In this document: positions 1 to 64,000 of the stretch, piece after piece
How the letters are laid out: each line of letters opens with the position of its first letter
Position numbering within the stretch: position 1 is the first letter of the stretch
Notes under the pieces: model-generated
What the model was told of the DNA's origin: nothing
Database searches by the model: none
What the model saw: the letters and a program-made list of their open reading frames with translations, nothing else
Made by a program: the position numbers and the translations under genes
Assembly: GCA_016929595.1 (NCBI GenBank)
Contig: JAFGIN010000159.1
Location: 1 to 64,000 of the forward strand
DNA length: 64,000 bases
Reading direction: 5' to 3'
Source: Chitinispirillaceae bacterium
GTDB lineage: Bacteria; Fibrobacterota; Chitinivibrionia; Chitinivibrionales; Chitinispirillaceae

Positions 1-43
1 CCTTCCCCCGTTAACGGGGGAAGGTGCCGAAGGCGGATGGGGG
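1..43. repeat. Palindromic intergenic repeat, cut by window start
   Basis: Positions 1-24 are a perfect palindrome centred between bases 12 and 13 (arms CCTTCCCCCGTT and its complement). They are followed by TGCCGAAGGCGGATGGGGG, which would pair with sequence left of the window if the palindrome continues. GC-rich palindromes of this kind are typical dispersed repeats in bacterial intergenic DNA. It lies just beyond the 3' end of the GH43 gene and could also act as a transcription stop, but no T-run is visible. Confidence 0.5.
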
Positions 44-109
44 AAAATCAGATCTATTCGCGATATACTATGTCGCTATGTATAAATCATGTAACATTGA
101 AGCTACCAG

Positions 110-1975
110 TCATTTTACCAGGGTAATAGAGCGACTGCATTGGGTCTTTCCTCTGGAAAATCCCATGATAAAATAATTCCCGTCAGACAGATCGGGAATA
201 TGACAGTTGATTGAATTATAGCCTTTATGTGTATAGCCATTGAAGACCTGATCAATCAGCCTGCCTCTTATATCGAAAATATAAAAAGACAGTTGTGTTG
301 CCTGGGGGGATTGATAGTGTATTGTAAGTTCAGACATTTCGGAATACTGAATACCATAGATACCAGAAAAAGATTCTTGTAACTGATTTCGCTTTAATGA
401 AACCTGACCATCAGGATAAAGGTCGATCTTCTGATTAACAGAAGATCCAATCTGGAACCAGTCAAAATCAGCAATGCCTCCAGTACTCCTGGTTGCAAAG
501 TTAAAAAGAGCAAAACGGTATCCCATAAAATGTGCAAGATCGTAGGACATCTGAAGAGTATTGCCAATTGCTTTCCAGGTGGTACTGTCGGTGCTGTAGA
601 AGAAGGTCGCTTTATCAGTTTTATTAGAGAAGTTCATGTCGATTCGAAGATAAATTTTGTTTTGTGAAAGTGTTGCAGTTGCGACCTGTGTTGCACCATT
701 GTTCATGACAACGGTATTTATGGTTCCATTCCGTTTTACTGCAACAAAACCGTATTTCGCCTGCAATGCTGCAAGTCCTGCACAATCGCCATCCTTGAGC
801 CCGCTCACATCCAGGGAGATCCGGCCAGAACATTTGGGACCAAATGACCTTTGAGTAAGGGTATTTCGTGCATTGAGAAAGCTATTATCAACTCGTCCGG
901 TTTTGATACGGTAATATCCCGGTCGTTGGGTAAGCGACCTGTTTGCATTGTCAGGATTATGATTGATCTGCCATTCGAGTTTTAATGTGGTATCGGAGAA
1001 ATTGTCAGAAGTTACACATCCGGAAGTATCTCCGGAAGAAACAGATGGTAAGGTAAAGCTAACCGGAGCAGTACCATCACTGAATACCGGCCAGTCATTC
1101 TTCCATGTTACCGGCATAATCCAGGGACTGCGTCCGACAGCACCATTGTCCTGGAAAAGATATCCTATCCAGCTGCTGTCTTTCATCTGTAAAATACTCC
1201 CCTGGGCTACTCCATTACTTTTTAATACAACTTTTGATTCAAACGTTCCGGTAAGTGATTTTCCTCTGGAACAGATCTGAGTCCGCATGCCACCACTGGG
1301 CCAGCAGATATTGAAAACGTAATAGTATCCATTATGCTTGTAAACCTGGGACCCTTCAGCCCGCAAGCCACCGGCACCCGCAACTGATGCCGGATCGGTA
1401 AGAAGCACTTTGTTAAGTCCACCGGATTTGACACTGGTAAGATCTGCATTCAGTTCAATAATACGTATGTTTCCATTACCGAATACTACATAGTTTTTAC
1501 CGTCATCATCAAGGATCAGTGATGGGTCATGCCAGTTGGGTAATCTGGTTTCTTTCCAGTTCCCGTTGCAGATATCATTCGTTGTGTAAAGATGTGAATT
1601 TCCTGTTGTTTGCGAGAACGTTAGAACATAGTAAATGCCATTTCTGTAACGGAAGCTGCTGGCCCACGTTCCTTTACCATATGCATTTTTACCATTGGCA
1701 AGGTTAAGCATATCATTACTGGCCAGGATGGAGTAACAGTACGAGACTGTTTTCCAATGCACCATATCATCCGATTCCATAATTGGTACTCCGGGAGTCA
1801 TATGCATAGTGGTCTGACTCATATAATATTTGTCAGCTACGCGGATGATAGAAATATCAGGAATGTCAGCATACAATATGGGGTTTGTAACGTTTGCGGC
1901 ATATCCTGCAGGGGTATTGATAAATCCTGAAAACAGTCCAATAAGTAAGACTAAATATGTTAATTGCTTTATCAT
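110..1975 (-). CDS. Secreted GH43 glycoside hydrolase with C-terminal Por-like sorting domain
   Basis: The 621-aa protein starts with a signal peptide (about residues 1-26, ending in AGYA). The five-bladed GH43 propeller follows, with the usual triad visible: base D40 in ADIPDIS, pKa modulator D150 in WHDPSLILDDDG and acid E207 in LRAEGSQ. Residues about 310-515 look like the concanavalin-like domain found C-terminal in GH43 xylosidases and arabinofuranosidases. The last 80 residues (FYIFDIRGRLI, then DGNYFIMGF) resemble a Por/T9SS C-terminal domain, so export to the cell surface is inferred. Activity is probably beta-xylosidase or alpha-L-arabinofuranosidase; the subfamily (GH43_12-like) is a guess. 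It is divergent from a second GH43 gene and may share its regulation. Confidence 0.88.
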   Translation of the reverse strand: MIKQLTYLVLLIGLFSGFINTPAGYAANVTNPILYADIPDISIIRVADKYYMSQTTMHMTPGVPIMESDDMVHWKTVSYCYSILASNDMLNLANGKNAYGKGTWASSFRYRNGIYYVLTFSQTTGNSHLYTTNDICNGNWKETRLPNWHDPSLILDDDGKNYVVFGNGNIRIIELNADLTSVKSGGLNKVLLTDPASVAGAGGLRAEGSQVYKHNGYYYVFNICWPSGGMRTQICSRGKSLTGTFESKVVLKSNGVAQGSILQMKDSSWIGYLFQDNGAVGRSPWIMPVTWKNDWPVFSDGTAPVSFTLPSVSSGDTSGCVTSDNFSDTTLKLEWQINHNPDNANRSLTQRPGYYRIKTGRVDNSFLNARNTLTQRSFGPKCSGRISLDVSGLKDGDCAGLAALQAKYGFVAVKRNGTINTVVMNNGATQVATATLSQNKIYLRIDMNFSNKTDKATFFYSTDSTTWKAIGNTLQMSYDLAHFMGYRFALFNFATRSTGGIADFDWFQIGSSVNQKIDLYPDGQVSLKRNQLQESFSGIYGIQYSEMSELTIHYQSPQATQLSFYIFDIRGRLIDQVFNGYTHKGYNSINCHIPDLSDGNYFIMGFSRGKTQCSRSITLVK

Positions 1976-2166
1976 TGTTATTACCAGCTTTTAGAATGAA
2001 TGTAACTATTTTTTCAACTGTCATTTTGTCTTAACTATTAAATTAGCTTAATAAATTTGTGAATGCTCCGGATACTTTTCAAAAATAAGCAGAAAGTTTG
2101 GACAGAAAGGTCTACAATGCTCAAATGTCAAAATGTTTTAAACTTGAGTGATCCGGTACAGTGGTG

Positions 2167-2182
2167 TGGACATTAATGTCCA
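2167..2182. promoter_or_regulatory. 16-bp perfect palindrome in divergent GH43 intergenic region
   Basis: TGGACATTAATGTCCA reads the same on both strands and sits between the divergent GH43 genes (non-coding stretch 1976-2291). Symmetric sites in such places are often operators for a carbohydrate-responsive regulator. A T-run (CTTTTTAATT) follows on the plus strand, so a weak hairpin terminator is the alternative. Downstream, TGCTATATT at 2222-2230 could be an extended -10 for the rightward gene. No regulator gene lies next to it. Confidence 0.4.
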
Positions 2183-2291
2183 GACTTTTTAATTCTTTAA
2201 TTAAAATCCAACCGCAATGTATGCTATATTATTTAGAAATAGTGAAGTCCAATTTATAATAACCGTTTTTTTACTACAGATTGGAACAGGG

Positions 2292-3827
2292 ATGAAAATC
2301 GGAAAAATAGTTAGTGTGTCTATGTATGGTCTGCTTGCAATTATTAACTCAGGGGCTGTTTTTGCCGACAATCCAATTATCTCACACAAATTTACCGCCG
2401 ATCCTAATGCGATGGTGTGGAACGGCAGGGTGTATGTCTATTGCTCTCGTGATGATAATAACAAAGGTGAGGCTTACGATATCATCGATTACACTTTGAT
2501 TTCGTCAGACGATATGGTGAACTGGACTGATCACGGAGAGGTTTTCAAAGTGCCACGTGATGCATCATGGGCAAATCGTGCCTATGCCCCCGGATGTGTT
2601 GAAAGGGAAGGAAAATTTTACCTTTATTTTCCTGATGGAGGCTCTTCAATTGGCGTTGCTGTGGGAGAGAAGCCTGATGGACCATTCAAAGATGCTCTGG
2701 GGAAAGCGATAGTCAGTAAAAGCATGCCTAATTGCGATGTGGAATGGCTGTTCGATCCAGCTGCTTATATTGATGATGATGGGCAGGCATATCTTTATTT
2801 TGGAGGCGGGCAGAATACAGCTGGGACAAATCTCAGGGTGATCAAATTAAATGAGGATATGATCTCAACTTCCGGAACTGCGGTAACTATAAAGGCTCCA
2901 AAATCGTTCGAAGCAGCTTTCGTACATAAGTTCAACAATAAGTATTACTTTACGTATTCGACCGACTTTTCAAATGGGGCCGCCAAAATAGACTATATGA
3001 TAAGTGACAATCCCATGACCGGTTTTACACACAAGGGAACTGTGTTGCCAAATCCACCTAAAAATAAGGGCAATAACAACCATGCTTCAATTGTGGAATT
3101 CAAGGACAAGTGGTATATCTTCTATCACGATCGATGTATCAGTAATGAGGTCTATACACGAAGTGTTAATGTTGATGTTGTTACCTATAATACCGACGGG
3201 ACAATGAAACAGACTTCATGTACTGTTGCCGGACCTTCTCAAGTAAAAAATCTAAACCCTTACGATACCATTCAGGCTGAAACAATGAATAAACAGAAGG
3301 GTATTAAAACCGATATATGCAGCGATGGTGGCATCATGCTGACCAGTATTTCCGATGGAGATTATACTAATATTTCGGGTGTTGATTTTGGTACTGGTGC
3401 TGCAAAATTCGAAATCCGGGCAGCAAGCGCTGCGAGTGGGGGGACAATTGAACTGCGCCTTGGAAGTGTAACGGGAACACTGGCAGGAACCTGCACAATT
3501 GATGGAACCGGTGGCTGGACTACCTGGAAGAACTTTTCCTGTGAAGTGTCCGGTGCTTCCGGAGTAAAGGATCTTTACCTGGTTTACAAAGGCTCAGGTG
3601 AGCCATATCGTCTGAACTGGTATCTGTTTTCTGATGGAAAAACCGGGGTAAAAGCAGCTGGCTTACGCAATGACCCAACTAATAAATGTCAGAGCAGACG
3701 TTTACTGTCTATTGACAATAAATCAGGGATTTCAGGTGGAAATCGAATGCATGACATATCTGGGAGAACTGTTACGAAGCATAACACAGTTACTAAAATG
3801 AGTGATGGCATTTATATACTCAAATGA
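2292..3827 (+). CDS. Secreted GH43 hydrolase with CBM6-like module (arabinoxylan arabinofuranohydrolase type)
   Basis: The reading frame is open from 2217, but ATG at 2292, just after AACAGGG, begins a normal signal peptide (MKIGKIVSVS to VFA), giving 511 aa. The GH43 propeller shows base D37 (FTADPNAMV), D155 (FDPAAYIDDDG) and acid E207 (SFEAAFVHKF). From about residue 340 a CBM6-like beta-sandwich begins (IQAETMN, then LRLGSVTGTLAGTCTI, ending NWYLF). A short, apparently degraded Por-like tail closes the protein (MHDISGRTV, DGIYILK). This architecture matches arabinoxylan arabinofuranohydrolases that trim side chains from xylan. It probably works outside the cell with the divergent GH43 enzyme. 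Confidence 0.88.
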   Translation: MKIGKIVSVSMYGLLAIINSGAVFADNPIISHKFTADPNAMVWNGRVYVYCSRDDNNKGEAYDIIDYTLISSDDMVNWTDHGEVFKVPRDASWANRAYAPGCVEREGKFYLYFPDGGSSIGVAVGEKPDGPFKDALGKAIVSKSMPNCDVEWLFDPAAYIDDDGQAYLYFGGGQNTAGTNLRVIKLNEDMISTSGTAVTIKAPKSFEAAFVHKFNNKYYFTYSTDFSNGAAKIDYMISDNPMTGFTHKGTVLPNPPKNKGNNNHASIVEFKDKWYIFYHDRCISNEVYTRSVNVDVVTYNTDGTMKQTSCTVAGPSQVKNLNPYDTIQAETMNKQKGIKTDICSDGGIMLTSISDGDYTNISGVDFGTGAAKFEIRAASAASGGTIELRLGSVTGTLAGTCTIDGTGGWTTWKNFSCEVSGASGVKDLYLVYKGSGEPYRLNWYLFSDGKTGVKAAGLRNDPTNKCQSRRLLSIDNKSGISGGNRMHDISGRTVTKHNTVTKMSDGIYILK

Positions 3828-4260
3828 AAAAAAATACATCAGGAAACTTTTATAAAAAGTAAAAAACAAGGTGCCCGAAAATGCTATTGCATCGGCAGTT
3901 ATTAACTGTCTCATAATACAATGCACAGGTTTTCATTTCGAAGTCGGTATTGGTATCGAAAAGCATAGTAATTGAGGATTGTTCCCGATTCCGATGCGAC
4001 TGTGCCCCCGAAAACCCTGACCTGCCGTAGCTTTTGCAAAAGAGGTAGACTGGATCCAAATATCTTAGATTGAGTGAATTATGTGATGTTTTGCCGGAAT
4101 ACTAATGTAACTAAACGCATCCTGCATTCAGAAGTTACCGAAACGATTGTGATGCTGAGATGTACGTACAGCAGAAGCAGAATCAAGTAAAATTCAGAAC
4201 TTACTTAAAATGGTGAAAAAGCAGATGTGTAATAGCAAGTTCATTTCCCTGGCTTTTATA
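3828..4260. other. Gene-free stretch, no recognised content
   Basis: Between the CBM6/GH43 gene and the repeat at 4261 only short chance frames are present. I see no tRNA, terminator with a clear T-run, or recognisable protein fragment on either strand. Together with the neighbouring repeat and GH43 remnant, it looks like decayed accessory DNA. Confidence 0.4.
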
Positions 4261-4361
4261 AACCTCATCCCCCAACCCCTTCTCCTATCAAAGAAGGGGA
4301 GTTAAAATCTATAATTCTGAATTCACCCTTCTCTGGTAGGAGAAGGGCCGGAGATGAGGTT
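4261..4361. repeat. MITE-like inverted repeat, about 101 bp
   Basis: The left arm (4261-4296, beginning AACCTCATCCCCCAACCC) and right arm (4328-4361, ending GGCCGGAGATGAGGTT) are imperfect reverse complements over about 35 bp, separated by an AT-rich centre. This is the layout of a non-autonomous miniature element or large REP-type repeat. It has no coding capacity. It lies 32 bp from the stop of the truncated GH43 fragment, so an insertion or recombination event here may have destroyed that gene. Confidence 0.7.
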
Positions 4362-4393
4362 AAAAAGCGAAGCACAGGGAGTTAAACTTGCGA

Positions 4394-4576
4394 TTAATAA
4401 ACGCTCAAAACATAGTAAATTCCACATGCATGCGCATTGATATGTTTTCCATCATTGGCGAGCCACTTTTTCCCGGGAGTGAATTTTGTGATGGCCTGAG
4501 CGGAAAGAGAGACATTTATTGCCAGAAGTAAGGAAATGATTTGAAAATGCAGGGTAGATAATAATGTTTCATTTTT
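4394..4576 (-). pseudogene. Truncated N-terminus of a GH43-type secreted hydrolase
   Basis: This minus-strand frame encodes a signal-peptide-like stretch (IISLLLAINVSLSAQA) followed by FTPGKKWLANDGKHINAHA and CGIYYV, then stops. The pattern PGKxWxxxDGxxINAHGGGI is the start of GH43 exo-galactanase-like enzymes, but here only about 30 mature residues remain and HGGG is altered to HACG. There is no ATG in frame at the expected start; the only upstream ATG is inside the neighbouring barrel gene. I read it as a remnant left by deletion next to the repeat at 4261-4361, not as a functional gene. Confidence 0.5.
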
Positions 4577-4589
4577 ATGGTGGTTAATG

Positions 4590-5897
4590 TCAGAAAAAGA
4601 ATGCACATCGTAGCATGAAATACCAGTCTTTCGTGCGTGGGACCATCTCTCTGTACAATCGTTTACCTGCGAGAAGATAGGTCGCTCTTGATGAATGGTC
4701 ACTTGCTATTTGTCCGCTGAAACAAACATGTTTCACTGTCTTTGAAGCATAAACAGACCACTTCCAGTCATCATCATGCTTTGCTTTCCATTCCGAATAA
4801 TAATCCATTCCTGTCTGCGTATTAAAATCCGGTACGGGTGAATTGGCTTTCCAGATAAAATGATAGGAGTTCATATAAGGGCTGGGAAAGTATTCTCCTT
4901 CCAAAGCAAGAACATCAAGTAATTTAAAGGCCGGGAAATTAAATCCAAACATAATCGGGGTTCGCTCCCGGCGATTGCTGTACCATCCAGGATAATTTTT
5001 GATGCCAAGAATCGCCAACTCACCATATATTTTAAGATCGTTTTCACCAAGTATGGTTGACCCGAAAAAATGTTTCGGGTCAAGTGTGACGGCGCAGACA
5101 GCTTTTGTTCCCCTGAATGTGTAGTCTGTTTTAACACCCGAAACACTATCTGTAAATGAGGTCATCGTTGGATAGTACGATCTGTTCTTTGCCGGAGTTA
5201 CCCTGTTTGGATAAAATGGTACAAGGTGATAGAATGATATCCCCATTGACATATTAAGAAATGATCCTATAGTCGCGTATCCCAGCAATGCGGATAATGA
5301 CAGGTCTAAAGTGGGGTAGCATTCAGTTTCAGTGTTTAAAAAAATGTCAGCATTCAACCTGCCTGAAGGCAACTGTTTACGGTATCCTGTATGCATTCCG
5401 GCCAGCTTGGATTTATCTGCTATTTCAAACCCACTTACCAGCAGAGGCGGATATGCATTACTTCTGAAAAGATATTCACCGAGGTTCATGGCCTCCGCAT
5501 TATACTTTACAGGAAAGTACCCGAATTCACTTATGACTGTATCATTAAGGCCAGTGTTCCAGATCGTTTTTATCGATAGGTCAAGTAAGGATATGGAAAA
5601 GTATTTCTGAAGTTGTTCGGCATTATCCGAACCCATTGCGATACCCACAACCGGAAAGAAAAACGAGCTCATGATATGGACATGGCAGGTACTTCGGAAT
5701 GTTACAGGTGCAGTGACTTTGATGCCGGCCTGAATATCAGTAAGCCATTGCTGATCAAAGTTGACAACTGTTGCATTTTTATCCGGTTCCGAACTCTGAA
5801 CCTGTCCCATTGTCAGCCAGCCCCATCCGGAAATGGCTGGTTTGGTTTTTTCATCTGACATTGCGGGTATTGCCAGTAGCATTGAGAGCAGTAGCAT
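4590..5897 (-). CDS. Predicted outer-membrane beta-barrel-like protein, third gene of cytochrome cassette
   Basis: From ATG 5897 the product is 435 aa with a short hydrophobic leader (LLLSMLLAIPAMS). It is rich in alternating aromatic/polar strands (GWGWLTMGQ, SISLLDLSIKTIWN, FGYFPVKYN, DWYFMLRCAFFF), and the terminal aromatic stretch suits an outer-membrane barrel. I recognise no named family. The frame runs upstream to 6008, overlapping the cytochrome gene, but that extension is not signal-like and 5897 leaves a 49-bp gap. No strong SD is visible, so the start is uncertain. Its place behind two secreted haem proteins suggests a role in anchoring or exporting them. Confidence 0.55.
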   Translation of the reverse strand: MLLLSMLLAIPAMSDEKTKPAISGWGWLTMGQVQSSEPDKNATVVNFDQQWLTDIQAGIKVTAPVTFRSTCHVHIMSSFFFPVVGIAMGSDNAEQLQKYFSISLLDLSIKTIWNTGLNDTVISEFGYFPVKYNAEAMNLGEYLFRSNAYPPLLVSGFEIADKSKLAGMHTGYRKQLPSGRLNADIFLNTETECYPTLDLSLSALLGYATIGSFLNMSMGISFYHLVPFYPNRVTPAKNRSYYPTMTSFTDSVSGVKTDYTFRGTKAVCAVTLDPKHFFGSTILGENDLKIYGELAILGIKNYPGWYSNRRERTPIMFGFNFPAFKLLDVLALEGEYFPSPYMNSYHFIWKANSPVPDFNTQTGMDYYSEWKAKHDDDWKWSVYASKTVKHVCFSGQIASDHSSRATYLLAGKRLYREMVPRTKDWYFMLRCAFFF

Positions 5898-5946
5898 TTT
5901 TGGTGTCTGCTTAACTATTGAGGGACATTTTGAACAGTTGCAATGT

Positions 5947-7869
5947 TTAGAGTGAAAGAATGTATTGAACAAGATGATCAAATTCCTCTTTTGAGAGATT
6001 GTTGACATTTCTGGAGTGACCGGTTTGCCTGAGATTTATTTCTACAGTTTCATGCGATCCGATATGATTGTATGGACCTGTGCGCCAGCATTCAATAAGT
6101 GACGGGGTGTCCCAGTCAAATGACGGATCATAATCGTCAAAAGTACCGGCATTCGCTTTTCTCAGATTTGTAAAGAGCGGCGCCGGATGGCAATGTACGC
6201 AATCAAGTTTATCAGCATCATAGTAAATTTCTTTACCTTTCAGGGCTGATTCGCTCAGCCTTCCTTTAACAAGTTTGGGACTTGGTACCGGTTTGAGACG
6301 CATGAGAAAGGTGTCTAATGCAATACTTGTCTGGGCATCCGGTTCTACCTGTAATTCGAGTCGAATACCTGAACGTACAGATTCATATGCATTATCGCGC
6401 TTGCAGCCCCAGTTGGCCGGAGGTGTTTGAAATGTAAAAAGCATGCTTTTTGCATTTTTAGGCGAGCTCAGATAAGAATCAGAAAGGATCCAGTTCAATC
6501 CATCCGGACGTGTAAAGGGATGACAGGAGTGACAGGATTGCCAGTGGCCGACACAAAGATTTGCATCATAAAAATAGCTCTCACCCTTGCGTTCTGCTGT
6601 GAGTTTTTTTTCTTCCCCTGCCAGAGGATATTTTGTAACAGAAATACTGGAGTCTTCCAAGTCAATCATATTTATCGATTGAGAGAAGTAACCGGTAAAA
6701 TATACTTTCGAGCCTGCAGTTACAATACTCCGTGGACTCCGTGCCTGTGCAATCACTGTTTTTTTCAAATCACGTATAAATGAAAAATCATGCGATACAT
6801 CTCCTTTCCCTTCAAGTTTCTTAAACATTGAAGGCATATCGATGATCGTTATTATATCATACCCTGCGTGAATCACACAGAGCCACTTTGAATTATCGGT
6901 GCAAGCGGCACTCCATGGATTGGCGAATCCATGGATATTATCATCAAGCTCAATATCGTTAAAGAGCGCTTTCTTTTCCATATCTACTATTGCGAGGTTG
7001 TTGGAGTGAACCCACCCCTGTTCCAACGTAACAGCCGGCAGGTTGACCCGGCCAATCAGATGTGGTATGAAGGCATATTTTTTTTCCGGAGATAAACAGA
7101 TGTTCATAGTCGAATGGCTGCCATCGGGAAGTCTGATTATTTTTTCAATCTCTCCGCTCGATGTGTTGATAAAACATACTTTGCAGGTCATTGTTGTATC
7201 TGTCGAGATGCCATCGGGAATCATATTTGCGACCAGCAGTGATGCGTTATCGGTAGTAAGTGCCAGAGAATATGGTTCTTTTATTGCAGCAACACGTTTG
7301 ATCTCTTTTTGAGCAGAAAGGTCGATGAAAGAGATGGTATTTTCAAGCCAGTTGCAAACATAGAGCATACTGTTATCTGAATTGAGGATCGGTGAACGGG
7401 CCATATGGCCGACAGGAATACGTTTTTTAATAATACCGTCTGCATTGTTAATAACACATACCATTCCATTGGGCCAGCGTTCTGATGCGCACGTTACATA
7501 CAGGTGAGAACCATCAGATGAGACTGCGATTCCGGTGGGTTCATTGGGAAGCTGAATCGATCGGACAACGTTGTTTGAACTTACCGAATAAAGGTCAACC
7601 TTTTTTGCTGTTTGCTCGCAAATGTAGATGTGTTTTTTATCAGGAGAAAGAATCATTGCTGATGGTGAAAGATATTTCGGCTTCTGCAATGACTCCAGAT
7701 CTCCATTTAATGCAAGAAGCTCATATACGAGAGCAGGGGAGACTATTGAACGTTCATTATTATTTGCTAATAAGATCTGAAAAAGTACCATTACCGCAAA
7801 CGTAATAAAAAAATACTTTGTTACTACTGTTTTATACGTAGTGCAGATTTTATTTACTATTTTATGCAT
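5947..7869 (-). CDS. YVTN beta-propeller protein with di-haem cytochrome c domain
   Basis: The N-terminal 370 residues form YVTN/NHL-like propeller blades (MILSPDKKHIYICEQ, GIAVSSDGSHLYVT, SLALTTDNASLLVAN). The C-terminal part has two CxxCH haem c sites: CHSCH near residue 448 and CVHCH near 557. The layout resembles MauG/di-haem peroxidase-like domains fused to propellers, which are periplasmic or surface redox proteins. An uncleaved or cleaved hydrophobic segment (YFFITFAVMVLFQILLA) gives export. ATG 7869 is my choice; a TTG at 7896 overlaps the upstream stop codon (TTGA) and has no SD. The preceding gene is almost certainly cotranscribed. The electron donor and substrate cannot be read from sequence. 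Confidence 0.8.
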   Translation of the reverse strand: MHKIVNKICTTYKTVVTKYFFITFAVMVLFQILLANNNERSIVSPALVYELLALNGDLESLQKPKYLSPSAMILSPDKKHIYICEQTAKKVDLYSVSSNNVVRSIQLPNEPTGIAVSSDGSHLYVTCASERWPNGMVCVINNADGIIKKRIPVGHMARSPILNSDNSMLYVCNWLENTISFIDLSAQKEIKRVAAIKEPYSLALTTDNASLLVANMIPDGISTDTTMTCKVCFINTSSGEIEKIIRLPDGSHSTMNICLSPEKKYAFIPHLIGRVNLPAVTLEQGWVHSNNLAIVDMEKKALFNDIELDDNIHGFANPWSAACTDNSKWLCVIHAGYDIITIIDMPSMFKKLEGKGDVSHDFSFIRDLKKTVIAQARSPRSIVTAGSKVYFTGYFSQSINMIDLEDSSISVTKYPLAGEEKKLTAERKGESYFYDANLCVGHWQSCHSCHPFTRPDGLNWILSDSYLSSPKNAKSMLFTFQTPPANWGCKRDNAYESVRSGIRLELQVEPDAQTSIALDTFLMRLKPVPSPKLVKGRLSESALKGKEIYYDADKLDCVHCHPAPLFTNLRKANAGTFDDYDPSFDWDTPSLIECWRTGPYNHIGSHETVEINLRQTGHSRNVNNLSKEEFDHLVQYILSL

Positions 7870-7892
7870 ATGACAAGTTGTAAACTCCGGCT

Positions 7893-10625
7893 TCAATGAA
7901 TAATAAATCTAACAGCGTTACAATTTTCTCCTGATAGACTTTTTTGTGCTGAATTTGATACACTGAGGATATATGTTCCTTTAGCTAACGTATTCTGTGT
8001 CAGGTCGATATCAATAAGGGTATGGTGTTCATTGAAATGCCAGGTGTGAATTTTGCGCCCGGATAAATTATAAAGTGATGCATGCGAAATACCATTGTCC
8101 TGATTATTTATAAACAATTTTGACCCGTTATTGTGAATACTGATCCGTTTTGCAGGGCTTATTTTAATTGATGTAATATCTCCGGGAAGTGGATAGTCAA
8201 TCTCGATGCCTTGTGGATTTTTTGGATCTACATCGAGGCGTGGCCATACAAGTTTACCATTGCGCTGATTTGAGACGTTATATTCAGCACCAAGTTCCAT
8301 TGAATTAAGATCAAGCCACAGCGCCACTCTTTTATATTCATCTGTTGTTAATTTCACATTGTTATGAGCTCCATCGATATGTTTTTTGAGTGGTGCATAT
8401 GATGCTCCGAATTTTCCGGGAGTTGTCCTTGAACCACCTTTGATAGGGGTTTTTATATCGCCATTGATGAATGGATTTCCGTCTCCGCAGAAATAAAAAG
8501 CATATTTTTTTAAACTGCTGAAAGACATGTTAGGACCTTTCCCTTTTTCTGCATGGCATGACTTACAGTTTTTATCAAAAACAGGTTTTACCAGACGGGC
8601 AAAATTTACCGGTTCCACTCCTCCGGCATCAGGTGTTAAACTGGATGGTGCACGTTTAAATGCAATCCTGTTAGCGCTTACCGGTGTTGCCTTCCATTTG
8701 TTTTCATGGCAGCCGATACATGTCATCTGTTCACCTTCATGTACATAGGTTGCTGTACGCATCGACTGTACCGCCAGTCCTTTTTCGTCGAGTAGCTGAA
8801 AATAGAGAATTTTTCCGACAGGTGCTTCACAATAAACACTACCGTCGGATTCAACCGGAACAGTTCCCAGAGACATTCTCGCAAGTGCTTCTGCAGGATA
8901 TCCGTTTCGTGGATCACTGATCAGTTTGGTTTCTTTTGGAAAGACCTGCACAATTCTCATTGCAGAAACTTTCGTTCCTGCTGGAAGTGGAATGTCCCCC
9001 TCATACACGTCACTTACCTTAATTGTCGCACGGTAATGTCCTTTTTCATTTTTGCGTTCACCTTGCCAGGTTGCAGTTGCAAGAGCCTGGGGTTTGTTTC
9101 TGGGTTTTACAGGAATTGGGTCAATCGGCATCCATGAACTACTACTGTATATAAGCTGTTCGCTGCCGAATCTGTCGCGAAGGATTATTGTTTTGTTTTT
9201 ATTACAAATGTAATAATCTTCACTGAGCGGCCAGGCTGTTCCATAGGGCCCCGAAGCATCGGGCCAGTTGTTCCAGACTGATGTAATTCGTTTTACCTGT
9301 GAGACTTTGTTATCGTCTTCAATTGTGGGATCGATCATGATAAGTTCACCAAAAGAGTATCCATGGTGAGCTGTCGCTGTCGCAATGTACTTGTGAGAAT
9401 TCGGTATCGCACGGATATTTAATTCTGCAATCGGCCTGCTGAACCTTCCATCACTCCAGTTACTACCGGTAAAGGTCTGCAATGGTAACGGATAATTTCC
9501 ATGGTGTGAACGGGGATCACGGCCATCAGGGTAACAGGTCCATAAATGGTGTGCAATACAATCATCACGATCGACATAATCCCATCGGGTGTAAACAATC
9601 TTTCCATTATTGTCTACACTGGGATGCCATTCGTTGGTTTCATGGTAACTTAAACAGATAATATCACTTCCATCATCTTTCATGGAATGCAAAGTAAAGG
9701 TCGGTTTGCCTTTTGTATGACAGCGTCCATATCCTCCTCTGCGATCTGATATAAAAACAATACGTCCGCCTGGCAGCCATATCGGGTCAAAATCGTTATG
9801 ATTTGAATTCTGCAGGAAATTATTCTCCAGTGAAACTCCATCAGTAAGCTGAGTCAGATTTGTTCCATCAATATTAACTTTGAAGATGTGGTAACATTTG
9901 TTCGTTTTCGGGGACCAGGAAAAAAGGATTGTTTTTCCATCATAGGAAAGATCGGGTGAGAGGAATGCGCCTCCCGAGAGATTTGATCCCTTGAAGGAAC
10001 CATTAACGCAGCTGGAGTTTTTGAGCACGTCGATTAGCTGTGGCTTTGATGTTTTAACATCTTTTAACATGTAAAGACCGCCGCCAACGTTGATATTCCA
10101 GGGATTATACTGGCAGCACATGTGCTTTTCATTATTTGGAAAATAATACCCGACAAAGAGAATAGAATCAAAATCCATCAGCGGGTTGTCCATCGCTATT
10201 GCACGGTTGAGTGCAGCCAGTTCGATATATTGTTCCTTATCTCCGGATAAACTCTCTGCTGATGTCTTAGAAAGTGTTCTTATTGCCTGAGGCTGGAAAT
10301 TTTCCAGAAGACGTTGATAAAAGGCAATACGAGGAGAGGGGTTCTGACGTTTGAGATCCTGCAGAAGAAGCCTGGTCCGTCGTAACAGGATATCATAGGG
10401 GGTTCGGTCACCAGGAAGAATCAGGGTGTTGGTGTCAAAAGCATCACTTTCTTTGACTGAACTTTTTTTCAGGCTGCTGCTGTTGCCAATAACCTTCTGG
10501 TGCAGTTCCTCATATTGCTGTTCCCAGTATTCTCTCTGGAGCGGGGTACTTTCAATGGCGTTGCCGAAGACGTCAGAATTAACCAATGTAATAATAATAA
10601 ATTGAAAAACAAAAAAAATTCTCAT
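7893..10625 (-). CDS. HzsA-related propeller di-haem cytochrome with C-terminal Por-like domain
   Basis: The 910-aa protein has a signal peptide, an N-terminal helical region and WD40/TolB-like blades (FLSPDLSYDGKTILFSW, DFDPIWLPGGRIVFISDRRGG, HPSVDNNGKIVYTRWDYVDRD). Two haem c sites follow, CIGCH near residue 635 and CKSCH near 688. This order is that of the hydrazine synthase alpha-subunit-like family, whose members are widespread outside anammox bacteria and mostly uncharacterised. The last 90 residues (ASLYNLSGRKIHTW, KGTYILSVSN) look like a Por/T9SS-type sorting domain, so surface location is inferred. It is the first gene of a three-gene unit. Hydrazine synthesis itself is not supported, as no HzsB/HzsC partner is seen. 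Confidence 0.82.
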   Translation of the reverse strand: MRIFFVFQFIIITLVNSDVFGNAIESTPLQREYWEQQYEELHQKVIGNSSSLKKSSVKESDAFDTNTLILPGDRTPYDILLRRTRLLLQDLKRQNPSPRIAFYQRLLENFQPQAIRTLSKTSAESLSGDKEQYIELAALNRAIAMDNPLMDFDSILFVGYYFPNNEKHMCCQYNPWNINVGGGLYMLKDVKTSKPQLIDVLKNSSCVNGSFKGSNLSGGAFLSPDLSYDGKTILFSWSPKTNKCYHIFKVNIDGTNLTQLTDGVSLENNFLQNSNHNDFDPIWLPGGRIVFISDRRGGYGRCHTKGKPTFTLHSMKDDGSDIICLSYHETNEWHPSVDNNGKIVYTRWDYVDRDDCIAHHLWTCYPDGRDPRSHHGNYPLPLQTFTGSNWSDGRFSRPIAELNIRAIPNSHKYIATATAHHGYSFGELIMIDPTIEDDNKVSQVKRITSVWNNWPDASGPYGTAWPLSEDYYICNKNKTIILRDRFGSEQLIYSSSSWMPIDPIPVKPRNKPQALATATWQGERKNEKGHYRATIKVSDVYEGDIPLPAGTKVSAMRIVQVFPKETKLISDPRNGYPAEALARMSLGTVPVESDGSVYCEAPVGKILYFQLLDEKGLAVQSMRTATYVHEGEQMTCIGCHENKWKATPVSANRIAFKRAPSSLTPDAGGVEPVNFARLVKPVFDKNCKSCHAEKGKGPNMSFSSLKKYAFYFCGDGNPFINGDIKTPIKGGSRTTPGKFGASYAPLKKHIDGAHNNVKLTTDEYKRVALWLDLNSMELGAEYNVSNQRNGKLVWPRLDVDPKNPQGIEIDYPLPGDITSIKISPAKRISIHNNGSKLFINNQDNGISHASLYNLSGRKIHTWHFNEHHTLIDIDLTQNTLAKGTYILSVSNSAQKSLSGENCNAVRFIIH

Positions 10626-10948
10626 TCAAAACCCTTCTTGTTGCAGAACATGGAAAAAGGACTTTATCTGATTCAGGGATACCACCCTGAGAGAACCACT
10701 GATGCTATAATCCTATAATATATATCTACTTTTCCGGATCGGCTGAAAAAGGTAAGGATAATTGATCTGTTTTTTTTGTGAAAATTGAAAAAAATATGTA
10801 TATCATATCTTTAAGTCATTGTTTTATAATAACTATTAATAAAATGAACAAGTTTTTCAGTATAAAATATCTATAAGGTATGTTTCGTGATATATGCACA
10901 AATCATTCACGATTCCACGCACGGGGAGATGTTAAACTGTAAACCTGA
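10626..10948. other. Gene-free AT-rich stretch upstream of the cytochrome cassette
   Basis: This 323-bp gap separates the kinase stop from the cassette start and must carry the cassette promoter on the minus strand. I could not pick a convincing -35/-10 pair. There is no RNA gene or repeat that I recognise. Confidence 0.4.
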
Positions 10949-13018
10949 TTAAAAATCACTGAGTTTCTGGTTTGCGAGTTTGAAACGGGTGTGTTCGGGG
11001 CGGGATAGATATGCTTTTTTAAGTGAGTTCCAGGCTATCATTGCCTGCTGACGCGATTGTGGTGAGCGCGTCGTATTGAAACGGTTATCGTAAGTGAGAG
11101 CTGCGAAGTAAAGTGCATCATTTCGAATCTGCTGAGTGCTGCGTACAGTGCCGGGGCGGGTCATAGCTTCTTCAAATTTGTTAAGCGCCAGTTTGTCCTG
11201 CCCCTGCAGTGATGCGACCCTGCCTTCAAGAAAAGTGTAAAAAGCATCATTAGAGGAAAAGGATTTCAGAACCTCTGCGGCATTTGAAACCTTACCCAGT
11301 TCAATATATGCAAGTGCAAGAAGAAGTTTACCTCTGGCTGCGTGCTTATTATCAGATGATACGTTGCGAAGCAATGTAATAACATCATTCCATGCACCGG
11401 TCCCTGATGCTGCGTCGGCACATTCTACAGTGTCGGTTTTTTCATATTTTTTAAGCAGGGCTCCGATGGCAGTGGTAGTCATTGAAGATGTCACCGGGAC
11501 AGATTGTCTGCCATTTTTTCTGGATGTGGTAACTGTACGAACAGTTTGTGATTTTGTTCTTTTTACAGGCTGCTGTTTACTGCTATCTGTTTGATCAGTT
11601 TGAAAGCCGGTATCAGGGGTGGCGTTGACTAACGGGATGGTGTCAATTCTGATCTGTGTGGTTGAGTCTGTATTCGTTTCTGAAATAGCCGCAGACAAAT
11701 CAGTCCCGGAGGGGGCAGAGTTTTTCTTTGCCGCAATATTGGAAAGAATAAACCAGACTAAAGAGAGAAAAACCAATGCAACAGGAATTAAAAAGAGTGG
11801 TTTTGTACTTTTGTGTGTAAAGGTATCGAGCGGCTGGAAATCAAAATGTTCAGGGTCATCAATATATTTTTTAATTGCAGACATAGTAGTATCTATAGTC
11901 ATTTCATCATAGATACTCTTAAGTGTGTTCTCCAGTTCTTTAGAGGTCTCGAACCTTTTGTTTTTTTCATAACGAAGGCATCTTTCAATTACTTTAATCA
12001 GCTCAGGTGTAACCTTTATCGGAAACGAATTAATTTTGCGGTAGGAGTGAAGTACTTTCATCCGCATAAGATTAGTAATTGTGTGCTGGGGGAATGTTTT
12101 TTCTCCGGTGAGAGCTTCATAGAGTATTGTACCGAAAGAATAGATATCACTGCGGTGATCGACTTCTGCTTCAGCCAATTGTTCCGGCGAGAGGTAGGGA
12201 AGCGTTCCGACAATGTAGCCGGAGACTGTGTGCAGATGAACTTCTGAGGGGCGTGCTATCCCAAAATCCATAAGCTTCACAGAACCATTTTTACCAATCA
12301 TTATATTGCCGGGTTTGAGATCGCGGTGAATAATTCCTTTATATGTCCTGCCGTATATTAAAAATTCTTCAGTGTGCGCATAAGCCAGAGCGCTGGCAAC
12401 CTGTATACCGATTGCGATACAGACGATCGGGGGTATGTTTTTACAGTTTTCAATAAGTGTTTCAAGTGATATACCTTCAACAAGTTCCATCTCAATATAG
12501 GGAAGCCCATTCCAATCGCCAACTACGTAGGTCTCAACGATGTTGGGGTGGTGCAGTTTTGAAGAGATTTTGATTTCTGTTTCAAACCGCTCCATAAGCT
12601 CAGCGCTTTCTGTTGGATATATCACCTTTACAGCACGGAAGAGCTCAAGCTGCTTATTCCAGATTTTGTAAACACGTGCCATACCGCCTTCGCCAAGCAA
12701 TCCGGAAATGATACCTGATCCTAAAGGAAGTGACTCTGTCCCATCGGGAAGGCGCGCAGCCTGTGATGGGGTCAGAAAGGATTTAATTTTAACATTTGAA
12801 TTGGTATAGGGGTTAATAATATCGTACTGGTCAGAAAAATGGTTCTGATTTTCCTGCTCAGATACAACCTGGTTATCATTAATTTCCCGGATTTCTATCA
12901 GGACACTTTCGTCAATCGATGGGTCAAAAGGCAGCGGCGTAGTTTCAGATGTAATTTCCGAAGTGGCGTCATCCGAATCGGATCGCTCAAAGATTTCATC
13001 AAAATTATCCTGATTCAT
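10949..13018 (-). CDS. PknB-type serine/threonine protein kinase with TM segment and TPR-like tail
   Basis: The 689-aa protein has an acidic N-terminal region of about 95 residues and then a complete Hanks-type kinase domain. This includes the glycine loop LGEGGMARVYK, the AVKVI lysine, HRDLKPGNIM, DFGIARP and an SPEQ activation-segment end. A single transmembrane helix follows (LFLIPVALVFLSLVWFILS, about residues 410-430), then a Ser/Thr-rich linker and about 170 residues of TPR-like helices (LLLALAYIELGKVSNAAEVL, ALNKFEEAMT). The catalytic side is expected in the cytoplasm and the TPR-like part in the periplasm, sensing envelope state. All key catalytic residues are present, so it should be active. 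No cognate phosphatase is adjacent. Confidence 0.93.
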   Translation of the reverse strand: MNQDNFDEIFERSDSDDATSEITSETTPLPFDPSIDESVLIEIREINDNQVVSEQENQNHFSDQYDIINPYTNSNVKIKSFLTPSQAARLPDGTESLPLGSGIISGLLGEGGMARVYKIWNKQLELFRAVKVIYPTESAELMERFETEIKISSKLHHPNIVETYVVGDWNGLPYIEMELVEGISLETLIENCKNIPPIVCIAIGIQVASALAYAHTEEFLIYGRTYKGIIHRDLKPGNIMIGKNGSVKLMDFGIARPSEVHLHTVSGYIVGTLPYLSPEQLAEAEVDHRSDIYSFGTILYEALTGEKTFPQHTITNLMRMKVLHSYRKINSFPIKVTPELIKVIERCLRYEKNKRFETSKELENTLKSIYDEMTIDTTMSAIKKYIDDPEHFDFQPLDTFTHKSTKPLFLIPVALVFLSLVWFILSNIAAKKNSAPSGTDLSAAISETNTDSTTQIRIDTIPLVNATPDTGFQTDQTDSSKQQPVKRTKSQTVRTVTTSRKNGRQSVPVTSSMTTTAIGALLKKYEKTDTVECADAASGTGAWNDVITLLRNVSSDNKHAARGKLLLALAYIELGKVSNAAEVLKSFSSNDAFYTFLEGRVASLQGQDKLALNKFEEAMTRPGTVRSTQQIRNDALYFAALTYDNRFNTTRSPQSRQQAMIAWNSLKKAYLSRPEHTRFKLANQKLSDF

Positions 13019-13317
13019 GCTTTGAAATATCCTGAAATCTTAAAACGTATCACATCCGCTCCTTTGACTGATGTGTATGGAAATTTACCTGATACAGGAA
13101 TTTATCATCATAAAATAGAAAATCCACTAAGCAATCAGAATTATACCCATTCAATACCATACGTATTAAGGATGTCTGGTATAGATAGGTTTTTTGGAAG
13201 CATTTTTGATGAATATACATTCCGCACAGGCATCATTCTGAATGCCGAAATAGTGTAATAATATAAAATAACATATAATTCATATTAAAAAAAAATTATA
13301 TTCTAAAATAGAAAAGC

Positions 13318-13346
13318 TTGACTTGAACTTGTCATTAAGTGATAAA
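13318..13346 (+). promoter_or_regulatory. Candidate sigma-70-type promoter for the beta-helix/InlB gene pair
   Basis: TTGACT (13318-13323) and GATAAA (13341-13346) are separated by 17 bp and lie about 84 bp before the ATG at 13430. The -35 is near consensus and the -10 is weaker. The stretch 13019-13429 otherwise holds no gene I can support. Confidence 0.4.
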
Positions 13347-13429
13347 TTGTGCATGTAATGGAAAATCCAATCCCGAATCTTTTGTAAGCGATTGATTTTA
13401 ATGTGGTTGCGAAATTCAGGGTGATTGTT

Positions 13430-14386
13430 ATGAATCTGTTTCACGTTGGTTTGGTTATTGTAACGATTTTTTCTGCTGTTTCAGCGCAGGTTAAAATCAG
13501 TGGCAAAATCCAGGATACACTTCTGAGTGCAGAGCGGAACCCTTTTATAATAAACGATAATGTGGTAGTACCAGCCGGACAGAAGCTGGTTATTACAAAA
13601 GGGTGTGTGCTTCTTTTTAAACCATTTACCAGCATATCTGTTGAAGGCTCCCTGATTGTTCAGGGGGATAGTGAGAATCAGGTGATATTTACATCTGAAT
13701 ATGACACGCGTTTCAATCGCGCCTCGTCTCAGTTTCCAAACCCTTTTGACTGGAATGGTATTTTAATTGGCCAGAACGCAGGTGAAGTGCATATGTCATA
13801 TTTTTCAGTTGCATATTCTGTATATGGAGTTAAATCGTATAAATCTGATATCATAATTGAGAATGGTGTTTTCAGCAGTAATGGGCAATCAAATATATCA
13901 ATTAACGAGGTAATGATAAATGTTGCAGATGGTATTGCTTACAGTTATCGACAGAATGCTCCACTTACACATAATGTTAAAAGTATAGAAGAAAAAACTT
14001 ACGGACGTTCTGTAACTGTCCCCGGGGATTCCTCTGTAACAATAACAGAGGATAAAAAGCCGATAGACTGGTATAAAGTGGCACAGATCGGATGTATTGG
14101 AGGTGGTTCGCTCAGTCTGGCTGCAACGCTGTATTTCTTTATAAATGCTGTTAACAATCAGAACATATATCTTCATACAGCTGATGTTGCACAACAGGTA
14201 ACATACAAAAAGAGAAGAAATTCCAGCTGTACATTTTCAATCGTGAGTGCTGTTCCGACTGTATTGTTTACGGGGGGGGCTGCAGCGCTTTTTATCCTTG
14301 AAAAAAGAGAATCAGAAAATAAAAAAATTTCAATGTCACCCAGCTTTGGAGACTGTAATGGTTTCGTACTTGCATTAGAATTTTAA
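13430..14386 (+). CDS. Secreted right-handed beta-helix-like protein with C-terminal membrane hairpin
   Basis: ATG 13430 follows AGGGTG with good spacing and begins a signal peptide (LFHVGLVIVTIFSAVSA), giving 318 aa; an upstream in-frame GTG at 13403 is less likely. Residues about 25-170 carry beta-helix-type repeats (VPAGQKLVITKGCVLLF, SISVEGSLIVQGD, VIFTSEYD) as in NosD-like or pectate-lyase-like folds. Two hydrophobic helices near the end (GGGSLSLAATLYFFINA and TVLFTGGAAALFILE) flank a charged loop, an arrangement that also occurs at the end of the PEGA protein at 35710-36591. The InlB-repeat lipoprotein gene begins 14 bp downstream, so the two are probably cotranscribed. Function unknown. 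Confidence 0.7.
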   Translation: MNLFHVGLVIVTIFSAVSAQVKISGKIQDTLLSAERNPFIINDNVVVPAGQKLVITKGCVLLFKPFTSISVEGSLIVQGDSENQVIFTSEYDTRFNRASSQFPNPFDWNGILIGQNAGEVHMSYFSVAYSVYGVKSYKSDIIIENGVFSSNGQSNISINEVMINVADGIAYSYRQNAPLTHNVKSIEEKTYGRSVTVPGDSSVTITEDKKPIDWYKVAQIGCIGGGSLSLAATLYFFINAVNNQNIYLHTADVAQQVTYKKRRNSSCTFSIVSAVPTVLFTGGAAALFILEKRESENKKISMSPSFGDCNGFVLALEF

Positions 14387-14400
14387 AGTGGAGGTAGCTT

Positions 14401-17400
14401 TTGGCTATGTCTTTCATCTCACGACCTGTCGTTCGATTCATCCCGCTTTCAATGCTGTTTTTAGTATTTGCGTGTTATTTCAAGAATTCCAACCCGTTAG
14501 ATCCCGATTCGAAGGACTACAGGTCTCCATCTTTCGAGTTGCAATCTGATAGCGGGTATGTTAAAGAGGGTGACACAGTGCACAGAACTTCGGCCAGACT
14601 TTCCTGTAAAGGCAATAGGGATGAGTGTCTCTTTCAGATAAAATTGAATGACGGAGACACAACTGCATGGCAGTCTGAAGGAATATTTCTGCTTGAAGGA
14701 TTGAAAGATACAGTGCAGAATGTGATTGTAAACTGTAAATATAGAGGTGGAATTGAAAAGTTTACAAAAAGTGTTATATTTTATGTTTTGACAGATAATT
14801 ACATTCCGAAATTCAGCTCTGTTCAAGACACAACCATATATGTAACCTCGGATTCGCTGCAGCGTCTGATACTGTCAGTGCTTGTCACCGGTTCAACGCC
14901 GATCTCATTTCAGTGGTACAAGGATACTACGATTATTCATGGACAGGTACAAAATGATTTACTCATAAAAAATTTCGGTAGTAAGGATACAGGCGTTTAC
15001 TATTGTATCGCAGCAAACGAGTATGATACAGTAAAAGGACCGCCAATGCGCGTTATAGTTGGAACAATTCCAGCATATGTTACGATTACCTACGACGGAA
15101 ACGGCAATACCTCTGGTGATGTTCCTTTCGATGCAAATACCTACTCTGAAGGCTCAACGATTACTGTCAAGATGAATGTTGGAAATCTCGAAAAAACGAG
15201 CTTTATTTTCAATGGCTGGTATACACAGGTTGATGGAGGTGGAATCTCTTATTTTCCCCCCGGCGCTGAGATAAAAAATGCGAGGTCTGATATTATTCTT
15301 TATGCATCATGGAGTAAAATCAGAAAATACAGTCTCCAATATCTAGAAAACGAAGCAACATCAGGAAAGCCTCCCGTTGATGCAAATCAGTACGATTCCG
15401 GTGCGGGTGTTATCGTAATGGGAAATATCGGGTCGCTGAAAAAAGAGAATTATACCTTCGTGGGATGGAATACGGCTGCAGATAACAGCGGTGTCAACTA
15501 CCATCCTGGGGTTAAATTAATAATACATAATGAGAATGTGAGGCTGTATGCCAAATGGACTCAGCGTCCTGTATGTAAAGTTGTTTATGATGGTAATGGA
15601 AATAGTGCAGGTACAGTTCCTGTTGATACAAATTCTTACGAAATCGGTTCAAAAATTCTAACTAAAAATGCTGGTGATCTTGTCAGAACCGATGGATACT
15701 CATTCATAGGTTGGAATACGCTTAAAGACGGGAATGGTACTTTTTATGGCGTAAACTTTGAAATACAATTAATTGACACAGTTACAATACTCTATGCTAA
15801 TTGGACAAAAGACAGTACTTTTTCTATAACATATAATGGCAATGGTAATACATCGGGCGAACCACCTGTTGATGAAAATGATTATAAAATGGGTGCTTTT
15901 GCAATATTGAAAGCAAATGAATCAGGTTTGGCACGTGCAGGATACCGTTTCAGAGGATGGTGTACTGATAATGATGGAGCCGGCAAAATTTATTCGCCCT
16001 CTGATACTATAACGATATTGGGGCCTACTGTTTTTTTTGCAAACTGGTATCAGATTGTTACCTTCAATGTAGTTTACAATGGCAATGGGAATACTTCAGG
16101 AACTGTTCCTGTTGATACTATGCAATATGAGGCTGGCAGTAATATAAGGGTTCATCAGAACTACAATGGATTAAAAAAGGATTCTTTTGTATTTGCGGGA
16201 TGGAATACTGCCAGTGATGGGAATGGAACACAGGTGTACCCAGGGAGTTTTCTGACTGTTGATTCATCAATAACGTTGTATGCACGCTGGACACAGAGCG
16301 CAACAATCTCAGTTACCTACAATGCAAATGGAAGCACATCAGGAGTTGCTCCTGTGGACAGCAACAGATACATTTCTGGCGCATCTGCAAAGGTGAAGCT
16401 CAATTCCGGCAATCTTTCCAAAGCTGGTTTTTCGTTTGTCGGATGGACAACACAAGCCGATGGTTCAGGTATTTCATATGCCACTGAAGAAACATTTACG
16501 GTAACTCAAAATGTAACTCTTTATGCAAAATGGTCGAAAAATGTTACATTCAATGTTACCTATAATGGAAATTCAAATACTGAAGGCACTGTACCAGTTG
16601 ATGCCAACGCTTATGAATCGGGATTTACAGCTATTGTAAAAGGAAATACAGGAAATCTTTCCCGTGACGGATATAAATTTACCGGATGGAATCGTAATGC
16701 TGATGGCTCCGGGACAGTTTATACATCAAATTCTGAAATGAAAATTGATACAAGTAATGTTGTTCTGTATGCTGTCTGGACTAAAATGTCAACCGAAACA
16801 TTTAAAGTATACTACTTCGGAAACAGCAATACTGGTGGTAGTATTCCCACAGATAATTCACACTACACTAAAGGCACCTATGCGAGGGTGTTATCGAATT
16901 CCGGGCATCTGGTTAAAACCGGATATCTGTTTGCCGGATGGAGTACAGGGGCTTCAGAAACAATCGATAACCTTTTCATGCCCGGAGACCAGATAGAAGT
17001 TACTGATACTGTCAAACTTTATGCTGTCTGGACACAAGATGAACTTTTCAAAGTAATATACATGCCCAATGGAGCAGCAAGCGGCACTGTACCTTATGAT
17101 GAAAATGCATATCTCCTGGGAATATCTGTTACGGTTAAAGGTAATTCCGGAAATCTTGAAAAGACGGGAAGTACTTTTTCTGGGTGGAATACAAAAAGTG
17201 ATGGAAAAGGTGATACGTATACTGAAAATACCCAATTCGTAAAGAATTCAAAAGATGATACACTGTATGCAAAATGGAGTGAAAATCCAACATACAGTAT
17301 TACTTACTTCAGCAATAACTCTACATCAGGTCGTCCACCTTCTGATGTTAATACCTATGAAACTGGTGTTACCGTCACTGTAAAGCACAATAGCGGGAAT

Positions 17401-20073
17401 CTGGTTCGGATGGGATATGAATTTATCGGATGGAATACCAGAAGTGATGGAAGTGGAGATGCTTATGCCGGCGGCACTGCATTAAAAATGCCATCAGGGA
17501 ATCTTTCCCTTTATGCTGACTGGAAATTAATACCGACATTCACTGTAAAGTACGATGGAAACGGAAACACCGCAGGAACAGTTCCTTTGCCAGAAACATA
17601 TCAAAGAGGCCAGCTCTTTTGGGTAAAGGGTAACACTGGATTACTCCAGAAGGATAATTTGAATTTCAGTGGATGGAATACACTTTCAAACGGTTCCGGT
17701 GATTTTTATGCTGCGGGTTCAATGTTTCCCATACATTCAGATATAACTCTTTATGCAATCTGGACCAGTAGCCCAATATTTACAGTTACTTATAACGGTA
17801 ATGGAGCAAACCACGGGAACGTTCCTGTAGATGGGAACCAATACAGGCAGGGGGGAAATGTTCAGGTAAAGGCTAACACTGGCGGCCTTGCCAGGAATGG
17901 GTTTTTATTTTCCGGATGGAGTACCAGCAGTGCCGGTTCAGGAACATTTTACGCTCCCGGAGCTTATTTTACTATGGGAAGTTCTAATGTTATATTGTGG
18001 GCTGTCTGGACACCTTATTTTACCGTTAACTATACAGGTAATGGAAACACCTATGGATCTTCTCCGATTGATACAACGAAATATAAGAGTGGGGAGATTG
18101 CAGTAATCCTGGGACAAAGCAGTATACTGAAGGATGGGTTTACCTTCTCGAACTGGAATACACTGCATGATGCAAAAGGAAAGTTCTATAAACAGAACGA
18201 TACAATGATTATTGGTTATAGTTCAATATACCTGCATGCTGCATGGAAGGCAACTGTTACGTTCGATGGACAGGGGGCGACTTCCGGGCCAAACCCTTCA
18301 ACTGTTTCGCTGTATCATCCCGATACAGTATTATCATCGTTACCAGCCGATCCTTCGAGGACAGGCTATACATTTGCGGGGTGGTATACGGCTGAGAGTG
18401 GCGAAACTCAGTTTACTTCGCGTACAAAAGTAACTGGAGACAGAACTGTTTATGCGCGATGGAACATAAACCAGTACACATTAACCTATGATGGGAATAA
18501 CAGTACTGGCGGCACTGCACCTGCTGGCGGAGAGTACAATTATAACTCAACCCTGCCTGCGGCATCCAATACGTTTATACGAGATGGATATATATTTACA
18601 GGGTGGAATACTGCTGCCAATGGAAGTGGAACATCGTATTCTGAGGGTGATGATATTACAATAACCGCCAATACCATTCTGTACGCTCAGTGGTCTGCCC
18701 TTTTGAAATATACAGTCAGGTACAATGGAAATGGACATACCGGAGGTAGTGTACCTGGAGACGATTCTACTTATGTGAGTGGAGAGACCGCTCTTGTGCT
18801 GGGGAATACTGGTTTACTGGTCAAAGCTGATTCACTATTTGAAGGCTGGTCCAGGGTTGAGGGAAGTGGTAATCTTTACAAAAGTGGCGATACGCTGATC
18901 ATTGGTTCCTCGAATATTACTTTGTATGCACGATGGATTAAAAGTGCATCTCTGGCAATAACCGGATTCCGTTTTACCAATCCGGATGCTCAGGGAGAAA
19001 TCAATGAAAACACAAAAACGATCACCATAAGAGTACCGTACGATACCGACAGATCGGCATTGATCGCAACCTTTACAGCTACGGGAGCATCTGTGAGGAT
19101 CGGTTCTGTTATACAAGTAAGCAATGTTACTCCAAATGACTTCTCAAATCCGGTGACCTATACTGTTTACGCCGCTGATAACAGCACTCAGGAATATGTG
19201 GTAACGGTGACTGAATCATCAGCCAGTAGCAATGCAGATCTTTCAGCACTAACGATCAGTACCGGCACATTGATTCCGTCATTCTCTGCTGCAACGACCT
19301 CTTATGCTGTTGATGTGGAGTACTCCGTATCTTCCATTATTCTGACAGGTACCAGTGAAGATCAAAATGCTTCAATCAGCGATAATAGCGGTGTGGCGCA
19401 ATCTTTGACAGTTGGGGAAAATGCCATTACTTTAACAGTGACCGCCCAGAATGGGACCACTACAAAAGACTACGTTATAAACGTTAGACGGGCTTTTGCA
19501 CCCGTCTCCTTTTCAGAACTGATCGCAAACGGTGAATCTGGAAAGGTAACTACTACTGAGCTGACACTCACTTTTAATGTAAACCCGACCACATTGACTG
19601 AAAGCAATATAACACTGACTGGTGCAACAAGGGGAGCATTAACCGGTACGGGTTTAACGAGAACTTTAGTGATATCGAACATAACTGTAGCGGATGGTCA
19701 GGTTGTTACTGTTGCAATTTCAAATCCGCCGGGTTATGAGATTACAGGATCACCACGGACTATAGCTGTGTACAAGGCTCCAACAACTGTAAATTTTTCC
19801 GCATTAGAAGCGAACGGGGCATCAGGTGAAATTACCACAACAGAATTAAAAATTACCTTTGATACAGATCCCACCACCTTGACTGCCGCAGACATCACGA
19901 TCGTGGGTGCTGTTATGGGACAGTTAAGCGGTACCGGTACCAGTCGAATAGTAACACTTACAAGTATTGATGTAGCCAATGGTAAAAATGTAAAGGTAAC
20001 AATTACAAATCCGACAGGCTTTACAATTTCGCCACCGAACCGGGTTGTTTCTGTGTTTGTCAGGTCGGAATGA
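14401..20073 (+). CDS. Giant surface lipoprotein: Ig-like domain, 16 InlB B-repeats, cadherin-like and tandem C-terminal domains
   Basis: The 1,890-aa product starts at TTG 14401, six bases after GGAGG; ATG 14407 is the alternative. A lipobox (VFAC) is followed by NSNPLDPDS, a lipoprotein start similar in style to the one at 38893. An Ig-like domain (YKDTTIIHGQ, DTGVYYCIAAN) leads into 16 repeats of about 80 residues. These are the Listeria-Bacteroides InlB B type (YNGNGNTSGTVPVD, then FAGWNT, LYAKWT). Next come an FN3/cadherin-like beta-sandwich (ADLSALTIS, TTSYAVDV, TTKDYVINVRR) and two copies of a roughly 95-residue domain (FSELIANGESGKVTTTELTLTF and FSALEANGASGEITTTELKITF). InlB-type repeats mediate adhesion or act as stalks, so surface attachment to substrate, host or partner cells is inferred. 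It has no enzymatic domain. Confidence 0.85.
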   Translation: MAMSFISRPVVRFIPLSMLFLVFACYFKNSNPLDPDSKDYRSPSFELQSDSGYVKEGDTVHRTSARLSCKGNRDECLFQIKLNDGDTTAWQSEGIFLLEGLKDTVQNVIVNCKYRGGIEKFTKSVIFYVLTDNYIPKFSSVQDTTIYVTSDSLQRLILSVLVTGSTPISFQWYKDTTIIHGQVQNDLLIKNFGSKDTGVYYCIAANEYDTVKGPPMRVIVGTIPAYVTITYDGNGNTSGDVPFDANTYSEGSTITVKMNVGNLEKTSFIFNGWYTQVDGGGISYFPPGAEIKNARSDIILYASWSKIRKYSLQYLENEATSGKPPVDANQYDSGAGVIVMGNIGSLKKENYTFVGWNTAADNSGVNYHPGVKLIIHNENVRLYAKWTQRPVCKVVYDGNGNSAGTVPVDTNSYEIGSKILTKNAGDLVRTDGYSFIGWNTLKDGNGTFYGVNFEIQLIDTVTILYANWTKDSTFSITYNGNGNTSGEPPVDENDYKMGAFAILKANESGLARAGYRFRGWCTDNDGAGKIYSPSDTITILGPTVFFANWYQIVTFNVVYNGNGNTSGTVPVDTMQYEAGSNIRVHQNYNGLKKDSFVFAGWNTASDGNGTQVYPGSFLTVDSSITLYARWTQSATISVTYNANGSTSGVAPVDSNRYISGASAKVKLNSGNLSKAGFSFVGWTTQADGSGISYATEETFTVTQNVTLYAKWSKNVTFNVTYNGNSNTEGTVPVDANAYESGFTAIVKGNTGNLSRDGYKFTGWNRNADGSGTVYTSNSEMKIDTSNVVLYAVWTKMSTETFKVYYFGNSNTGGSIPTDNSHYTKGTYARVLSNSGHLVKTGYLFAGWSTGASETIDNLFMPGDQIEVTDTVKLYAVWTQDELFKVIYMPNGAASGTVPYDENAYLLGISVTVKGNSGNLEKTGSTFSGWNTKSDGKGDTYTENTQFVKNSKDDTLYAKWSENPTYSITYFSNNSTSGRPPSDVNTYETGVTVTVKHNSGNLVRMGYEFIGWNTRSDGSGDAYAGGTALKMPSGNLSLYADWKLIPTFTVKYDGNGNTAGTVPLPETYQRGQLFWVKGNTGLLQKDNLNFSGWNTLSNGSGDFYAAGSMFPIHSDITLYAIWTSSPIFTVTYNGNGANHGNVPVDGNQYRQGGNVQVKANTGGLARNGFLFSGWSTSSAGSGTFYAPGAYFTMGSSNVILWAVWTPYFTVNYTGNGNTYGSSPIDTTKYKSGEIAVILGQSSILKDGFTFSNWNTLHDAKGKFYKQNDTMIIGYSSIYLHAAWKATVTFDGQGATSGPNPSTVSLYHPDTVLSSLPADPSRTGYTFAGWYTAESGETQFTSRTKVTGDRTVYARWNINQYTLTYDGNNSTGGTAPAGGEYNYNSTLPAASNTFIRDGYIFTGWNTAANGSGTSYSEGDDITITANTILYAQWSALLKYTVRYNGNGHTGGSVPGDDSTYVSGETALVLGNTGLLVKADSLFEGWSRVEGSGNLYKSGDTLIIGSSNITLYARWIKSASLAITGFRFTNPDAQGEINENTKTITIRVPYDTDRSALIATFTATGASVRIGSVIQVSNVTPNDFSNPVTYTVYAADNSTQEYVVTVTESSASSNADLSALTISTGTLIPSFSAATTSYAVDVEYSVSSIILTGTSEDQNASISDNSGVAQSLTVGENAITLTVTAQNGTTTKDYVINVRRAFAPVSFSELIANGESGKVTTTELTLTFNVNPTTLTESNITLTGATRGALTGTGLTRTLVISNITVADGQVVTVAISNPPGYEITGSPRTIAVYKAPTTVNFSALEANGASGEITTTELKITFDTDPTTLTAADITIVGAVMGQLSGTGTSRIVTLTSIDVANGKNVKVTITNPTGFTISPPNRVVSVFVRSE
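15075..18937 (+). repeat. Sixteen tandem InlB B-repeat coding units
   Basis: The units average about 241 bp. Each encodes a YxGNGxTxGxxPxD opening, a central GYxFxGWNT and an LYAxW close. They are conserved as protein but clearly diverged as DNA, so they are old duplications rather than recent copies. Units 14 and 15 have a different opening (ATVTFDGQGATSG and QYTLTYDGNNSTGG) with shortened middle parts, like the classical Listeria form. Confidence 0.8.
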
Positions 20074-20130
20074 TACGATAGTACACATTTGAGAATGTAC
20101 TGCATGATTTGGTAATCACCATTCATTTTC

Positions 20131-20160
20131 AGCGAAGTTGCTATAAACAACTTCGCTTTT
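20131..20160. terminator. Hairpin terminator between convergent genes
   Basis: AGCGAAGTTG (20131-20140) pairs perfectly with CAACTTCGCT (20148-20157) across a 7-base loop, followed by a short T-run (four Ts). It lies between the convergent InlB lipoprotein and flavoprotein genes and may stop transcription from the left; the A-rich left flank could also serve the other direction. Confidence 0.65.
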
Positions 20161-20225
20161 CTGTACAGAAGCTTGCCCTTGAACATGATTAACGTACAGC
20201 TGTTATCCCGATCTCCGGGGGAAAG

Positions 20226-21638
20226 TTATTTTTGTCCCAGGAGATCGTTCATCATATTACGCGCAGCTAGTTTACCGGCTCCCATTGCAAGAATGACTGT
20301 TGCAGCACCCGTTACAATGTCACCACCAGCATAGACATATTTTTTAGAGGTACGGGCATCATTTTCACCTGTTACTATGGTACCCCACTTCGATAATCTG
20401 ATATCCTGTGAAGTGGAGGGGATAAGCGGGTTTGGAGTATTACCAATTGCAATAATGACAACATCACATTCAAGATTGAACTCAGAGTCTTTGACTTCAA
20501 TCGGGCGGCGTCTTCCGGATGCGTCCGGTTCACCGAGTTCCATTTTGACACAGCGGATTGCTGTGACACGCCCATCTTCACCGCCGAGTATCCCGACAGG
20601 ATTGCACAGTAGATGAAAGTCGATGCCTTCTTCTCTGGCATGGTGAATTTCTGCCCGACGTGCAGGCATTTCTTCTTCACTCCTGCGATAGACAATCATT
20701 GAGTTCTCTGCGCCCAGCCGTAATGCTGTTCTTGCAGCATCCATTGCCACGTTACCGCCCCCAACGGTAACGACATTTTTACCTTTCATAATAGGGGTTT
20801 CCGAATCGACTCTGAATGAACGCATAAGATTGCTGCGGGTGAGATACTCGTTTGCGGAGTACACACCTATCAGATTCTCACCTTTTATTTTTAAGAATGA
20901 CGGCAGTCCGGCTCCTGAACCGACAAAAACTGCATCAAACCCTTCTTCATTGAAGAGGTCATCGATAGTTGCTGTTTTACCTACAATAAAATTTCTTTCG
21001 ATTTTTACGCCAAGTTGTTCAAGCCAGGAGATCTCCTGAGCGACAATTGCTTTGGGGAGTCTGAACTCGGGAATACCATAGACCAGGACACCGCCCGCTT
21101 CGTGCAGTGCTTCAAAAATGGTAACTCCAAATCCTTCTTTGACAAGTTCACCAGCGCATGTCAATCCTGCCGGTCCGGAGCCCACAACAGCTACTTTTTT
21201 TCCGTTGGCAGGTTTCTTTTCGGGAATGACTATGAGGTCGTTGTTACGTTCGTAATCTGCAGCGAAGCGTTCGAGGTTACCAACTGCAACAGGTTTACCT
21301 TTTTTTCCGAGAATGCAGCGTATTTCACACTGCTCTTCCTGAGGGCAGACACGTCCGCAGATTGCCGGTAGTGCATTTGTTTCTTTCAGCACACGGGCTG
21401 CCTCAGCGAACTTTTCTTCGGCGATTAATTTAATAAATTGTGGAATCTTTACATTTACGGGACACCCTTCAACACAAAGTGGTTTTTTGCACTGAAGACA
21501 ACGTTTTGCTTCACGGACAGCCTCTTCAGGAGAGTAGCCAATGGGGACTTCATCAAAATTTTTCGCACGAACTTCAGGTTTCTGTTCCCGCATAGGGGTG
21601 CGGTCATACCGGACAGTTTTCTGTTTCTCTTCGAGCAT
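20226..21638 (-). CDS. NADPH-binding flavoprotein of the GltA/NfnB/SudA type (glutamate synthase small-subunit homologue)
   Basis: The 470-aa protein has the N-terminal iron-sulfur region of glutamate-synthase small subunits (CLQCKKPLCVEGCPV, CGRVCPQEEQCEIRC). Two Rossmann folds follow, for FAD (VAVVGSGPAGLTCAGEL) and NAD(P)H (VVTVGGGNVAMDAARTAL). It ends with an FAD-binding signature (YAGGDIVTGAATVILAMGAG). No glutamate synthase large subunit is nearby. Its start codon overlaps the stop of the upstream gene (TAATG), so the two subunits are translationally coupled. Such pairs form NfnAB, an electron-bifurcating NADH-dependent ferredoxin:NADP oxidoreductase, or the related sulfide dehydrogenase SudAB. 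Which one cannot be decided from context. Confidence 0.9.
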   Translation of the reverse strand: MLEEKQKTVRYDRTPMREQKPEVRAKNFDEVPIGYSPEEAVREAKRCLQCKKPLCVEGCPVNVKIPQFIKLIAEEKFAEAARVLKETNALPAICGRVCPQEEQCEIRCILGKKGKPVAVGNLERFAADYERNNDLIVIPEKKPANGKKVAVVGSGPAGLTCAGELVKEGFGVTIFEALHEAGGVLVYGIPEFRLPKAIVAQEISWLEQLGVKIERNFIVGKTATIDDLFNEEGFDAVFVGSGAGLPSFLKIKGENLIGVYSANEYLTRSNLMRSFRVDSETPIMKGKNVVTVGGGNVAMDAARTALRLGAENSMIVYRRSEEEMPARRAEIHHAREEGIDFHLLCNPVGILGGEDGRVTAIRCVKMELGEPDASGRRRPIEVKDSEFNLECDVVIIAIGNTPNPLIPSTSQDIRLSKWGTIVTGENDARTSKKYVYAGGDIVTGAATVILAMGAGKLAARNMMNDLLGQK

Positions 21639-22483
21639 TATTTATCAACCCCTTCCAACCTGCATGAATGTTGTTTCTGCCGCGCTTCAGATTCGAATAG
21701 TTTGTAGCTGTTGAGTCTGTTCATCAGCTCTTTCCAATCAATTCCTGCTGCATCAAATTCAGGTCCATCAACACATGCAAACTTTGTCTCGTTGAAAACG
21801 GTGACACGGCATCCGCCGCACATACCTGTACCATCAATCATTATCGGATTCAGTGATGCAAACGTTTTTATGCCCGCTGCAATGGTTAATGATGACACTA
21901 CTTTCATCATCATAACCGGGCCAATTACATATGCAACATCAAAAATCTCATTTGCATTGTTGAGCGAATTAAAAATATCAGAAACAAACCCCTTATGGCC
22001 GTATGACCCATCATCGGTTGCTGTATAGATGCGGTCTGACTGGTCCTTTATTTCATTTTCGAGAATAAGCAGACTCTTTGAACGCGCGCCAATTATAGAC
22101 ACAACTTCATTGCCTGCAGCTTTGAGTGCACAGATAATAGGGTAGAGGGGTGCTACACCAACTCCACCGCCAATGCAGAGTGCTTTGCCAAATTTTTCTA
22201 CGTGTGTAGGCTTTCCAAGCGGTCCTGCAAGATCCAGCACATAACTACCCTCATTCAATGCTGAAAGTAAGAAAGTCGTTCTTCCTACAACCTGAAAAAT
22301 AATCTCAATCCACCCTTCATCTGGGTTAGCACCGGCTATCGTCAGTGGTATCCGTTCGCTATCCTGTGTCGGACGAATAATAATAAACTGGCCGGCTTTC
22401 CTTTTTCTGGCAATGCGAGGAGCATCCAGACGATATCGCAACACCTGTTCTGAGAGCCTCTCTTTTTTTACGATTTTTACCAT
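21638..22483 (-). CDS. NfnA/SudB-type FAD/[2Fe-2S] oxidoreductase subunit
   Basis: The product (281 aa from ATG 22483) has the ferredoxin-reductase fold: an FAD domain (ERIPLTIAGANPDEGWIEIIF), an NAD-binding GGGVGVAPLYP and a C-terminal [2Fe-2S] site (GTGMCGGCRVTV, then FACVDGPEFDA). This is the pyrK-like partner that joins the GltA-type subunit in NfnAB/SudAB. Two ATGs are in frame; 22483 has AGG six bases upstream, whereas 22489 directly abuts it. The pair is probably cytoplasmic and balances NADH, NADPH and ferredoxin pools. Confidence 0.88.
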   Translation of the reverse strand: MVKIVKKERLSEQVLRYRLDAPRIARKRKAGQFIIIRPTQDSERIPLTIAGANPDEGWIEIIFQVVGRTTFLLSALNEGSYVLDLAGPLGKPTHVEKFGKALCIGGGVGVAPLYPIICALKAAGNEVVSIIGARSKSLLILENEIKDQSDRIYTATDDGSYGHKGFVSDIFNSLNNANEIFDVAYVIGPVMMMKVVSSLTIAAGIKTFASLNPIMIDGTGMCGGCRVTVFNETKFACVDGPEFDAAGIDWKELMNRLNSYKLFESEARQKQHSCRLEGVDK

Positions 22484-22788
22484 AAACATCCTAACTCTTA
22501 CTTATACATATTCCTTAGTTGTTCCAGCTTGTATTGTGATGGTTCAAATATATATATGCGCATAAAACCAACCGAAAATAAATTCTAAAGAATTCCAACA
22601 CAATATATACATTCTTATTAAGAGTAATACAGAGTTAAATCCACACATTATATACGAAATACACGTCAAAAATGTTGGATAATAAAAATATGGTCATTTC
22701 AAAAATCGAATTTTTTAGCAGATAAGGGAAGCAGGAAATTTTTCTGCAACATTTTTTTCGAGAATAGTAAATTCGAAGGATTTTTTAT
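22484..22788. other. Divergent promoter region
   Basis: This AT-rich gap separates the leftward flavoprotein operon from the rightward OmdA-like gene and must hold both promoters. GAAGGA at 22775-22780 is the SD of the rightward gene. I see no further structure. Confidence 0.4.
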
Positions 22789-23046
22789 ATGATGAAGCCA
22801 GAAAAAATTGCCCCTGGCGTGGTGCATGAAGTACCGGAAGATCTGAAAGAGTCTCTTAAAGTTGCTCCGGAAATACTGAAACTCTGGAACAGACTTACTG
22901 CGCTTGCACGTAATGAGTGGATATGCTGGATTATTTCTGTAAAGAAACCGGAAACGAGAATGCAACATATAAAACGATTATTCAAAGATCTGTCTGACGG
23001 AAAACATCGACCCTGCTGCTGGGCTGGATGTCCACATCGGAAATAG
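22789..23046 (+). CDS. Small YdeI/OmpD-associated (OmdA-domain) protein
   Basis: The 85-aa protein consists of little more than the OmdA helical domain. It has VPEDLKESLKVAPEILKLW, then ARNEWICWIISVKKPETRMQ and IKRLFKDLSDGK, the hallmark of the PF13376-type family (VPxDL, Y/WxxWIxxAKxPETRxxRI). Full-length YdeI-like proteins usually carry an extra N-terminal domain, which is absent here. It ends in a Cys-rich tail, RPCCWAGCPHRK. The family has been linked to bacteriocin protection and outer-membrane proteins, but biochemical function is unknown. SD GAAGGA lies 8 bases before the ATG. Confidence 0.75.
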   Translation: MMKPEKIAPGVVHEVPEDLKESLKVAPEILKLWNRLTALARNEWICWIISVKKPETRMQHIKRLFKDLSDGKHRPCCWAGCPHRK

Positions 23047-23084
23047 TATCGAATGGTAATTAATAACAGATGAACAAGGTTTGA

Positions 23085-23159
23085 TTATCGTAATGCTGAA
23101 CCGGATGTTACTCTCTACGTGATCCAGCCAGAGTAGTCGTCCGGTTCAGGTTATCGTAA
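23085..23159. mobile_element. 57-bp hairpin element flanked by 9-bp direct repeats
   Basis: TTATCGTAA occurs at 23085-23093 and again at 23151-23159. Between them lies an inverted repeat: CTGAACCGGA (23096-23105) with TCCGGTTCAG (23140-23149), plus inner ACTCT/AGAGT (23110-23114 and 23130-23134). This is the signature of a tiny non-autonomous insertion with a 9-bp target duplication. The right duplicate forms the last two codons and stop of the minus-strand gene. A simple bidirectional terminator is the alternative reading, since the site lies between convergent genes, but it lacks T-runs. Confidence 0.5.
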
Positions 23160-24800
23160 CTCCCATTTCAGATAAGAATTACCGTTTTTATTTGATTCAT
23201 AATCCCGTTCGATAATTTCTCGTGTATCGGATATAACGATCAGATCTTTCCTCTGCTCGTAGGGCTTTCTATTGAATGTAAATCTACTCATATATTTCCC
23301 TTCGGTGGTAAATACCAGAATTTCCGACCATGTGTCAAGATCTACACGGACATATACCTCCCCGGAATTTGTAACCTCAACGACACGTGCACACATGATT
23401 ACATCGCCAAAACCATAAAAAAGTTTTGCTATTTCACCCTTATCCTTGAGATTCAAACCGATCGTGTACGGGCACCATGAAGTCGATGTTTTTGCAATGG
23501 AATCCTGCATCTTCTGAATAGGTGCAGGGAGTGAACTCTGGATTCTGGAGAGCTTTGATTTAAGATTATTATCAGTATAACGATGTATTGTTACGTAATA
23601 GCCCTTGCGTGTTGTCTGATCATTATCGAGAAAATCAACCTTCGAGCCCTTGGTGACGATGACCTCCGGACGAATGCCTCGTACAGCAAGATCGCTGCAT
23701 TCGAGTTTGATGGGAGAAAATTCAAGATTCCCTTCATCGGTGAATTTCTGTTCATAATTATTTTTAACCGGGATTGGCACATAGTGGCGGTGAGCCCGTT
23801 GATAGACATCGATTTTTTTCCATTCATAATTGAGGATGCCATAATAGAGAAAGCCCTGACGATCGATGGAAGGAACAAAAACGTGGCGCCCAGCCCGTCG
23901 AACCGTGTAGTTGGTATTGCTTTTTTTGTTGTGGGTAAGTACTGCGTCGGTAATTTCCTGTTTTAATAACCGGTCACTGGAGAGGATATTTCCTGCCTGA
24001 TCACAAAGAATGAGTGCCTGAAAGTATTCATCAGAAGTGTTTCCCATTGAAGAGTAAAGGCCATAATAAAACCAGCGACCTTCACTGAGGAAGACTCCAA
24101 TCGGTTCAATCAGATGTCGTTTGACATCACATTTCTGATCCTTTTTCAACCCTGGGAAAAAGGAGTAGTACTTCCCGCTCTGCTCAACAATCAGTGGTGA
24201 AGAAAATGAATACATTTTGTCTGATGACCACCATTTTATTCCACCCTTGATGGCGGTATAACCAATCAGATGTGGTAAAAGATATGATTTTGCACTCATT
24301 TCATCGGTGATACCGTTTCGTGCAATATTAAAAAGAAGACATTTATTAACCTGAGAATAAACAGAAGAATCCCCACTGGCAACCTTTGAGAGCATTCTCT
24401 TGAATAGTTTTTTTTCAAAAACCTCAAGTGGTTTTCCTGGTTGTTCGTTATAGAGTAAAACAGTGGTACTATCAAGCGGGTAAGCAAGCTTATAGTGCTT
24501 CTCCGGGGATTTCTTTTTAGATATAAGTGAAAGGGAATCCCGGATCACCCCTTTTCGGTTATAAAGAACATAACCGTTCTGTGAGAAAAACAGAAAAGAA
24601 CCATTTTGCATGAGGACCGGTCCAGCGAGGTTTGTTTTGACCTTATCGCTCCACTGACAGTTGAATATGCTGGACGAATCAGTGTTCAATTTGATTGTAA
24701 AGAGCAGGGAATCGCCGTCATCCTGTCCATAAATGGTCTTGAACGAGATTAAAAGGCCGACAAACAGAACAATAAACCTTACCGCGGAATGTGTTTTCAT
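23151..24800 (-). CDS. Secreted protein of unknown function, probable beta-propeller
   Basis: The 549-aa product begins with a signal peptide (FIVLFVGLLISFKTIYG, then QDDG). The rest is beta-rich with repeating short blade-like segments (GPVLMQNGSFLFFSQNGYVLYN, TVLLYNEQPGKPLEVF, VPSIDRQGFLYYGIL, SEILVFTTEGKYMSRFTF), suggesting a seven-bladed propeller. I recognise no catalytic motif and no sorting domain. It stands alone, convergent with the OmdA gene and divergent from the sensor-kinase region. Confidence 0.7.
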   Translation of the reverse strand: MKTHSAVRFIVLFVGLLISFKTIYGQDDGDSLLFTIKLNTDSSSIFNCQWSDKVKTNLAGPVLMQNGSFLFFSQNGYVLYNRKGVIRDSLSLISKKKSPEKHYKLAYPLDSTTVLLYNEQPGKPLEVFEKKLFKRMLSKVASGDSSVYSQVNKCLLFNIARNGITDEMSAKSYLLPHLIGYTAIKGGIKWWSSDKMYSFSSPLIVEQSGKYYSFFPGLKKDQKCDVKRHLIEPIGVFLSEGRWFYYGLYSSMGNTSDEYFQALILCDQAGNILSSDRLLKQEITDAVLTHNKKSNTNYTVRRAGRHVFVPSIDRQGFLYYGILNYEWKKIDVYQRAHRHYVPIPVKNNYEQKFTDEGNLEFSPIKLECSDLAVRGIRPEVIVTKGSKVDFLDNDQTTRKGYYVTIHRYTDNNLKSKLSRIQSSLPAPIQKMQDSIAKTSTSWCPYTIGLNLKDKGEIAKLFYGFGDVIMCARVVEVTNSGEVYVRVDLDTWSEILVFTTEGKYMSRFTFNRKPYEQRKDLIVISDTREIIERDYESNKNGNSYLKWELR

Positions 24801-25398
24801 AGGTATCCTGTATGAAATTAAAATTTAAACGTTTAAAAGGTGCTCTGAGGTTCCCGATTTCCTGCAGAAAGAACACGCAATCATGTTCACCTGATAAAAA
24901 CTATTTATTTACCCTATTCATTAAAAGTGTTTTAGTAATTTAAATTGATAACATCTTTTTCAGATGCAGCACTTTTTCATATCTCCTGTATATAGTGCTG
25001 ATCTTCTTTAAGATGGTTTTCCATTCTCTGATATTTGTGTATAGTATTCTGATTTAGATCAAAATTTATTTATTAAACCTGAAAAAAGTCGATAAATCAT
25101 TGATAATGTTATAAAATTTTTTCAGTACAGTTCTTCAATTTGAAATTTAAGGAGACTGTTTCCAGTGAAACCTGCAACAAACAACGAGCTCCGGGCTGAA
25201 AATTTGCGGGAACAATACCGCTCGAGCGGGTTACATTGTATTTTGTAAGTTCTCTATTTTATTTTGAGAGAGTCCATTTTTCTACTGACGGAGCCACTGG
25301 AGCGATATCCCTGTGAAATGAAGTCGGAGAGTATCTTTCAATTCCTGCATTACAATCGGGAGATATTTGACACATAAAATGAATTGCAGACTGATCAG
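24801..25398. other. Long non-coding stretch with possible structured leader
   Basis: About 600 bp separate the secreted protein gene from the sensor kinase. Hairpin-capable segments include CAGCACT/AGTGCTG (24967-24973 with 24994-25000), GTTTC-CAGT-GAAAC (from about 25158) and the perfect palindrome CCGCTCGAGCGG (25218-25229). I do not recognise a known riboswitch. The kinase may have a long 5' leader. Confidence 0.35.
25165..25248 (+). CDS. Possible 27-codon leader peptide upstream of sensor kinase
   Basis: A GTG at 25165 lies ten bases after GGAG (25151-25154) and opens a 27-codon frame (VKPATNNELRAENLREQY, then RSSGLHCIL) ending in TAA. Its 3' part overlaps the palindrome CCGCTCGAGCGG, as in some attenuation leaders. 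There is no homology I recognise, and the length is within chance. Confidence 0.2.
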   Translation: MKPATNNELRAENLREQYRSSGLHCIL

Positions 25399-27804
25399 AT
25401 GAGACGAGTTACTCACTATTCTGAAGATGCCTTAAAAGCAAAGTTGATTCATGAGGATGCTGAGCGTTATAAGTTTGCGCTTATTTCCGCTTTTGCAGGA
25501 ATTACGATATTGACACCTGTGGTGTGGCTGCTGCTCCAGTCACCGTCACTTAATCTCACCATACCCGTAGAACCGCTTAAATATCTTACTGGAACAGCAT
25601 TCTTTGCATGTCTTGGCATATTGTTACTTTCTTTGTACCCAAAAAAATTGCAGTTATCAATAAATGTTCTCTCGATACTCTTTTCACTGATGTTTTTTCC
25701 GACGTTGATGTTTACCGGTGGTTTTATGAGTCCGTTCATTATAGTTTACATGTTGACCATGTTGTTATCAATAATCATGGTTGACATTGTTCCTATACGG
25801 ATTGGTGTCATCAATTTTTTTATTATTACCAGTAGTTATGTTTTTGTATCACTCGCACAGAAAACGGGAATAATTCCAGTTCATATCGATTTTGTAGAGC
25901 GGCTTATGATGCAGGATTATTTTTTCTGGCTGGTTTTTATTTCTGTGTGTATTTGCTTTATCAATGGGTTTATCGCTGTATATGCAACATCACGAAATAT
26001 AAAAGATACTCTGACACAAATGATCCTGACCTATAGACATGTTGCAGAAGGCACATCCGCGCTAATCGGGGAACAGTTTGAAACAGAAATTTGCGAGGCT
26101 GTAAAGAGAACGTTGCAGACAGATGCTGCGTTCCTTATAAAATTTGACAGTCAAAATGGTGACGCCGCGCAGATAATTTATGTAAATGATCGCAGCTGTG
26201 AGCACTATGAGAAAAAAATCGGGAATGAATTCAGAAATTTTTTAATACGGCAAGAATGTTCAGAACATGTTTACCAGGTAGGAACTATAAACGGGTTTCC
26301 TCTTGATATCACTCCGGCAACGCAATTTGTTTACTGGATACGGGTAGATGATTCTGTGGGAACACTCAGCGCGATTCTCGGCATTACGGATCCTCTTGTT
26401 AAGAAGATCAGAGGGATCCTGGCTGCGGATATACTTCAGATTTTTGCAAACAGGTTATCTGCAGAACTGGCACGATCCAGGGAGGAAAAGAAGAGGCTGC
26501 AGATGCAGCTTCTGCTTGGGCAGGGGCAGAAGATGCAGGCAATTGGAAAGCTTGCAAATGTGATAGCCCATGATTTCAATAATATCCTTAATGGTATTTT
26601 CGGGTTCGCATCACTGATCGCCAGGGTGGCAGGTCCGGATTCTATTCAGGCGAAATACACTGGCAGGATTTTCCAGCTTGGAAATAATGCTACAACGTTG
26701 ATCTCACAACTGCTTTCCTATTCCGGAACCAGACAGGTTAATTCAGAGCCCGTTGACATTTCCTCTGTTGTTGAGGAGTGTCTGGAAATTATCCGTCTGA
26801 CAATTAAAAAGAAGATTACAATTACAGATGATTTTAAGAGTGGATGTTTTGTAAATGGTGATGTATCGATGGTACAGTCTGCGTTGCTCAACCTGATGCT
26901 CAATGCTTGTGACTCAATGGCAGACCAGGGGATACTGACTGTAAAAATCGGAAAACACCTCATCGGGGAAGCTCATATTCATGATTTTCTCTCCGGACAA
27001 CAAATTCCATCAGGCGAGTACACAACGGTATTGGTTATGGATACGGGGTGCGGAATTCCAGAGGATCATTTGACAAGGATTTTCGAACCTTTTTTTACAA
27101 CAAAGGGAGCCGGCAGGGGGACGGGACTGGGGCTTGCTGCTGTAGTCGGGTGCATGGAGGCACATAGTGGCTATATTACAGTACGTTCTGTACCGGGAGG
27201 TGGTTCGATGTTTAAACTTTTTTTTCCTGTCAATTTTAATCAACAGGAGCCGGACATTGAAGATGTTAAAGGTCCGGACTCTTTTGTTACAAGCACCTCC
27301 AGCTTCGATGTTCAACTACAGGAAGATAGTAATATACCCTTGTCTGTAATTTCGAATCAGTATGAAGGGCAGAAGTATGAATTCACCGATACTCAAAAAA
27401 TAAAACTACGCAGCAGTATCAGAAAAATTCTTGTTGTGGATGATGAAGTCATGTTTCTTGATGCGCTGACGATGTTCCTGTCCGGTCTTAACTACAATAT
27501 AATCAGTTCCAGTTCTGGTGAATCGGCTGTAGGGCTGTTCAATGAAAATAAGGATGAAATAGAAATTACTATTCTGGATATGATGATACCCGATATTGCG
27601 GGAAGAGTACTGATGGATCGGTTTCGTGTAACCAAACCAGAAATTGAGGTAATAATAATGACCGGTTACAGCAATTCAACTGATTTAGAGTATGTGAAGA
27701 AACAGGGTGTGCTGACAATTTTAAATAAACCGTTTGAATTTGCTCTCTTGGATACTATACTTCTTAATATAGCGTTTAAACGGTGTAAGAATGGTATATT
27801 GTAG
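25399..27804 (+). CDS. Hybrid membrane sensor histidine kinase with C-terminal receiver
   Basis: The first 200 residues hold about six hydrophobic helices (ISAFAGITILTPVVWLLL, TFFACLGILLLSL, FFWLVFISVCICFINGF). A GAF-like region comes next, then a complete kinase core: H-box VIAHDFNNILNGIFGF near residue 390, N-box NLMLNACDSM, and G-boxes DTGCGIPEDHL and GAGRGTGLGLAAV. A receiver domain ends the protein (ILVVDDEVMFLDAL, phospho-acceptor in ILDMMIPD, KPFEF). The frame extends to TTG 25384; I use ATG 25399, and neither has a clear SD. A separate response regulator follows 53 bp downstream, so this looks like a phosphorelay. Confidence 0.9.
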   Translation: MRRVTHYSEDALKAKLIHEDAERYKFALISAFAGITILTPVVWLLLQSPSLNLTIPVEPLKYLTGTAFFACLGILLLSLYPKKLQLSINVLSILFSLMFFPTLMFTGGFMSPFIIVYMLTMLLSIIMVDIVPIRIGVINFFIITSSYVFVSLAQKTGIIPVHIDFVERLMMQDYFFWLVFISVCICFINGFIAVYATSRNIKDTLTQMILTYRHVAEGTSALIGEQFETEICEAVKRTLQTDAAFLIKFDSQNGDAAQIIYVNDRSCEHYEKKIGNEFRNFLIRQECSEHVYQVGTINGFPLDITPATQFVYWIRVDDSVGTLSAILGITDPLVKKIRGILAADILQIFANRLSAELARSREEKKRLQMQLLLGQGQKMQAIGKLANVIAHDFNNILNGIFGFASLIARVAGPDSIQAKYTGRIFQLGNNATTLISQLLSYSGTRQVNSEPVDISSVVEECLEIIRLTIKKKITITDDFKSGCFVNGDVSMVQSALLNLMLNACDSMADQGILTVKIGKHLIGEAHIHDFLSGQQIPSGEYTTVLVMDTGCGIPEDHLTRIFEPFFTTKGAGRGTGLGLAAVVGCMEAHSGYITVRSVPGGGSMFKLFFPVNFNQQEPDIEDVKGPDSFVTSTSSFDVQLQEDSNIPLSVISNQYEGQKYEFTDTQKIKLRSSIRKILVVDDEVMFLDALTMFLSGLNYNIISSSSGESAVGLFNENKDEIEITILDMMIPDIAGRVLMDRFRVTKPEIEVIIMTGYSNSTDLEYVKKQGVLTILNKPFEFALLDTILLNIAFKRCKNGIL

Positions 27805-27857
27805 AGTGGAGCTTTTGATTCTCATTGTTTTTTTATGTTGTTTTGAGGAGACAATTG

Positions 27858-28223
27858 TTGAAAATACTGGTGATTGATGATGATTATTCTGTAATTGAGC
27901 CTGTGATACTGCTTTTGGAAAGTGAAAACTATTCGGTAACATGGGCCAGAAATGGAAAAGAAGCATTAAATTTTATCAATACAGAAAAATTTGACTGGAT
28001 ATGTACTGATATAGTGATGCCCGAAATGGATGGTATTGAATTTCTAAATCGCATTCGGGAAACAAACCAGTCGATACGTTTTATTGCCTGGAGCGGTGCT
28101 ACATTTATCGATATGTATCTGAAAATTGCCAGACTCATGGGCGCTGTCAAGGTTATTTCCAAGCCTTTTTTGCCTGATGATATCCTCAACATAATTAAAG
28201 AATGGGATGCTCAAAAACAGTAA
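27858..28223 (+). CDS. Single-domain response regulator
   Basis: GAGGAG (27845-27850) places the start at TTG 27858, giving 121 aa beginning LKILVIDDD. All receiver landmarks are present: the acidic DDD pocket, phospho-acceptor D in CTDIVMPEMDG, WSGA (the Thr/Ser position) and KPF. There is no output domain, so it is a CheY/Spo0F-like relay or protein-interaction module, most likely serving the upstream hybrid kinase. Confidence 0.9.
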   Translation: MKILVIDDDYSVIEPVILLLESENYSVTWARNGKEALNFINTEKFDWICTDIVMPEMDGIEFLNRIRETNQSIRFIAWSGATFIDMYLKIARLMGAVKVISKPFLPDDILNIIKEWDAQKQ

Positions 28224-28245
28224 GACCTGAATCAGACAATTTCTT

Positions 28246-28806
28246 GTGGCTGAACAAACCCGTGTTACAATAATCTACGCACTTTTAGCAGTACTGTTCT
28301 TTTCAGGATCAGTAATTATCGGACAGATCCTGTTTGAATGGTATCGTCAGTATGTTTTACGCAGAAAATTGACAAAAAGGGTGCACCGGGCTGCTGCAGG
28401 AGAAAAAAATGCACGTCGATATCTTCGTGAACACGGCTTTACAATTGTAGATGAACAGGTGTATATTACAAAAAAACTCTCAGTTGACGGTGGTACCGTA
28501 CCTTTTGCTTTGCGAGCAGATTTTATTGTTAGAAAAGGTGGTCGGAATGCCGTTGTTGATGCTAAAAGCGGTGTTCAGGCTGCAGATCCGAAAAATCCGG
28601 AGACTCGTCGGAGAATGCTGGAATATTTCTGTTATTATGATGTTAGTGATGCATACATCTATGATGATGTCAGTAAATCATTGAAAAAAATGAAGTTTAC
28701 TGATGTCGTTTTACGTAAAAGAGACTGGAAACTTTTTATCGTTGGTTTGCTATGTGGATGTGTATTCAGTATTCTAATGTTCTTACTTATGAAAGAAATG
28801 GTTTAA
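28246..28806 (+). CDS. Membrane-anchored PD-(D/E)XK nuclease-like protein
   Basis: The 186-aa protein starts at GTG 28246; no internal ATG gives a complete domain. It has an N-terminal TM helix (residues 8-30) and a C-terminal one (162-181). Between them lies a soluble domain with the order of a PD-(D/E)XK fold: E53 in GEKNARRYLREHGF, D92 in LRADFIV, D105-A-K107 in VVDAKSG, then the helix RRRMLEYFCYYDV. The motif is complete enough for metal binding, so nuclease activity is possible, but tethering both ends to the membrane is unusual for a nuclease. It follows the two-component genes at 22 bp and overlaps the 3' end of the convergent dehydrogenase by 20 bp. Confidence 0.65.
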   Translation: MAEQTRVTIIYALLAVLFFSGSVIIGQILFEWYRQYVLRRKLTKRVHRAAAGEKNARRYLREHGFTIVDEQVYITKKLSVDGGTVPFALRADFIVRKGGRNAVVDAKSGVQAADPKNPETRRRMLEYFCYYDVSDAYIYDDVSKSLKKMKFTDVVLRKRDWKLFIVGLLCGCVFSILMFLLMKEMV

Positions 28807-29713
28807 GCTTTTTTTTAAGTTCTGCACTATAAAAATGGAGGTAGTCTCTGTTAATGGCTGATGCATGAGGATAGATCAGGACGTCCGGATGATCCCAGAG
28901 GGGGGAGTTCTGGGGTAATGGTTCTTCTTTGAATACATCAAGGGCTGCTCCGGATATTTTTTTATGTTCGAGAGCCCAGAGCAGATCAGATTCATTACAA
29001 CAGTTCCCTCTCCCTAAATTGTAAAAACAGGCATCAGAATTGGTATGGTCAAAAAACTGCCGGTTAAAAATGTCTGCTGTTGATTTGTCTGCGGGTAGAA
29101 AACTGACTATGTGGTCAACTTGCCCGAGAAACTGCTGGCATTGTTGGGGATTGATTATAAGATCCGTATCACTGTCGAGTACCGGGTCGCGGGAAGATCT
29201 TTTAACCGCCCATATTCTGCAGCCAAACGTTTTGAGCATACCTGCACAGCACCGTGCGATTGATCCGTACCCGTAAAACAGAATGGTTTGAGTTGCCAGC
29301 CTTTTTCCCATACTGAAAAAATTTCTGTTCCATAGGTGTTGTTGCTGGTGAGTAATTGCTTTATGGAACTGTTTATTAAAATGTAAAATCATGGCACACA
29401 GTGTTTCAGCAATCAATGGACCGTGGAATGTACCATGAAAAACGGGGATAGAATATTCGTGGAGACGCTCTATCCAGTCAGAACCTGCAGCTGGTGTAAA
29501 TATAGCCTTTAAGCGACTGGAACGTGGATACCACTCTTTTCTAAATACCCACGTAATAAGGATATCAAAATCTGAAACACTCTTTTCAAGTGTTTCGATG
29601 TCCGGTATCTCCAGAAACGTATGTGATGGGAAATATTCAGACAGGGATTTCAATTGTTCACTTGTAATTGAAAATGCATCGATGTTATTAGAAAGAAAGA
29701 CGCCAATGATCAT
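28787..29713 (-). CDS. D-isomer-specific 2-hydroxyacid dehydrogenase
   Basis: The 308-aa protein has the NAD-binding Rossmann signature (LFYGYGSIARCCAGML) and the catalytic residues of the family: Arg in NLGRGNC, Glu in FKEEPLP and His in YPHASA. It is closest in pattern to GhrA/phosphoglycerate-dehydrogenase-like enzymes, so it probably reduces a 2-oxoacid with NAD(P)H. The substrate is not clear. It lies 3 bp behind the DAHP synthase gene, which hints at a link with aromatic precursor metabolism, but position is the only evidence. Confidence 0.88.
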   Translation of the reverse strand: MIIGVFLSNNIDAFSITSEQLKSLSEYFPSHTFLEIPDIETLEKSVSDFDILITWVFRKEWYPRSSRLKAIFTPAAGSDWIERLHEYSIPVFHGTFHGPLIAETLCAMILHFNKQFHKAITHQQQHLWNRNFFSMGKRLATQTILFYGYGSIARCCAGMLKTFGCRIWAVKRSSRDPVLDSDTDLIINPQQCQQFLGQVDHIVSFLPADKSTADIFNRQFFDHTNSDACFYNLGRGNCCNESDLLWALEHKKISGAALDVFKEEPLPQNSPLWDHPDVLIYPHASAINRDYLHFYSAELKKKLKPFLS

Positions 29714-29716
29714 AAT

Positions 29717-30745
29717 TTAACAGTGTTCCGCGATCTCTTTGAGCAGGTATACAGTATCGTTCCAGCCGATGCACGGGTCGGTAATTGATTTTCCGTAAAC
29801 TGTTCCGTCAGTTTTCTGATTACTTTCCTCAATAAAACTTTCTATCATCAGTCCCTGGATCATCTTTGAAAGCACCGGGGAGTAGTTCCGGCTTCTCAAT
29901 ACTTCCATTGAGATGCGGGATTGTTCTTTGAATTGTTTCCCTGAATTATCGTGGTTTACATCAATAAATATTGATGGATTCAGTAAATTGCGTGATGTGT
30001 AACTTTCCGAAAGCTCTATAAGGTCTTCATAGTGGTAGTTTGGAACAACTCTTCCGTAATGATCGACTGCACCTCTTAAAATACAATGAGCATAAGCGTT
30101 TCCGCTTGTCATACATTCATAGCCATTGTAGGCAAATACATGTGGAATCTGAGCTGCATAAATGGAATTAAGCATCACTTTTAAATCGCCGCTGGTAGGA
30201 TTTTTCATGCCAACCGGTATCTCCATACCGCTGGCAGTAAGACGATGCTGCTGGTTTTCGACCGATCGTGCGCCGATCGCTACATAGCTGAGCAGATCGT
30301 CAAGATAAGGGGTATTATCCGGATAGAGCATCTCATCAGCGGCTGTAAGTCCCGATTCACTGAGCGATTTTATATGCATTTTTCGAATTGCAAAAATTCC
30401 TTTTGCGATGTTAGGACTTTTCAGAGGGTCTGGTTGATGAGCCATGCCTTTATAACCCTCTCCGGTTGTTCGCGGCTTGTTTGTATAAATCCTTGGTATA
30501 AGCAGAAGGCGTTCTTTTACTTCATCCTGCAGTTTGGATAACCGGGAAACATAGTCGCAGACAGCTGCTTCATCATGTGCGCTGCAGGGACCGATTACAA
30601 TAATTAAGCGATTGTCTTTTTTTTCAAATACATTTCTGATCTCCAGATCTCTTTTTTCCTTAATTTTTATCAGATCCGGTGAAAGTGGTGTCTGCAGTTT
30701 CACTTCATCAGGAGATGGCAGTTTTCTGATTGGATTAAAACTCAT
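29717..30745 (-). CDS. 3-deoxy-7-phosphoheptulonate (DAHP) synthase, class I
   Basis: The 342-aa product matches the AroF/G/H type: VIGPCSAHDEAAV, the PRIYTNKPRTTGEGYKGM segment that binds phosphoenolpyruvate, PTSGD, DVNHDNSGK and GWNDT near the end. It condenses phosphoenolpyruvate and erythrose 4-phosphate as the first step of the shikimate pathway. SD AAAGGAAG precedes the ATG. Whether it is feedback-inhibited, and by which amino acid, cannot be read safely. It is the middle gene of a leftward three-gene unit. Confidence 0.95.
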   Translation of the reverse strand: MSFNPIRKLPSPDEVKLQTPLSPDLIKIKEKRDLEIRNVFEKKDNRLIIVIGPCSAHDEAAVCDYVSRLSKLQDEVKERLLLIPRIYTNKPRTTGEGYKGMAHQPDPLKSPNIAKGIFAIRKMHIKSLSESGLTAADEMLYPDNTPYLDDLLSYVAIGARSVENQQHRLTASGMEIPVGMKNPTSGDLKVMLNSIYAAQIPHVFAYNGYECMTSGNAYAHCILRGAVDHYGRVVPNYHYEDLIELSESYTSRNLLNPSIFIDVNHDNSGKQFKEQSRISMEVLRSRNYSPVLSKMIQGLMIESFIEESNQKTDGTVYGKSITDPCIGWNDTVYLLKEIAEHC

Positions 30746-30774
30746 ATTCTTCCTTTAAGAAAGGTTCTGTAATA

Positions 30775-31674
30775 TCAATTTGAAAGCAGTGTTTCTTCAA
30801 CAAAGGGGATCTCTTCATGAAGAAAATACCACTGTTGCGGGTACTTTCCGACTATGGCCTCGAGTGAGGTGTAAAGATTTTCAATGACTTTGCCGGGATC
30901 AGATCTGTTTATTTTTTCGATCTGTAGAGTATAGCCGCCGCTGGTTGTACGAATCATGAAAATAGTGAAAAGGTCAAGATCTGTTCCCGAGAAGCGTATT
31001 ATTCTATCGATGCCGGCGCCTCCCCATATCTGCGATCCCAAAAGGGACACTTTTTGGCTGTATTCAGTTTTTTCATCAAAAATACTTATGAGAATCTCTT
31101 TCCGTCGCAGCGCTGCAGCCATTTCCATAGCGGCCGCAGTACCGGCACGGCCGATTTGGATGAAATTTATTTTTCCGAAATCTGCACATTGTGTTAATTC
31201 GGCTGCTCTTTTGGATGCCATTTCCGCGAGGGTCTCAGTTTTAAAACGAAGAACGGTATTTACCGGAAGTCTCAAAGCTGCAAGAAGTGGTGTAACAAAC
31301 TCAACTGCACCAAAATGGCCATTTGCAAGCAACACGGCCTTTCCCTCTGAGAGGGATTTTTGAAGCTGTTCGATTCCATCATTGACTTCAATATTTGCAT
31401 ATAGAAAATTGCGAAATTCAAGTGGTGGAAGGCATAATCCCAGCAGTTTTTCGTAGTAGTGCAGAATCAGATTGTACTGAAACTGCCCGATTGATTTTTT
31501 GTCTGAGTTGAATCCAAATGCATCAAGATTGCTTCGAATAAAGGAGCTTTCTTCCGGATGGAGCGTAAACCACTCATTACCCTTGTTTGTGATGGTCTGA
31601 AGAAGTTTTGCCGGATCACCTTCGCGTGTACACTGCATCACTTCATGACATTGCAAAAATTCACTTAAACTCAT
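30775..31674 (-). CDS. LpxL/HtrB-family lysophospholipid or lipid A acyltransferase
   Basis: The 299-aa protein carries the HX4E catalytic motif in NGHFGAVEF and the family ending PQQWYFLHEE. Unlike typical LpxL proteins it has no obvious N-terminal TM helix, so it may be a peripheral membrane protein. It probably transfers a fatty acyl chain to a lipid acceptor such as a lipid A precursor. A second, more typical homologue lies in the LPS operon at 43300-44217, so the two may have different acceptors or acyl donors. It leads the operon with DAHP synthase. Confidence 0.75.
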   Translation of the reverse strand: MSLSEFLQCHEVMQCTREGDPAKLLQTITNKGNEWFTLHPEESSFIRSNLDAFGFNSDKKSIGQFQYNLILHYYEKLLGLCLPPLEFRNFLYANIEVNDGIEQLQKSLSEGKAVLLANGHFGAVEFVTPLLAALRLPVNTVLRFKTETLAEMASKRAAELTQCADFGKINFIQIGRAGTAAAMEMAAALRRKEILISIFDEKTEYSQKVSLLGSQIWGGAGIDRIIRFSGTDLDLFTIFMIRTTSGGYTLQIEKINRSDPGKVIENLYTSLEAIVGKYPQQWYFLHEEIPFVEETLLSN

Positions 31675-31796
31675 ATCCGATACCTGAACAGATAAAAAGA
31701 GATGTAAGATTGAAATAAAAGATAATATATAGAATTGGCCAATACTTAATTCATTTTATATCAAGGTACAAAAATAGGGAAATCCTGGGAGGGGAG

Positions 31797-32174
31797 TCAT
31801 TTACTGAGCATTCTGCGTATCGTGTCTTTGAACTCTTCTAAATCAAAGGGTTTTGAGATGTATTCATCTGCTTTGAGGATTTTTTTACCGATCAGGCGGT
31901 CTTTTTCAGTAGATTTTGCAGTCAGAAGCATAACTCTGGTTGATTGTAGTGCCGGATCATCGCGAATGAATTTCAGAACTTCCCATCCATCCATTGCCGG
32001 CATCATGACATCCAGGACTACAAGATCAAATTTCTGCTGTGATAACAGAGACAGAGCTTCAAATCCATTATCGATACTTACGACAGGATATCCCATAGTT
32101 TTAATTATCAGGGTGAGGGATTCTCTGATTCCAGGGTCATCATCAATAATCAGAATTCTTTCGGCTTGATTCAT
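31797..32174 (-). CDS. Single-domain response regulator
   Basis: The 125-aa product is a bare receiver: ILIIDDDPGIRES, phospho-acceptor D in VVLDVMMPAMDGWE, LLTAKS and the KPFDLEEF lysine. There is no DNA-binding or enzymatic output. It is monocistronic, with no kinase next to it; the hybrid kinase at 25399 is the nearest candidate partner. A GC-rich hairpin (CCGGG-TTTTTA-CCCGG, 32217-32232) lies in its upstream region. Confidence 0.9.
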   Translation of the reverse strand: MNQAERILIIDDDPGIRESLTLIIKTMGYPVVSIDNGFEALSLLSQQKFDLVVLDVMMPAMDGWEVLKFIRDDPALQSTRVMLLTAKSTEKDRLIGKKILKADEYISKPFDLEEFKDTIRRMLSK

Positions 32175-32421
32175 TTTCGATTGTACCTGTAAAAACAGCT
32201 GATTATAGTGAAAACGCCGGGTTTTTACCCGGTAATACTATGACAGTTAGTGGAAATTAGGTTGAAAGCAAAAATAGCGCCGGTTTTAATGTTGCTCAAA
32301 TAGTAATTTTAATAGATTTAACAGGTTAAATAAATTAGATTTGGAACTTTATGCAGTAAAATGATATGTTATTCAGGAGTGCCCGGTTGGATTGGGCAGG
32401 AATTGTTTTGAAAGGAGCAAT

Positions 32422-32982
32422 ATGTTACTACCTTCCGAATGTGTGTTGTATAGTGGTGGCCATCAGGGTGCGGAGTCTTTTTTCGGAGAATGCGCAGAGA
32501 GGTGGGGGATAAAAGAAGTTACCTATTCTTATGAAGGGCACTTTATTAAAAGAAATAAGAATGTAGTCATGCTGAGTGAATCAGACCTCAACAAAGGTGA
32601 TATCAGCATGGATATAGTTTCGATTCATATGCATCGATCATTCGGGCATTCTGATGCTATTCGCAAGGTTCTTCAATCAATATTTCACATGGTGAACAAT
32701 GGATCGCAGGTATTTGCAGTGGGTAGTATTCAGGATGATAATACCGTTAAGGGGGGAACCGGATGGTGTGTGGAACTGGGCAAGTTTTTTAATAGAAATG
32801 TTCATGTGTTTGATAAAGCCAGAACCGGCTGGTTTACCTGGAAAAGAGGGGAGTGGGTAGCGGATCTTCCTGTTATTCATGAGAAAACATTCTGTGGAAG
32901 TGGATCGAGAAGTCTTACTGATGAATCATCGAAGGCGATCGAAGAACTGTTTTATCGCTCCTTTGGGAAGGGTTTGAAATAA
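32422..32982 (+). CDS. SLOG-like (Rossmann) protein, possibly nucleotide-binding
   Basis: ATG 32422 follows AAAGGAGCAAT and gives 186 aa; an upstream TTG at 32392 is not needed. The N-terminus VLYSGGHQGAESFFGECAE resembles the glycine-rich loop of SLOG/YspA-type proteins, which bind nucleotide-derived ligands. The C-terminal FCGSGSRSLTDESSKAIEELF matches the GxGTRxLTxxGxxAI helix seen in that group. Some SLOG proteins act in antiviral signalling, but this gene stands alone without effector partners, so I make no such claim. A terminator follows directly. Confidence 0.55.
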   Translation: MLLPSECVLYSGGHQGAESFFGECAERWGIKEVTYSYEGHFIKRNKNVVMLSESDLNKGDISMDIVSIHMHRSFGHSDAIRKVLQSIFHMVNNGSQVFAVGSIQDDNTVKGGTGWCVELGKFFNRNVHVFDKARTGWFTWKRGEWVADLPVIHEKTFCGSGSRSLTDESSKAIEELFYRSFGKGLK

Positions 32983-33017
32983 CTTTTTTCAAAAGTATCA
33001 ATTTCAGAATTTTTTAG

Positions 33018-33057
33018 AAAGCTCATTGATCCAGGAACCTGAATCAGTGGGCTTTTT
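33018..33057 (+). terminator. Rho-independent terminator after the SLOG-like gene
   Basis: AAAGCTCATTGAT (33018-33030) pairs with ATCAGTGGGCTTT (33043-33055), with two G-U pairs, and is followed by a T-run. It lies 35 bp past the stop codon. Confidence 0.75.
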
Positions 33058-33068
33058 AGCTTTTAACC

Positions 33069-33236
33069 TTAATTCTACAACGTTAATATTACTGTTCCGG
33101 TCGTCGAGCGGAGTCGAGACGACGCATTTTAAGCAAATCACGCTTGTCATTTCGACCTTTCGACTTCGCTCAATGCACCGCTTGCGCTCAATGACCTTTT
33201 TGATGCGATTTAGGTATTTTAACGTTGTAGAATTAA
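33069..33236. mobile_element. MITE-like element with 18-bp perfect terminal inverted repeats
   Basis: TTAATTCTACAACGTTAA (33069-33086) and its exact reverse complement (33219-33236) bound a 168-bp non-coding unit. The interior contains further GC-rich palindromes (GTCGTCGAGCGGAGTC with GAGACGAC) and a TTTCGACCTTTCGACTTCGC stretch of a kind common in dispersed repeats. A second unit with the same TIR core lies at 50201-50319. TTAA at both outer ends could be the target duplication. No transposase is encoded. Confidence 0.7.
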
Positions 33237-33336
33237 TTAAAAATAATTATGATAAGTAAGTGTTCTGCAGGTTATTGGATTTTCGAGGTTTGTGTTGTTC
33301 ATACATTATTCTATGTAATGCAAACTACTTTCACGC

Positions 33337-33365
33337 TTGTTTTTAGTTCAAATTTCGGGTAGAAT
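33337..33365 (+). promoter_or_regulatory. Sigma-70-type promoter of candidate small RNA
   Basis: TTGTTT (33337-33342) and TAGAAT (33360-33365) are spaced by exactly 17 bp. The expected transcription start is near 33372, just upstream of a short hairpin and a strong terminator, with no reading frame between. Confidence 0.5.
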
Positions 33366-33371
33366 AAGTTA

Positions 33372-33467
33372 TAGCAGGCGCCGCATAGTAAGTGCGGTGG
33401 AAGTATTACAGCATTTACCTCCTTCATTAAGAAGCCCGCATCTTCAGCAGATGCGGGCTTCTTTTTT
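33372..33467 (+). ncRNA. Candidate ~95-nt small RNA with exposed anti-Shine-Dalgarno motif
   Basis: After the promoter comes a 7-bp hairpin with stem core CCGCA/TGCGG (33381-33397). An unpaired stretch follows that contains ACCTCCTT (33417-33424), identical to the anti-SD tail of 16S rRNA. A perfect terminator hairpin then closes the unit. This is the architecture of a trans-acting small RNA that could pair with ribosome-binding sites. It could instead be a long leader or a decayed unit; the next gene starts 100 bp after the terminator. No known RNA family is recognised. Confidence 0.45.
33430..33467 (+). terminator. Strong rho-independent terminator
   Basis: AGAAGCCCGCATCT (33430-33443) pairs perfectly over 14 bp with AGATGCGGGCTTCT (33449-33462) across a TCAGC loop, followed by six Ts (33462-33467). 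Confidence 0.9.
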
Positions 33468-33567
33468 ACTCTACAAATAAGGCTGAATACTGAATAGTGT
33501 TGAAAAAAATCAAGTAAAATGATAGGATAGCTGTAATGAGGTAATTTAATAGTTCAGGTGTAGCGAA

Positions 33568-35337
33568 ATGAAGCGAATTCTGGTTGGATTAATACTTTTA
33601 GCTGGCAATGCCCTTGCTCAGAATATTGTGCGTCCTCAAAGATTTACTGTAACAAGTATTGGAGGACAGGTCGATCTATGGGATACCGGATCTTCCCGTT
33701 GGCTTCCATGCATTGATGGATCTCAGTGTGGCACTGGCAGTCTGTTCGCAACCCGCGAATCATCCAGTGTGCAATTGACATTTGAACCTGCTGTCATGAT
33801 TACTGCAAAAGAGAACAGCAGGGTCAAATTGAATAATTTTCTGGTGAATGAAAACAAAAAAATGATAAGGATGCAGATTGCACTGGAAAAGGGTGATTTT
33901 GATGTAAAAACTTCAGGGTTACAAAATATAACACTTTTTTTAACATTGAATACTCCGGTTGCAGTACTGCAGATACATTCTGCAGAAGCTTCAATCCATG
34001 TTTCGAGTGACTCTACAGTGGTTAATGTTAAGAATGGTGAACTGAAGGCTGAGAACCGCAGTTCACAGATAAAGGCTGCTGTTCGGGAAAAATTCAGTGC
34101 AGTAGTTACGGGAAAAACACCGGAAGTCGTTGTAGAATCACTGTCGGGAGTTGAACTCTTACAGAATGCAGATTCAAAAGAACCGACCATTGCAATTCTT
34201 TCGATACAATCTAGTGGTGTCAGTAAAGGGAATGCTTCAAACGTAGCGAATTATGTTGCTGAAAAATATCAGGAAGTCAGTTCAAATTCACGAGTTTTGT
34301 ACCTTGATGATATCAGGGAAATGCTGCGGGTTGAGAATAGTGAAGGAATGCTCGATTGCTTTACTGATTCATGTATTTCAAGGATTGGCGGGGTACTTGG
34401 AGCGGATCTTGTTATTATTGGTAATCTTGGACAGGTTGGGAAAAACTTTCTGTTTTCCCTGAAACTGATAGATGTTACACGCGATAAAACATTGTCTCGT
34501 ATAACCAAGACCGTTGAATCGGATGTCGGATTGATTTTAAATGAGATTCCCGGGATGGTTAATAAGCTTGCAAATGCACAGGAGTTAATCAAACCAGCAA
34601 AGCCTGCTGCTTCTGAAACGGCAGGAGGAAAAACTGCTGTATCCCCATTCTCTGAAAAAGAGGTGTGGGTAAATGGCGGTACTTTTTATATGGGGCTTGA
34701 TTTTGATGGAAAATCATTTGATGCGCTTCCTGTACATACCGTTTCTGTGAGCGGATTTTATCTGGACAAATACGAAGTGACACGTGCGGAATTTGAGAAA
34801 GTCATGGGGGTCAATCCGTCATCTTCACGAGGATGTGAGAAATGTCCGGTTGAGAATGTTACATGGGATGAAGCGGACCAGTATTGCAGGAAACTTGGTA
34901 AACGTCTGCCTTCCGAAGCAGAATGGGAGTATGCCTGTCGTGCCGGTACAACCAGTAAGTTTCATTATGGTGATGTTCTGAGCGGGGAAATGGCAAATTT
35001 TGATTCAAAATCTTCCTTTGGAGGCGTTCCGGCGACCACACCTAGAAAACGTTCTATTCCGGTGGGCGAATTCAAACCTAATGCATGGGGATTGCACGAT
35101 ATGCATGGAAATGTTGCAGAATGGTGCTACGACTGGTATGATGCAGCTTATTACGGAAACTCTCCGGATAAAAATCCAAAAGGGCCCGGGGATGGCAAAT
35201 TGAAAGTTGTCAGGGGTGGGTCATGGAATGGGGCTGCAACGACGCTCTTTTCAGGAAAACGTTTTGCTTATAATCCACAGATGCGGCTATCATCCATAGG
35301 GTTTCGTTGTGCAAAGGACGACTATGGGAACAAATAG
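33568..35337 (+). CDS. Secreted FecR-like / FGE-sulfatase-domain protein
   Basis: The 589-aa protein has a signal peptide (ILVGLILLAGNALA). An N-terminal FecR-like beta domain follows (ALEKGDFDVKTSG, TLNTPVAVLQIHSAEASI, VKNGELKAENRSS). The middle domain is of the type that computes or binds on secreted lipoproteins (IAILSIQSSGVSKGN, LGADLVIIGNLGQVG). From about residue 358 an FGE/SUMF1-like C-type-lectin fold begins (VNGGTFYMG, YEVTRAEFEKVMG, RLPSEAEWEYACRAG, GNVAEWCYDWYD, VRGGSWNGAATTLFSGKR, GFRCAKD). The cysteines that make true formylglycine generators active are not at the usual place, so a binding or structural role is more likely. It precedes the ECF-sigma operon and shares the FecR theme with it. 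Confidence 0.82.
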   Translation: MKRILVGLILLAGNALAQNIVRPQRFTVTSIGGQVDLWDTGSSRWLPCIDGSQCGTGSLFATRESSSVQLTFEPAVMITAKENSRVKLNNFLVNENKKMIRMQIALEKGDFDVKTSGLQNITLFLTLNTPVAVLQIHSAEASIHVSSDSTVVNVKNGELKAENRSSQIKAAVREKFSAVVTGKTPEVVVESLSGVELLQNADSKEPTIAILSIQSSGVSKGNASNVANYVAEKYQEVSSNSRVLYLDDIREMLRVENSEGMLDCFTDSCISRIGGVLGADLVIIGNLGQVGKNFLFSLKLIDVTRDKTLSRITKTVESDVGLILNEIPGMVNKLANAQELIKPAKPAASETAGGKTAVSPFSEKEVWVNGGTFYMGLDFDGKSFDALPVHTVSVSGFYLDKYEVTRAEFEKVMGVNPSSSRGCEKCPVENVTWDEADQYCRKLGKRLPSEAEWEYACRAGTTSKFHYGDVLSGEMANFDSKSSFGGVPATTPRKRSIPVGEFKPNAWGLHDMHGNVAEWCYDWYDAAYYGNSPDKNPKGPGDGKLKVVRGGSWNGAATTLFSGKRFAYNPQMRLSSIGFRCAKDDYGNK

Positions 35338-35709
35338 TTCCTGCTGACCGACATTGTATTGAGAGGTTTTCTCCCTGTTTCTTAAGAAATTACATAACAG
35401 GACCTTACGGCCGGAATTCAAGACTGAAATGGCTGAAAAACGCTTCGGGGTACTATCTTCGCTTTTCTTGCTTGTCATATATCACCGAATTTAGGTTTAA
35501 ATGTATCCGAATGTTATATTCCTTATTAATGTATCGTTATGAAGTACGCCTGCTACTATTTAATTTCTAAACAATTTTACATGATTTGCATTATCATATT
35601 ACTATGGTATTGAATTTTAACCGCTTATTTTGCAATCCTGCTGAAAAATTCAGCCATTTTGCTTATTGGTAATAAGTGCTGTATATATGGCGGTGGAACT
35701 AAGAAAATA
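35338..35709. other. Intergenic stretch before the ECF operon
   Basis: No gene is supported here. A short perfect hairpin GCTGAA-AAA-TTCAGC (35640-35654) followed by CATTTTGC lies about 55 bp before the PEGA gene. I could not identify a convincing promoter or a site of the ECF sigma factor. Confidence 0.35.
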
Positions 35710-36591
35710 ATGTATTTATTTAAACAACGTATTTATATTTTTTTATTTTATTTAATGGTGACCAGTTTCCAGGGGGAGTGTGGCTCATCTCTGGGAGTAT
35801 GTGAATTAACAGGTGATCTCTCCCGCTATCCGGCAGCTGCGGATCTGCCTGAAAAACTGTTGAGAAGGTTACAGTTTGAGCATCTGCCCGGTGGTATTGT
35901 TCCTGTTATTATAGAGAAGCCACAGTGTGACAGTTGTATCGCAATTGTATGTGGAGAGATAGAGACTGTAGATTCAATAGACTTTCTGCATATGAAAATC
36001 TCTGATACTTCAAGAAGTAACATCGAGCAGAAACGTTTTCCATTGTCATCATACTCCATTGATGATATTGTGGACCTTGAAATTTTAAAAATTAAAAGTT
36101 TCCTGGAGAGGAAGTTCTTTGTAAAGGTACGTATCAATGCAATTCCGCTGGATTGTGATGTATACCTTAATGGTGTTAGAGTTGGCGATACTCCTACAGA
36201 ACTTGTGCTGGAGAATGGGAACTACAGATTGTCTCTGGAGCATCAATTTTGCAGAGTCTACAGGGACTCAATAGAAATTTTACCGGGTAATGATCTGGAT
36301 ATTAATGCTACCTTGAAATTTGAAGGATACCAGGTAAAGCCTTTTTTATGGGGATCTTTGTTGCTCTCTGCTGCTACTGCCGGTGTCTGGATCACAGAAG
36401 CAGTTCTCCATGATCAGTATCTTGGTCTGAAAAAGGGTTCTCCTGAGTTTAACGAATATTTCAGAAGGTATGAGACAACGAATTATATACGAATCGGATT
36501 ACTCAATAGTGCTGCCCTGAGCTGGACTGTAAGCTGGTTTATATCAATAAAAAATAGAAATCTTAAAAAAAAGTTATTTTCATCGTTTTAA
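35710..36591 (+). CDS. Secreted PEGA-domain protein with C-terminal membrane segments
   Basis: ATG 35710 starts a 293-aa product with a signal peptide (IYIFLFYLMVTSFQGECG); a TTG at 35659 is in frame but unlikely. Residues about 135-205 form a PEGA domain (VRINAIPLDCDVYLNGVRVG, TPTELVLENGNYRLSLEH), a surface-layer-associated beta-sandwich. The C-terminus has two hydrophobic segments (FLWGSLLLSAATAGVWI and RIGLLNSAALSWTVSWFI) around a charged loop with a YxxYxxxN-like pattern, common in PEGA proteins. It is the first gene of an operon with an ECF sigma factor and anti-sigma, so it may be a regulated envelope component or a sensor. Confidence 0.75.
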   Translation: MYLFKQRIYIFLFYLMVTSFQGECGSSLGVCELTGDLSRYPAAADLPEKLLRRLQFEHLPGGIVPVIIEKPQCDSCIAIVCGEIETVDSIDFLHMKISDTSRSNIEQKRFPLSSYSIDDIVDLEILKIKSFLERKFFVKVRINAIPLDCDVYLNGVRVGDTPTELVLENGNYRLSLEHQFCRVYRDSIEILPGNDLDINATLKFEGYQVKPFLWGSLLLSAATAGVWITEAVLHDQYLGLKKGSPEFNEYFRRYETTNYIRIGLLNSAALSWTVSWFISIKNRNLKKKLFSSF

Positions 36592-36608
36592 AATCATTGA
36601 ACTATATA

Positions 36609-37175
36609 ATGACACTAGCTAACAAATATGTAGATGACAATGAGATGCAGAAGATTACCCGGGCAGCACAGGGTGATAAATATGCGTTTTCTGAGTTATT
36701 TAACCAATATAAGGTAATGGTCTACCGGATTGTTTGCCGGTTCCTGGGTCAGGCGGAGGATGCTGATGATGCAGTGCAGCAGATTTTCATTGAGCTTTAT
36801 AAATCTCTTCCGGGGTACATGGGAAATTCAAAATTCACGACCTGGCTCTATAGGATTGCAGTTAATGTTTCTATTCAATATATCAGAAAAAGAAAAAGGG
36901 ATTCTGAGTTTGATACTTTAAATCCGGAATCGCATATCGATTCAACACAAAATGCAAGCGCATCCATAGAGAAAACGGAGCTTCAGAAGCAGATCGCGGT
37001 TGCGCTTGAAGGAATTCATGAAAGGAAGCGGACTGTACTTATTCTTCATGATATGGAGGGACTGACCATGGAAGAGATCGCCGGGATTACCGGTCTGCCG
37101 CTGGGTACAGTGAAAAGTAGATTGTTCCATGGACGGGACGAGATGCGTAGCAAACTAAAGAAACAATTGGGTTGA
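36609..37175 (+). CDS. ECF RNA polymerase sigma factor
   Basis: The 188-aa protein has region 2 (FSELFNQYKVMVYRIVCRFL, EDADDAVQQIFIELYKSLPGY, KFTTWLYRIAVNVSIQYIRKRKR) and region 4 (ALEGIHERKRTVLILHDM, TMEEIAGITGLPLGTVKSRLFHGRDEMR). It is an RpoE-like ECF factor without C-terminal extension. ATG 36609 is chosen; TTG 36597 is possible and neither has a clear SD. It is followed immediately by its anti-sigma gene. Such factors redirect transcription in response to envelope signals and usually activate their own operon. Confidence 0.95.
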   Translation: MTLANKYVDDNEMQKITRAAQGDKYAFSELFNQYKVMVYRIVCRFLGQAEDADDAVQQIFIELYKSLPGYMGNSKFTTWLYRIAVNVSIQYIRKRKRDSEFDTLNPESHIDSTQNASASIEKTELQKQIAVALEGIHERKRTVLILHDMEGLTMEEIAGITGLPLGTVKSRLFHGRDEMRSKLKKQLG

Positions 37176-37177
37176 TT

Positions 37178-38896
37178 ATGAAATGTACGTTGGTAGATCA
37201 TCTGATTGATGAGTTCATTGATGGGAGTTGTGATGCTGCTATCACTTCGCAGGTGAAGGAGCATATAGATTCCTGTATACCCTGTTCCGATGAATACGCA
37301 TCAAGGCTGCAGATCCGCTCTGCCATGCGCTCGTTTCCCGTTTCATCGAAAACTGATGCTCAGTGGCGGGCAATCGAAAATCAGATTCTTAATGAGATAG
37401 AGTCTGTTACACCAGGGAGTAGAACGGTTTCCTTTAAAAAGCCTTTTACTTTTGCTACTCAGTTGCGTGTTGCAGCGGTACTTCTGCTCTTTTTATTTGC
37501 ATCAATCCCGCTGGTGTATTACAGGCTGCATCATCCTCAAAACGGTAGTGCTCTGGCAAGTGCACCTCAGGTCATAAGTCTTGAAGGGGCGGTAGAGCTT
37601 AATGGAATCGCTTTTTCAAATAGTAACAGTTTTTCAGAAGTAAAGGTTAATGAAGTAATTTCTACCAGTGCGAAATCAAGTGCTGTTATTAAAACCGATT
37701 CCGGAAGTCACCTCACCGTAAAAGAAAAGTCAGCAATTAGAGTTAAATCCTTTTCTAAAAAGAATCGGACCTTCCAGCTTGACTATGGGAAAGTTGCAGT
37801 CAGTGTTGCGAAACGAAAATCGGACCAGCTTTTTTCAGTCAAGACCAGGAATGCAGTGTGTGAGGTTGTGGGTACCAGATTCTCCGTAGAGTTTACCGGG
37901 GACAGTTCTGCTCCGGCAACGCTACTTTCTGTTCTCGAGGGTTGCGTAAGATTCAGGACCAATGATGGAGATGCTGTACTGGTAAACAGTGGTGAACAAT
38001 GTACCATAAACGGTACATCTATTGGAAAAAAAGAACGCAGCATCGGGGAAGACGCAGTCATAACCAGTGGACAGAAAAACGCGATAGAAGCGGTTATCCG
38101 TGCTGGGGATAAAAAACTGGTTACAGGATCCGGAAATCACAATAGTAATGAGTATGTTTCGGTTGCGGAATATGTAAAACAGGTAAGTGGTGTCGATTCT
38201 TCTATCGAAAGGGATGACTATACAGGTGCTCTGCGGAAGATCGATGATATCATGGCAAATTCATTGCTCAAACCTGATCAGCATTATGATGCAAACATGA
38301 AGAAGGCAAGAATCCTGAAATATCTGAAAAGGTATTCTGATGTCGCCAGTGTACTGGAGGAGGTTGCAAACGGCAATTACAGAACTGAGTTTAAAGGAAA
38401 CGCTCTCTTTCAGTATGCAATGCTTCAGAAAAATGAACTTAACAATTCGAAAAAAGCTGTTGAAACGCTCAGAAAATATATTGATGCTCATAAAGACGGT
38501 TTGATGATCACCGATGCGTTTTATACGCTTGCCGAAGTTCTGCATGAGAAAAAGGAGTATTCGGCTGAGGCTGCTGTTTATAACCAATATATTGAACTTT
38601 TTGGAACTGCATCATCTGCGCAGCGGGCAGTTTATGAACTGGCAAGATTATACAGCACCGAGTTGAACGATCATTCCAGAGCTTTTGGGCTCTTTGCGCA
38701 TCTTAGCGATGTATATCCGGAAGGACCCTATTCTGAAGATGCGCTTTTCTGGAAAGCAAAATCTCTGCAGGCACAGGGGAAGGCTGCCCAGGAGATAATT
38801 GCATATAAAGAGTATCTTGGCAAATATCCTAATGGAAGATGGGCTATGGATGCCAAAGCACGGACTGCACGAAGCGAGACTGGAGATAAACAGTGA
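37178..38896 (+). CDS. Anti-sigma factor: zinc-finger, TM, FecR-like domain and TPR repeats
   Basis: The 572-aa product begins with a zinc-binding anti-sigma domain (H29-xxx-C33-xx-C36 in VKEHIDSCIPC) expected to hold the sigma factor in the cytoplasm. A TM helix at about residues 93-115 follows. A periplasmic FecR-like domain comes next (LEGAVELNGIAF, VISTSAKSSAVIKTDSGS, VCEVVGTRFSVEF) and then TPR repeats (NALFQYAMLQKNELNNSK, DAFYTLAEVLHEKKEYSAEA, RAVYELARLYSTEL). Joining FecR and TPR to an anti-sigma in one chain suggests that the periplasmic part senses a ligand or an assembling protein. ATG 37178 lies two bases after the sigma stop codon. Confidence 0.85.
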   Translation: MKCTLVDHLIDEFIDGSCDAAITSQVKEHIDSCIPCSDEYASRLQIRSAMRSFPVSSKTDAQWRAIENQILNEIESVTPGSRTVSFKKPFTFATQLRVAAVLLLFLFASIPLVYYRLHHPQNGSALASAPQVISLEGAVELNGIAFSNSNSFSEVKVNEVISTSAKSSAVIKTDSGSHLTVKEKSAIRVKSFSKKNRTFQLDYGKVAVSVAKRKSDQLFSVKTRNAVCEVVGTRFSVEFTGDSSAPATLLSVLEGCVRFRTNDGDAVLVNSGEQCTINGTSIGKKERSIGEDAVITSGQKNAIEAVIRAGDKKLVTGSGNHNSNEYVSVAEYVKQVSGVDSSIERDDYTGALRKIDDIMANSLLKPDQHYDANMKKARILKYLKRYSDVASVLEEVANGNYRTEFKGNALFQYAMLQKNELNNSKKAVETLRKYIDAHKDGLMITDAFYTLAEVLHEKKEYSAEAAVYNQYIELFGTASSAQRAVYELARLYSTELNDHSRAFGLFAHLSDVYPEGPYSEDALFWKAKSLQAQGKAAQEIIAYKEYLGKYPNGRWAMDAKARTARSETGDKQ

Positions 38897-40533
38897 TAGA
38901 ACGGGCTCCCAGAGTACTACCTTTCTTTTTTCTGGTTGCAATTTCAGTATTTCTGGGGTGTGCACAGCGAGACAATTTTTTTGATCCGTCAAGCCCCGGA
39001 TATGTCGGCACGCTCTCAGGGATTTATGTCTCTAATGGTTACGATAAAAACTTTGTTCTGCTGAATTATGGTGATTCCAACTTCGTTGTGCGTCCTGGAA
39101 CCAAATTTTTTTTCAATGCTACAGTTCTTGATTCCGTAACTGGAGATCCTCTTAACCTTAAAGTGCGTTTAAGAGTAAGCCAAATTGATGAAGGAGGAAG
39201 CTCGCCGTATACATACGAAAATGACGATTTCACAAGTGACAGTGTTCTTATCGGTGATACTGGAAGGGTCGTCGCTGTTTTTACAACAGGGGATCAGATC
39301 AATGTTATTTCAGAGAGAAAATTTTTCTTTACGATTAAACAAAACAGAAAACCAATGATCTTCACGTTTGCCCCTGCTGTGAAAGAGGCAAACATTGTAT
39401 GGGTTGGAAAACAGCAAACTGTTGATTTCCAAACTGAAATATATGATCCCGACTCACTTCTCGATTCACTATTTTATGCTTTGGTTTATGTAGATACCTT
39501 AAAAAACGAGAATGGTCTACCCGTTACGCTTGTGTATGATTCGATAAAAGTTCAAAAGAGAATAACAGACTGGTCTCCACTATACATAGACACCGTGAGT
39601 TTCAGGTGCTATTCAAGCAAACCCGGGATCAGTCAGGTATTTTTACACGCTTACGATAAAGAGAAACGGTTAGATTCTTCGAGTACTCTGGTTTATTTCA
39701 ATACGGTCGATCTTAGTAGACGTTCAGTAATAGATAGCGTTACCTACAGAAAAATAGGGAATGATTCCTTTTTTGTAAACTTCAAACCGTATGTCACTGT
39801 ATACAACGGCGATCTTTCAAATGCCAACTATATTTATTATTTTGGTGATGGCGACACAGCAACTCAAAATTCTTCAAATATGCCTCACGAGTTTAAAAAA
39901 CCAGGTTTGTACACGGTTCGATTAATCTTAGTGGATGAAGGGGGCATGAGTGACACTGATTCAGTTAATGTGGAAATTGTTGAACCCCCCAAACCGGTTA
40001 AAATCCTTGATCTTATTTCGACACCGGATTCCGGGCAGGCACCATTAGCTGTAAATTTTGAAGTAGTATTGCCTGCGGATGCCAATCCAAAGGATATTAA
40101 AGAAGTTAAAATCAAATTTGGTGATGGGGGATCGTATAATGGGAGCAAGAAAAAATATACCTATACAAATCCTGGAAAGTATGTTGTTAAAGCTATCGTT
40201 GAATCCAATACAACAATCGACACCGCTTATGACACAATTCGAGTTTATCCAAAATATATACACTATTCTCCAAAATGGACTTTGCAAGCTGGTGATACAG
40301 CCCGTTTCTGGTTGGAAAACTATACTTCGGTAAATAAAGCAGTGCGATGGACCGTTTCGGATACGGTAGCAGTTTTAAAACCCAGAGATACTTTAGCTGT
40401 CTTTATCAAGCCAACGTTCTTTCCAGTTGAAGTGAGGGTAGAGGAATTACCGGAAGGAAGTAGTGTGAATTACCCCTGGACCTATCCGATGGAGTCGTTT
40501 TTTATAAAAGTAGCTTCAAAACAGCAGAACTGA
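38893..40533 (+). CDS. PKD-domain lipoprotein of the ECF operon
   Basis: The 546-aa product starts at GTG 38893, overlapping the anti-sigma stop (GTGA). A lipobox (VFLGC) followed by AQRDNFFDPSSPGY marks a lipoprotein. The middle is a run of beta-sandwiches. At least two are PKD domains (YIYYFGDGDTATQNSSNMPHEF, YTVRLILVDEGGMSD; IKFGDGGSYNGSKKKYTY, YVVKAIVES). PKD domains bind protein or polysaccharide at the cell surface. Coupling to the sigma/anti-sigma pair suggests it is the ligand-facing or target component of the signalling unit. Confidence 0.82.
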   Translation: MIERAPRVLPFFFLVAISVFLGCAQRDNFFDPSSPGYVGTLSGIYVSNGYDKNFVLLNYGDSNFVVRPGTKFFFNATVLDSVTGDPLNLKVRLRVSQIDEGGSSPYTYENDDFTSDSVLIGDTGRVVAVFTTGDQINVISERKFFFTIKQNRKPMIFTFAPAVKEANIVWVGKQQTVDFQTEIYDPDSLLDSLFYALVYVDTLKNENGLPVTLVYDSIKVQKRITDWSPLYIDTVSFRCYSSKPGISQVFLHAYDKEKRLDSSSTLVYFNTVDLSRRSVIDSVTYRKIGNDSFFVNFKPYVTVYNGDLSNANYIYYFGDGDTATQNSSNMPHEFKKPGLYTVRLILVDEGGMSDTDSVNVEIVEPPKPVKILDLISTPDSGQAPLAVNFEVVLPADANPKDIKEVKIKFGDGGSYNGSKKKYTYTNPGKYVVKAIVESNTTIDTAYDTIRVYPKYIHYSPKWTLQAGDTARFWLENYTSVNKAVRWTVSDTVAVLKPRDTLAVFIKPTFFPVEVRVEELPEGSSVNYPWTYPMESFFIKVASKQQN

Positions 40534-40585
40534 AAATTCGTTAAAATATCCTGCTGTGCTTAAACTTTTCGAAAAAAGGGTGCTT

Positions 40586-41488
40586 TCAGTCAAGCTTGAA
40601 ATTCTGTCCAAGATAAATTCTGCGTGCTTCAGGGCTGTTCGCAAGTTCCTTTGCTGTTCCCGAAATCAATATCTTCCCTGAACTCATTATATAAGCCCGG
40701 TCGGTAATACGAAGTGTTTCGCGTACATTGTGATCGGTGATAAGAACACCATATCCCTTTGTTTTGAGCTCGTGAACAATACTTTGAATATCCTCAACCG
40801 CGATCGGGTCAACTCCCGCAAATGGCTCATCAAGAAGGATGAAATCCGGCTTTATTGCAAGAGTTCGGGCTATCTCAACTCTTCGGCGTTCTCCTCCGGA
40901 AAGTTGGTATCCAAGGCTTTTTTCAAGATGAGCAACATGAAGTTCTTCGAGGAGCTCTTGCATTCGAAGTTTGCGAGCTTTATGGCTCATTCTCTGAAAC
41001 TCAAGAACGGACATTACATTATCACGAACCGAGAGTTTGCGAAATATTGATGGTTCCTGAGGCAGATAACCGATCCCCATTCGTGCGCGTTTGTACATCG
41101 GTTTGCGTGAGATGTTTTTATCATCAAGGAAAATGGACCCTTTGTTCGGACGAATCAAACCAACAATCATATAAAATGTAGTTGTCTTTCCAGCACCATT
41201 GGGCCCCAGAAGCCCTACGATTTCACCCTGATGAACATTGATCGATGCTCCATCGACAACGGATCGCTTACTATAAATTTTAATGAGGTTGTTTGTGCGA
41301 ATCTCACGTTTCTTTTCTGATGGTTCTTCGACAGCTGCAGGTGATGCAGCAGTTGCAAGCGGGTTTTTCGGAGTTACTGCTTCTTCCGTTTCAGCAACCG
41401 GCGTGGTTTGCGGATCCTGATCTCTATCGCCTGATGGAACATTATTTTCATCAGGTGCTGGTTCGTTCATATCTGTGTATTCAGTCAT
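40586..41488 (-). CDS. lptB: LPS export ABC transporter ATP-binding protein LptB
   Basis: The 300-aa protein has an unusual acidic, Pro-rich N-terminal extension of about 64 residues before a standard LptB. Walker [11 protein letters not shown]-loop [12 protein letters not shown], signature [12 protein letters not shown], Walker [14 protein letters not shown] and the H-switch [10 protein letters not shown] are all intact. LptB powers extraction of lipopolysaccharide from the inner membrane with LptFG. The start overlaps the upstream ostA-type gene by 8 bp. LptF and LptG are not in the window. The extension could be a mis-set start, but no internal ATG precedes the core closely. Confidence 0.95.
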
Positions 41489-42677
41489 TTGTTACATCCT
41501 GGGGGATATAGGTACCTCGGGCACTGCCTGTGAGAACCAGTTGTGATGCTTTACCATTTCGAAATCTGACCGAAATGGAATCACCGCTTGCCTCATTTAT
41601 TCCTTTACTGTCTTTTTCTTCAATGAAATACCTGCTCCGTGCGTTGCCGGTAACTTTTACAGTTGAAACTGTGCCGCGTTCACCAAACCCCATGAGCATG
41701 GTTTTCCCGTCAGCCTCGTTTTTGGTCTGCCTGTCTTTCGCAGTATAGTACTCGGTGTGCGCTTTGCCAAATGTCCAGAGAGAGTCTACAGATCCTGAAT
41801 CTGAAATGGTGATGATCAGGCTGTCGCCGGTAACATGGGTATATGAAGTGTCGTTACTTTTAGGCATCGTATCGATATAGATACCTTTTGCTTTACCATA
41901 TACAGAAGCCTTCCTGAGTGATTCTTTACCAAAGTAGAGATTAATTGAATCGCCGGAGACGTTACTCCTGTCGAAGATAACCTCCGGGTTATCACGCAGG
42001 TATGCGATGTTTGAATCTGTAAAGTAATTTGCTCTGTTGCAGGTTGACACCATTTTCCCCTTGGTAATCTTTACATTATCCGAAACTGTCGCCTGTTTGA
42101 TCGAGTCGGTATAAGTCATGGTTTTACCAATAATAGTGAGCGTCTCGGCTGCAGCCGTATCAAAGCGGATGAGACGTGGATTACCCCTGAGGAAAAACCG
42201 CTTCTCGTCAAGGTAGTACTCTGCATCATTTCCTGTAAGCTGAGCCTGTTCCAGTGAGTCTGTATATTTGAATCTTCCTGATGCAACGAGAAGATTATTG
42301 TCTTTATTAAAATTCATGCGGTCACATGTCAGTTGCTGTGAATTGTTGGTGACAACGATATTATTTCTGAATTGGAGAATTCCCTGACTTCTCCACCATG
42401 TTGCTTCATCAGCTTTAATCCGGGTTTCTTCATAGGAAAAAACGACGTTGCCTCTGAGAATACTTATAAATTCGCCATTGGAATAGGTGTTTTCATTGCT
42501 GTTTGCCGATTCGAGTACCAGGTCGGCATTGTTTTCCTTTTTTGCTGAGTCTGCGGCGTATGAAAGAGTCACAAAAAGAAAGGTGCATGCTGATAACAAT
42601 AGTATCAATTGTTTGTGTGCAAAAAGCGACATTTTTACTGATTTAATAAAAAAAAGCGGATCAGAAAACATTTTCAT
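41481..42677 (-). CDS. OstA/LptA-like periplasmic LPS-transport protein
   Basis: The 398-aa product has a signal sequence ([20 protein letters not shown]) and repeated beta-jellyroll motifs of the OstA/LptA family ([61 protein letters not shown]-like segments). It is about twice the length of E. coli LptA, so it may be a longer bridge or a fusion of two OstA-like units. It is placed between lptC and lptB, so it most likely forms the periplasmic LPS bridge. Its start overlaps the lptC stop by 17 bp. Confidence 0.8.
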
Positions 42678-43278
42678 CTTTACTTTCCACTCTGCGTTTG
42701 AAGTCCGGAAACCGTCCCTTTACATCTGAAGCAAATGAAAAGCGTGAAAAGTCTTCAGTCGCATCAAGGCCTTTTCCCCGCAGCTGGTCCCCTTTTTTTG
42801 TGACAATCTGGACAAAAGTATCTGATACCACTTTTTTCCGGTCTTTATACCAGTAGAGTTTATGGGAACGAATTTCCATTGTGTCTTTGGTTTTAATATA
42901 CACTTCCCCCCAGATTTTATAACTTTCCATCTGGTTTTTAACAATGCCGGAATCTGCCAGAACCAGTGAACTGACAGCCCCTGTGGAGTCATAAAAAGTC
43001 ATGCGAACGGGAACCATGGTGATTTCACCAGTATCAGTGATCGGTTTACGCATATGTTCCGATTGTAATTTCCATTGAAGCGTGTTGTTATTGTAAAATT
43101 GAATAGTTGAATTTTTAAACTCCTGAAAGGGTACTTTTATTTCTGCATCAGCAACGGGTAAGGTATCTTTTTTCGGTGCACAACCAATTATTGCTATAAG
43201 CACAACTGACGCGGAAAGATTCCGCAGTCTTTGATATTTCTCAAAGCTTGATGATAGTATCGAAGTAATCATACTCAT
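42661..43278 (-). CDS. lptC: LPS export system protein LptC, lipoprotein form
   Basis: The 205-aa protein has a lipobox-like IIGC at the end of a hydrophobic segment, then a single LptC-type jellyroll (IQFYNNNTLQWKLQSEHMRK, VPVRMTFYDSTGAVSSLVLADSG, YWYKDRKKVVSDTFVQIV, GKGLDATEDFSRFSFASDV). It passes LPS from the inner-membrane LptBFG complex to LptA. Most LptC proteins keep a TM anchor; here a lipid anchor is likely. The gene is followed directly by the ostA-type and lptB genes. Confidence 0.82.
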   Translation of the reverse strand: MSMITSILSSSFEKYQRLRNLSASVVLIAIIGCAPKKDTLPVADAEIKVPFQEFKNSTIQFYNNNTLQWKLQSEHMRKPITDTGEITMVPVRMTFYDSTGAVSSLVLADSGIVKNQMESYKIWGEVYIKTKDTMEIRSHKLYWYKDRKKVVSDTFVQIVTKKGDQLRGKGLDATEDFSRFSFASDVKGRFPDFKRRVESKDENVF

Positions 43279-43299
43279 TTCTAATATTCCCGTACGGGT

Positions 43300-44217
43300 T
43301 TAATCCTTTTGTGGCTGATGCAGCCATCGTCGATGCATCCATACCCACTGGGAGGGGTAACGATCGATAGTCCGGCAGATCAGCGAATTTACTTTAGTTA
43401 CATTTGTCTGAAGATCCGTTTCGAAATCATTTGTTTGTGCCATCTCTACTTTTGGACTGATAAAGATATGGTGCCGTTGCTCATCGATCCGGGCTGTTGT
43501 CAATACAAATACCGGAATATTAAATTTCATCGCCAGTTTGATCGGGCCCGAAGGCGTGAATGCGCTGTGACCAAGAAAGTCTGCCCATACACCTTCAACA
43601 CTGGTATCCTGATCTATCAACACGCCAAAAAAACGTCCTTCACCCAGAAGGCGGATCATTTTCCTGGTGCCTTCAGATCTATCCAGATAAATGATGTCCT
43701 TTCCGGTGCGCGTTTGACGTACAAGATCTTCGAGGCGCTGATCGAACATTTTGCGGCCGATCGCAAAACATTTGAACCCGATCGCCGGAAAATAGTGCAG
43801 CAGCATTTCAAAACATCCGCTGTGAGATGTTATAGTTATTATACCTTTACCCCGATCATACTCCTCTTTTAATTCGTCTATAGGGTCGCAGGAAACAACT
43901 GTCCTCAACTGTGATACATCCATCTGCGAAAGATGGATTGAATCAAAGAGGTTTTTTGCGATATTTCCATACACACTGGATGCTGTTGAGATGATCTGTT
44001 TTTTGTTCCACCGATTCCCGTAGATGAAACAAAGATGCTCGATCGTACGTTTCCTGTCAATTCCTGGAAACAAGAAAATAAGTTTACCCGCAATACCAAA
44101 CAGAAACAACCCTGAACGGCGTGGCATCTTGAGAGCAAGCCAATACCCGATCTTAGCCGCAAAATAAAGCAGGTCATGTCTGAGCTTCCGGGTATTTTTC
44201 CTGCTTATCAGTTTCAT
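43300..44217 (-). CDS. LpxL/HtrB-family lipid A acyltransferase
   Basis: The 305-aa protein contains the HX4E motif (ITSHSGCFEMLL), the RKMFDQRLEDLV region, IDQDTSVEGVWADFLG, and the C-terminal PSQWVWMHRRW typical of LpxL/LpxM-type enzymes. The N-terminal segment (GLFLFGIAGKLIFLF) is membrane-associated. It probably adds a secondary acyl chain to lipid A. Its location between ileS and the lpt genes supports a role in LPS synthesis and export. The gap to ileS is only 16 bp. Confidence 0.85.
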   Translation of the reverse strand: MKLISRKNTRKLRHDLLYFAAKIGYWLALKMPRRSGLFLFGIAGKLIFLFPGIDRKRTIEHLCFIYGNRWNKKQIISTASSVYGNIAKNLFDSIHLSQMDVSQLRTVVSCDPIDELKEEYDRGKGIITITSHSGCFEMLLHYFPAIGFKCFAIGRKMFDQRLEDLVRQTRTGKDIIYLDRSEGTRKMIRLLGEGRFFGVLIDQDTSVEGVWADFLGHSAFTPSGPIKLAMKFNIPVFVLTTARIDEQRHHIFISPKVEMAQTNDFETDLQTNVTKVNSLICRTIDRYPSQWVWMHRRWLHQPQKD

Positions 44218-44233
44218 CTCTTATGTTCTCCGA

Positions 44234-47200
44234 TCAGGAGATTACCTCCGTTTTTAAAATATGTAAACGAAATTGTTCATCATCGATCTCTACAGTTTCT
44301 CCGGCATTCTCCAGATCTGCATCTGGTGTGAGTGCAACTGCAAGGGTTTCCGCACAGATATACTCTCTGCATGCCAGGGCTGCTTCGGTGAGCGTTCCTG
44401 ATGCTGAAAAATGTATCTCAATACGATCACTGACATTAAAACCGCTGGTTTTCCTGAGGTTTTGAACTCTGTTAACAAACTCCCTGGCAGATCCTTCCTG
44501 CCTCAGTTCGAGGGTGATTGTGGTATCGAGGGCGACGGTTAACTCTCCTTCTGTTTCCACTTCAACACCTTCATGCTTGATACGGCGGATCTCGATATCT
44601 TCAAAGGTCAGCGTTTTGCCAAGAATTTCTATGGTGGTACCAGACTCTAGATTACGGATCTGATCGATACTGAATTGTTCGATTTGTGCTGCTGCTTCCT
44701 TCATCCGGGCACCGTAGAGTTTTCCCAGTCTTTTAAAGTTGGCTTTGGCGCTAACCGACACAACTGATTCTTCTTTAGTGTCAAATGTAACCTTTTTCAC
44801 ATTCAATTCGTCGGCAATAAGCGATTCCACGCTGCTGAGCAGCTCAACTACATCCTGATTGCGGGCAATGATTATATATTCTCTGAGGGGTTGACGATTT
44901 TTGATCACAAAACGGCTTCTCAATGCTCTGCCCATCGTAACTGCCTGACGAACCAGCCGCATTTTTCTTACCAGAGGTTCATCAATGAGCGATTGTCTTG
45001 CCTGCGGGTACTGACAAAGGTGGACACTTGATGGTTGATCAGAGAGCTGTTGAGCAACCAGGTTACGGTATACAGCTTCTGTCAAGAACGGAAGGAACGG
45101 TGCCATAACTTTGGAAAATTCACTCAGGACGTAGTAGAGGGTGCTGTATGCAACATCCTTATCCTGATCGTTTTCGCTCTTCCAGAACCTTCGTCGGCTG
45201 CGGCGTATGTACCAGTTGGTCATATTGTCGATAAAGTCAACCAATAGCGGAACAACTTTGAACAGATTGTACTGCTCCATCTCATTTTTAACCAGTCCAA
45301 TCGTTTCATGAAGAAGTGAGATGATCCACTTGTCAAGTTCTGTGCCGTCCGTCGGGGGCTGTGCAGATGATGGTTTCCACATGTCAACATTTGCATAGGT
45401 AACAAAAAACGAGTATGCGTTCCAGTAGGGGAGAAGGACCGCGCGGGACATCTCCATCACCCCTTTTTCAGAGAACCTGAGGTCCTCAGCTTTAACAGCG
45501 GGTGAATTGATAAGGAATAACCTCAGTGCGTCCGCACCAAGCTGATTGAGAACATCTTCCGGTGGTGCATAGTTTTTTAATCGTTTTGAGAGTTTTTTCC
45601 CCTCTTCAGAAAGAATGATTCCATTGACAATCACATTTTTAAATGCTGGCTTTTTAAACAGTGCTGAACCAAGTACGGTGAGTGTATAAAACCACCCGCG
45701 TGTCTGGTCAAGGCCCTCTGCGATAAAATCAGCCGGGAATTCGGTCTCGAAACGCTCTTTACTTTCAAAGGGATAATGAAGTTGAGCATACGGCATGGAG
45801 CCGGATTCAAACCAGCAATCAAGAACTTCCGGGGTACGTTTCATTTCCTGTCCACATTCAGGACAGGTAATTTCGATCTCTTCGATGATATGACGATGAA
45901 TATCATTTGTGTCAATTGGCGTGGCTTTGATCCGCTCAGCCCATACTGAATCGATATCGGCAGCGGTAAGCCGGGACGCACTTTCTGATGCAAGCATGTT
46001 TTCCACTTTGTGAACTGCTGCGGCATGAATTTCTGCACCCTTTGAAGCATTACCTTTTCCGGCAATCGTATGGAGTTCTTCAAGACTCCCGATGCACTCT
46101 TTGTGACCGCAAACGCAAAGCCATACAGGAATAGGTGTTCCCCAGTAGCGGTTACGGGAGATGTTCCAGTCCGGGGCACTCTCGATGCCTTTACCGAATC
46201 GTCCGTTCTGGAGATGTGACGGCACCCAGCGAATCGACTGGTTGTTTTCAAGCATGTTGGACTTGAGCGGTTCGATCTGCATGAACCAGGTATTTATCGC
46301 TTTGTAAATCAATGCCGTGTCGCAGCGGTAACAGAACGGATACCGGTGAGTGATCGATGAACGTAGAAAAAGGCGTCCCAATGTCTTGATATGACGGATG
46401 ATCTCTTCATCAGCATCATGAACCCGTTTTCCTTTCCATTCAGGAACTTCTTCCGTGAACTTGCCCTCATCATCAACCGGGCAGACAATTGGAAGACCAA
46501 GTCTTTTTCCGACAAGGAAATCATCCTCACCGAATGCGGGTGCGATGTGTACGATTCCCGATCCATCTTCTGTGGAAACAAAATCAGCAGTTGTAATATG
46601 AAAGAATCGGGTGTCCCTGTCTGAAAAGTAGTCAAAAATCGGTTTGTACGCGATCCCCTCGAGCTGTTTTCCTTTGAGAGTTTCTAAAATTGTATATGAG
46701 GACTGATCCTTGAAATATGCCTGAAGTCTCTCCTGTGCGAGAATGAAATTTCCCTGTTCTGTTTGTATTTTTACGTATGTTATTTCAGGTCCTGCAGCCA
46801 GGACAACGTTAGAAGGCAGCGTCCATGGTGTTGTTGTCCAGACAAGGATACTTGTTGAGGGATCATTTGCAACGGGAAATGTGACGGTAATCGATGGGCC
46901 TGTTGTATCTTTATATCCTTCGTTAACCTCAAAATTGGAAAGCGGGGTTGCACAGCGGGGGCAGTATGGCTGAACTCTGAATCCCTGATAGATAAGTTCC
47001 TTTTCCCATATCTGCTTGAACACCCACCAGATACTTTCCATATAAGGAGCATCCATTGTCCGGTACTGGTTAACAAAATCAACCCATCGTCCCATTCGTG
47101 TGACAACCTTTTCCCACTGGGAGGTGTACCTTAATACGATAGAGCGGCACGCTTCATTGAAAATAGCAATCCCCAGTTTTTCGATATCGCGTTTTCCGGA

Positions 47201-47518
47201 GACTTTAAACTCCTTTTCCATCTCATTTTCAACAGGTAGCCCATGACAATCCCAACCGAATCTTCTGTCAACATGATGCCCCTGCATTGTCCAGTAACGT
47301 GGAATAATATCCTTGAGAGTACCGGCAAGCAGATGCCCGTAATGGGGGAGACCTGTGGCAAATGGCGGACCATCGTAAAATACAAAGGAGTTTTTTCCTC
47401 TGGTTTGTTCAAGGGACTGTGAAAAGATGGCATTATCTTTCCAGAATTTTAAAATTTCATCTTCTACCGAAGGAAAACGTACCTGCGGACTTACCGGTGA
47501 GAAAAGGTCGTTACTCAT
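44234..47518 (-). CDS. ileS: Isoleucyl-tRNA synthetase, type 2 (eukaryote-like)
   Basis: The 1,094-aa enzyme charges tRNA-Ile. The HIGH-type motif is HYGH in GLPHYGHLLAGTLKDI and the KMSKS-type loop is KLSKR in SEEGKKLSKRLKNY. The editing domain holds VWTTTPWTLPSN and HIAPAFGEDD. The size, the KLSKR loop and the C-terminal extension fit the type 2, eukaryote-like IleRS rather than the 930-aa bacterial type 1. Type 2 enzymes are generally insensitive to mupirocin. The start overlaps the PNP stop by 4 bp (ATGA), so the genes are coupled. Confidence 0.97.
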   Translation of the reverse strand: MSNDLFSPVSPQVRFPSVEDEILKFWKDNAIFSQSLEQTRGKNSFVFYDGPPFATGLPHYGHLLAGTLKDIIPRYWTMQGHHVDRRFGWDCHGLPVENEMEKEFKVSGKRDIEKLGIAIFNEACRSIVLRYTSQWEKVVTRMGRWVDFVNQYRTMDAPYMESIWWVFKQIWEKELIYQGFRVQPYCPRCATPLSNFEVNEGYKDTTGPSITVTFPVANDPSTSILVWTTTPWTLPSNVVLAAGPEITYVKIQTEQGNFILAQERLQAYFKDQSSYTILETLKGKQLEGIAYKPIFDYFSDRDTRFFHITTADFVSTEDGSGIVHIAPAFGEDDFLVGKRLGLPIVCPVDDEGKFTEEVPEWKGKRVHDADEEIIRHIKTLGRLFLRSSITHRYPFCYRCDTALIYKAINTWFMQIEPLKSNMLENNQSIRWVPSHLQNGRFGKGIESAPDWNISRNRYWGTPIPVWLCVCGHKECIGSLEELHTIAGKGNASKGAEIHAAAVHKVENMLASESASRLTAADIDSVWAERIKATPIDTNDIHRHIIEEIEITCPECGQEMKRTPEVLDCWFESGSMPYAQLHYPFESKERFETEFPADFIAEGLDQTRGWFYTLTVLGSALFKKPAFKNVIVNGIILSEEGKKLSKRLKNYAPPEDVLNQLGADALRLFLINSPAVKAEDLRFSEKGVMEMSRAVLLPYWNAYSFFVTYANVDMWKPSSAQPPTDGTELDKWIISLLHETIGLVKNEMEQYNLFKVVPLLVDFIDNMTNWYIRRSRRRFWKSENDQDKDVAYSTLYYVLSEFSKVMAPFLPFLTEAVYRNLVAQQLSDQPSSVHLCQYPQARQSLIDEPLVRKMRLVRQAVTMGRALRSRFVIKNRQPLREYIIIARNQDVVELLSSVESLIADELNVKKVTFDTKEESVVSVSAKANFKRLGKLYGARMKEAAAQIEQFSIDQIRNLESGTTIEILGKTLTFEDIEIRRIKHEGVEVETEGELTVALDTTITLELRQEGSAREFVNRVQNLRKTSGFNVSDRIEIHFSASGTLTEAALACREYICAETLAVALTPDADLENAGETVEIDDEQFRLHILKTEVIS

Positions 47519-48336
47519 AGTGAATTGAAAACTTTCTGAATTAATTTGACTAATACAGGTTCTGCCTTGTCGGCGACTGCGATGATTTTGGAGATGTCAG
47601 TTGGTTCAAGTGCATCTGGCAGACAGGAATCGGTAATAACCGAAAGCCCTAGTACTTCAATACCTGCATGCACTGCAGCAATAACTTCCGGAACGGTGCT
47701 CATTCCAATGACATCTGCACCGATGATTTTTAGCATACGGTATTCCGCCCGTGTTTCCAGTGACGGACCGCTCATGGACGCATAAACACCGCGTTCTATA
47801 CGGATCTTATTTTCAAGTGCAACTTTGTTTACTAAATCGAGGAGGCGTCTTGAGTATGGTTCTGCCATATCGGGGAAACGTGGCCCAATCCGGTTGTCAT
47901 TGGGTCCGATAAGAGGGTTATCTCCAAGTAAATTGATGTGATCGGTGATCGCCATGATGGTTCCCGGAGGAAACAACGGGTTAATTCCACCACAGGCATT
48001 GGACACAACCAGAGTCTTCACTCCAAGGAATTTCATTACACGTATCGGAAAAACGATCTGCTGCATCGTATACCCCTCATAGTAATGAAAGCGGCCCTGC
48101 ATAGCGATAACACGTTTACCGGCAAGTGTACCGAACAGCAGTTTGCCTGCATGTGTTTCGACCGTGCTGACAGGAAAATGCGGGATAGTTTCGTAAGGAA
48201 GTACCACCTCTTTCTCGATGGCATCGGCCAGACGTCCCAAACCTGTTCCGAGGATAATGCCGAACTCCGGAGTAGCTGTAATTTTGCTTCTTATAAACTT
48301 TTCAGTCTCCTGAATCATTTCAAATTGTGTGGCCAT
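47515..48336 (-). CDS. Purine nucleoside phosphorylase (inosine/guanosine type)
   Basis: The 273-aa protein is a trimeric-type PNP. It has GIILGTGLGRLAD, the phosphate/ribose-binding ETHAGKL and GRFHYYEGY, SNACGGINP, MSGPSLETRAEYRM and VITDSCLPD. It splits purine nucleosides with phosphate to base and ribose 1-phosphate in nucleotide salvage. It is in the middle of the yggS-to-lptB run and overlaps ileS by 4 bp. Confidence 0.93.
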   Translation of the reverse strand: MATQFEMIQETEKFIRSKITATPEFGIILGTGLGRLADAIEKEVVLPYETIPHFPVSTVETHAGKLLFGTLAGKRVIAMQGRFHYYEGYTMQQIVFPIRVMKFLGVKTLVVSNACGGINPLFPPGTIMAITDHINLLGDNPLIGPNDNRIGPRFPDMAEPYSRRLLDLVNKVALENKIRIERGVYASMSGPSLETRAEYRMLKIIGADVIGMSTVPEVIAAVHAGIEVLGLSVITDSCLPDALEPTDISKIIAVADKAEPVLVKLIQKVFNSL

Positions 48337-48365
48337 ATGTACCCTTTCAAACTATAGAAATTAAA

Positions 48366-48644
48366 TTATTTGCGGTTTGTTTTGCCAAGACGGTCAAGCA
48401 CTGTCTGTTGCGATAGTCCTTCGATTGCCACTGCCTTGTTTTTACTCTGGTGACCTTTGATAATTGTAACCGAGGATTTGGAAATCCTCAGCAGTTCCGC
48501 AAGATATTTCTGCAGATGTTCGTTTGCCTTATTGTCAACAGGTGGTGATGTCACCGCAATTTCAACAACATTCCGGCTTCCAATTTCGCACCGGTTGAAT
48601 TTAGCTTTCGGTTTCAGATGTATATTTACAGTGCACGATTCCAT
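48366..48644 (-). CDS. yggU: YggU/DUF167 family protein
   Basis: ATG 48644 (92 aa) begins MESCTVNIHLKPKAKFN, which is the normal start of the family; an upstream extension to 48770 lies inside the DivIVA gene in another frame and is not credible. The core reads IAVTSPPVDNKANEHLQKYLAELL and SSVTIIKGHQSKNKAV, the DUF167 signature. Function is unknown. Genomic association with YggS/YggT/DivIVA is common in bacteria. Confidence 0.88.
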   Translation of the reverse strand: MESCTVNIHLKPKAKFNRCEIGSRNVVEIAVTSPPVDNKANEHLQKYLAELLRISKSSVTIIKGHQSKNKAVAIEGLSQQTVLDRLGKTNRK

Positions 48645-48648
48645 GACG

Positions 48649-49197
48649 TTAGAAATCCATTGAGGTAATATTCGGTTGCGGCGGCACTTCTTCCATGGTT
48701 TCATCAACCGATTGCTGCAGCGGACGTTCGTTTTCATGTAATCCCTGTAAATCACCACTGATAACTTCAAGCAGGCTTAATTGTGTCGAAAGCAGCGATT
48801 TAAAACGGGCAAGAAAGCTGTCACGCTGATTTCTAAGTGTGACAAGTTCGCTCTCCATGACATGAACGCGGTTGCGTGCTTCGTCTTCGTAACGTTCAGC
48901 CCTGAGCATCGCGTCTTTTATGATCAATTCCGCTTCCCGTTGTGCATTGATCCGCGCTTCATCGGTGGCTCTCTGAGCTGTCAGGAGTGTCTCGTTAAGG
49001 GTACGCTCGATTCTGGTATATCCCTCAAGACGCTGTTCCAGCATATTAAGCTGTGATGCAAGCTCATTGTTGCTGCGGATTATCGCTTCATACTCACTTG
49101 CGACCATCTGCAGAAAACTGGATACTGCATCGGGATCGAATCCATGCAATACTTTACGGAACGGCTGTTTTCTTATGTCAAGAGGAGAGATATGCAT
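48649..49197 (-). CDS. DivIVA-domain coiled-coil protein
   Basis: The 182-aa protein has the DivIVA N-terminus (ISPLDIRKQPFRKVLHGFDPDAVSSFLQMV), which senses membrane curvature or poles, followed by a long coiled coil (about residues 40-150). It is probably involved in cell division, polar localisation or wall growth, as for DivIVA/GpsB-type proteins. Although typical of Gram-positives, DivIVA genes next to yggT/yggS are also found in Fibrobacterota and deltaproteobacterial lineages. It is co-transcribed with yggT and yggU. Confidence 0.88.
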   Translation of the reverse strand: MHISPLDIRKQPFRKVLHGFDPDAVSSFLQMVASEYEAIIRSNNELASQLNMLEQRLEGYTRIERTLNETLLTAQRATDEARINAQREAELIIKDAMLRAERYEDEARNRVHVMESELVTLRNQRDSFLARFKSLLSTQLSLLEVISGDLQGLHENERPLQQSVDETMEEVPPQPNITSMDF

Positions 49198-49234
49198 AAC
49201 GGTTACTCCCGGAATTCGTTTTTGGAAATGTTCA

Positions 49235-49468
49235 TCAGATCAGAATCCTTTTAATAAGCTGAATGATTAAAATCACAATAAGCGGTGAAAGATCCAGACC
49301 GATCCGTTCTGTTGGCAGCAGTTGACGAATTGGTGCCAGAACAGGTTCTGTTATATCATGAATAAATCGTATTATTGGATTGTAAGGATCTGCATTCACC
49401 CAGGATAAAATTACCCGCGCAAAGATGATCAGTTCATAAAGGTTTAATATGCCATAGAGCAGTCGCAT
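49235..49468 (-). CDS. YggT family membrane protein
   Basis: The 77-aa protein is one YggT unit with two TM helices (GILNLYELIIFARVILSWV and DLSPLIVILIIQLIKRIL) and the conserved ITEPVLAPIRQLLP loop. The E. coli homologue has two such units. YggT proteins are linked to division-site and osmotic functions but their mechanism is unknown. It is 1 bp behind yggS. Confidence 0.9.
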   Translation of the reverse strand: MRLLYGILNLYELIIFARVILSWVNADPYNPIIRFIHDITEPVLAPIRQLLPTERIGLDLSPLIVILIIQLIKRILI

Positions 49469-49469
49469 T

Positions 49470-50147
49470 TCAGCTTCGCCCTCCTACCAGTGCAGTACCA
49501 ATTCGTATCATAGTTGCCCCTTCTTCTATTGCCCAGGAAAAATCACTGCTCATTCCCATTGAGAGTTCGGCCCGTGGGCAAAGATCGGTAATATTTTCGG
49601 AAAGTGAACGGAGAAGTTTAAATGCGCCCCGCACCTCATTTTCACTTCCACCTAGTGGTCCGATTGTCATCAATCCTTTCAGCTGTAAAACAGGGCTTGC
49701 AGCCACCCTTTCACATAATTGCCGGCATTGATCTACAGGACACCCGGATTTTGACTTCTCTCCGGAAGTATTCACTTCGACAAGAGCATTAAGCCTGCGC
49801 TCTTTATTGCTGCAATACTCAATCCGCTCAATGAGACGTAAACGGTCAATCGATTGGATCCATTTAATATGAGGGAGAACCGCAGCTACCTTGTTGGTCT
49901 GGAGGTGTCCGATCATGTGCAGCTCAAAATCTCCATGAAGAGCTGGTGCTTTGGCCAGTATCTCCTGAACGCGGTTCTCGCCAATGTCGCGAACTCCTGA
50001 ATCGATCAGTGACTGCACAACGGAATGATCGTGATTTTTTGTTACACCTATCAGTCTGACCGTGTTCCTTTTTCTTCCTGCGTGCGAACAGGCCTGGTTA
50101 ATCTGTTCCTCAATACGTTCCAGTCTCTGTTTCAATGATTCAGACAT
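49470..50147 (-). CDS. yggS: YggS/PLPBP family pyridoxal phosphate homeostasis protein
   Basis: The 225-aa protein has the PLP-binding lysine in RLIGVTKNHDH, the IGENRVQE segment, HMIGHLQTNK and the C-terminal SMGMSSDFSWAIEEGATMIRIGTALVG. It binds PLP without enzymatic activity and buffers intracellular PLP. First gene of the leftward operon that runs to lptB; the intergenic region upstream should contain the operon promoter. Confidence 0.96.
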   Translation of the reverse strand: MSESLKQRLERIEEQINQACSHAGRKRNTVRLIGVTKNHDHSVVQSLIDSGVRDIGENRVQEILAKAPALHGDFELHMIGHLQTNKVAAVLPHIKWIQSIDRLRLIERIEYCSNKERRLNALVEVNTSGEKSKSGCPVDQCRQLCERVAASPVLQLKGLMTIGPLGGSENEVRGAFKLLRSLSENITDLCPRAELSMGMSSDFSWAIEEGATMIRIGTALVGGRS

Positions 50148-50200
50148 TAAATACTTTCTGTTCTCTGGCTACACAACTGTTTAATCTAAACGGGTTCTTC

Positions 50201-50319
50201 TTCTACAACGATGAAATTTAAAAATAGTTCAAAAATTTCCTTAGCGGAACCACCTATGTGTGAATCCCAAGGGCGGGAATCTCACCCGATAATCGAAACA
50301 AAACTCTAACGTTGTAGAA
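50201..50319. mobile_element. Second MITE-like element with the TTCTACAACG terminal repeat
   Basis: TTCTACAACG (50201-50210) and CGTTGTAGAA (50310-50319) are perfect inverted ends of a 119-bp non-coding unit. The right end extends the match to the 33069-33236 element to 13 bp (TTCTACAACGTTA, reading inward). The interior differs (AATCCCAAGGGCGGGAAT). It sits in the promoter region between yggS and the MORN lipoprotein gene (gap 50148-50510). Confidence 0.6.
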
Positions 50320-50510
50320 TAAATCAAAAAGGAAAATACTTTTTTGAGAAATATAATAAATAGATGAATTTAATATCACCCTTGTTTATGGTAAAACAGA
50401 TCCTGCCTGTTTATTGAGCTTAGTTATCTGATTCTGCTCATGATAGAATATTTTATATAAAATACAGTTGCCAGGTTGAACTTTCTATTCCATTGATATA
50501 TGATGTAGGT

Positions 50511-51122
50511 ATGAAAAATATAAGCAAGAGTTTTTTTCTTCAGATTGCCTATCTGATTGTTTCTGTGGCTTTTTTCGGATGCAGCAGTATCATTCTGATT
50601 GAAAAAAATACGCTGGATGGCCAGTTGCGCTATTATGCAAAAAATTCCAGATTCGCTCCTGATACAACCTTTCATGGTCAGTATTGCCAGTGGTATCCCA
50701 ATGGTATTAAAAAACATGAGGTAGTCTATAAGAATGGGAAAAAGGATGGCAGAGAAACACAATGGGATGCATTCGGGTACAAAGTCAGGGAAACTGATTA
50801 TAAAAATGGTCAAAAGAACGGCCTGGAAATATTCTGGATTGGTAATGGTGTCAAAAAGCGTGAACTGCATTACAGGAATGATTTACAAAATGGTGCAGAG
50901 GTAACCTATTCAGACAATGGTGAGAAGATTAAGGAAGAATCCTACGTGAACGGGAAAAAAGAGGGATTAGAATATGGATTCGATTCAGATGGCAGGAAAA
51001 TCTATGAAGTCAGTTATAAAGATGGAAAAAAAAATGGCCAGGAGATATTCTATAATTATTCTGCCGGACCCAGACCGCAATCAACTATAGTGAACTGGAT
51101 CGAGGGGAACGTAGTGAAATGA
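50511..51122 (+). CDS. MORN-repeat lipoprotein (YwqK-like)
   Basis: ATG 50511 starts a 203-aa product with a lipobox (VAFFGC). It has about six MORN/YwqK-type repeats of about 23 residues (QWYPNGIKKHEVVYKNGKKDGRE, YSDNGEKIKEESYVNGKKEGLE, FDSDGRKIYEVSYKDGKKNGQE). Such repeats form beta-hairpin ladders that bind lipids or proteins at the envelope. Annotations as an antitoxin in this family are weak; I see no toxin partner. The gene's end overlaps the convergent TIGR02147-like gene by 38 bp. Confidence 0.8.
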   Translation: MKNISKSFFLQIAYLIVSVAFFGCSSIILIEKNTLDGQLRYYAKNSRFAPDTTFHGQYCQWYPNGIKKHEVVYKNGKKDGRETQWDAFGYKVRETDYKNGQKNGLEIFWIGNGVKKRELHYRNDLQNGAEVTYSDNGEKIKEESYVNGKKEGLEYGFDSDGRKIYEVSYKDGKKNGQEIFYNYSAGPRPQSTIVNWIEGNVVK

Positions 51123-51951
51123 TCTGTGAAAGGCAGAATGCCTGCGTATTGATCTGAAGGAGTACTTCCGGTGAGGTGTCTTCAGTAATCAGATCGAGAA
51201 TTTTTCTTTGAAACTCCAAAATCATTACATCTATTTTTTGCTTAAGCTTTAAACTGACACAATGTGTCTGAGCATAAAATGTCTGTTTTTCAAAGTCTGC
51301 ATCAAATGTATACCGGCCGAGTTGCTGAAGCTGTTTATGAAATTCCCTGAGAGCTGCAGCCTGCGCATCAGTGCTGCTGAGGAACTGCTTTTTTTTTGTA
51401 ATCCACTTATTTTTATCTTTATTCCAGCTTATCATTTCAAGCTGTATTAAAACCTTCAGAGCGTTTCTGGCTTGTATAGCGGATAGCGGAGGATTAAAAA
51501 GTCTGGCCAGCACCCGATGATCACGTACATTTCTGACAATGCTGATCATTGAGTACATGGCAGGTATATACCAATGCTTATAAAATGTGTACACCTCTCC
51601 TTCAAGCTTGATTGCATCAGGACTTGATGACAACCCGGAAATCGTTTTAAAGAGTTCCCTCCTGTTTTCTGATACTGTGGACTGGCTATACAGAACTAAA
51701 GCTCTAAAATATTTCGCCTCTTTCTCATTCAATTCACAGATTTTCTGGTAAACGGGAAGAAATTTTTTTGTCAATTTTCTTCCGTTTAAAATATCGATGA
51801 AATGAGAGCGGCTGTTGAGCTCGCTTGTTTCGGTCAGTTTCTGGAATGTGAATTCAGGATTTTTTTCCCTGATCCAGTTTAGGATGTCTGAAAGGTATAA
51901 ACGAAAATCCAGGTATGTAAAAATATCCGGTTTCTGTGATACGTGGTTCAT
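51085..51951 (-). CDS. TIGR02147-family protein
   Basis: The 288-aa product begins DIFTYLDFRLYLSDILNWIREKN, then FTFQKLTETSELNSRSHFIDILNGRKLT and LNEKEAKYFRALVLY. This is the signature of the TIGR02147 family found in many copies in Fibrobacter and some deltaproteobacteria. The N-terminal half looks like a helix-turn-helix and the second half like a helical sensor, so a regulatory role is plausible but unproven. It supports a Fibrobacterota-type origin. Confidence 0.8.
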   Translation of the reverse strand: MNHVSQKPDIFTYLDFRLYLSDILNWIREKNPEFTFQKLTETSELNSRSHFIDILNGRKLTKKFLPVYQKICELNEKEAKYFRALVLYSQSTVSENRRELFKTISGLSSSPDAIKLEGEVYTFYKHWYIPAMYSMISIVRNVRDHRVLARLFNPPLSAIQARNALKVLIQLEMISWNKDKNKWITKKKQFLSSTDAQAAALREFHKQLQQLGRYTFDADFEKQTFYAQTHCVSLKLKQKIDVMILEFQRKILDLITEDTSPEVLLQINTQAFCLSQIISLRSPRSSSL

Positions 51952-52111
51952 AACATCAATATATCGAATTTCGATTTTTATTGCAAATTCTTAGAACATG
52001 CAGTTTCTGTTAGCTTTATTAATGGTTTTTTTCGGAGATAGTTATCATTTGGGAGGAAAATAACATGGTTCAGTTTAGAACATAGTGAAATTGTTAATAG
52101 TTGTTGAAAAA

Positions 52112-52144
52112 ATTAACAGTATTAATTATATTAACAGTGTTAAC
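52112..52144 (+). promoter_or_regulatory. Direct-repeat operator candidate upstream of TetR gene
   Basis: ATTAACAGTATTAAT (52112-52126) and ATTAACAGTGTTAAC (52130-52144) repeat at an 18-bp spacing; the second includes the palindrome GTTAAC. They lie 35-67 bp before the TetR ATG, where autoregulatory operators of this family usually are. Promoter elements in this AT-rich stretch cannot be fixed. Confidence 0.35.
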
Positions 52145-52178
52145 GATACTTTACTATATTATCGCACGGGAGAATACT

Positions 52179-52769
52179 ATGAATGAGATTCAAGAGAAAA
52201 GGATGCGGGATTACTTTATCGAAGCGGCCAAAGATCTGATTCGAGGCGAGGGGCTTATTGTTGTAAGTGCACGATCTGTTGCAGAGAGAGCGGGTTATTC
52301 GTATGCAACTTTATACAACTATTTTAAGGATATACGGGACCTGATATTCTGTTGTGTTGAAGATTTTCTGGAGGAGTGTAGTGGTTTTGTAACAGATTAT
52401 GCAAATGATTCCAAAAGGGGGGAAGAGCATCTCAAAGCGGTGAGTTGCGGGTATTGTAATTTTTTTATACAGTATCCGGGGATTTACGAGTTGTTGTTTC
52501 ACCAGAAGGCATCTTCTATTTCGACTGCTAATTCAAGATTTGAGAAGATTGCTGGATTTTTCAATGGGTTAACAACAGAAGACTGGCAGTCGATTGGTGG
52601 TCGGAGTGGCAGTGGGCTTGAAAGTATGGAGATTAAGAAACAGAAATTTCATTCATTAGCAGTTCATGGTCTGCTGTTGCTATATCTCAACAACAGGGAT
52701 GTTTCTGATTACAGCAGTATAATACAGACTGTTAAGGATTTGACTGATTCTGCAATTAATCTTAGTTGA
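52179..52769 (+). CDS. TetR/AcrR-family transcriptional regulator
   Basis: ATG 52179 is preceded by GGGAG and gives 196 aa. The N-terminal HTH reads YFIEAAKDLIRGEGLIVVSARSVAERAGYSYATLYNYFKDIRDLI, classical for TetR; a frame running back to 52101 adds a spurious hydrophobic segment. The C-terminal helical ligand domain has YCNFFIQYPGIYELLFHQKA. It probably represses itself or a neighbour in response to a small molecule. No efflux gene adjoins it. Confidence 0.88.
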   Translation: MNEIQEKRMRDYFIEAAKDLIRGEGLIVVSARSVAERAGYSYATLYNYFKDIRDLIFCCVEDFLEECSGFVTDYANDSKRGEEHLKAVSCGYCNFFIQYPGIYELLFHQKASSISTANSRFEKIAGFFNGLTTEDWQSIGGRSGSGLESMEIKKQKFHSLAVHGLLLLYLNNRDVSDYSSIIQTVKDLTDSAINLS

Positions 52770-52782
52770 TTTTTAAATGTTT

Positions 52783-53181
52783 TTACTGTCCAGTGGAATC
52801 GAAGTTATAGAGATAAAACAGTATCAGTGGAGGCATGCCGGGCATCTGTTCAAGTAAACAGATGTTCATTCGCAGCAGCGTAACGATGTGGTTTTCAAAT
52901 GTGTATGGAAGGGTATATTTTCGGGATGCTGATGGGGATGTGCAGAGTGTGGCTAGAATAGAGCGAAGTTGCGGGGTATCCCATTGTCTGTTGGATATTT
53001 CAAACAGGGGTACTCCAGCGGTTTGGGATGGTTGCAGATGGAATATCCGGTAGAACGATGCGTTAGCTGTAACGAGATGAAATGTATCGTCAATAATGAA
53101 CATTGCAGAGGAGATGGTGTTGACAATACATTCCGCGATAGCTGCTTTTTCAGATCTGCTCATAAGAATTTTTTTTGACAT
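52783..53181 (-). CDS. Stand-alone PAS-domain protein
   Basis: The 132-aa protein is essentially one PAS domain: IVNTISSAMFIIDDTFHLVTANASFYRIFHLQ, then GVPLFEISNRQWDTPQLRSIL, and a terminal strand pair VTLLRMNICLLEQ and PPLILFYLYNFD. There is no output domain, so it may sense a ligand and act through partner contact, as PAS-only proteins do. It is convergent with the TetR gene, 13 bp apart. Confidence 0.75.
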   Translation of the reverse strand: MSKKILMSRSEKAAIAECIVNTISSAMFIIDDTFHLVTANASFYRIFHLQPSQTAGVPLFEISNRQWDTPQLRSILATLCTSPSASRKYTLPYTFENHIVTLLRMNICLLEQMPGMPPLILFYLYNFDSTGQ

Positions 53182-53460
53182 AGGGCAGGTTTTGTTTCAG
53201 GTGATCAGGATGCACAGTTATCTGAATAACGGAACTTAAAGCAATAACTATGCCTTTCTATTGAGGATAATGGTTTGATTGGTAGAAGAATCACCATCTT
53301 GTGTATTTTCCTTCTTTGTGGCAGGAGTTAGCGTATATTTATGGTTGAGTGTTATTTTTTATTTTTTTGCTCGTAACAGTGTTGCGGCTTTTGTATAATT
53401 TCATGATACGAATTCTGCATTGAGTTTCATATCTGAAAAATGGGTGGTCATTTTTTTAAA

Positions 53461-54300
53461 ATGTATATTAAATGTTGGGGTTCCAGGGGACAAATTCCCG
53501 TAAGTGGTGCTGAATACAACAAATTTGGTGGAGATACAACCTGCATTGAAGTTGAAGCATCATCAGGTGACACAGTGATTATCGATGCCGGGAGCGGAAT
53601 TCGTCATCTCGGGCGAAAATTATTAAATTCAAAAAAAAAATCAGTTCATTTGATTTTTACGCATCTGCACCTTGATCATATTCTTGGATTCCCTTTTTTT
53701 GGACCCATTTATCAGAGAGGGTATTCGATAACAATTTATGGGTGTCCATTTAAGGGCATCGATTTTAAGGATTCGCTAAACGGGATGATGCAGGCACCCT
53801 ATTTTCCAGTAGATCTGAAAAACCTGCCTGCAAAGTTAAAATTTAAAAATATTTCGAACAGAACACTACGAATCGGGTCACTAAGAGTACACCCGATCTC
53901 ATTAAATCATCCCAATGGTGGAATTGGTTTTCGAATAGAAGAGAATGGCAAGGCGTTTGTTTTTTTAACTGATAATGAGTTGGGATATGATCTTCCGGGT
54001 AATCAGCCGTTTGATTATTATGTCGAATCTGCAAAAGGGGCGGATCTGCTTATTCACGACGCAGAGTTTGACAAAGAAGAGTATCTTAAATTCAAGGCCT
54101 GGGGTCATTCGATGTATGCAGAGGCTGTTAAGCTTGCGGTTGAGAGCGGTGTTAAACGGCTGGGGTTGTTTCATATCAACAATATGCGTACCGACAGTCA
54201 GGTCGATTCCATGGTGAGGGATGCCTGCAGGCTGGTAGCGAAAACTGGAAAAAAAATGGAATGTTTTGCTGTCGGGTGCGGGTTTGAGCTGAAGTTGTAA
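53461..54300 (+). CDS. MBL-fold metallohydrolase
   Basis: From ATG 53461 (279 aa) the product begins YIKCWGSRGQIPVSG, the usual start in this family; ATG 53440 adds seven residues. The zinc motif is THLHLDHILG, with later ligands at LNHPNGG, LTDNE and the final HINNM. It is closest in pattern to the RNase Z-like or phosphodiesterase-like WGSRG group (cyclic-nucleotide or phosphoester hydrolases). Substrate unknown. It precedes the sigma factor gene by 107 bp on the same strand. Confidence 0.88.
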   Translation: MYIKCWGSRGQIPVSGAEYNKFGGDTTCIEVEASSGDTVIIDAGSGIRHLGRKLLNSKKKSVHLIFTHLHLDHILGFPFFGPIYQRGYSITIYGCPFKGIDFKDSLNGMMQAPYFPVDLKNLPAKLKFKNISNRTLRIGSLRVHPISLNHPNGGIGFRIEENGKAFVFLTDNELGYDLPGNQPFDYYVESAKGADLLIHDAEFDKEEYLKFKAWGHSMYAEAVKLAVESGVKRLGLFHINNMRTDSQVDSMVRDACRLVAKTGKKMECFAVGCGFELKL

Positions 54301-54331
54301 TCTTTGCTCACAAGATTAGTTTAATCACTAG

Positions 54332-54360
54332 TTGAAATGTTTAATGGAATTTTGTATTTT
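54332..54360 (+). promoter_or_regulatory. Candidate promoter of the primary-like sigma gene
   Basis: TTGAAA (54332-54337) and TATTTT (54355-54360) are 17 bp apart, about 48 bp before the sigma factor ATG. A small hairpin with T-run (ATCAC at 54363-54367, GTGAT at 54376-54380, then seven Ts) overlaps the predicted start and may terminate the MBL gene transcript. Confidence 0.4.
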
Positions 54361-54407
54361 TTATCACTTTTTCAGGTGATTTTTTTCATTCAGGGTGAAA
54401 GTAGCGT

Positions 54408-55256
54408 ATGGATCGTTCACAGTTTATTCCAGATGAAGGGTCACTGGCGCTCTATCTCAGAGAGATAGGGAAAAATCGCAGTCTGACTTTGGAAGAAGAG
54501 TCAAAACTTGCGGTAAAAATTCGTCAGGGAGATCGTAAAGCACTGGAAGTATTAGTCAAAGCAAATTTGCGTTTTGTAGTTAGTGTTGCCCGTAATTATC
54601 AAAATCAGGGTTTACCTCTGAACGATTTGATCAATGAAGGGAATCTTGGTTTGATTCGTGCGGCCAGGCGATTTGATGAAAAGAAGAATTTCAAATTTAT
54701 TTCGTACGCAGTCTGGTGGATTCGTCAGGCGATTCTTCAGGCTCTGGCGGAGCAGTCACGTATTATTAAACTACCATTGAACCGTGTTGGTGCGATTCAT
54801 AAGATCGGAAAGGTTCAGAGCAAGCTCGAGCAGAAATATCATAGACTGCCTAATGTTGAGGAACTGGCTGCGGAACTTGATCTTGATGAGAATGAGATCA
54901 AGGAGACGATTAAAATCGGTAATACCCACATGTCTCTGGATGCGCCATTACAACAGGGTGAGGATTCCCGCCTGATCGATGTTCTTCAGGACGAATTCCA
55001 GGAGTTGCCAGATAATGGTTTGATGGAAATATCTCTTCAGGAAGAGGTGAACCACACGTTAAACACTTTGAGTGAACGTGAAAAAGAGGTTGTTCGTCTC
55101 TATTTTGGCATAGGTGAGGAGACATCCCATACGTTGGAAGAGATTGGACAGCGGTTCAATCTTACACGGGAGCGTGCTCGTCAGATAAAAGAAAAGGCTT
55201 TGCGTCGTTTGAAACATGCATCCCGGAGTAAGAAACTGATTACGTATCGTTCCTGA
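54408..55256 (+). CDS. rpoD: Sigma-70 family factor, short primary/group 1-2 type
   Basis: The 282-aa protein starts directly with region 1.2 ([23 protein letters not shown]) and lacks region 1.1. It has region 2 ([68 protein letters not shown]), region 3 and region 4 ([28 protein letters not shown]). This layout is that of the primary sigma of Bacteroidetes and Chlorobi. It could instead be an RpoS-like paralogue; another longer RpoD elsewhere in the genome would decide. Confidence 0.85.
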
Positions 55257-55527
55257 TTAGTATTTTTTTAAAAAGTGCTATTTTCAGGTAAATATGATTC
55301 ATGAAACATCACGATTTCGGGATGAATTCTGAATTTTTGCTTCTGGTCAGTTACAAATAAAGGCATTTTTTAAGTTCTTATGACAAAACACAAAAAAACA
55401 CGACACAATTGATATGTTTTTCTTTTATATTTAAAAGACGGCCCGCCAGGAGAATGTTTTCGGTTAAGAGGGCCCGATATTTTCAGCTTCAATTATGTTT
55501 TCAGTTTTTCCCTTATAGGGAGGGGAT

Positions 55528-55869
55528 ATGAAAAGAGTGTCTGTCAGGATCTTTCTGTTAATAGCATTTTGTTTCTGCTTTTTCTCTGTATATGCGTCAG
55601 AAATGGAAGACAATCAAAAAATTAAGTCAGAGAAAGGTGTTTTTACACCTCAAAAGTATTCTTCGAAAAAGGATATGGCTTTTATTTCTGTGATGGGCAG
55701 CCGGCCCGATTCAAAAGCACTTCAGGGGTTCCAGCGTGCGGTTCTCTATAATGCACAGGGAGTGCTGATAAAAAAAGTTGATATCAGTTCAGATTCCATA
55801 TACTCTCTGGATAAGATGCTTCAGGAAAACAAAACCAGAGGGCCGCTATTCATTAAAATGATTCGGTGA
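55528..55869 (+). CDS. Small secreted protein resembling a free-standing sorting-domain fold
   Basis: The 113-aa product follows a strong SD (AGGGAGGGG) and has a signal peptide (FLLIAFCFCFFSVYA). The C-terminal half (AVLYNAQGVLIKKVDISSDS, YSLDKMLQENK, GPLFIKMIR) resembles the strands of Por/T9SS C-terminal domains but without a passenger protein. Function unknown. It stands alone behind the sigma factor gene, after a 270-bp gap with a GC-rich inverted motif (GGCCC near 55441, GGGCCC near 55471). Confidence 0.55.
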   Translation: MKRVSVRIFLLIAFCFCFFSVYASEMEDNQKIKSEKGVFTPQKYSSKKDMAFISVMGSRPDSKALQGFQRAVLYNAQGVLIKKVDISSDSIYSLDKMLQENKTRGPLFIKMIR

Positions 55870-56142
55870 TTGCAATACTGAGGTAACGGTCGAAACATCA
55901 GAGTGATTGGGCCGTACTTTCTTTTATGTGTTTCATCAAAATCTCATTTCGGGCTCTGTTCATCCCTTTTAAAATCTCCAGATTTAAAATTAATTCGGGA
56001 CTTTTAGATGTTTCGGTTTCCGTGCTGGGTACATCTATGTACACTTTTTTTGAAAGATTACATTTTTAAAGACAAAACGTTTTATTGTATGGTATTATAG
56101 TAAAGAATACTAAAAATGTTAAGTCTTTCAGGGACTTTTATA

Positions 56143-57375
56143 ATGCAGTTAGAAGAAAATACGGGTGCGATTCCATTGAATCGCTATTCGGTTGTATTTA
56201 ATGATATGGAGTATCATTACAATACTTTACTGGATACTGTTCCGGGAATTGTTTATACATTGGATGAAAAAGGCCATTTCACCTATATCAGCGGTAATGT
56301 TGAATCATCACTGGGGTATTCACTCAACGATCTGATCGGTCGTCATTTTAGCTATATAGTTTCTCCAGAAGATATGTATACGGTGAGCAGGGACCATATA
56401 CTGCCACGATTTGCTGGAGTTACTACCGGTACAGATAAGTCTCCCAAGTTATTTGATGAGCGCAGGACAACAGATCGTAAAACAAGTAGTTTAACTGTTC
56501 GTCTGCGTTCCCGATCGAAATTGGGGGGTAACGGTAAGCAATCTCTTCTGGAAGAGAAATTTGTCAGCTGTAGAGTTAATTCATCAGGACAATATTTAAA
56601 AAAGGACGATTCAACACGGTTTTGTGGAACGGTAGGGTTTATTTTCGATATAGTTCCTGATAATTCGATGGCTGGGACACTGGAATCCCGAAAGCGTTAT
56701 AACGCTCTGGATCTCCTTGCTCATGCGCTTGCGCATGCGTTTAGTAATGTATTCACTGGAATTTACGGAAATCTTCAGTTGATGGAGATGCAGCTCAAAG
56801 GAAAAAACAGTTGTGCAGGGAATATTGAGGCGATCAAGCACAGTATTGAAAATGCAATTTCTCTGATAAAGCAGGTAACAAAATCTCTTTCTGCGCCGGT
56901 AGTAAAAAAAGGGGCTGGTACAATTTGTGATTTAGTTTCAGAGATTGCAATGGAGACGTTGAAATGTTCCGGACAGCATTTTGAAATAAGTAATGTTGAT
57001 GATCTATGGGAAGTTGGAGCTGATCCGGATTATGTACGACACATTTTTCGATCGATATTTTTTCATATCAGCAGCACAGCTTCGAATAAAGCGGTTGTTT
57101 CGATTAACGTAAAAAATTATGATGGGTTGCAGTCTGAGCTGCTTCGTCAGGATTGCAAATACATAAAAACAGAGATATGTTTTAAGGTCAAAGAGGTACA
57201 GGTTGAGGGGGTTTCGGTATTGAACGGACACACCCGTGCTCTTGACAAGATAGCTTCAATGGCGTTGAATTATGCTTTGCTTAAAAAAATCGGTGGTACG
57301 GTTGAGGTATCAGGCGAAGGGGTTGGTGCTGTGGTCAACCTGTTGCTTCCATCTAGTCAGCCGGTGAGCTTCTGA
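56143..57375 (+). CDS. PAS-containing degenerate histidine-kinase-like protein
   Basis: ATG 56143 has AGGGA eight bases upstream (410 aa); ATG 56116 is the longer alternative. A PAS domain (LDTVPGIVYTLDEKGHFTYISGNVESSLGYSLNDLIGRHF) is followed by a DHp-like helix with a possible phospho-His (HALAHAFSNVFTGIYGNLQLM). The ATP-binding part is eroded. The N-box Asn is not seen at FRSIFFHISSTA, and the G-boxes are reduced to ALLKKIGGTVEVSGEGVGAVVNLLLP. It is therefore likely a pseudokinase or phosphotransfer protein rather than an active kinase. The rplM operon begins directly downstream. Confidence 0.7.
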   Translation: MQLEENTGAIPLNRYSVVFNDMEYHYNTLLDTVPGIVYTLDEKGHFTYISGNVESSLGYSLNDLIGRHFSYIVSPEDMYTVSRDHILPRFAGVTTGTDKSPKLFDERRTTDRKTSSLTVRLRSRSKLGGNGKQSLLEEKFVSCRVNSSGQYLKKDDSTRFCGTVGFIFDIVPDNSMAGTLESRKRYNALDLLAHALAHAFSNVFTGIYGNLQLMEMQLKGKNSCAGNIEAIKHSIENAISLIKQVTKSLSAPVVKKGAGTICDLVSEIAMETLKCSGQHFEISNVDDLWEVGADPDYVRHIFRSIFFHISSTASNKAVVSINVKNYDGLQSELLRQDCKYIKTEICFKVKEVQVEGVSVLNGHTRALDKIASMALNYALLKKIGGTVEVSGEGVGAVVNLLLPSSQPVSF

Positions 57376-57399
57376 ATAAGACAATATTTTAAACAATTG

Positions 57400-57429
57400 T
57401 TGACTTCACCCGCACAAATTAACTATATT
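57400..57429 (+). promoter_or_regulatory. Promoter of the rplM operon
   Basis: TTGACT (57400-57405) and TATATT (57424-57429), 18 bp apart, lie about 48 bp before the rplM ATG. Both hexamers are close to the sigma-70 consensus, as expected for a strongly expressed ribosomal protein operon. Confidence 0.65.
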
Positions 57430-57476
57430 CAACAGACTTATTTTAAAAGCATTTAAATGATGGGGATAGGACTATC

Positions 57477-57905
57477 ATGAAGACGGTTGTAGTAAACAAA
57501 GAAACAATTAAGCGTGAATGGTTGGTTGTAGATGCTGCCGATCAGACATTGGGTAGACTTGCATCTAAGATAGCGCAGATGCTGATTGGAAAAGGGAAAA
57601 CAGCATATTCACCAAACCAGGATCATGGGGATTACATTGTAGTTCTCAATTCCGATAAGGTAAAATTAACCGGTACTAAAGCTGAGACTAAAGAATATTT
57701 CAGACATTCTCACTATGCTGGTGGTGATAAATACAGATCTTTTAAAGAACAGATGGCATTGGACTCAACCAGAGTAATTGAGCATGCAGTTCATGGTATG
57801 GTGCCGAAAAATGCACGTGGCAGGGCAATCATGAGAAAGCTCCATGTGTATTCAGGTACGACGCATCCGCATACTGCACAGCAGCCAAAATCGATATCAA
57901 TATAA
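57477..57905 (+). CDS. rplM: 50S ribosomal protein L13
   Basis: The 142-aa protein matches L13 along its length (WLVVDAADQTLGRLASKIAQMLIGKGK, DYIVVLNSDKVKLTGTK, AVHGMVPKNARGRAIMRKLHVYSGTTHPHTAQQP). It is an early-assembly protein of the large subunit. First gene of the operon, followed by rpsI in the usual order. Confidence 0.98.
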   Translation: MKTVVVNKETIKREWLVVDAADQTLGRLASKIAQMLIGKGKTAYSPNQDHGDYIVVLNSDKVKLTGTKAETKEYFRHSHYAGGDKYRSFKEQMALDSTRVIEHAVHGMVPKNARGRAIMRKLHVYSGTTHPHTAQQPKSISI

Positions 57906-57936
57906 TTTACCGAATATATTTAAGGAGCTGGTCATT

Positions 57937-58326
57937 TTGGAGAACAGATATTCTGCGACCGGAAGAAGGAAGAATGCAATCGCAACGGTCATTATCCGCC
58001 AGGGAAAAGGTGATCGACTGGTTAATGGCAAAGCGATTAAGGAATACTTGAAAAGTGACGTCCTGGTTCAGGATGTTGAACAGCCATTACAAAAACTGCA
58101 GGCTGCCGAGCTTTTCGACGTGATGGTGAGTGTACGTGGCGGAGGCTTGAGCGGACAATCTGGTGCAATGAGACTTGGTATTGCACGTGCACTGGCACAA
58201 ATCAGTGAGGAAAATCGAAAAACGCTTCGGAAAAGTGGTTTACTCACACGTGACTCCCGCGTTGTTGAACGTAAGAAATATGGTCAGGCGGGTGCCCGCA
58301 GACGATTTCAATTCTCAAAACGTTAG
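57937..58326 (+). CDS. rpsI: 30S ribosomal protein S9
   Basis: The start is TTG 57937, nine bases after AAGGAG; the first residues ENRYSATGRRKNAIATVII are the expected N-terminus and the 129-aa length is normal. Longer in-frame starts would overlap rplM. The C-terminal GQAGARRRFQFSKR tail, which contacts P-site tRNA, is intact. The TTG start may lower its expression. Confidence 0.97.
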   Translation: MENRYSATGRRKNAIATVIIRQGKGDRLVNGKAIKEYLKSDVLVQDVEQPLQKLQAAELFDVMVSVRGGGLSGQSGAMRLGIARALAQISEENRKTLRKSGLLTRDSRVVERKKYGQAGARRRFQFSKR

Positions 58327-58363
58327 TTTTTATTTTTTATTTTATACAAAAACACACAGTATG

Positions 58364-58408
58364 AGCGAAAAAAGGGTGCTGTCCTTGTCAGGACGGTATT
58401 TTTTCGCT
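58364..58408 (+). promoter_or_regulatory. Hairpin leader upstream of rpsB
   Basis: AGCGAAAAAA (58364-58373) pairs perfectly with TTTTTTCGCT (58399-58408); an inner CTGTCC/GGACGG stem extends it. No T-run follows, so a terminator is unlikely. A second small hairpin GGGT/ACCC lies just before the SD AAGGAG. The position suggests autogenous control of rpsB-tsf by S2, as in other bacteria, but with a structure I do not recognise. Confidence 0.5.
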
Positions 58409-58452
58409 ATGAATGCTGTGGGTGTCCAACCCAATTTATTTAAGGAGCTTTT

Positions 58453-59289
58453 ATGTCTTTGGTTACGTTACAGGATCTGCTTGAAGCAGGGACACATTTT
58501 GGTCATCAGACAAAACGCTGGAATCCAAAAATGAAGCGTTTTATTCTCTGCCCCAAAAATGGTATCTACATTATCGATCTCAACAAAACGGTCAGTTCGC
58601 TCGATAAGTTTATTGACTGCGTAAAAAAGGAAATTTCACGTGGTGGAAAAATCCTTTTTGTAGGTACAAAAAAGCAGCTCGGTGATTGCATCCGTGAGGA
58701 AGCTGAACGTTGCGGAATGCCCTATGTTACGGACCGCTGGCTTGGTGGAATGTTAACAAATTTCAAGACTATCCGTCAGAGCATTGCAAAACTCGACAAA
58801 ATCGAGAATATGGAAAAAGATGGAACTATCGAAGCGCTTCCGAAAAAAGAACGGGTGCTGCTTGGAAAGAGTAAAGCGAAACTGCTTTCTGTTTTGCAGG
58901 GTATCAGGACAATGCGCAAGTTGCCATCATTGATTTTTGTTGTTGATACAATCAAAGAGCATATTGCAATCGCTGAAGGTCGCCGTTTGCGTATACCTAT
59001 CGGAGCAATTGTTGATACTAACTGTGATCCTGATGCAGTTGATTTTCCGATTCCCGGAAATGATGATGCTATCAAATCTGTCCAATTGATCACCCGGGCT
59101 GTTTCTGATGCGATTCTGGAGCTTGGTGCTTCAATTTCTGCAGAAGAAGCTGCTGAAGCTTTGGCTGAGTCCGTAAAGGCTGCAGAAGCTCTTGAGGGTG
59201 AAGAGAGTGAAGAAGTGTCAGAGGAGAACAAGGCCAAAAAACGCAAAGTGGTACACAAGAAAGTTGTTAAAAATACAGAAGAGGACTGA
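58453..59289 (+). CDS. rpsB: 30S ribosomal protein S2
   Basis: The 278-aa protein has the S2 landmarks: LLEAGTHFGHQTKRWNPKM, YIIDLNKTV, VTDRWLGGMLTNFKTI and IPIGAIVDTNCDPD. The last 40 residues are a charged, low-complexity tail (EALEGEESEEVSEENKAKK) longer than in E. coli. SD AAGGAGC is good. Cotranscribed with tsf. Confidence 0.98.
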   Translation: MSLVTLQDLLEAGTHFGHQTKRWNPKMKRFILCPKNGIYIIDLNKTVSSLDKFIDCVKKEISRGGKILFVGTKKQLGDCIREEAERCGMPYVTDRWLGGMLTNFKTIRQSIAKLDKIENMEKDGTIEALPKKERVLLGKSKAKLLSVLQGIRTMRKLPSLIFVVDTIKEHIAIAEGRRLRIPIGAIVDTNCDPDAVDFPIPGNDDAIKSVQLITRAVSDAILELGASISAEEAAEALAESVKAAEALEGEESEEVSEENKAKKRKVVHKKVVKNTEED

Positions 59290-59309
59290 TTCTCCTGACT
59301 TTTTGGAAT

Positions 59310-59328
59310 GGAACCGCACAACGGTTCC
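59310..59328 (+). promoter_or_regulatory. Hairpin between rpsB and tsf
   Basis: GGAACCG and CGGTTCC form a perfect 7-bp stem with a CACAA loop, without a T-run. Hairpins here are known in other bacteria to adjust the S2/EF-Ts ratio by partial termination or RNA processing; the effect here is inference. Confidence 0.45.
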
Positions 59329-59378
59329 TCACTATTTCAGTGTCAGGACATGATCGATTATAAAAAGGAGATAACAAA

Positions 59379-60260
59379 ATGGAAATAACTGCTGCAGTAG
59401 TCAAAGAGTTGCGTGAAAAAACAGGCCTTGGAATGATGGACTGTAAAAAAGCGCTCGCTGAAGCAAATGGTGATATGCAGTTAGCAATTGAAAATCTTCG
59501 TAAAACAGGTCTGGCAACAGCGGCTAAAAGAGCTGGAAAGTCAGCAAAAGAAGGCAAAGTTACCGTCGTTACCGACACAGACTGTGCAATTATTTATGAA
59601 GTGAATTCCGAGACTGATTTTGTTGCCCGCAATGATGACTTTGTTGCATTTGTCGATACTCTGGGTAAAGTGCTTCTCAAAGGAAAGCCAGAGAATATCG
59701 ATGCCGCACTGGATTTAAAATCTGAAGAGTTCGGTAATATAACAATTGCAAGTAAAGTTACTGAACTTATCGGCAAAATTGGCGAAAAAATTTCGTTCCG
59801 CCGCTATAACAAGATTGTTGCCGATGGTGGTACACAGAAAATTTTTACGTATACTCACGGTAATGGTAAAATCGGTGTAGCGGTGAAACTTGCCGCAGAT
59901 AAAACGTCTGTTCTTAGCAGTGAAGAATTTGCCGCGCTGGGAAAAGATATTGCCATGCAGATTGCAGCTGCAAATCCGATAGCTGCTAATATCAAAGATA
60001 TATCCGAGAGCGTTATTGCAAAAGAAAAAGAGATCTACTACACTCAGGCTCAGACTTCAGGAAAACCCGAAAAAATCTGGGATAAGATTGTTGATGGGAA
60101 ACTTGATAAATTTTTCCAGGAAGTAGTTCTCGTTCAGCAGAATTTTATTAAAAATCCAGATATAACCATTACTGAACGTATCAACGAAGTCGAAAAAGCA
60201 ACTGGCGCAAAAATCGGTGTCGACAGCTTTTTCAGAATTGAACTTGGTACAGAGGAATAA
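59379..60260 (+). CDS. tsf: Elongation factor Ts
   Basis: The 293-aa protein has the EF-Ts UBA-like start (AAVVKELREKTGLGMMDCKKALAEANGD) and the EF-Tu-binding SETDFVARNDDF motif. It exchanges GDP for GTP on EF-Tu. SD AAGGAG precedes the ATG. The gene is in its usual place between rpsB and pyrH. Confidence 0.98.
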   Translation: MEITAAVVKELREKTGLGMMDCKKALAEANGDMQLAIENLRKTGLATAAKRAGKSAKEGKVTVVTDTDCAIIYEVNSETDFVARNDDFVAFVDTLGKVLLKGKPENIDAALDLKSEEFGNITIASKVTELIGKIGEKISFRRYNKIVADGGTQKIFTYTHGNGKIGVAVKLAADKTSVLSSEEFAALGKDIAMQIAAANPIAANIKDISESVIAKEKEIYYTQAQTSGKPEKIWDKIVDGKLDKFFQEVVLVQQNFIKNPDITITERINEVEKATGAKIGVDSFFRIELGTEE

Positions 60261-60274
60261 GTCGGGATCTGCCA

Positions 60275-60988
60275 ATGGCGACAACCTATAAAAGAGTACT
60301 GCTTAAGTTATCCGGTGAGGTTCTTGCCGGTACAAAGGGTTCAGGGATAGATCCGGAAGTTACACGAAGGATCGTATCAGAAATCGCTGAAGTTGTAAAA
60401 AGTGGTGTCGAGGTCGGTATTGTTGTCGGTGGTGGTAATTTTATCCGTGGTGCAACTGCAGAAGGTGTATCACGGGTTGCTGGCGATACTATGGGGATGC
60501 TGGCGACGGTGATTAACTCACTGGCGATCAAATCATTTCTTAACAGTGCTGGTATTGCTGCGGATGTACTGACTGCGGTGCATATTGACCGGGCGGGGGA
60601 ACTCTTTACTGCAGAAAGAGCATGTGAACTCTTAGCGCAGAAACATGTTGTGATCATTGGTGGTGGAACCGGAAATCCATTCTTTACTACAGATACAGCG
60701 GCAGCATTACGCTGCGCTGAAATCGGGGCTGATGTCCTTTTGAAAGCGACAAAGGTTGATGGCATTTATGATTCAGATCCGGTAAAAAATCCTTCAGCCA
60801 GAAGGTTTGAGTCGATCACTCATGAGGATGCTCTTTCAAGAGGGCTGAAAGTCATGGATGCAACGGCTTTTTCGTTCTGTCTGGAACAAAACATCCCGAT
60901 TATCGTTTTCAAATTGCTTGGTGACAACAATTTCAGAAACTGTGTGAATGGAGAAACTGTTGGTACATTAGTAAAAACAGGAGGATGA
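60275..60988 (+). CDS. pyrH: UMP kinase
   Basis: The 237-aa protein carries KLSGEVLAG, VGGGNFIRG, GGGTGNPFFTTDTAAALRC and KATKVDGIYDSDP, all typical of the hexameric bacterial UMP kinase. It makes UDP from UMP and is allosterically controlled in other bacteria. Followed by frr with overlapping ribosome signals. Confidence 0.98.
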   Translation: MATTYKRVLLKLSGEVLAGTKGSGIDPEVTRRIVSEIAEVVKSGVEVGIVVGGGNFIRGATAEGVSRVAGDTMGMLATVINSLAIKSFLNSAGIAADVLTAVHIDRAGELFTAERACELLAQKHVVIIGGGTGNPFFTTDTAAALRCAEIGADVLLKATKVDGIYDSDPVKNPSARRFESITHEDALSRGLKVMDATAFSFCLEQNIPIIVFKLLGDNNFRNCVNGETVGTLVKTGG

Positions 60989-60993
60989 AAATT

Positions 60994-61557
60994 ATGGGTG
61001 CTATTCAGGATACTATAAACGAAACAAATCAGAGAATGAGCAAGGCGATCGATAGTCTTAAGAAAGATCTTACACGGATCAGGACGGGAAGAGCGACGCC
61101 TGCGTTGCTTGATGGTTTGACTGTTGATTATTACGGTTCACAGATAGCAATCGCTCAGGTTGCGAATATCTCGGTACCTGATGCTCGTATGGTGGTCGTT
61201 CAGCCCTGGGAAAAAAACATGTTGACGCCCATCGAAAAAGCAATTCAAACATCAGATTTGAATCTCAATCCACAGAATGACGGGAATCTTATTCGGCTGC
61301 CGATACCTCCGCTGTCCGAAGAGAGGCGAAAGGATCTTTTCAAGAACTGCAAAAAAGTCGGGGAAGAGAACAAGGTTGCTATAAGGAATATTCGTCGTGA
61401 TCAGAATGAAAAGATAAAAAAAGCTGAAAAGGATAAACTGGTTACTCAGGATGAGTCCAAAAAAGGGCAGGACGAAATACAGAAAATTACCGATAAGTTT
61501 ATCAAATCTATTGATGATCTTCTTGCTATTAAAGAGAAAGAGATCATGGAGGTTTGA
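60994..61557 (+). CDS. frr: Ribosome recycling factor
   Basis: ATG 60994 is nine bases after AGGAGG; an ATG at 60985 touches the SD and is unlikely. The 187-aa protein has the RRF core (LKKDLTRIRTGRATPALLDGL, VADARMVVVQPWEK-like segment, AIQTSDLNLNPQNDGNLIRLPIPPLSEERRKDL). It splits post-termination ribosomes with EF-G. Last gene before a strong terminator. Confidence 0.98.
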   Translation: MGAIQDTINETNQRMSKAIDSLKKDLTRIRTGRATPALLDGLTVDYYGSQIAIAQVANISVPDARMVVVQPWEKNMLTPIEKAIQTSDLNLNPQNDGNLIRLPIPPLSEERRKDLFKNCKKVGEENKVAIRNIRRDQNEKIKKAEKDKLVTQDESKKGQDEIQKITDKFIKSIDDLLAIKEKEIMEV

Positions 61558-61580
61558 TCCTTTAATGAAATCTTTTTGAA

Positions 61581-61618
61581 AAAAGACCCGGTGAACAACT
61601 CCGGGTCTTTTTTTTGTT
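61581..61618 (+). terminator. Rho-independent terminator of the rplM-frr operon
   Basis: AAAAGACCCGG (61581-61591) pairs perfectly with CCGGGTCTTTT (61601-61611) around a 9-base loop, with a T-run after it. It separates the translation operon from uppS-cdsA-dxr. Confidence 0.92.
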
Positions 61619-61708
61619 TTGCGGTTGGAAAGCATGATGATGTATATTCAACTGGATTAATAATTAATATTCTTATTGTTAATAGTTGAACTATGGAAGG
61701 GGTTACCT

Positions 61709-62425
61709 TTGCCCGAGGCAGTTAAGATTCCGAAACACATTGGTATCATAATGGATGGAAATGGTCGCTGGGCGAAGCAAAGGGGGCTTCCCAGGACTGC
61801 CGGACATCGTGCCGGGACCGATGCTACCAGGGCTATTGTGCGGGCATGTGGTGAACTGGGCGTTTCATATCTGACCACGTATGTATTTTCGGCTGAAAAC
61901 TGGGGGAGGCCATCACTTGAAGTTTCGATGCTGATGGACCTGTTGGTTGAGATGACACGACGTGAAATCGAGAGCCTTAATCAGAACAATGTTCGACTGA
62001 ATGCTATTGGTGATTTATCGCGGCTCCCTCCAAAAACCAGAAAAGAACTCATTCAGGGTATTGAGGCTACAAAGAACAATACCGGTTTAAATCTGATACT
62101 GGCGGTTAGTTATGGTGGAAGATCCGAGATAATCAACGCAGCAAAGGCGTTTGCAGCTGAAGCTGTCAAAAATCCTGCAATTATCGATAAACTTGATGAA
62201 TCTCTTTTCAGTACCTATCTGTATACGCGCGATATACCTGATCCGGAATTGATCATTCGTACTGGTGGGGATCTGCGTATCAGCAACTTTCTAATATGGC
62301 AGTCGGCATATGCCGAGTTGTATGTAACTGATGTCTTATGGCCTGATTTCAATAAAGAATCTCTTATCGCAGCCATAGAAAATTTTAATAAACGGGATCG
62401 AAGATTCGGGAAAGTTAAAGAGTGA
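61709..62425 (+). CDS. uppS: Undecaprenyl diphosphate synthase (isoprenyl transferase)
   Basis: TTG 61709 with GGAAGGGG upstream gives 238 aa; the frame is open from 61676. Motifs: HIGIIMDGNGRWAKQRGLPRTAGHRAG with the catalytic Asp, YVFSAENWGRP, and the C-terminal PDPELIIRTGGDLRISNFLIWQSAYAELY. It makes the C55 lipid carrier of peptidoglycan and O-antigen synthesis. First gene of a lipid-precursor run with cdsA and dxr. Confidence 0.96.
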   Translation: MPEAVKIPKHIGIIMDGNGRWAKQRGLPRTAGHRAGTDATRAIVRACGELGVSYLTTYVFSAENWGRPSLEVSMLMDLLVEMTRREIESLNQNNVRLNAIGDLSRLPPKTRKELIQGIEATKNNTGLNLILAVSYGGRSEIINAAKAFAAEAVKNPAIIDKLDESLFSTYLYTRDIPDPELIIRTGGDLRISNFLIWQSAYAELYVTDVLWPDFNKESLIAAIENFNKRDRRFGKVKE

Positions 62426-62427
62426 GC

Positions 62428-63321
62428 ATGTTTACTAATCTTGGCAAACGTCTGCTGTTTGTACTGTGGAGCTTACCGCTGGGCTGGTGGTTTGTCAATT
62501 CATCGATGAATCTCGCCGGCTGGATTACTTCTGATGTTGTTATTTTGCCTGTTCATATACTTATTGTCCTGCTTATTATGCTTTCCTGTTATGAATATAC
62601 CAGGATGCTTAAGATCTTTTATCATGTCAATGCTTTCTGGTTAAGCTATATCTGGCTGGCATTACAGTTCTACCTTTATTTTGATAATGAGATCAATCTG
62701 CCGCTACAGTTAAGCCTGTATTTACTGTTGGTGATTGTGGCAATTGAGACGTTTGTATGGGGAAAATACAATAAGCGAAGGCGATGGGTAAGAGCAAGTC
62801 TTCTGTTTATAGGCAATGTGTTTCTTTACATGGCAGCGTATTCGCTTCTGAGCATGTACAGGGAACCATTTCAAGGCCTTTTTAAAGTTTATTCTAATGA
62901 GATGCTTTCACAATTGGGAGTTGTGATTGTAATAGGGGCAATATTCATGTGTGATTCTGCAGCATATTTAGTTGGATCACAATGGGGAAAGACCCATTTC
63001 AGTTCAATTAGTCCCAAAAAGACCATTGAGGGAAGTCTTGCTGGTTTGATAACGGCGATACTGGTCTGCACAATCGGCTGGTATTTCCTGGCAGTACCGT
63101 CTCTTCCACGGTGGCCGGGGATAGTGTTAGGGGTACTTGTTGGTGTAGCTGCGCAGGCTGGTGACCTGCTGGTGTCTTTGATGAAGCGGTATTTTCGTGT
63201 AAAAGATGCTTCAACAATGATTCCAGGTCATGGCGGTATACTTGACCGCTTCGATTCAGTGTTTTTCACGGCTCCGGTGATCTCGCTCTTCTCATGGTTT
63301 ATTAACAAATTTTTCGGATAG
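62428..63321 (+). CDS. cdsA: Phosphatidate cytidylyltransferase
   Basis: The 297-aa integral membrane protein has about eight TM helices and the CdsA signature (SLMKRYFRVKDASTMIPGHGGILDRFDS). It forms CDP-diacylglycerol, the precursor of membrane phospholipids. ATG 62428 is chosen; GTG 62422 overlaps the uppS stop and is possible. Order uppS-cdsA-dxr is conserved widely. Confidence 0.95.
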   Translation: MFTNLGKRLLFVLWSLPLGWWFVNSSMNLAGWITSDVVILPVHILIVLLIMLSCYEYTRMLKIFYHVNAFWLSYIWLALQFYLYFDNEINLPLQLSLYLLLVIVAIETFVWGKYNKRRRWVRASLLFIGNVFLYMAAYSLLSMYREPFQGLFKVYSNEMLSQLGVVIVIGAIFMCDSAAYLVGSQWGKTHFSSISPKKTIEGSLAGLITAILVCTIGWYFLAVPSLPRWPGIVLGVLVGVAAQAGDLLVSLMKRYFRVKDASTMIPGHGGILDRFDSVFFTAPVISLFSWFINKFFG

Positions 63322-63340
63322 GTCTCCAGAAGGTTCGGTG

Positions 63341-64000
63341 ATGCAGAAAGTACTGTTGCTGGGTTCTACCGGCTCGATAGGTCAAAGCGCTTTAAATTGT
63401 ATTCAAAGGTTTTCTCAGCGGTTTAAAATTTGTGCTCTTGCAGCGGGTTCTAATTGTGCTCGTCTGATTGATCAGATCGAGCGGTTTTCGCCGGAAGCGG
63501 TGTATTTTGCTGATGGTAATGGGTTAGAGGTTATAAAAAACCGTTATGGTCAGAGATTGAAAATTTTTGAGGGACCCGACGGACTCGAATCTTTAGTAAA
63601 CAGTATACCTTGTGATATCATGATTAACGCACTTGTTGGTGCGGTAGGATTACGGCCGACAGTTGCAGCTCTGAAACAGAAACGAAGAGTCGCACTTGCC
63701 AACAAGGAGAGCCTTGTCATTGGAGGTGATTACATTCGGTTGCTGCTTTCACAAGGGTATGGTGAGCTGATTCCTGTTGATAGTGAACACAGTGCTATTC
63801 TGCAATGTCTTAATGGTTCCTCTCATTCGTCTATCGAATCAATAATTCTCACCGCATCAGGTGGTCCGTTCAGAAATCTACCAGACGGGCAGTTTTCTGC
63901 GATCACCCCTGATCAGGCGTTAAAACATCCCACCTGGGCTATGGGAAAAAAGATTACCATCGATTCGGCGACTCTTATGAATAAAGGGTTTGAGCTTATC
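63341..64000 (+). CDS. dxr: 1-deoxy-D-xylulose 5-phosphate reductoisomerase, 3' end outside window
   Basis: The frame runs from ATG 63341 off the right edge (220 codons seen of about 390). It shows the NADPH-binding LLGSTGSIGQSALNCI, INALVGAVGLRPT, ANKESLVIGG, PVDSEHSAI, LTASGGPFR and the metal/substrate region KKITIDSATLMNKGFEL. It is the first committed enzyme of the MEP isoprenoid pathway and supplies precursors for UppS. The gap to cdsA is 19 bp. Confidence 0.96.
   Translation, partial: MQKVLLLGSTGSIGQSALNCIQRFSQRFKICALAAGSNCARLIDQIERFSPEAVYFADGNGLEVIKNRYGQRLKIFEGPDGLESLVNSIPCDIMINALVGAVGLRPTVAALKQKRRVALANKESLVIGGDYIRLLLSQGYGELIPVDSEHSAILQCLNGSSHSSIESIILTASGGPFRNLPDGQFSAITPDQALKHPTWAMGKKITIDSATLMNKGFELI

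Follow-up and report, generated by a model that had tools for sequence, protein, structure and literature searches.

Which task can relatives of hydrazine synthase (HZS) perform in a plant-fibre-degrading Fibrobacterota bacterium in whose genome no cytochrome bd, haem-copper oxidase (COX1 family) or NrfA was found? This question is raised by a three-gene cassette in the window, the stretch of 64,000 nucleotides from a Chitinispirillaceae bacterium that was analysed here. HZS is the hallmark enzyme of anammox bacteria; to our knowledge, it was formerly thought to be unique to anammox, and we know of no function for its relatives elsewhere.

An earlier sequence-only reading of this DNA had described three close-packed genes on the minus strand, with the haem motifs CIGCH and CKSCH in the first and CHSCH and CVHCH in the second. 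The motifs are present, as are the three ORFs, which overlap or nearly abut (Table 1). The true starts are likely internal to the ORFs, so that the genes are separated by a few tens of bases, as in relatives; the signal peptides of BG and BB start at about residue 10 and at residue 38 of their ORFs, respectively.

Table 1. Features of the cassette and its flanks in the window
Feature	Position	Strand	Basis
Gene A: HZS-alpha-like, 910 aa; TolB/PD40-type propeller, HZS middle domain, C-terminal cytochrome domain, T9SS tail	7893..10625	-	ORF, PF18582, family profile
HZS_alpha middle domain (PF18582)	8703..8885	-	E=3.0e-18, above curated cut-off
Haem alpha-I motif CIGCH, residues 636-640	8706..8720	-	alignments
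Haem alpha-II motif CKSCH, residues 687-691	8553..8567	-	
T9SS (Por) C-terminal sorting domain of gene A	7941..8126	-	TIGR04183, 24.0 bits vs cut-off 23
Gene BG: HZS beta-gamma-fusion-like, 649 aa; TTG ORF start, real start probably internal	5947..7896	-	NCBIfam, profile to 5c2v_B/5c2v_C
HZS-beta-like 7-blade propeller	6664..7665	-	aligned to 5c2v_B residues 15-347
Haem gamma-I motif CHSCH	6520..6534	-	invariant in 30/30 relatives
Trp496 at gamma-His144 position	6409..6411	-	alignment of relatives
Haem gamma-II motif CVHCH	6187..6201	-	
Gene BB: 16-strand outer-membrane porin, Fibrobacterota family, cassette-specific clade; likely start near 5897	4590..6008	-	AlphaFold2, Foldseek, clade support
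Long loop after strand 5 (L3 position), family motif NLGEYLFRSxxYP	5409..5510	-	alignment, model
GH43 with beta-xylosidase C-terminal domain and weak T9SS tail, flanking	110..1975	-	
GH43 with CBM6, flanking	2217..3827	+	

Gene A, which had been called HzsA-like, is a full-length relative of the HZS alpha subunit. It matches the Pfam family HZS_alpha (PF18582) with E=3.5e-18, and its family profile aligns with HZS alpha 5c2v_A at E=5e-47, profile positions 168-776 covering residues 48-765 and thus most of the chain. The position of Kuenenia alpha-Tyr591 is taken by Trp in gene A and by Trp, Thr, Asn, Leu and others in the 54 relatives examined, and the alignments show that the Zn ligand alpha-Cys303 is not kept. 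The Por-like C-terminal domain noted previously was also recovered: the TIGR04183 tail is only just above threshold in the window protein and matches 11 of 18 relatives. As expected for a T9SS cargo, the tail is accompanied by a SprA-like ORF elsewhere in the genome (contig C34, 445 bits together with neighbouring pieces), and the protein of gene A would be located at the surface. BG has no such tail and that of A barely passes, so the outer membrane might lie between A and BG.

The second gene had been read as a YVTN-propeller di-haem cytochrome; the haem motifs stand, but it was missed that the protein combines counterparts of two HZS subunits. The BG family profile matches HZS beta (5c2v_B, E=8e-39) and HZS gamma (5c2v_C, E=1.4e-19) within one protein, and, as judged from these profiles, gene 2 is related to the HZS subunit in which beta and gamma are fused. 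The NCBIfam models NF052340 (1.1e-26), NF052342 (6.8e-23) and NF052341 (2e-6) also match, all far under their curated cut-offs. Two CxxCH domains with a conserved Trp, as in the MauG/CcpA di-haem proteins, are found in the gamma part. Trp occupies the gamma-144 position in 22 of 30 relatives and Ile or Val in 7, and gamma-Cys165, the third covalent Cys, occurs in none of the 30. This Trp is also present at the equivalent position in cytochrome c peroxidase and MauG (PMC12758564), and the previous MauG-like call is supported.

BG might also act in maturation as MauG and MbnH do: a quinone-like cofactor would be built in A, or in a different exported protein, by oxidation of an aromatic residue or of a bound phenolic precursor. 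Besides the Trp, matches of the NCBIfam MauG, MbnH and SAM_quin_mod models to several BG relatives agree with this (among 13 BG members, TIGR03791 matches 6 and TIGR04039 matches 12), and the chorismatase of the fuller clusters (see below) could provide the phenol. However, the window BG lies far under the curated cut-offs of these models, including that of TIGR04039, no candidate acceptor protein was identified, and BG shares the HZS beta-gamma architecture including the propeller, which MauG lacks. We consider a maturation role unlikely. Detoxification of NO or peroxide in the envelope is rather unlikely as well: the gamma-I site is CcpA/MauG-like, and in a published model NO is reduced at HZS gamma-I (PMC12607021), but such a role leaves the chorismatase, the T9SS tail, the porin and the hydrolase neighbourhood unexplained and does not fit with several copies per genome.

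The third protein had been proposed to be an outer-membrane barrel, which was set in advance as a test of the whole reading, and it passes this test. The AlphaFold2 model is a confident 16-strand barrel (pLDDT 88.1, pTM 0.84), superseding a poor earlier model built on 12 sequences (pLDDT 59), and Foldseek matched it to OmpM1, OmpF and OmpC at E values of about 1e-11 to 1e-8. BB resembles these general porins in its 16 strands, the long loop after strand 5 and the C-terminal Phe; sequence-family searches, in contrast, matched no known family, no sequence similarity to these porins was found, and BB has a Fibrobacterota motif of its own (Table 1). BB is not a cassette-only protein, an idea that was rejected, since it is one clade within a large porin family that numbers about 10 per genome and whose members mostly do not adjoin any cytochrome. 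The cassette BBs form this single clade (19 rows, support 100; the sole non-labelled row begins at a contig edge).

A barrel in one operon with a surface-tailed and a tail-less cytochrome is reminiscent of the MtrCAB or PCC outer-membrane conduits; by analogy, periplasmic BG would hand electrons on, by way of the BB barrel, to A as the cytochrome at the surface. Conduits of the MtrCAB type consist of a large barrel sheathing a multihaem cytochrome, whereas BB is an OmpM1/OmpF-like porin that has 16 strands and an L3-type loop and lacks a haem motif. BG carries two haems and a bulky propeller instead of a haem wire inside the barrel. In addition, most members of the BB family are located away from cytochromes, and in the cassettes of Bacteroidota chorismatase, BG and A are retained but the barrel is absent. 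A conduit is thus rather improbable, and the earlier suggestion of electron transfer across the outer membrane is unsupported.

In Fibrobacterota, 22 BG copies have enough contig left for a further gene, and in 18 of them the next gene is BB, usually at a distance of 10-165 bp. Of 21 testable copies, only 10 have A as the gene immediately upstream of BG, and A genes that stand alone outnumber BG genes. Unlinked homologues had been named as evidence against a three-gene unit: the HzsA-like genes, often alone, and a porin from a large family speak against it, whereas the tightly linked beta-gamma-porin pair and the single clade of cassette porins speak for it. Fuller operons in several genomes have the order A-cl3-BG-BB-chorismatase-ResB-CcsB, the genes gained there coding for the chorismatase, for haem c maturation (ResB/CcsB) and for a protein with a T9SS tail; the window copy is without cl3, chorismatase and ResB/CcsB. 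In Bacteroidota (Parabacteroides, Aureibacter), BG, chorismatase and HzsA-SUMF1 occur together and the porin is absent; CcsA joins this set in Parabacteroides. Phocaeicola H18 has an A-like gene, and the other cassette genes are absent within 9 kb of it.

The chorismatase found in relatives, outside the window, belongs to the Hyg5 type, with profile matches to Hyg5 (7e-30) and FkbO (2e-24), the chorismatase fold and the motifs SGTAS and CR..L.E.E. It matches the Hyg5/XanB2-type enzymes (5ag3, 4bps) over its C-terminal half (profile 183-381), sharing SGTAS and VCR..LvEiEG. Hyg5-type chorismatases produce 3-hydroxybenzoate (PMC7170507). The known enzymes feed antibiotic or pigment pathways, whereas the cassette one is tied to c-type cytochrome genes, and our literature search on chorismatase, cytochrome and outer membrane returned nothing relevant. 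Among 40 genomes of the order, CcsB was present in all 14 genomes with BG and in 5 of the 26 without, and a full-length chorismatase in 12 of 14 versus 2 of 26, counts that ignore genome kinship.

Proximity to polysaccharide hydrolases, also noted before, is seen in the two flanking GH43 genes and recurs in relatives. GH43, GH10, GH30, GH5, GH95, a GH141 insertion domain, CE15-type glucuronoyl esterases and CBM6/35/4_9 were found near cassettes, xylan and glucuronoyl-ester enzymes being recurrent; some cassettes have housekeeping neighbours. The enrichment of CAZymes is suggestive, since the controls were 20 unmatched stretches and the list is confined to families with several matches.

Among the closest known systems is HzsABC of anammox (Kuenenia, 5c2v), with which the cassette shares the alpha architecture, the beta-gamma order and four CxxCH motifs in the same places; beta and gamma are fused in Scalindua as in BG, and the alpha and beta-gamma genes are often adjacent here too. 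The cassette is remote from it and adds the T9SS tail, porin, chorismatase and ResB/CcsB, and no anammox context was found. That it is a true hydrazine synthase or another N-cycle enzyme is, despite counterparts of all three subunits, extremely improbable and was rejected, since alpha-Tyr591, alpha-Cys303, gamma-Cys165 and gamma-His144 are lost, scores are far under the NCBIfam HZS equivalog cut-offs (43 versus 800, 93.8 versus 560, 80.7 versus 1250 and 27 versus 625 bits) and neither NrfA nor an HAO-type multihaem protein was found in the genome, the HAO positive control likewise giving no match. With the HZS-specific residues absent and HAO-type enzymes not found, the cassette is, on its sequence, not a hydrazine synthase.

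Pairs of alpha-like and beta-gamma-like genes outside anammox have been grouped into clades I-IV (Hagglund et al. 2025, PMC12758564; Suarez et al. 2023, PMC10732223) and occur in Planctomycetota, Desulfobacterota, KSB1 and others, where their neighbours are of the FG-GAP/CRTAC1 or ABC-binding kind. The co-located alpha-like and beta-gamma-like genes place the cassette in this superfamily, with the same pairing to a fused beta-gamma-like protein, the lost key residues and Trp at gamma-144. By feature comparison it differs in that haem alpha-II is kept, in many copies with a His preceding LT..E, in the absence of gamma-Cys165 and of N-terminal extra haems, and in its partners. The former claim of an undescribed system consequently needs to be narrowed: distant pairs are published for other phyla, but the porin/T9SS/chorismatase/CcsB assembly was not found in the literature searched.

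The general idea of an envelope redox complex is supported by the HZS-type homology of A and BG and the barrel BB. The most likely reading, to which we give an even chance, is that the cassette encodes a repurposed, four-haem HZS-like complex acting in hemicellulose attack. A repurposed relative of the alpha-beta-gamma complex would make no hydrazine; A (two haems, T9SS-exported) and BG (two haems, MauG/CcpA-type site) would probably join in the outer envelope beside the dedicated porin BB, haem would be attached by the products of the ResB/CcsB genes travelling with the cassette, and the Hyg5-type chorismatase is linked with this system. Less certainly, the complex may carry out redox chemistry on glucuronoxylan or lignin-carbohydrate polymers, chorismate-derived hydroxybenzoate may serve as mediator, substrate or cofactor precursor, and BB may let small reactants or products through. 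Taken further, the surface complex and secreted hydroxybenzoate could be an O2-independent, anaerobic counterpart of peroxidase-mediator systems modifying the lignin-carbohydrate linkages of xylan, with a reduced form in gut Bacteroidota, which we think quite unlikely. The findings suggest that the HZS fold has been reused for another redox job during polysaccharide breakdown. With partners as informative as a chorismatase, dedicated haem c maturation, a porin, T9SS and xylan enzymes, the function of HZS-like proteins becomes testable biochemistry; it bears on the origin of the anammox enzyme, and the gut genus Parabacteroides is among the carriers.

In the genome itself, both CcsB genes are located in a cluster that also contains a chorismatase. 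The window cassette and contig C118 are not halves of one split operon, since the chorismatase-ResB-CcsB trio of C118 is closest to another cassette type (L044) and not to the closest kin of the window cassette (L080 and L086).

Genes A, BG and BB lie head to tail with zero spacing between their open reading frames, and profile comparisons identify A and BG as relatives of the alpha and beta-gamma subunits of hydrazine synthase (HZS). Gene A has a Pfam HZS_alpha domain (E=3.5e-18), and the profile of its family (18 relatives) aligned with residues 48-765 of Kuenenia HZS alpha (5c2v_A; E=5e-47). The sequence-only reading of BG as a YVTN cytochrome was too narrow, since BG also matches the NCBIfam models for HZS beta, fused betagamma and gamma, and its family profile (13 relatives) matched 5c2v_B (E=8e-39) and 5c2v_C (E=1.4e-19) in the correct beta/gamma order. 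Scalindua HZS, in which beta and gamma are fused, has a subunit of this architecture. The genome (6.6 Mb, 95% complete) holds five HzsA-like genes in all, the further ones on contigs C193, C45 and C50, several of them without BG nearby. The window also encodes a secreted 1890-aa protein with many Listeria-Bacteroides (Flg_new) repeats (14401-20073).

Cassette genes and adjoining genes in the window
Feature	Position	Strand	Assignment
Gene A	7893-10625	minus	HZS-alpha-like
Gene BG	5947-7896	minus	HZS beta-gamma-like
Gene BB	4590-6008	minus	predicted porin
Adjoining gene	110-1975		GH43
Adjoining gene	2217-3827		GH43

Judged by its residues and model scores, the cassette is not a hydrazine synthase. 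HZS model scores of its proteins are far under the curated equivalog cut-offs. In HZS alpha Tyr591 ligates the haem, whereas the alpha-I motif of A (CIGCHENKW) has Trp at this position, and Cys303 is absent. All 30 gamma domains compared retain Cys102, Cys105 and His106, none has Cys165, and 22 carry Trp at the His144 position, the peroxidase/MauG state found in the published HZS-like clades I-III (PMC12758564). A search of this genome for HAO-type proteins found none, a weak result because its control gave no signal.

The AlphaFold2 model of BB (78 homologues, pLDDT 88.1, pTM 0.84) predicts a porin of 16 membrane-length strands, joined by short turns at one end of the barrel and by long loops at the opposite end. 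The loop after strand 5, long and conserved, occupies the position of the L3 constriction loop and carries the family motif NLGEYLFRSxxYP. The closest structural matches were OmpM1, OmpF and OmpC; no Pfam or NCBIfam model matched the window's BB. The family is large in Fibrobacterota, with members in 31 of 168 genomes and frequently some 10 copies per genome, and it often forms tandem arrays (loci L088-L165). All 18 cassette-linked BBs fall inside one 19-member clade (support 100), the 19th member of which begins at a contig edge.

BB directly follows BG in 18 of the 22 BG copies with room on the contig. Upstream of BG on the same strand, cl3 (roughly 275 aa, with a T9SS tail) is found in 13/21 copies and A in 10/21, and the fuller operon reads A-cl3-BG-BB-chorismatase-ResB-CcsB. 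Of these genes, cl3, chorismatase and ResB/CcsB are missing from the window's cassette. Elsewhere in this genome, contig C193 carries a fuller cassette, and contig C118 (L252 8569-13016) carries a chorismatase-ResB-CcsB trio with no HZS-like gene nearby. The chorismatase profile matched Hyg5 (7e-30) and FkbO (2e-24), and its segments are the Hyg5-type SGTAS and VCR..LvEiEG, not the SATAG and IAR of FkbO; the segments at these two sites probably determine the product. Hyg5-type enzymes produce 3-hydroxybenzoate (PMC7170507). One cassette (L218, G038:C542) is decaying, with in-frame stops in BG and CcsB beside an intact-looking chorismatase, and at L206 (1747-4293) a T9SS-tailed di-haem peroxidase (DHOR, PF06537) lies close to a BG-BB pair.

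In a comparison of 40 genomes from the order, CcsB occurred in 14/14 BG-bearing and 5/26 other genomes (Fisher p ~5e-7) and full-length chorismatase in 12/14 and 2/26 (p ~1e-6), both p values ignoring the relatedness of genomes. Cytochrome bd, COX1-family oxidase/NO reductase and NrfA were not detected in the window's genome, in which the positive controls were. Thus, haem-c maturation in this organism seems to serve mainly the cassette system.

Within 10 kb of cassettes we found GH43, GH10, GH30, GH5 and GH95, two CE15-type glucuronoyl esterases, carbohydrate esterases and CBM6/35/4_9. None of these families was among the multi-hit families listed for 20 control stretches; since these were unmatched to the cassette loci and only listed families were compared, the association with carbohydrate-active enzymes is no more than suggestive.

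Most likely, the cassette encodes an HZS-derived four-haem envelope complex active during hemicellulose breakdown. A and BG would form the complex, fed by dedicated haem-c maturation, and its gamma-like site would perform MauG/peroxidase-type electron chemistry; a hydroxybenzoate would be connected to it in some way. Protein identities, the fold of BB, gene linkage and co-occurrence are supported by the data, and the complex, its location, its substrate and the part played by the hydroxybenzoate are inferences. HZS-like alpha/betagamma pairs outside anammox bacteria have been described (PMC12758564; PMC10732223), so this kind of system is already known; no account of the form seen in Fibrobacterota/Bacteroidota, which combines porin, T9SS tail and chorismatase with System II maturation, turned up in the literature searched.

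Parabacteroides distasonis and Aureibacter tunicatorum have BG (profile E ~1e-163 to 1e-170), a chorismatase-like gene immediately downstream and an HzsA-like protein with a fused SUMF1 domain (E 1e-129 to 1e-140), with CcsA additionally in Parabacteroides; no BB homologue was found in either species. A, BG, chorismatase and Ccs thus seem to make up the core, to which Fibrobacterota add the porin and T9SS tails. An electron conduit through BB, for the earlier suggested passage of electrons across the outer membrane, is disfavoured because BB has a porin fold and is missing in Bacteroidota. DhaK/DhaL/LsrF-type genes repeatedly adjoin the Bacteroidota cassette (L228 22606-25188; L229 8824-11494), hinting at a linked carbohydrate pathway. 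L228 (NZ_OY725748.1) and L255 (OY725999.1) are labelled as plasmids of Parabacteroides/Phocaeicola; L228 contains mfd and may thus be a mislabelled piece of chromosome.
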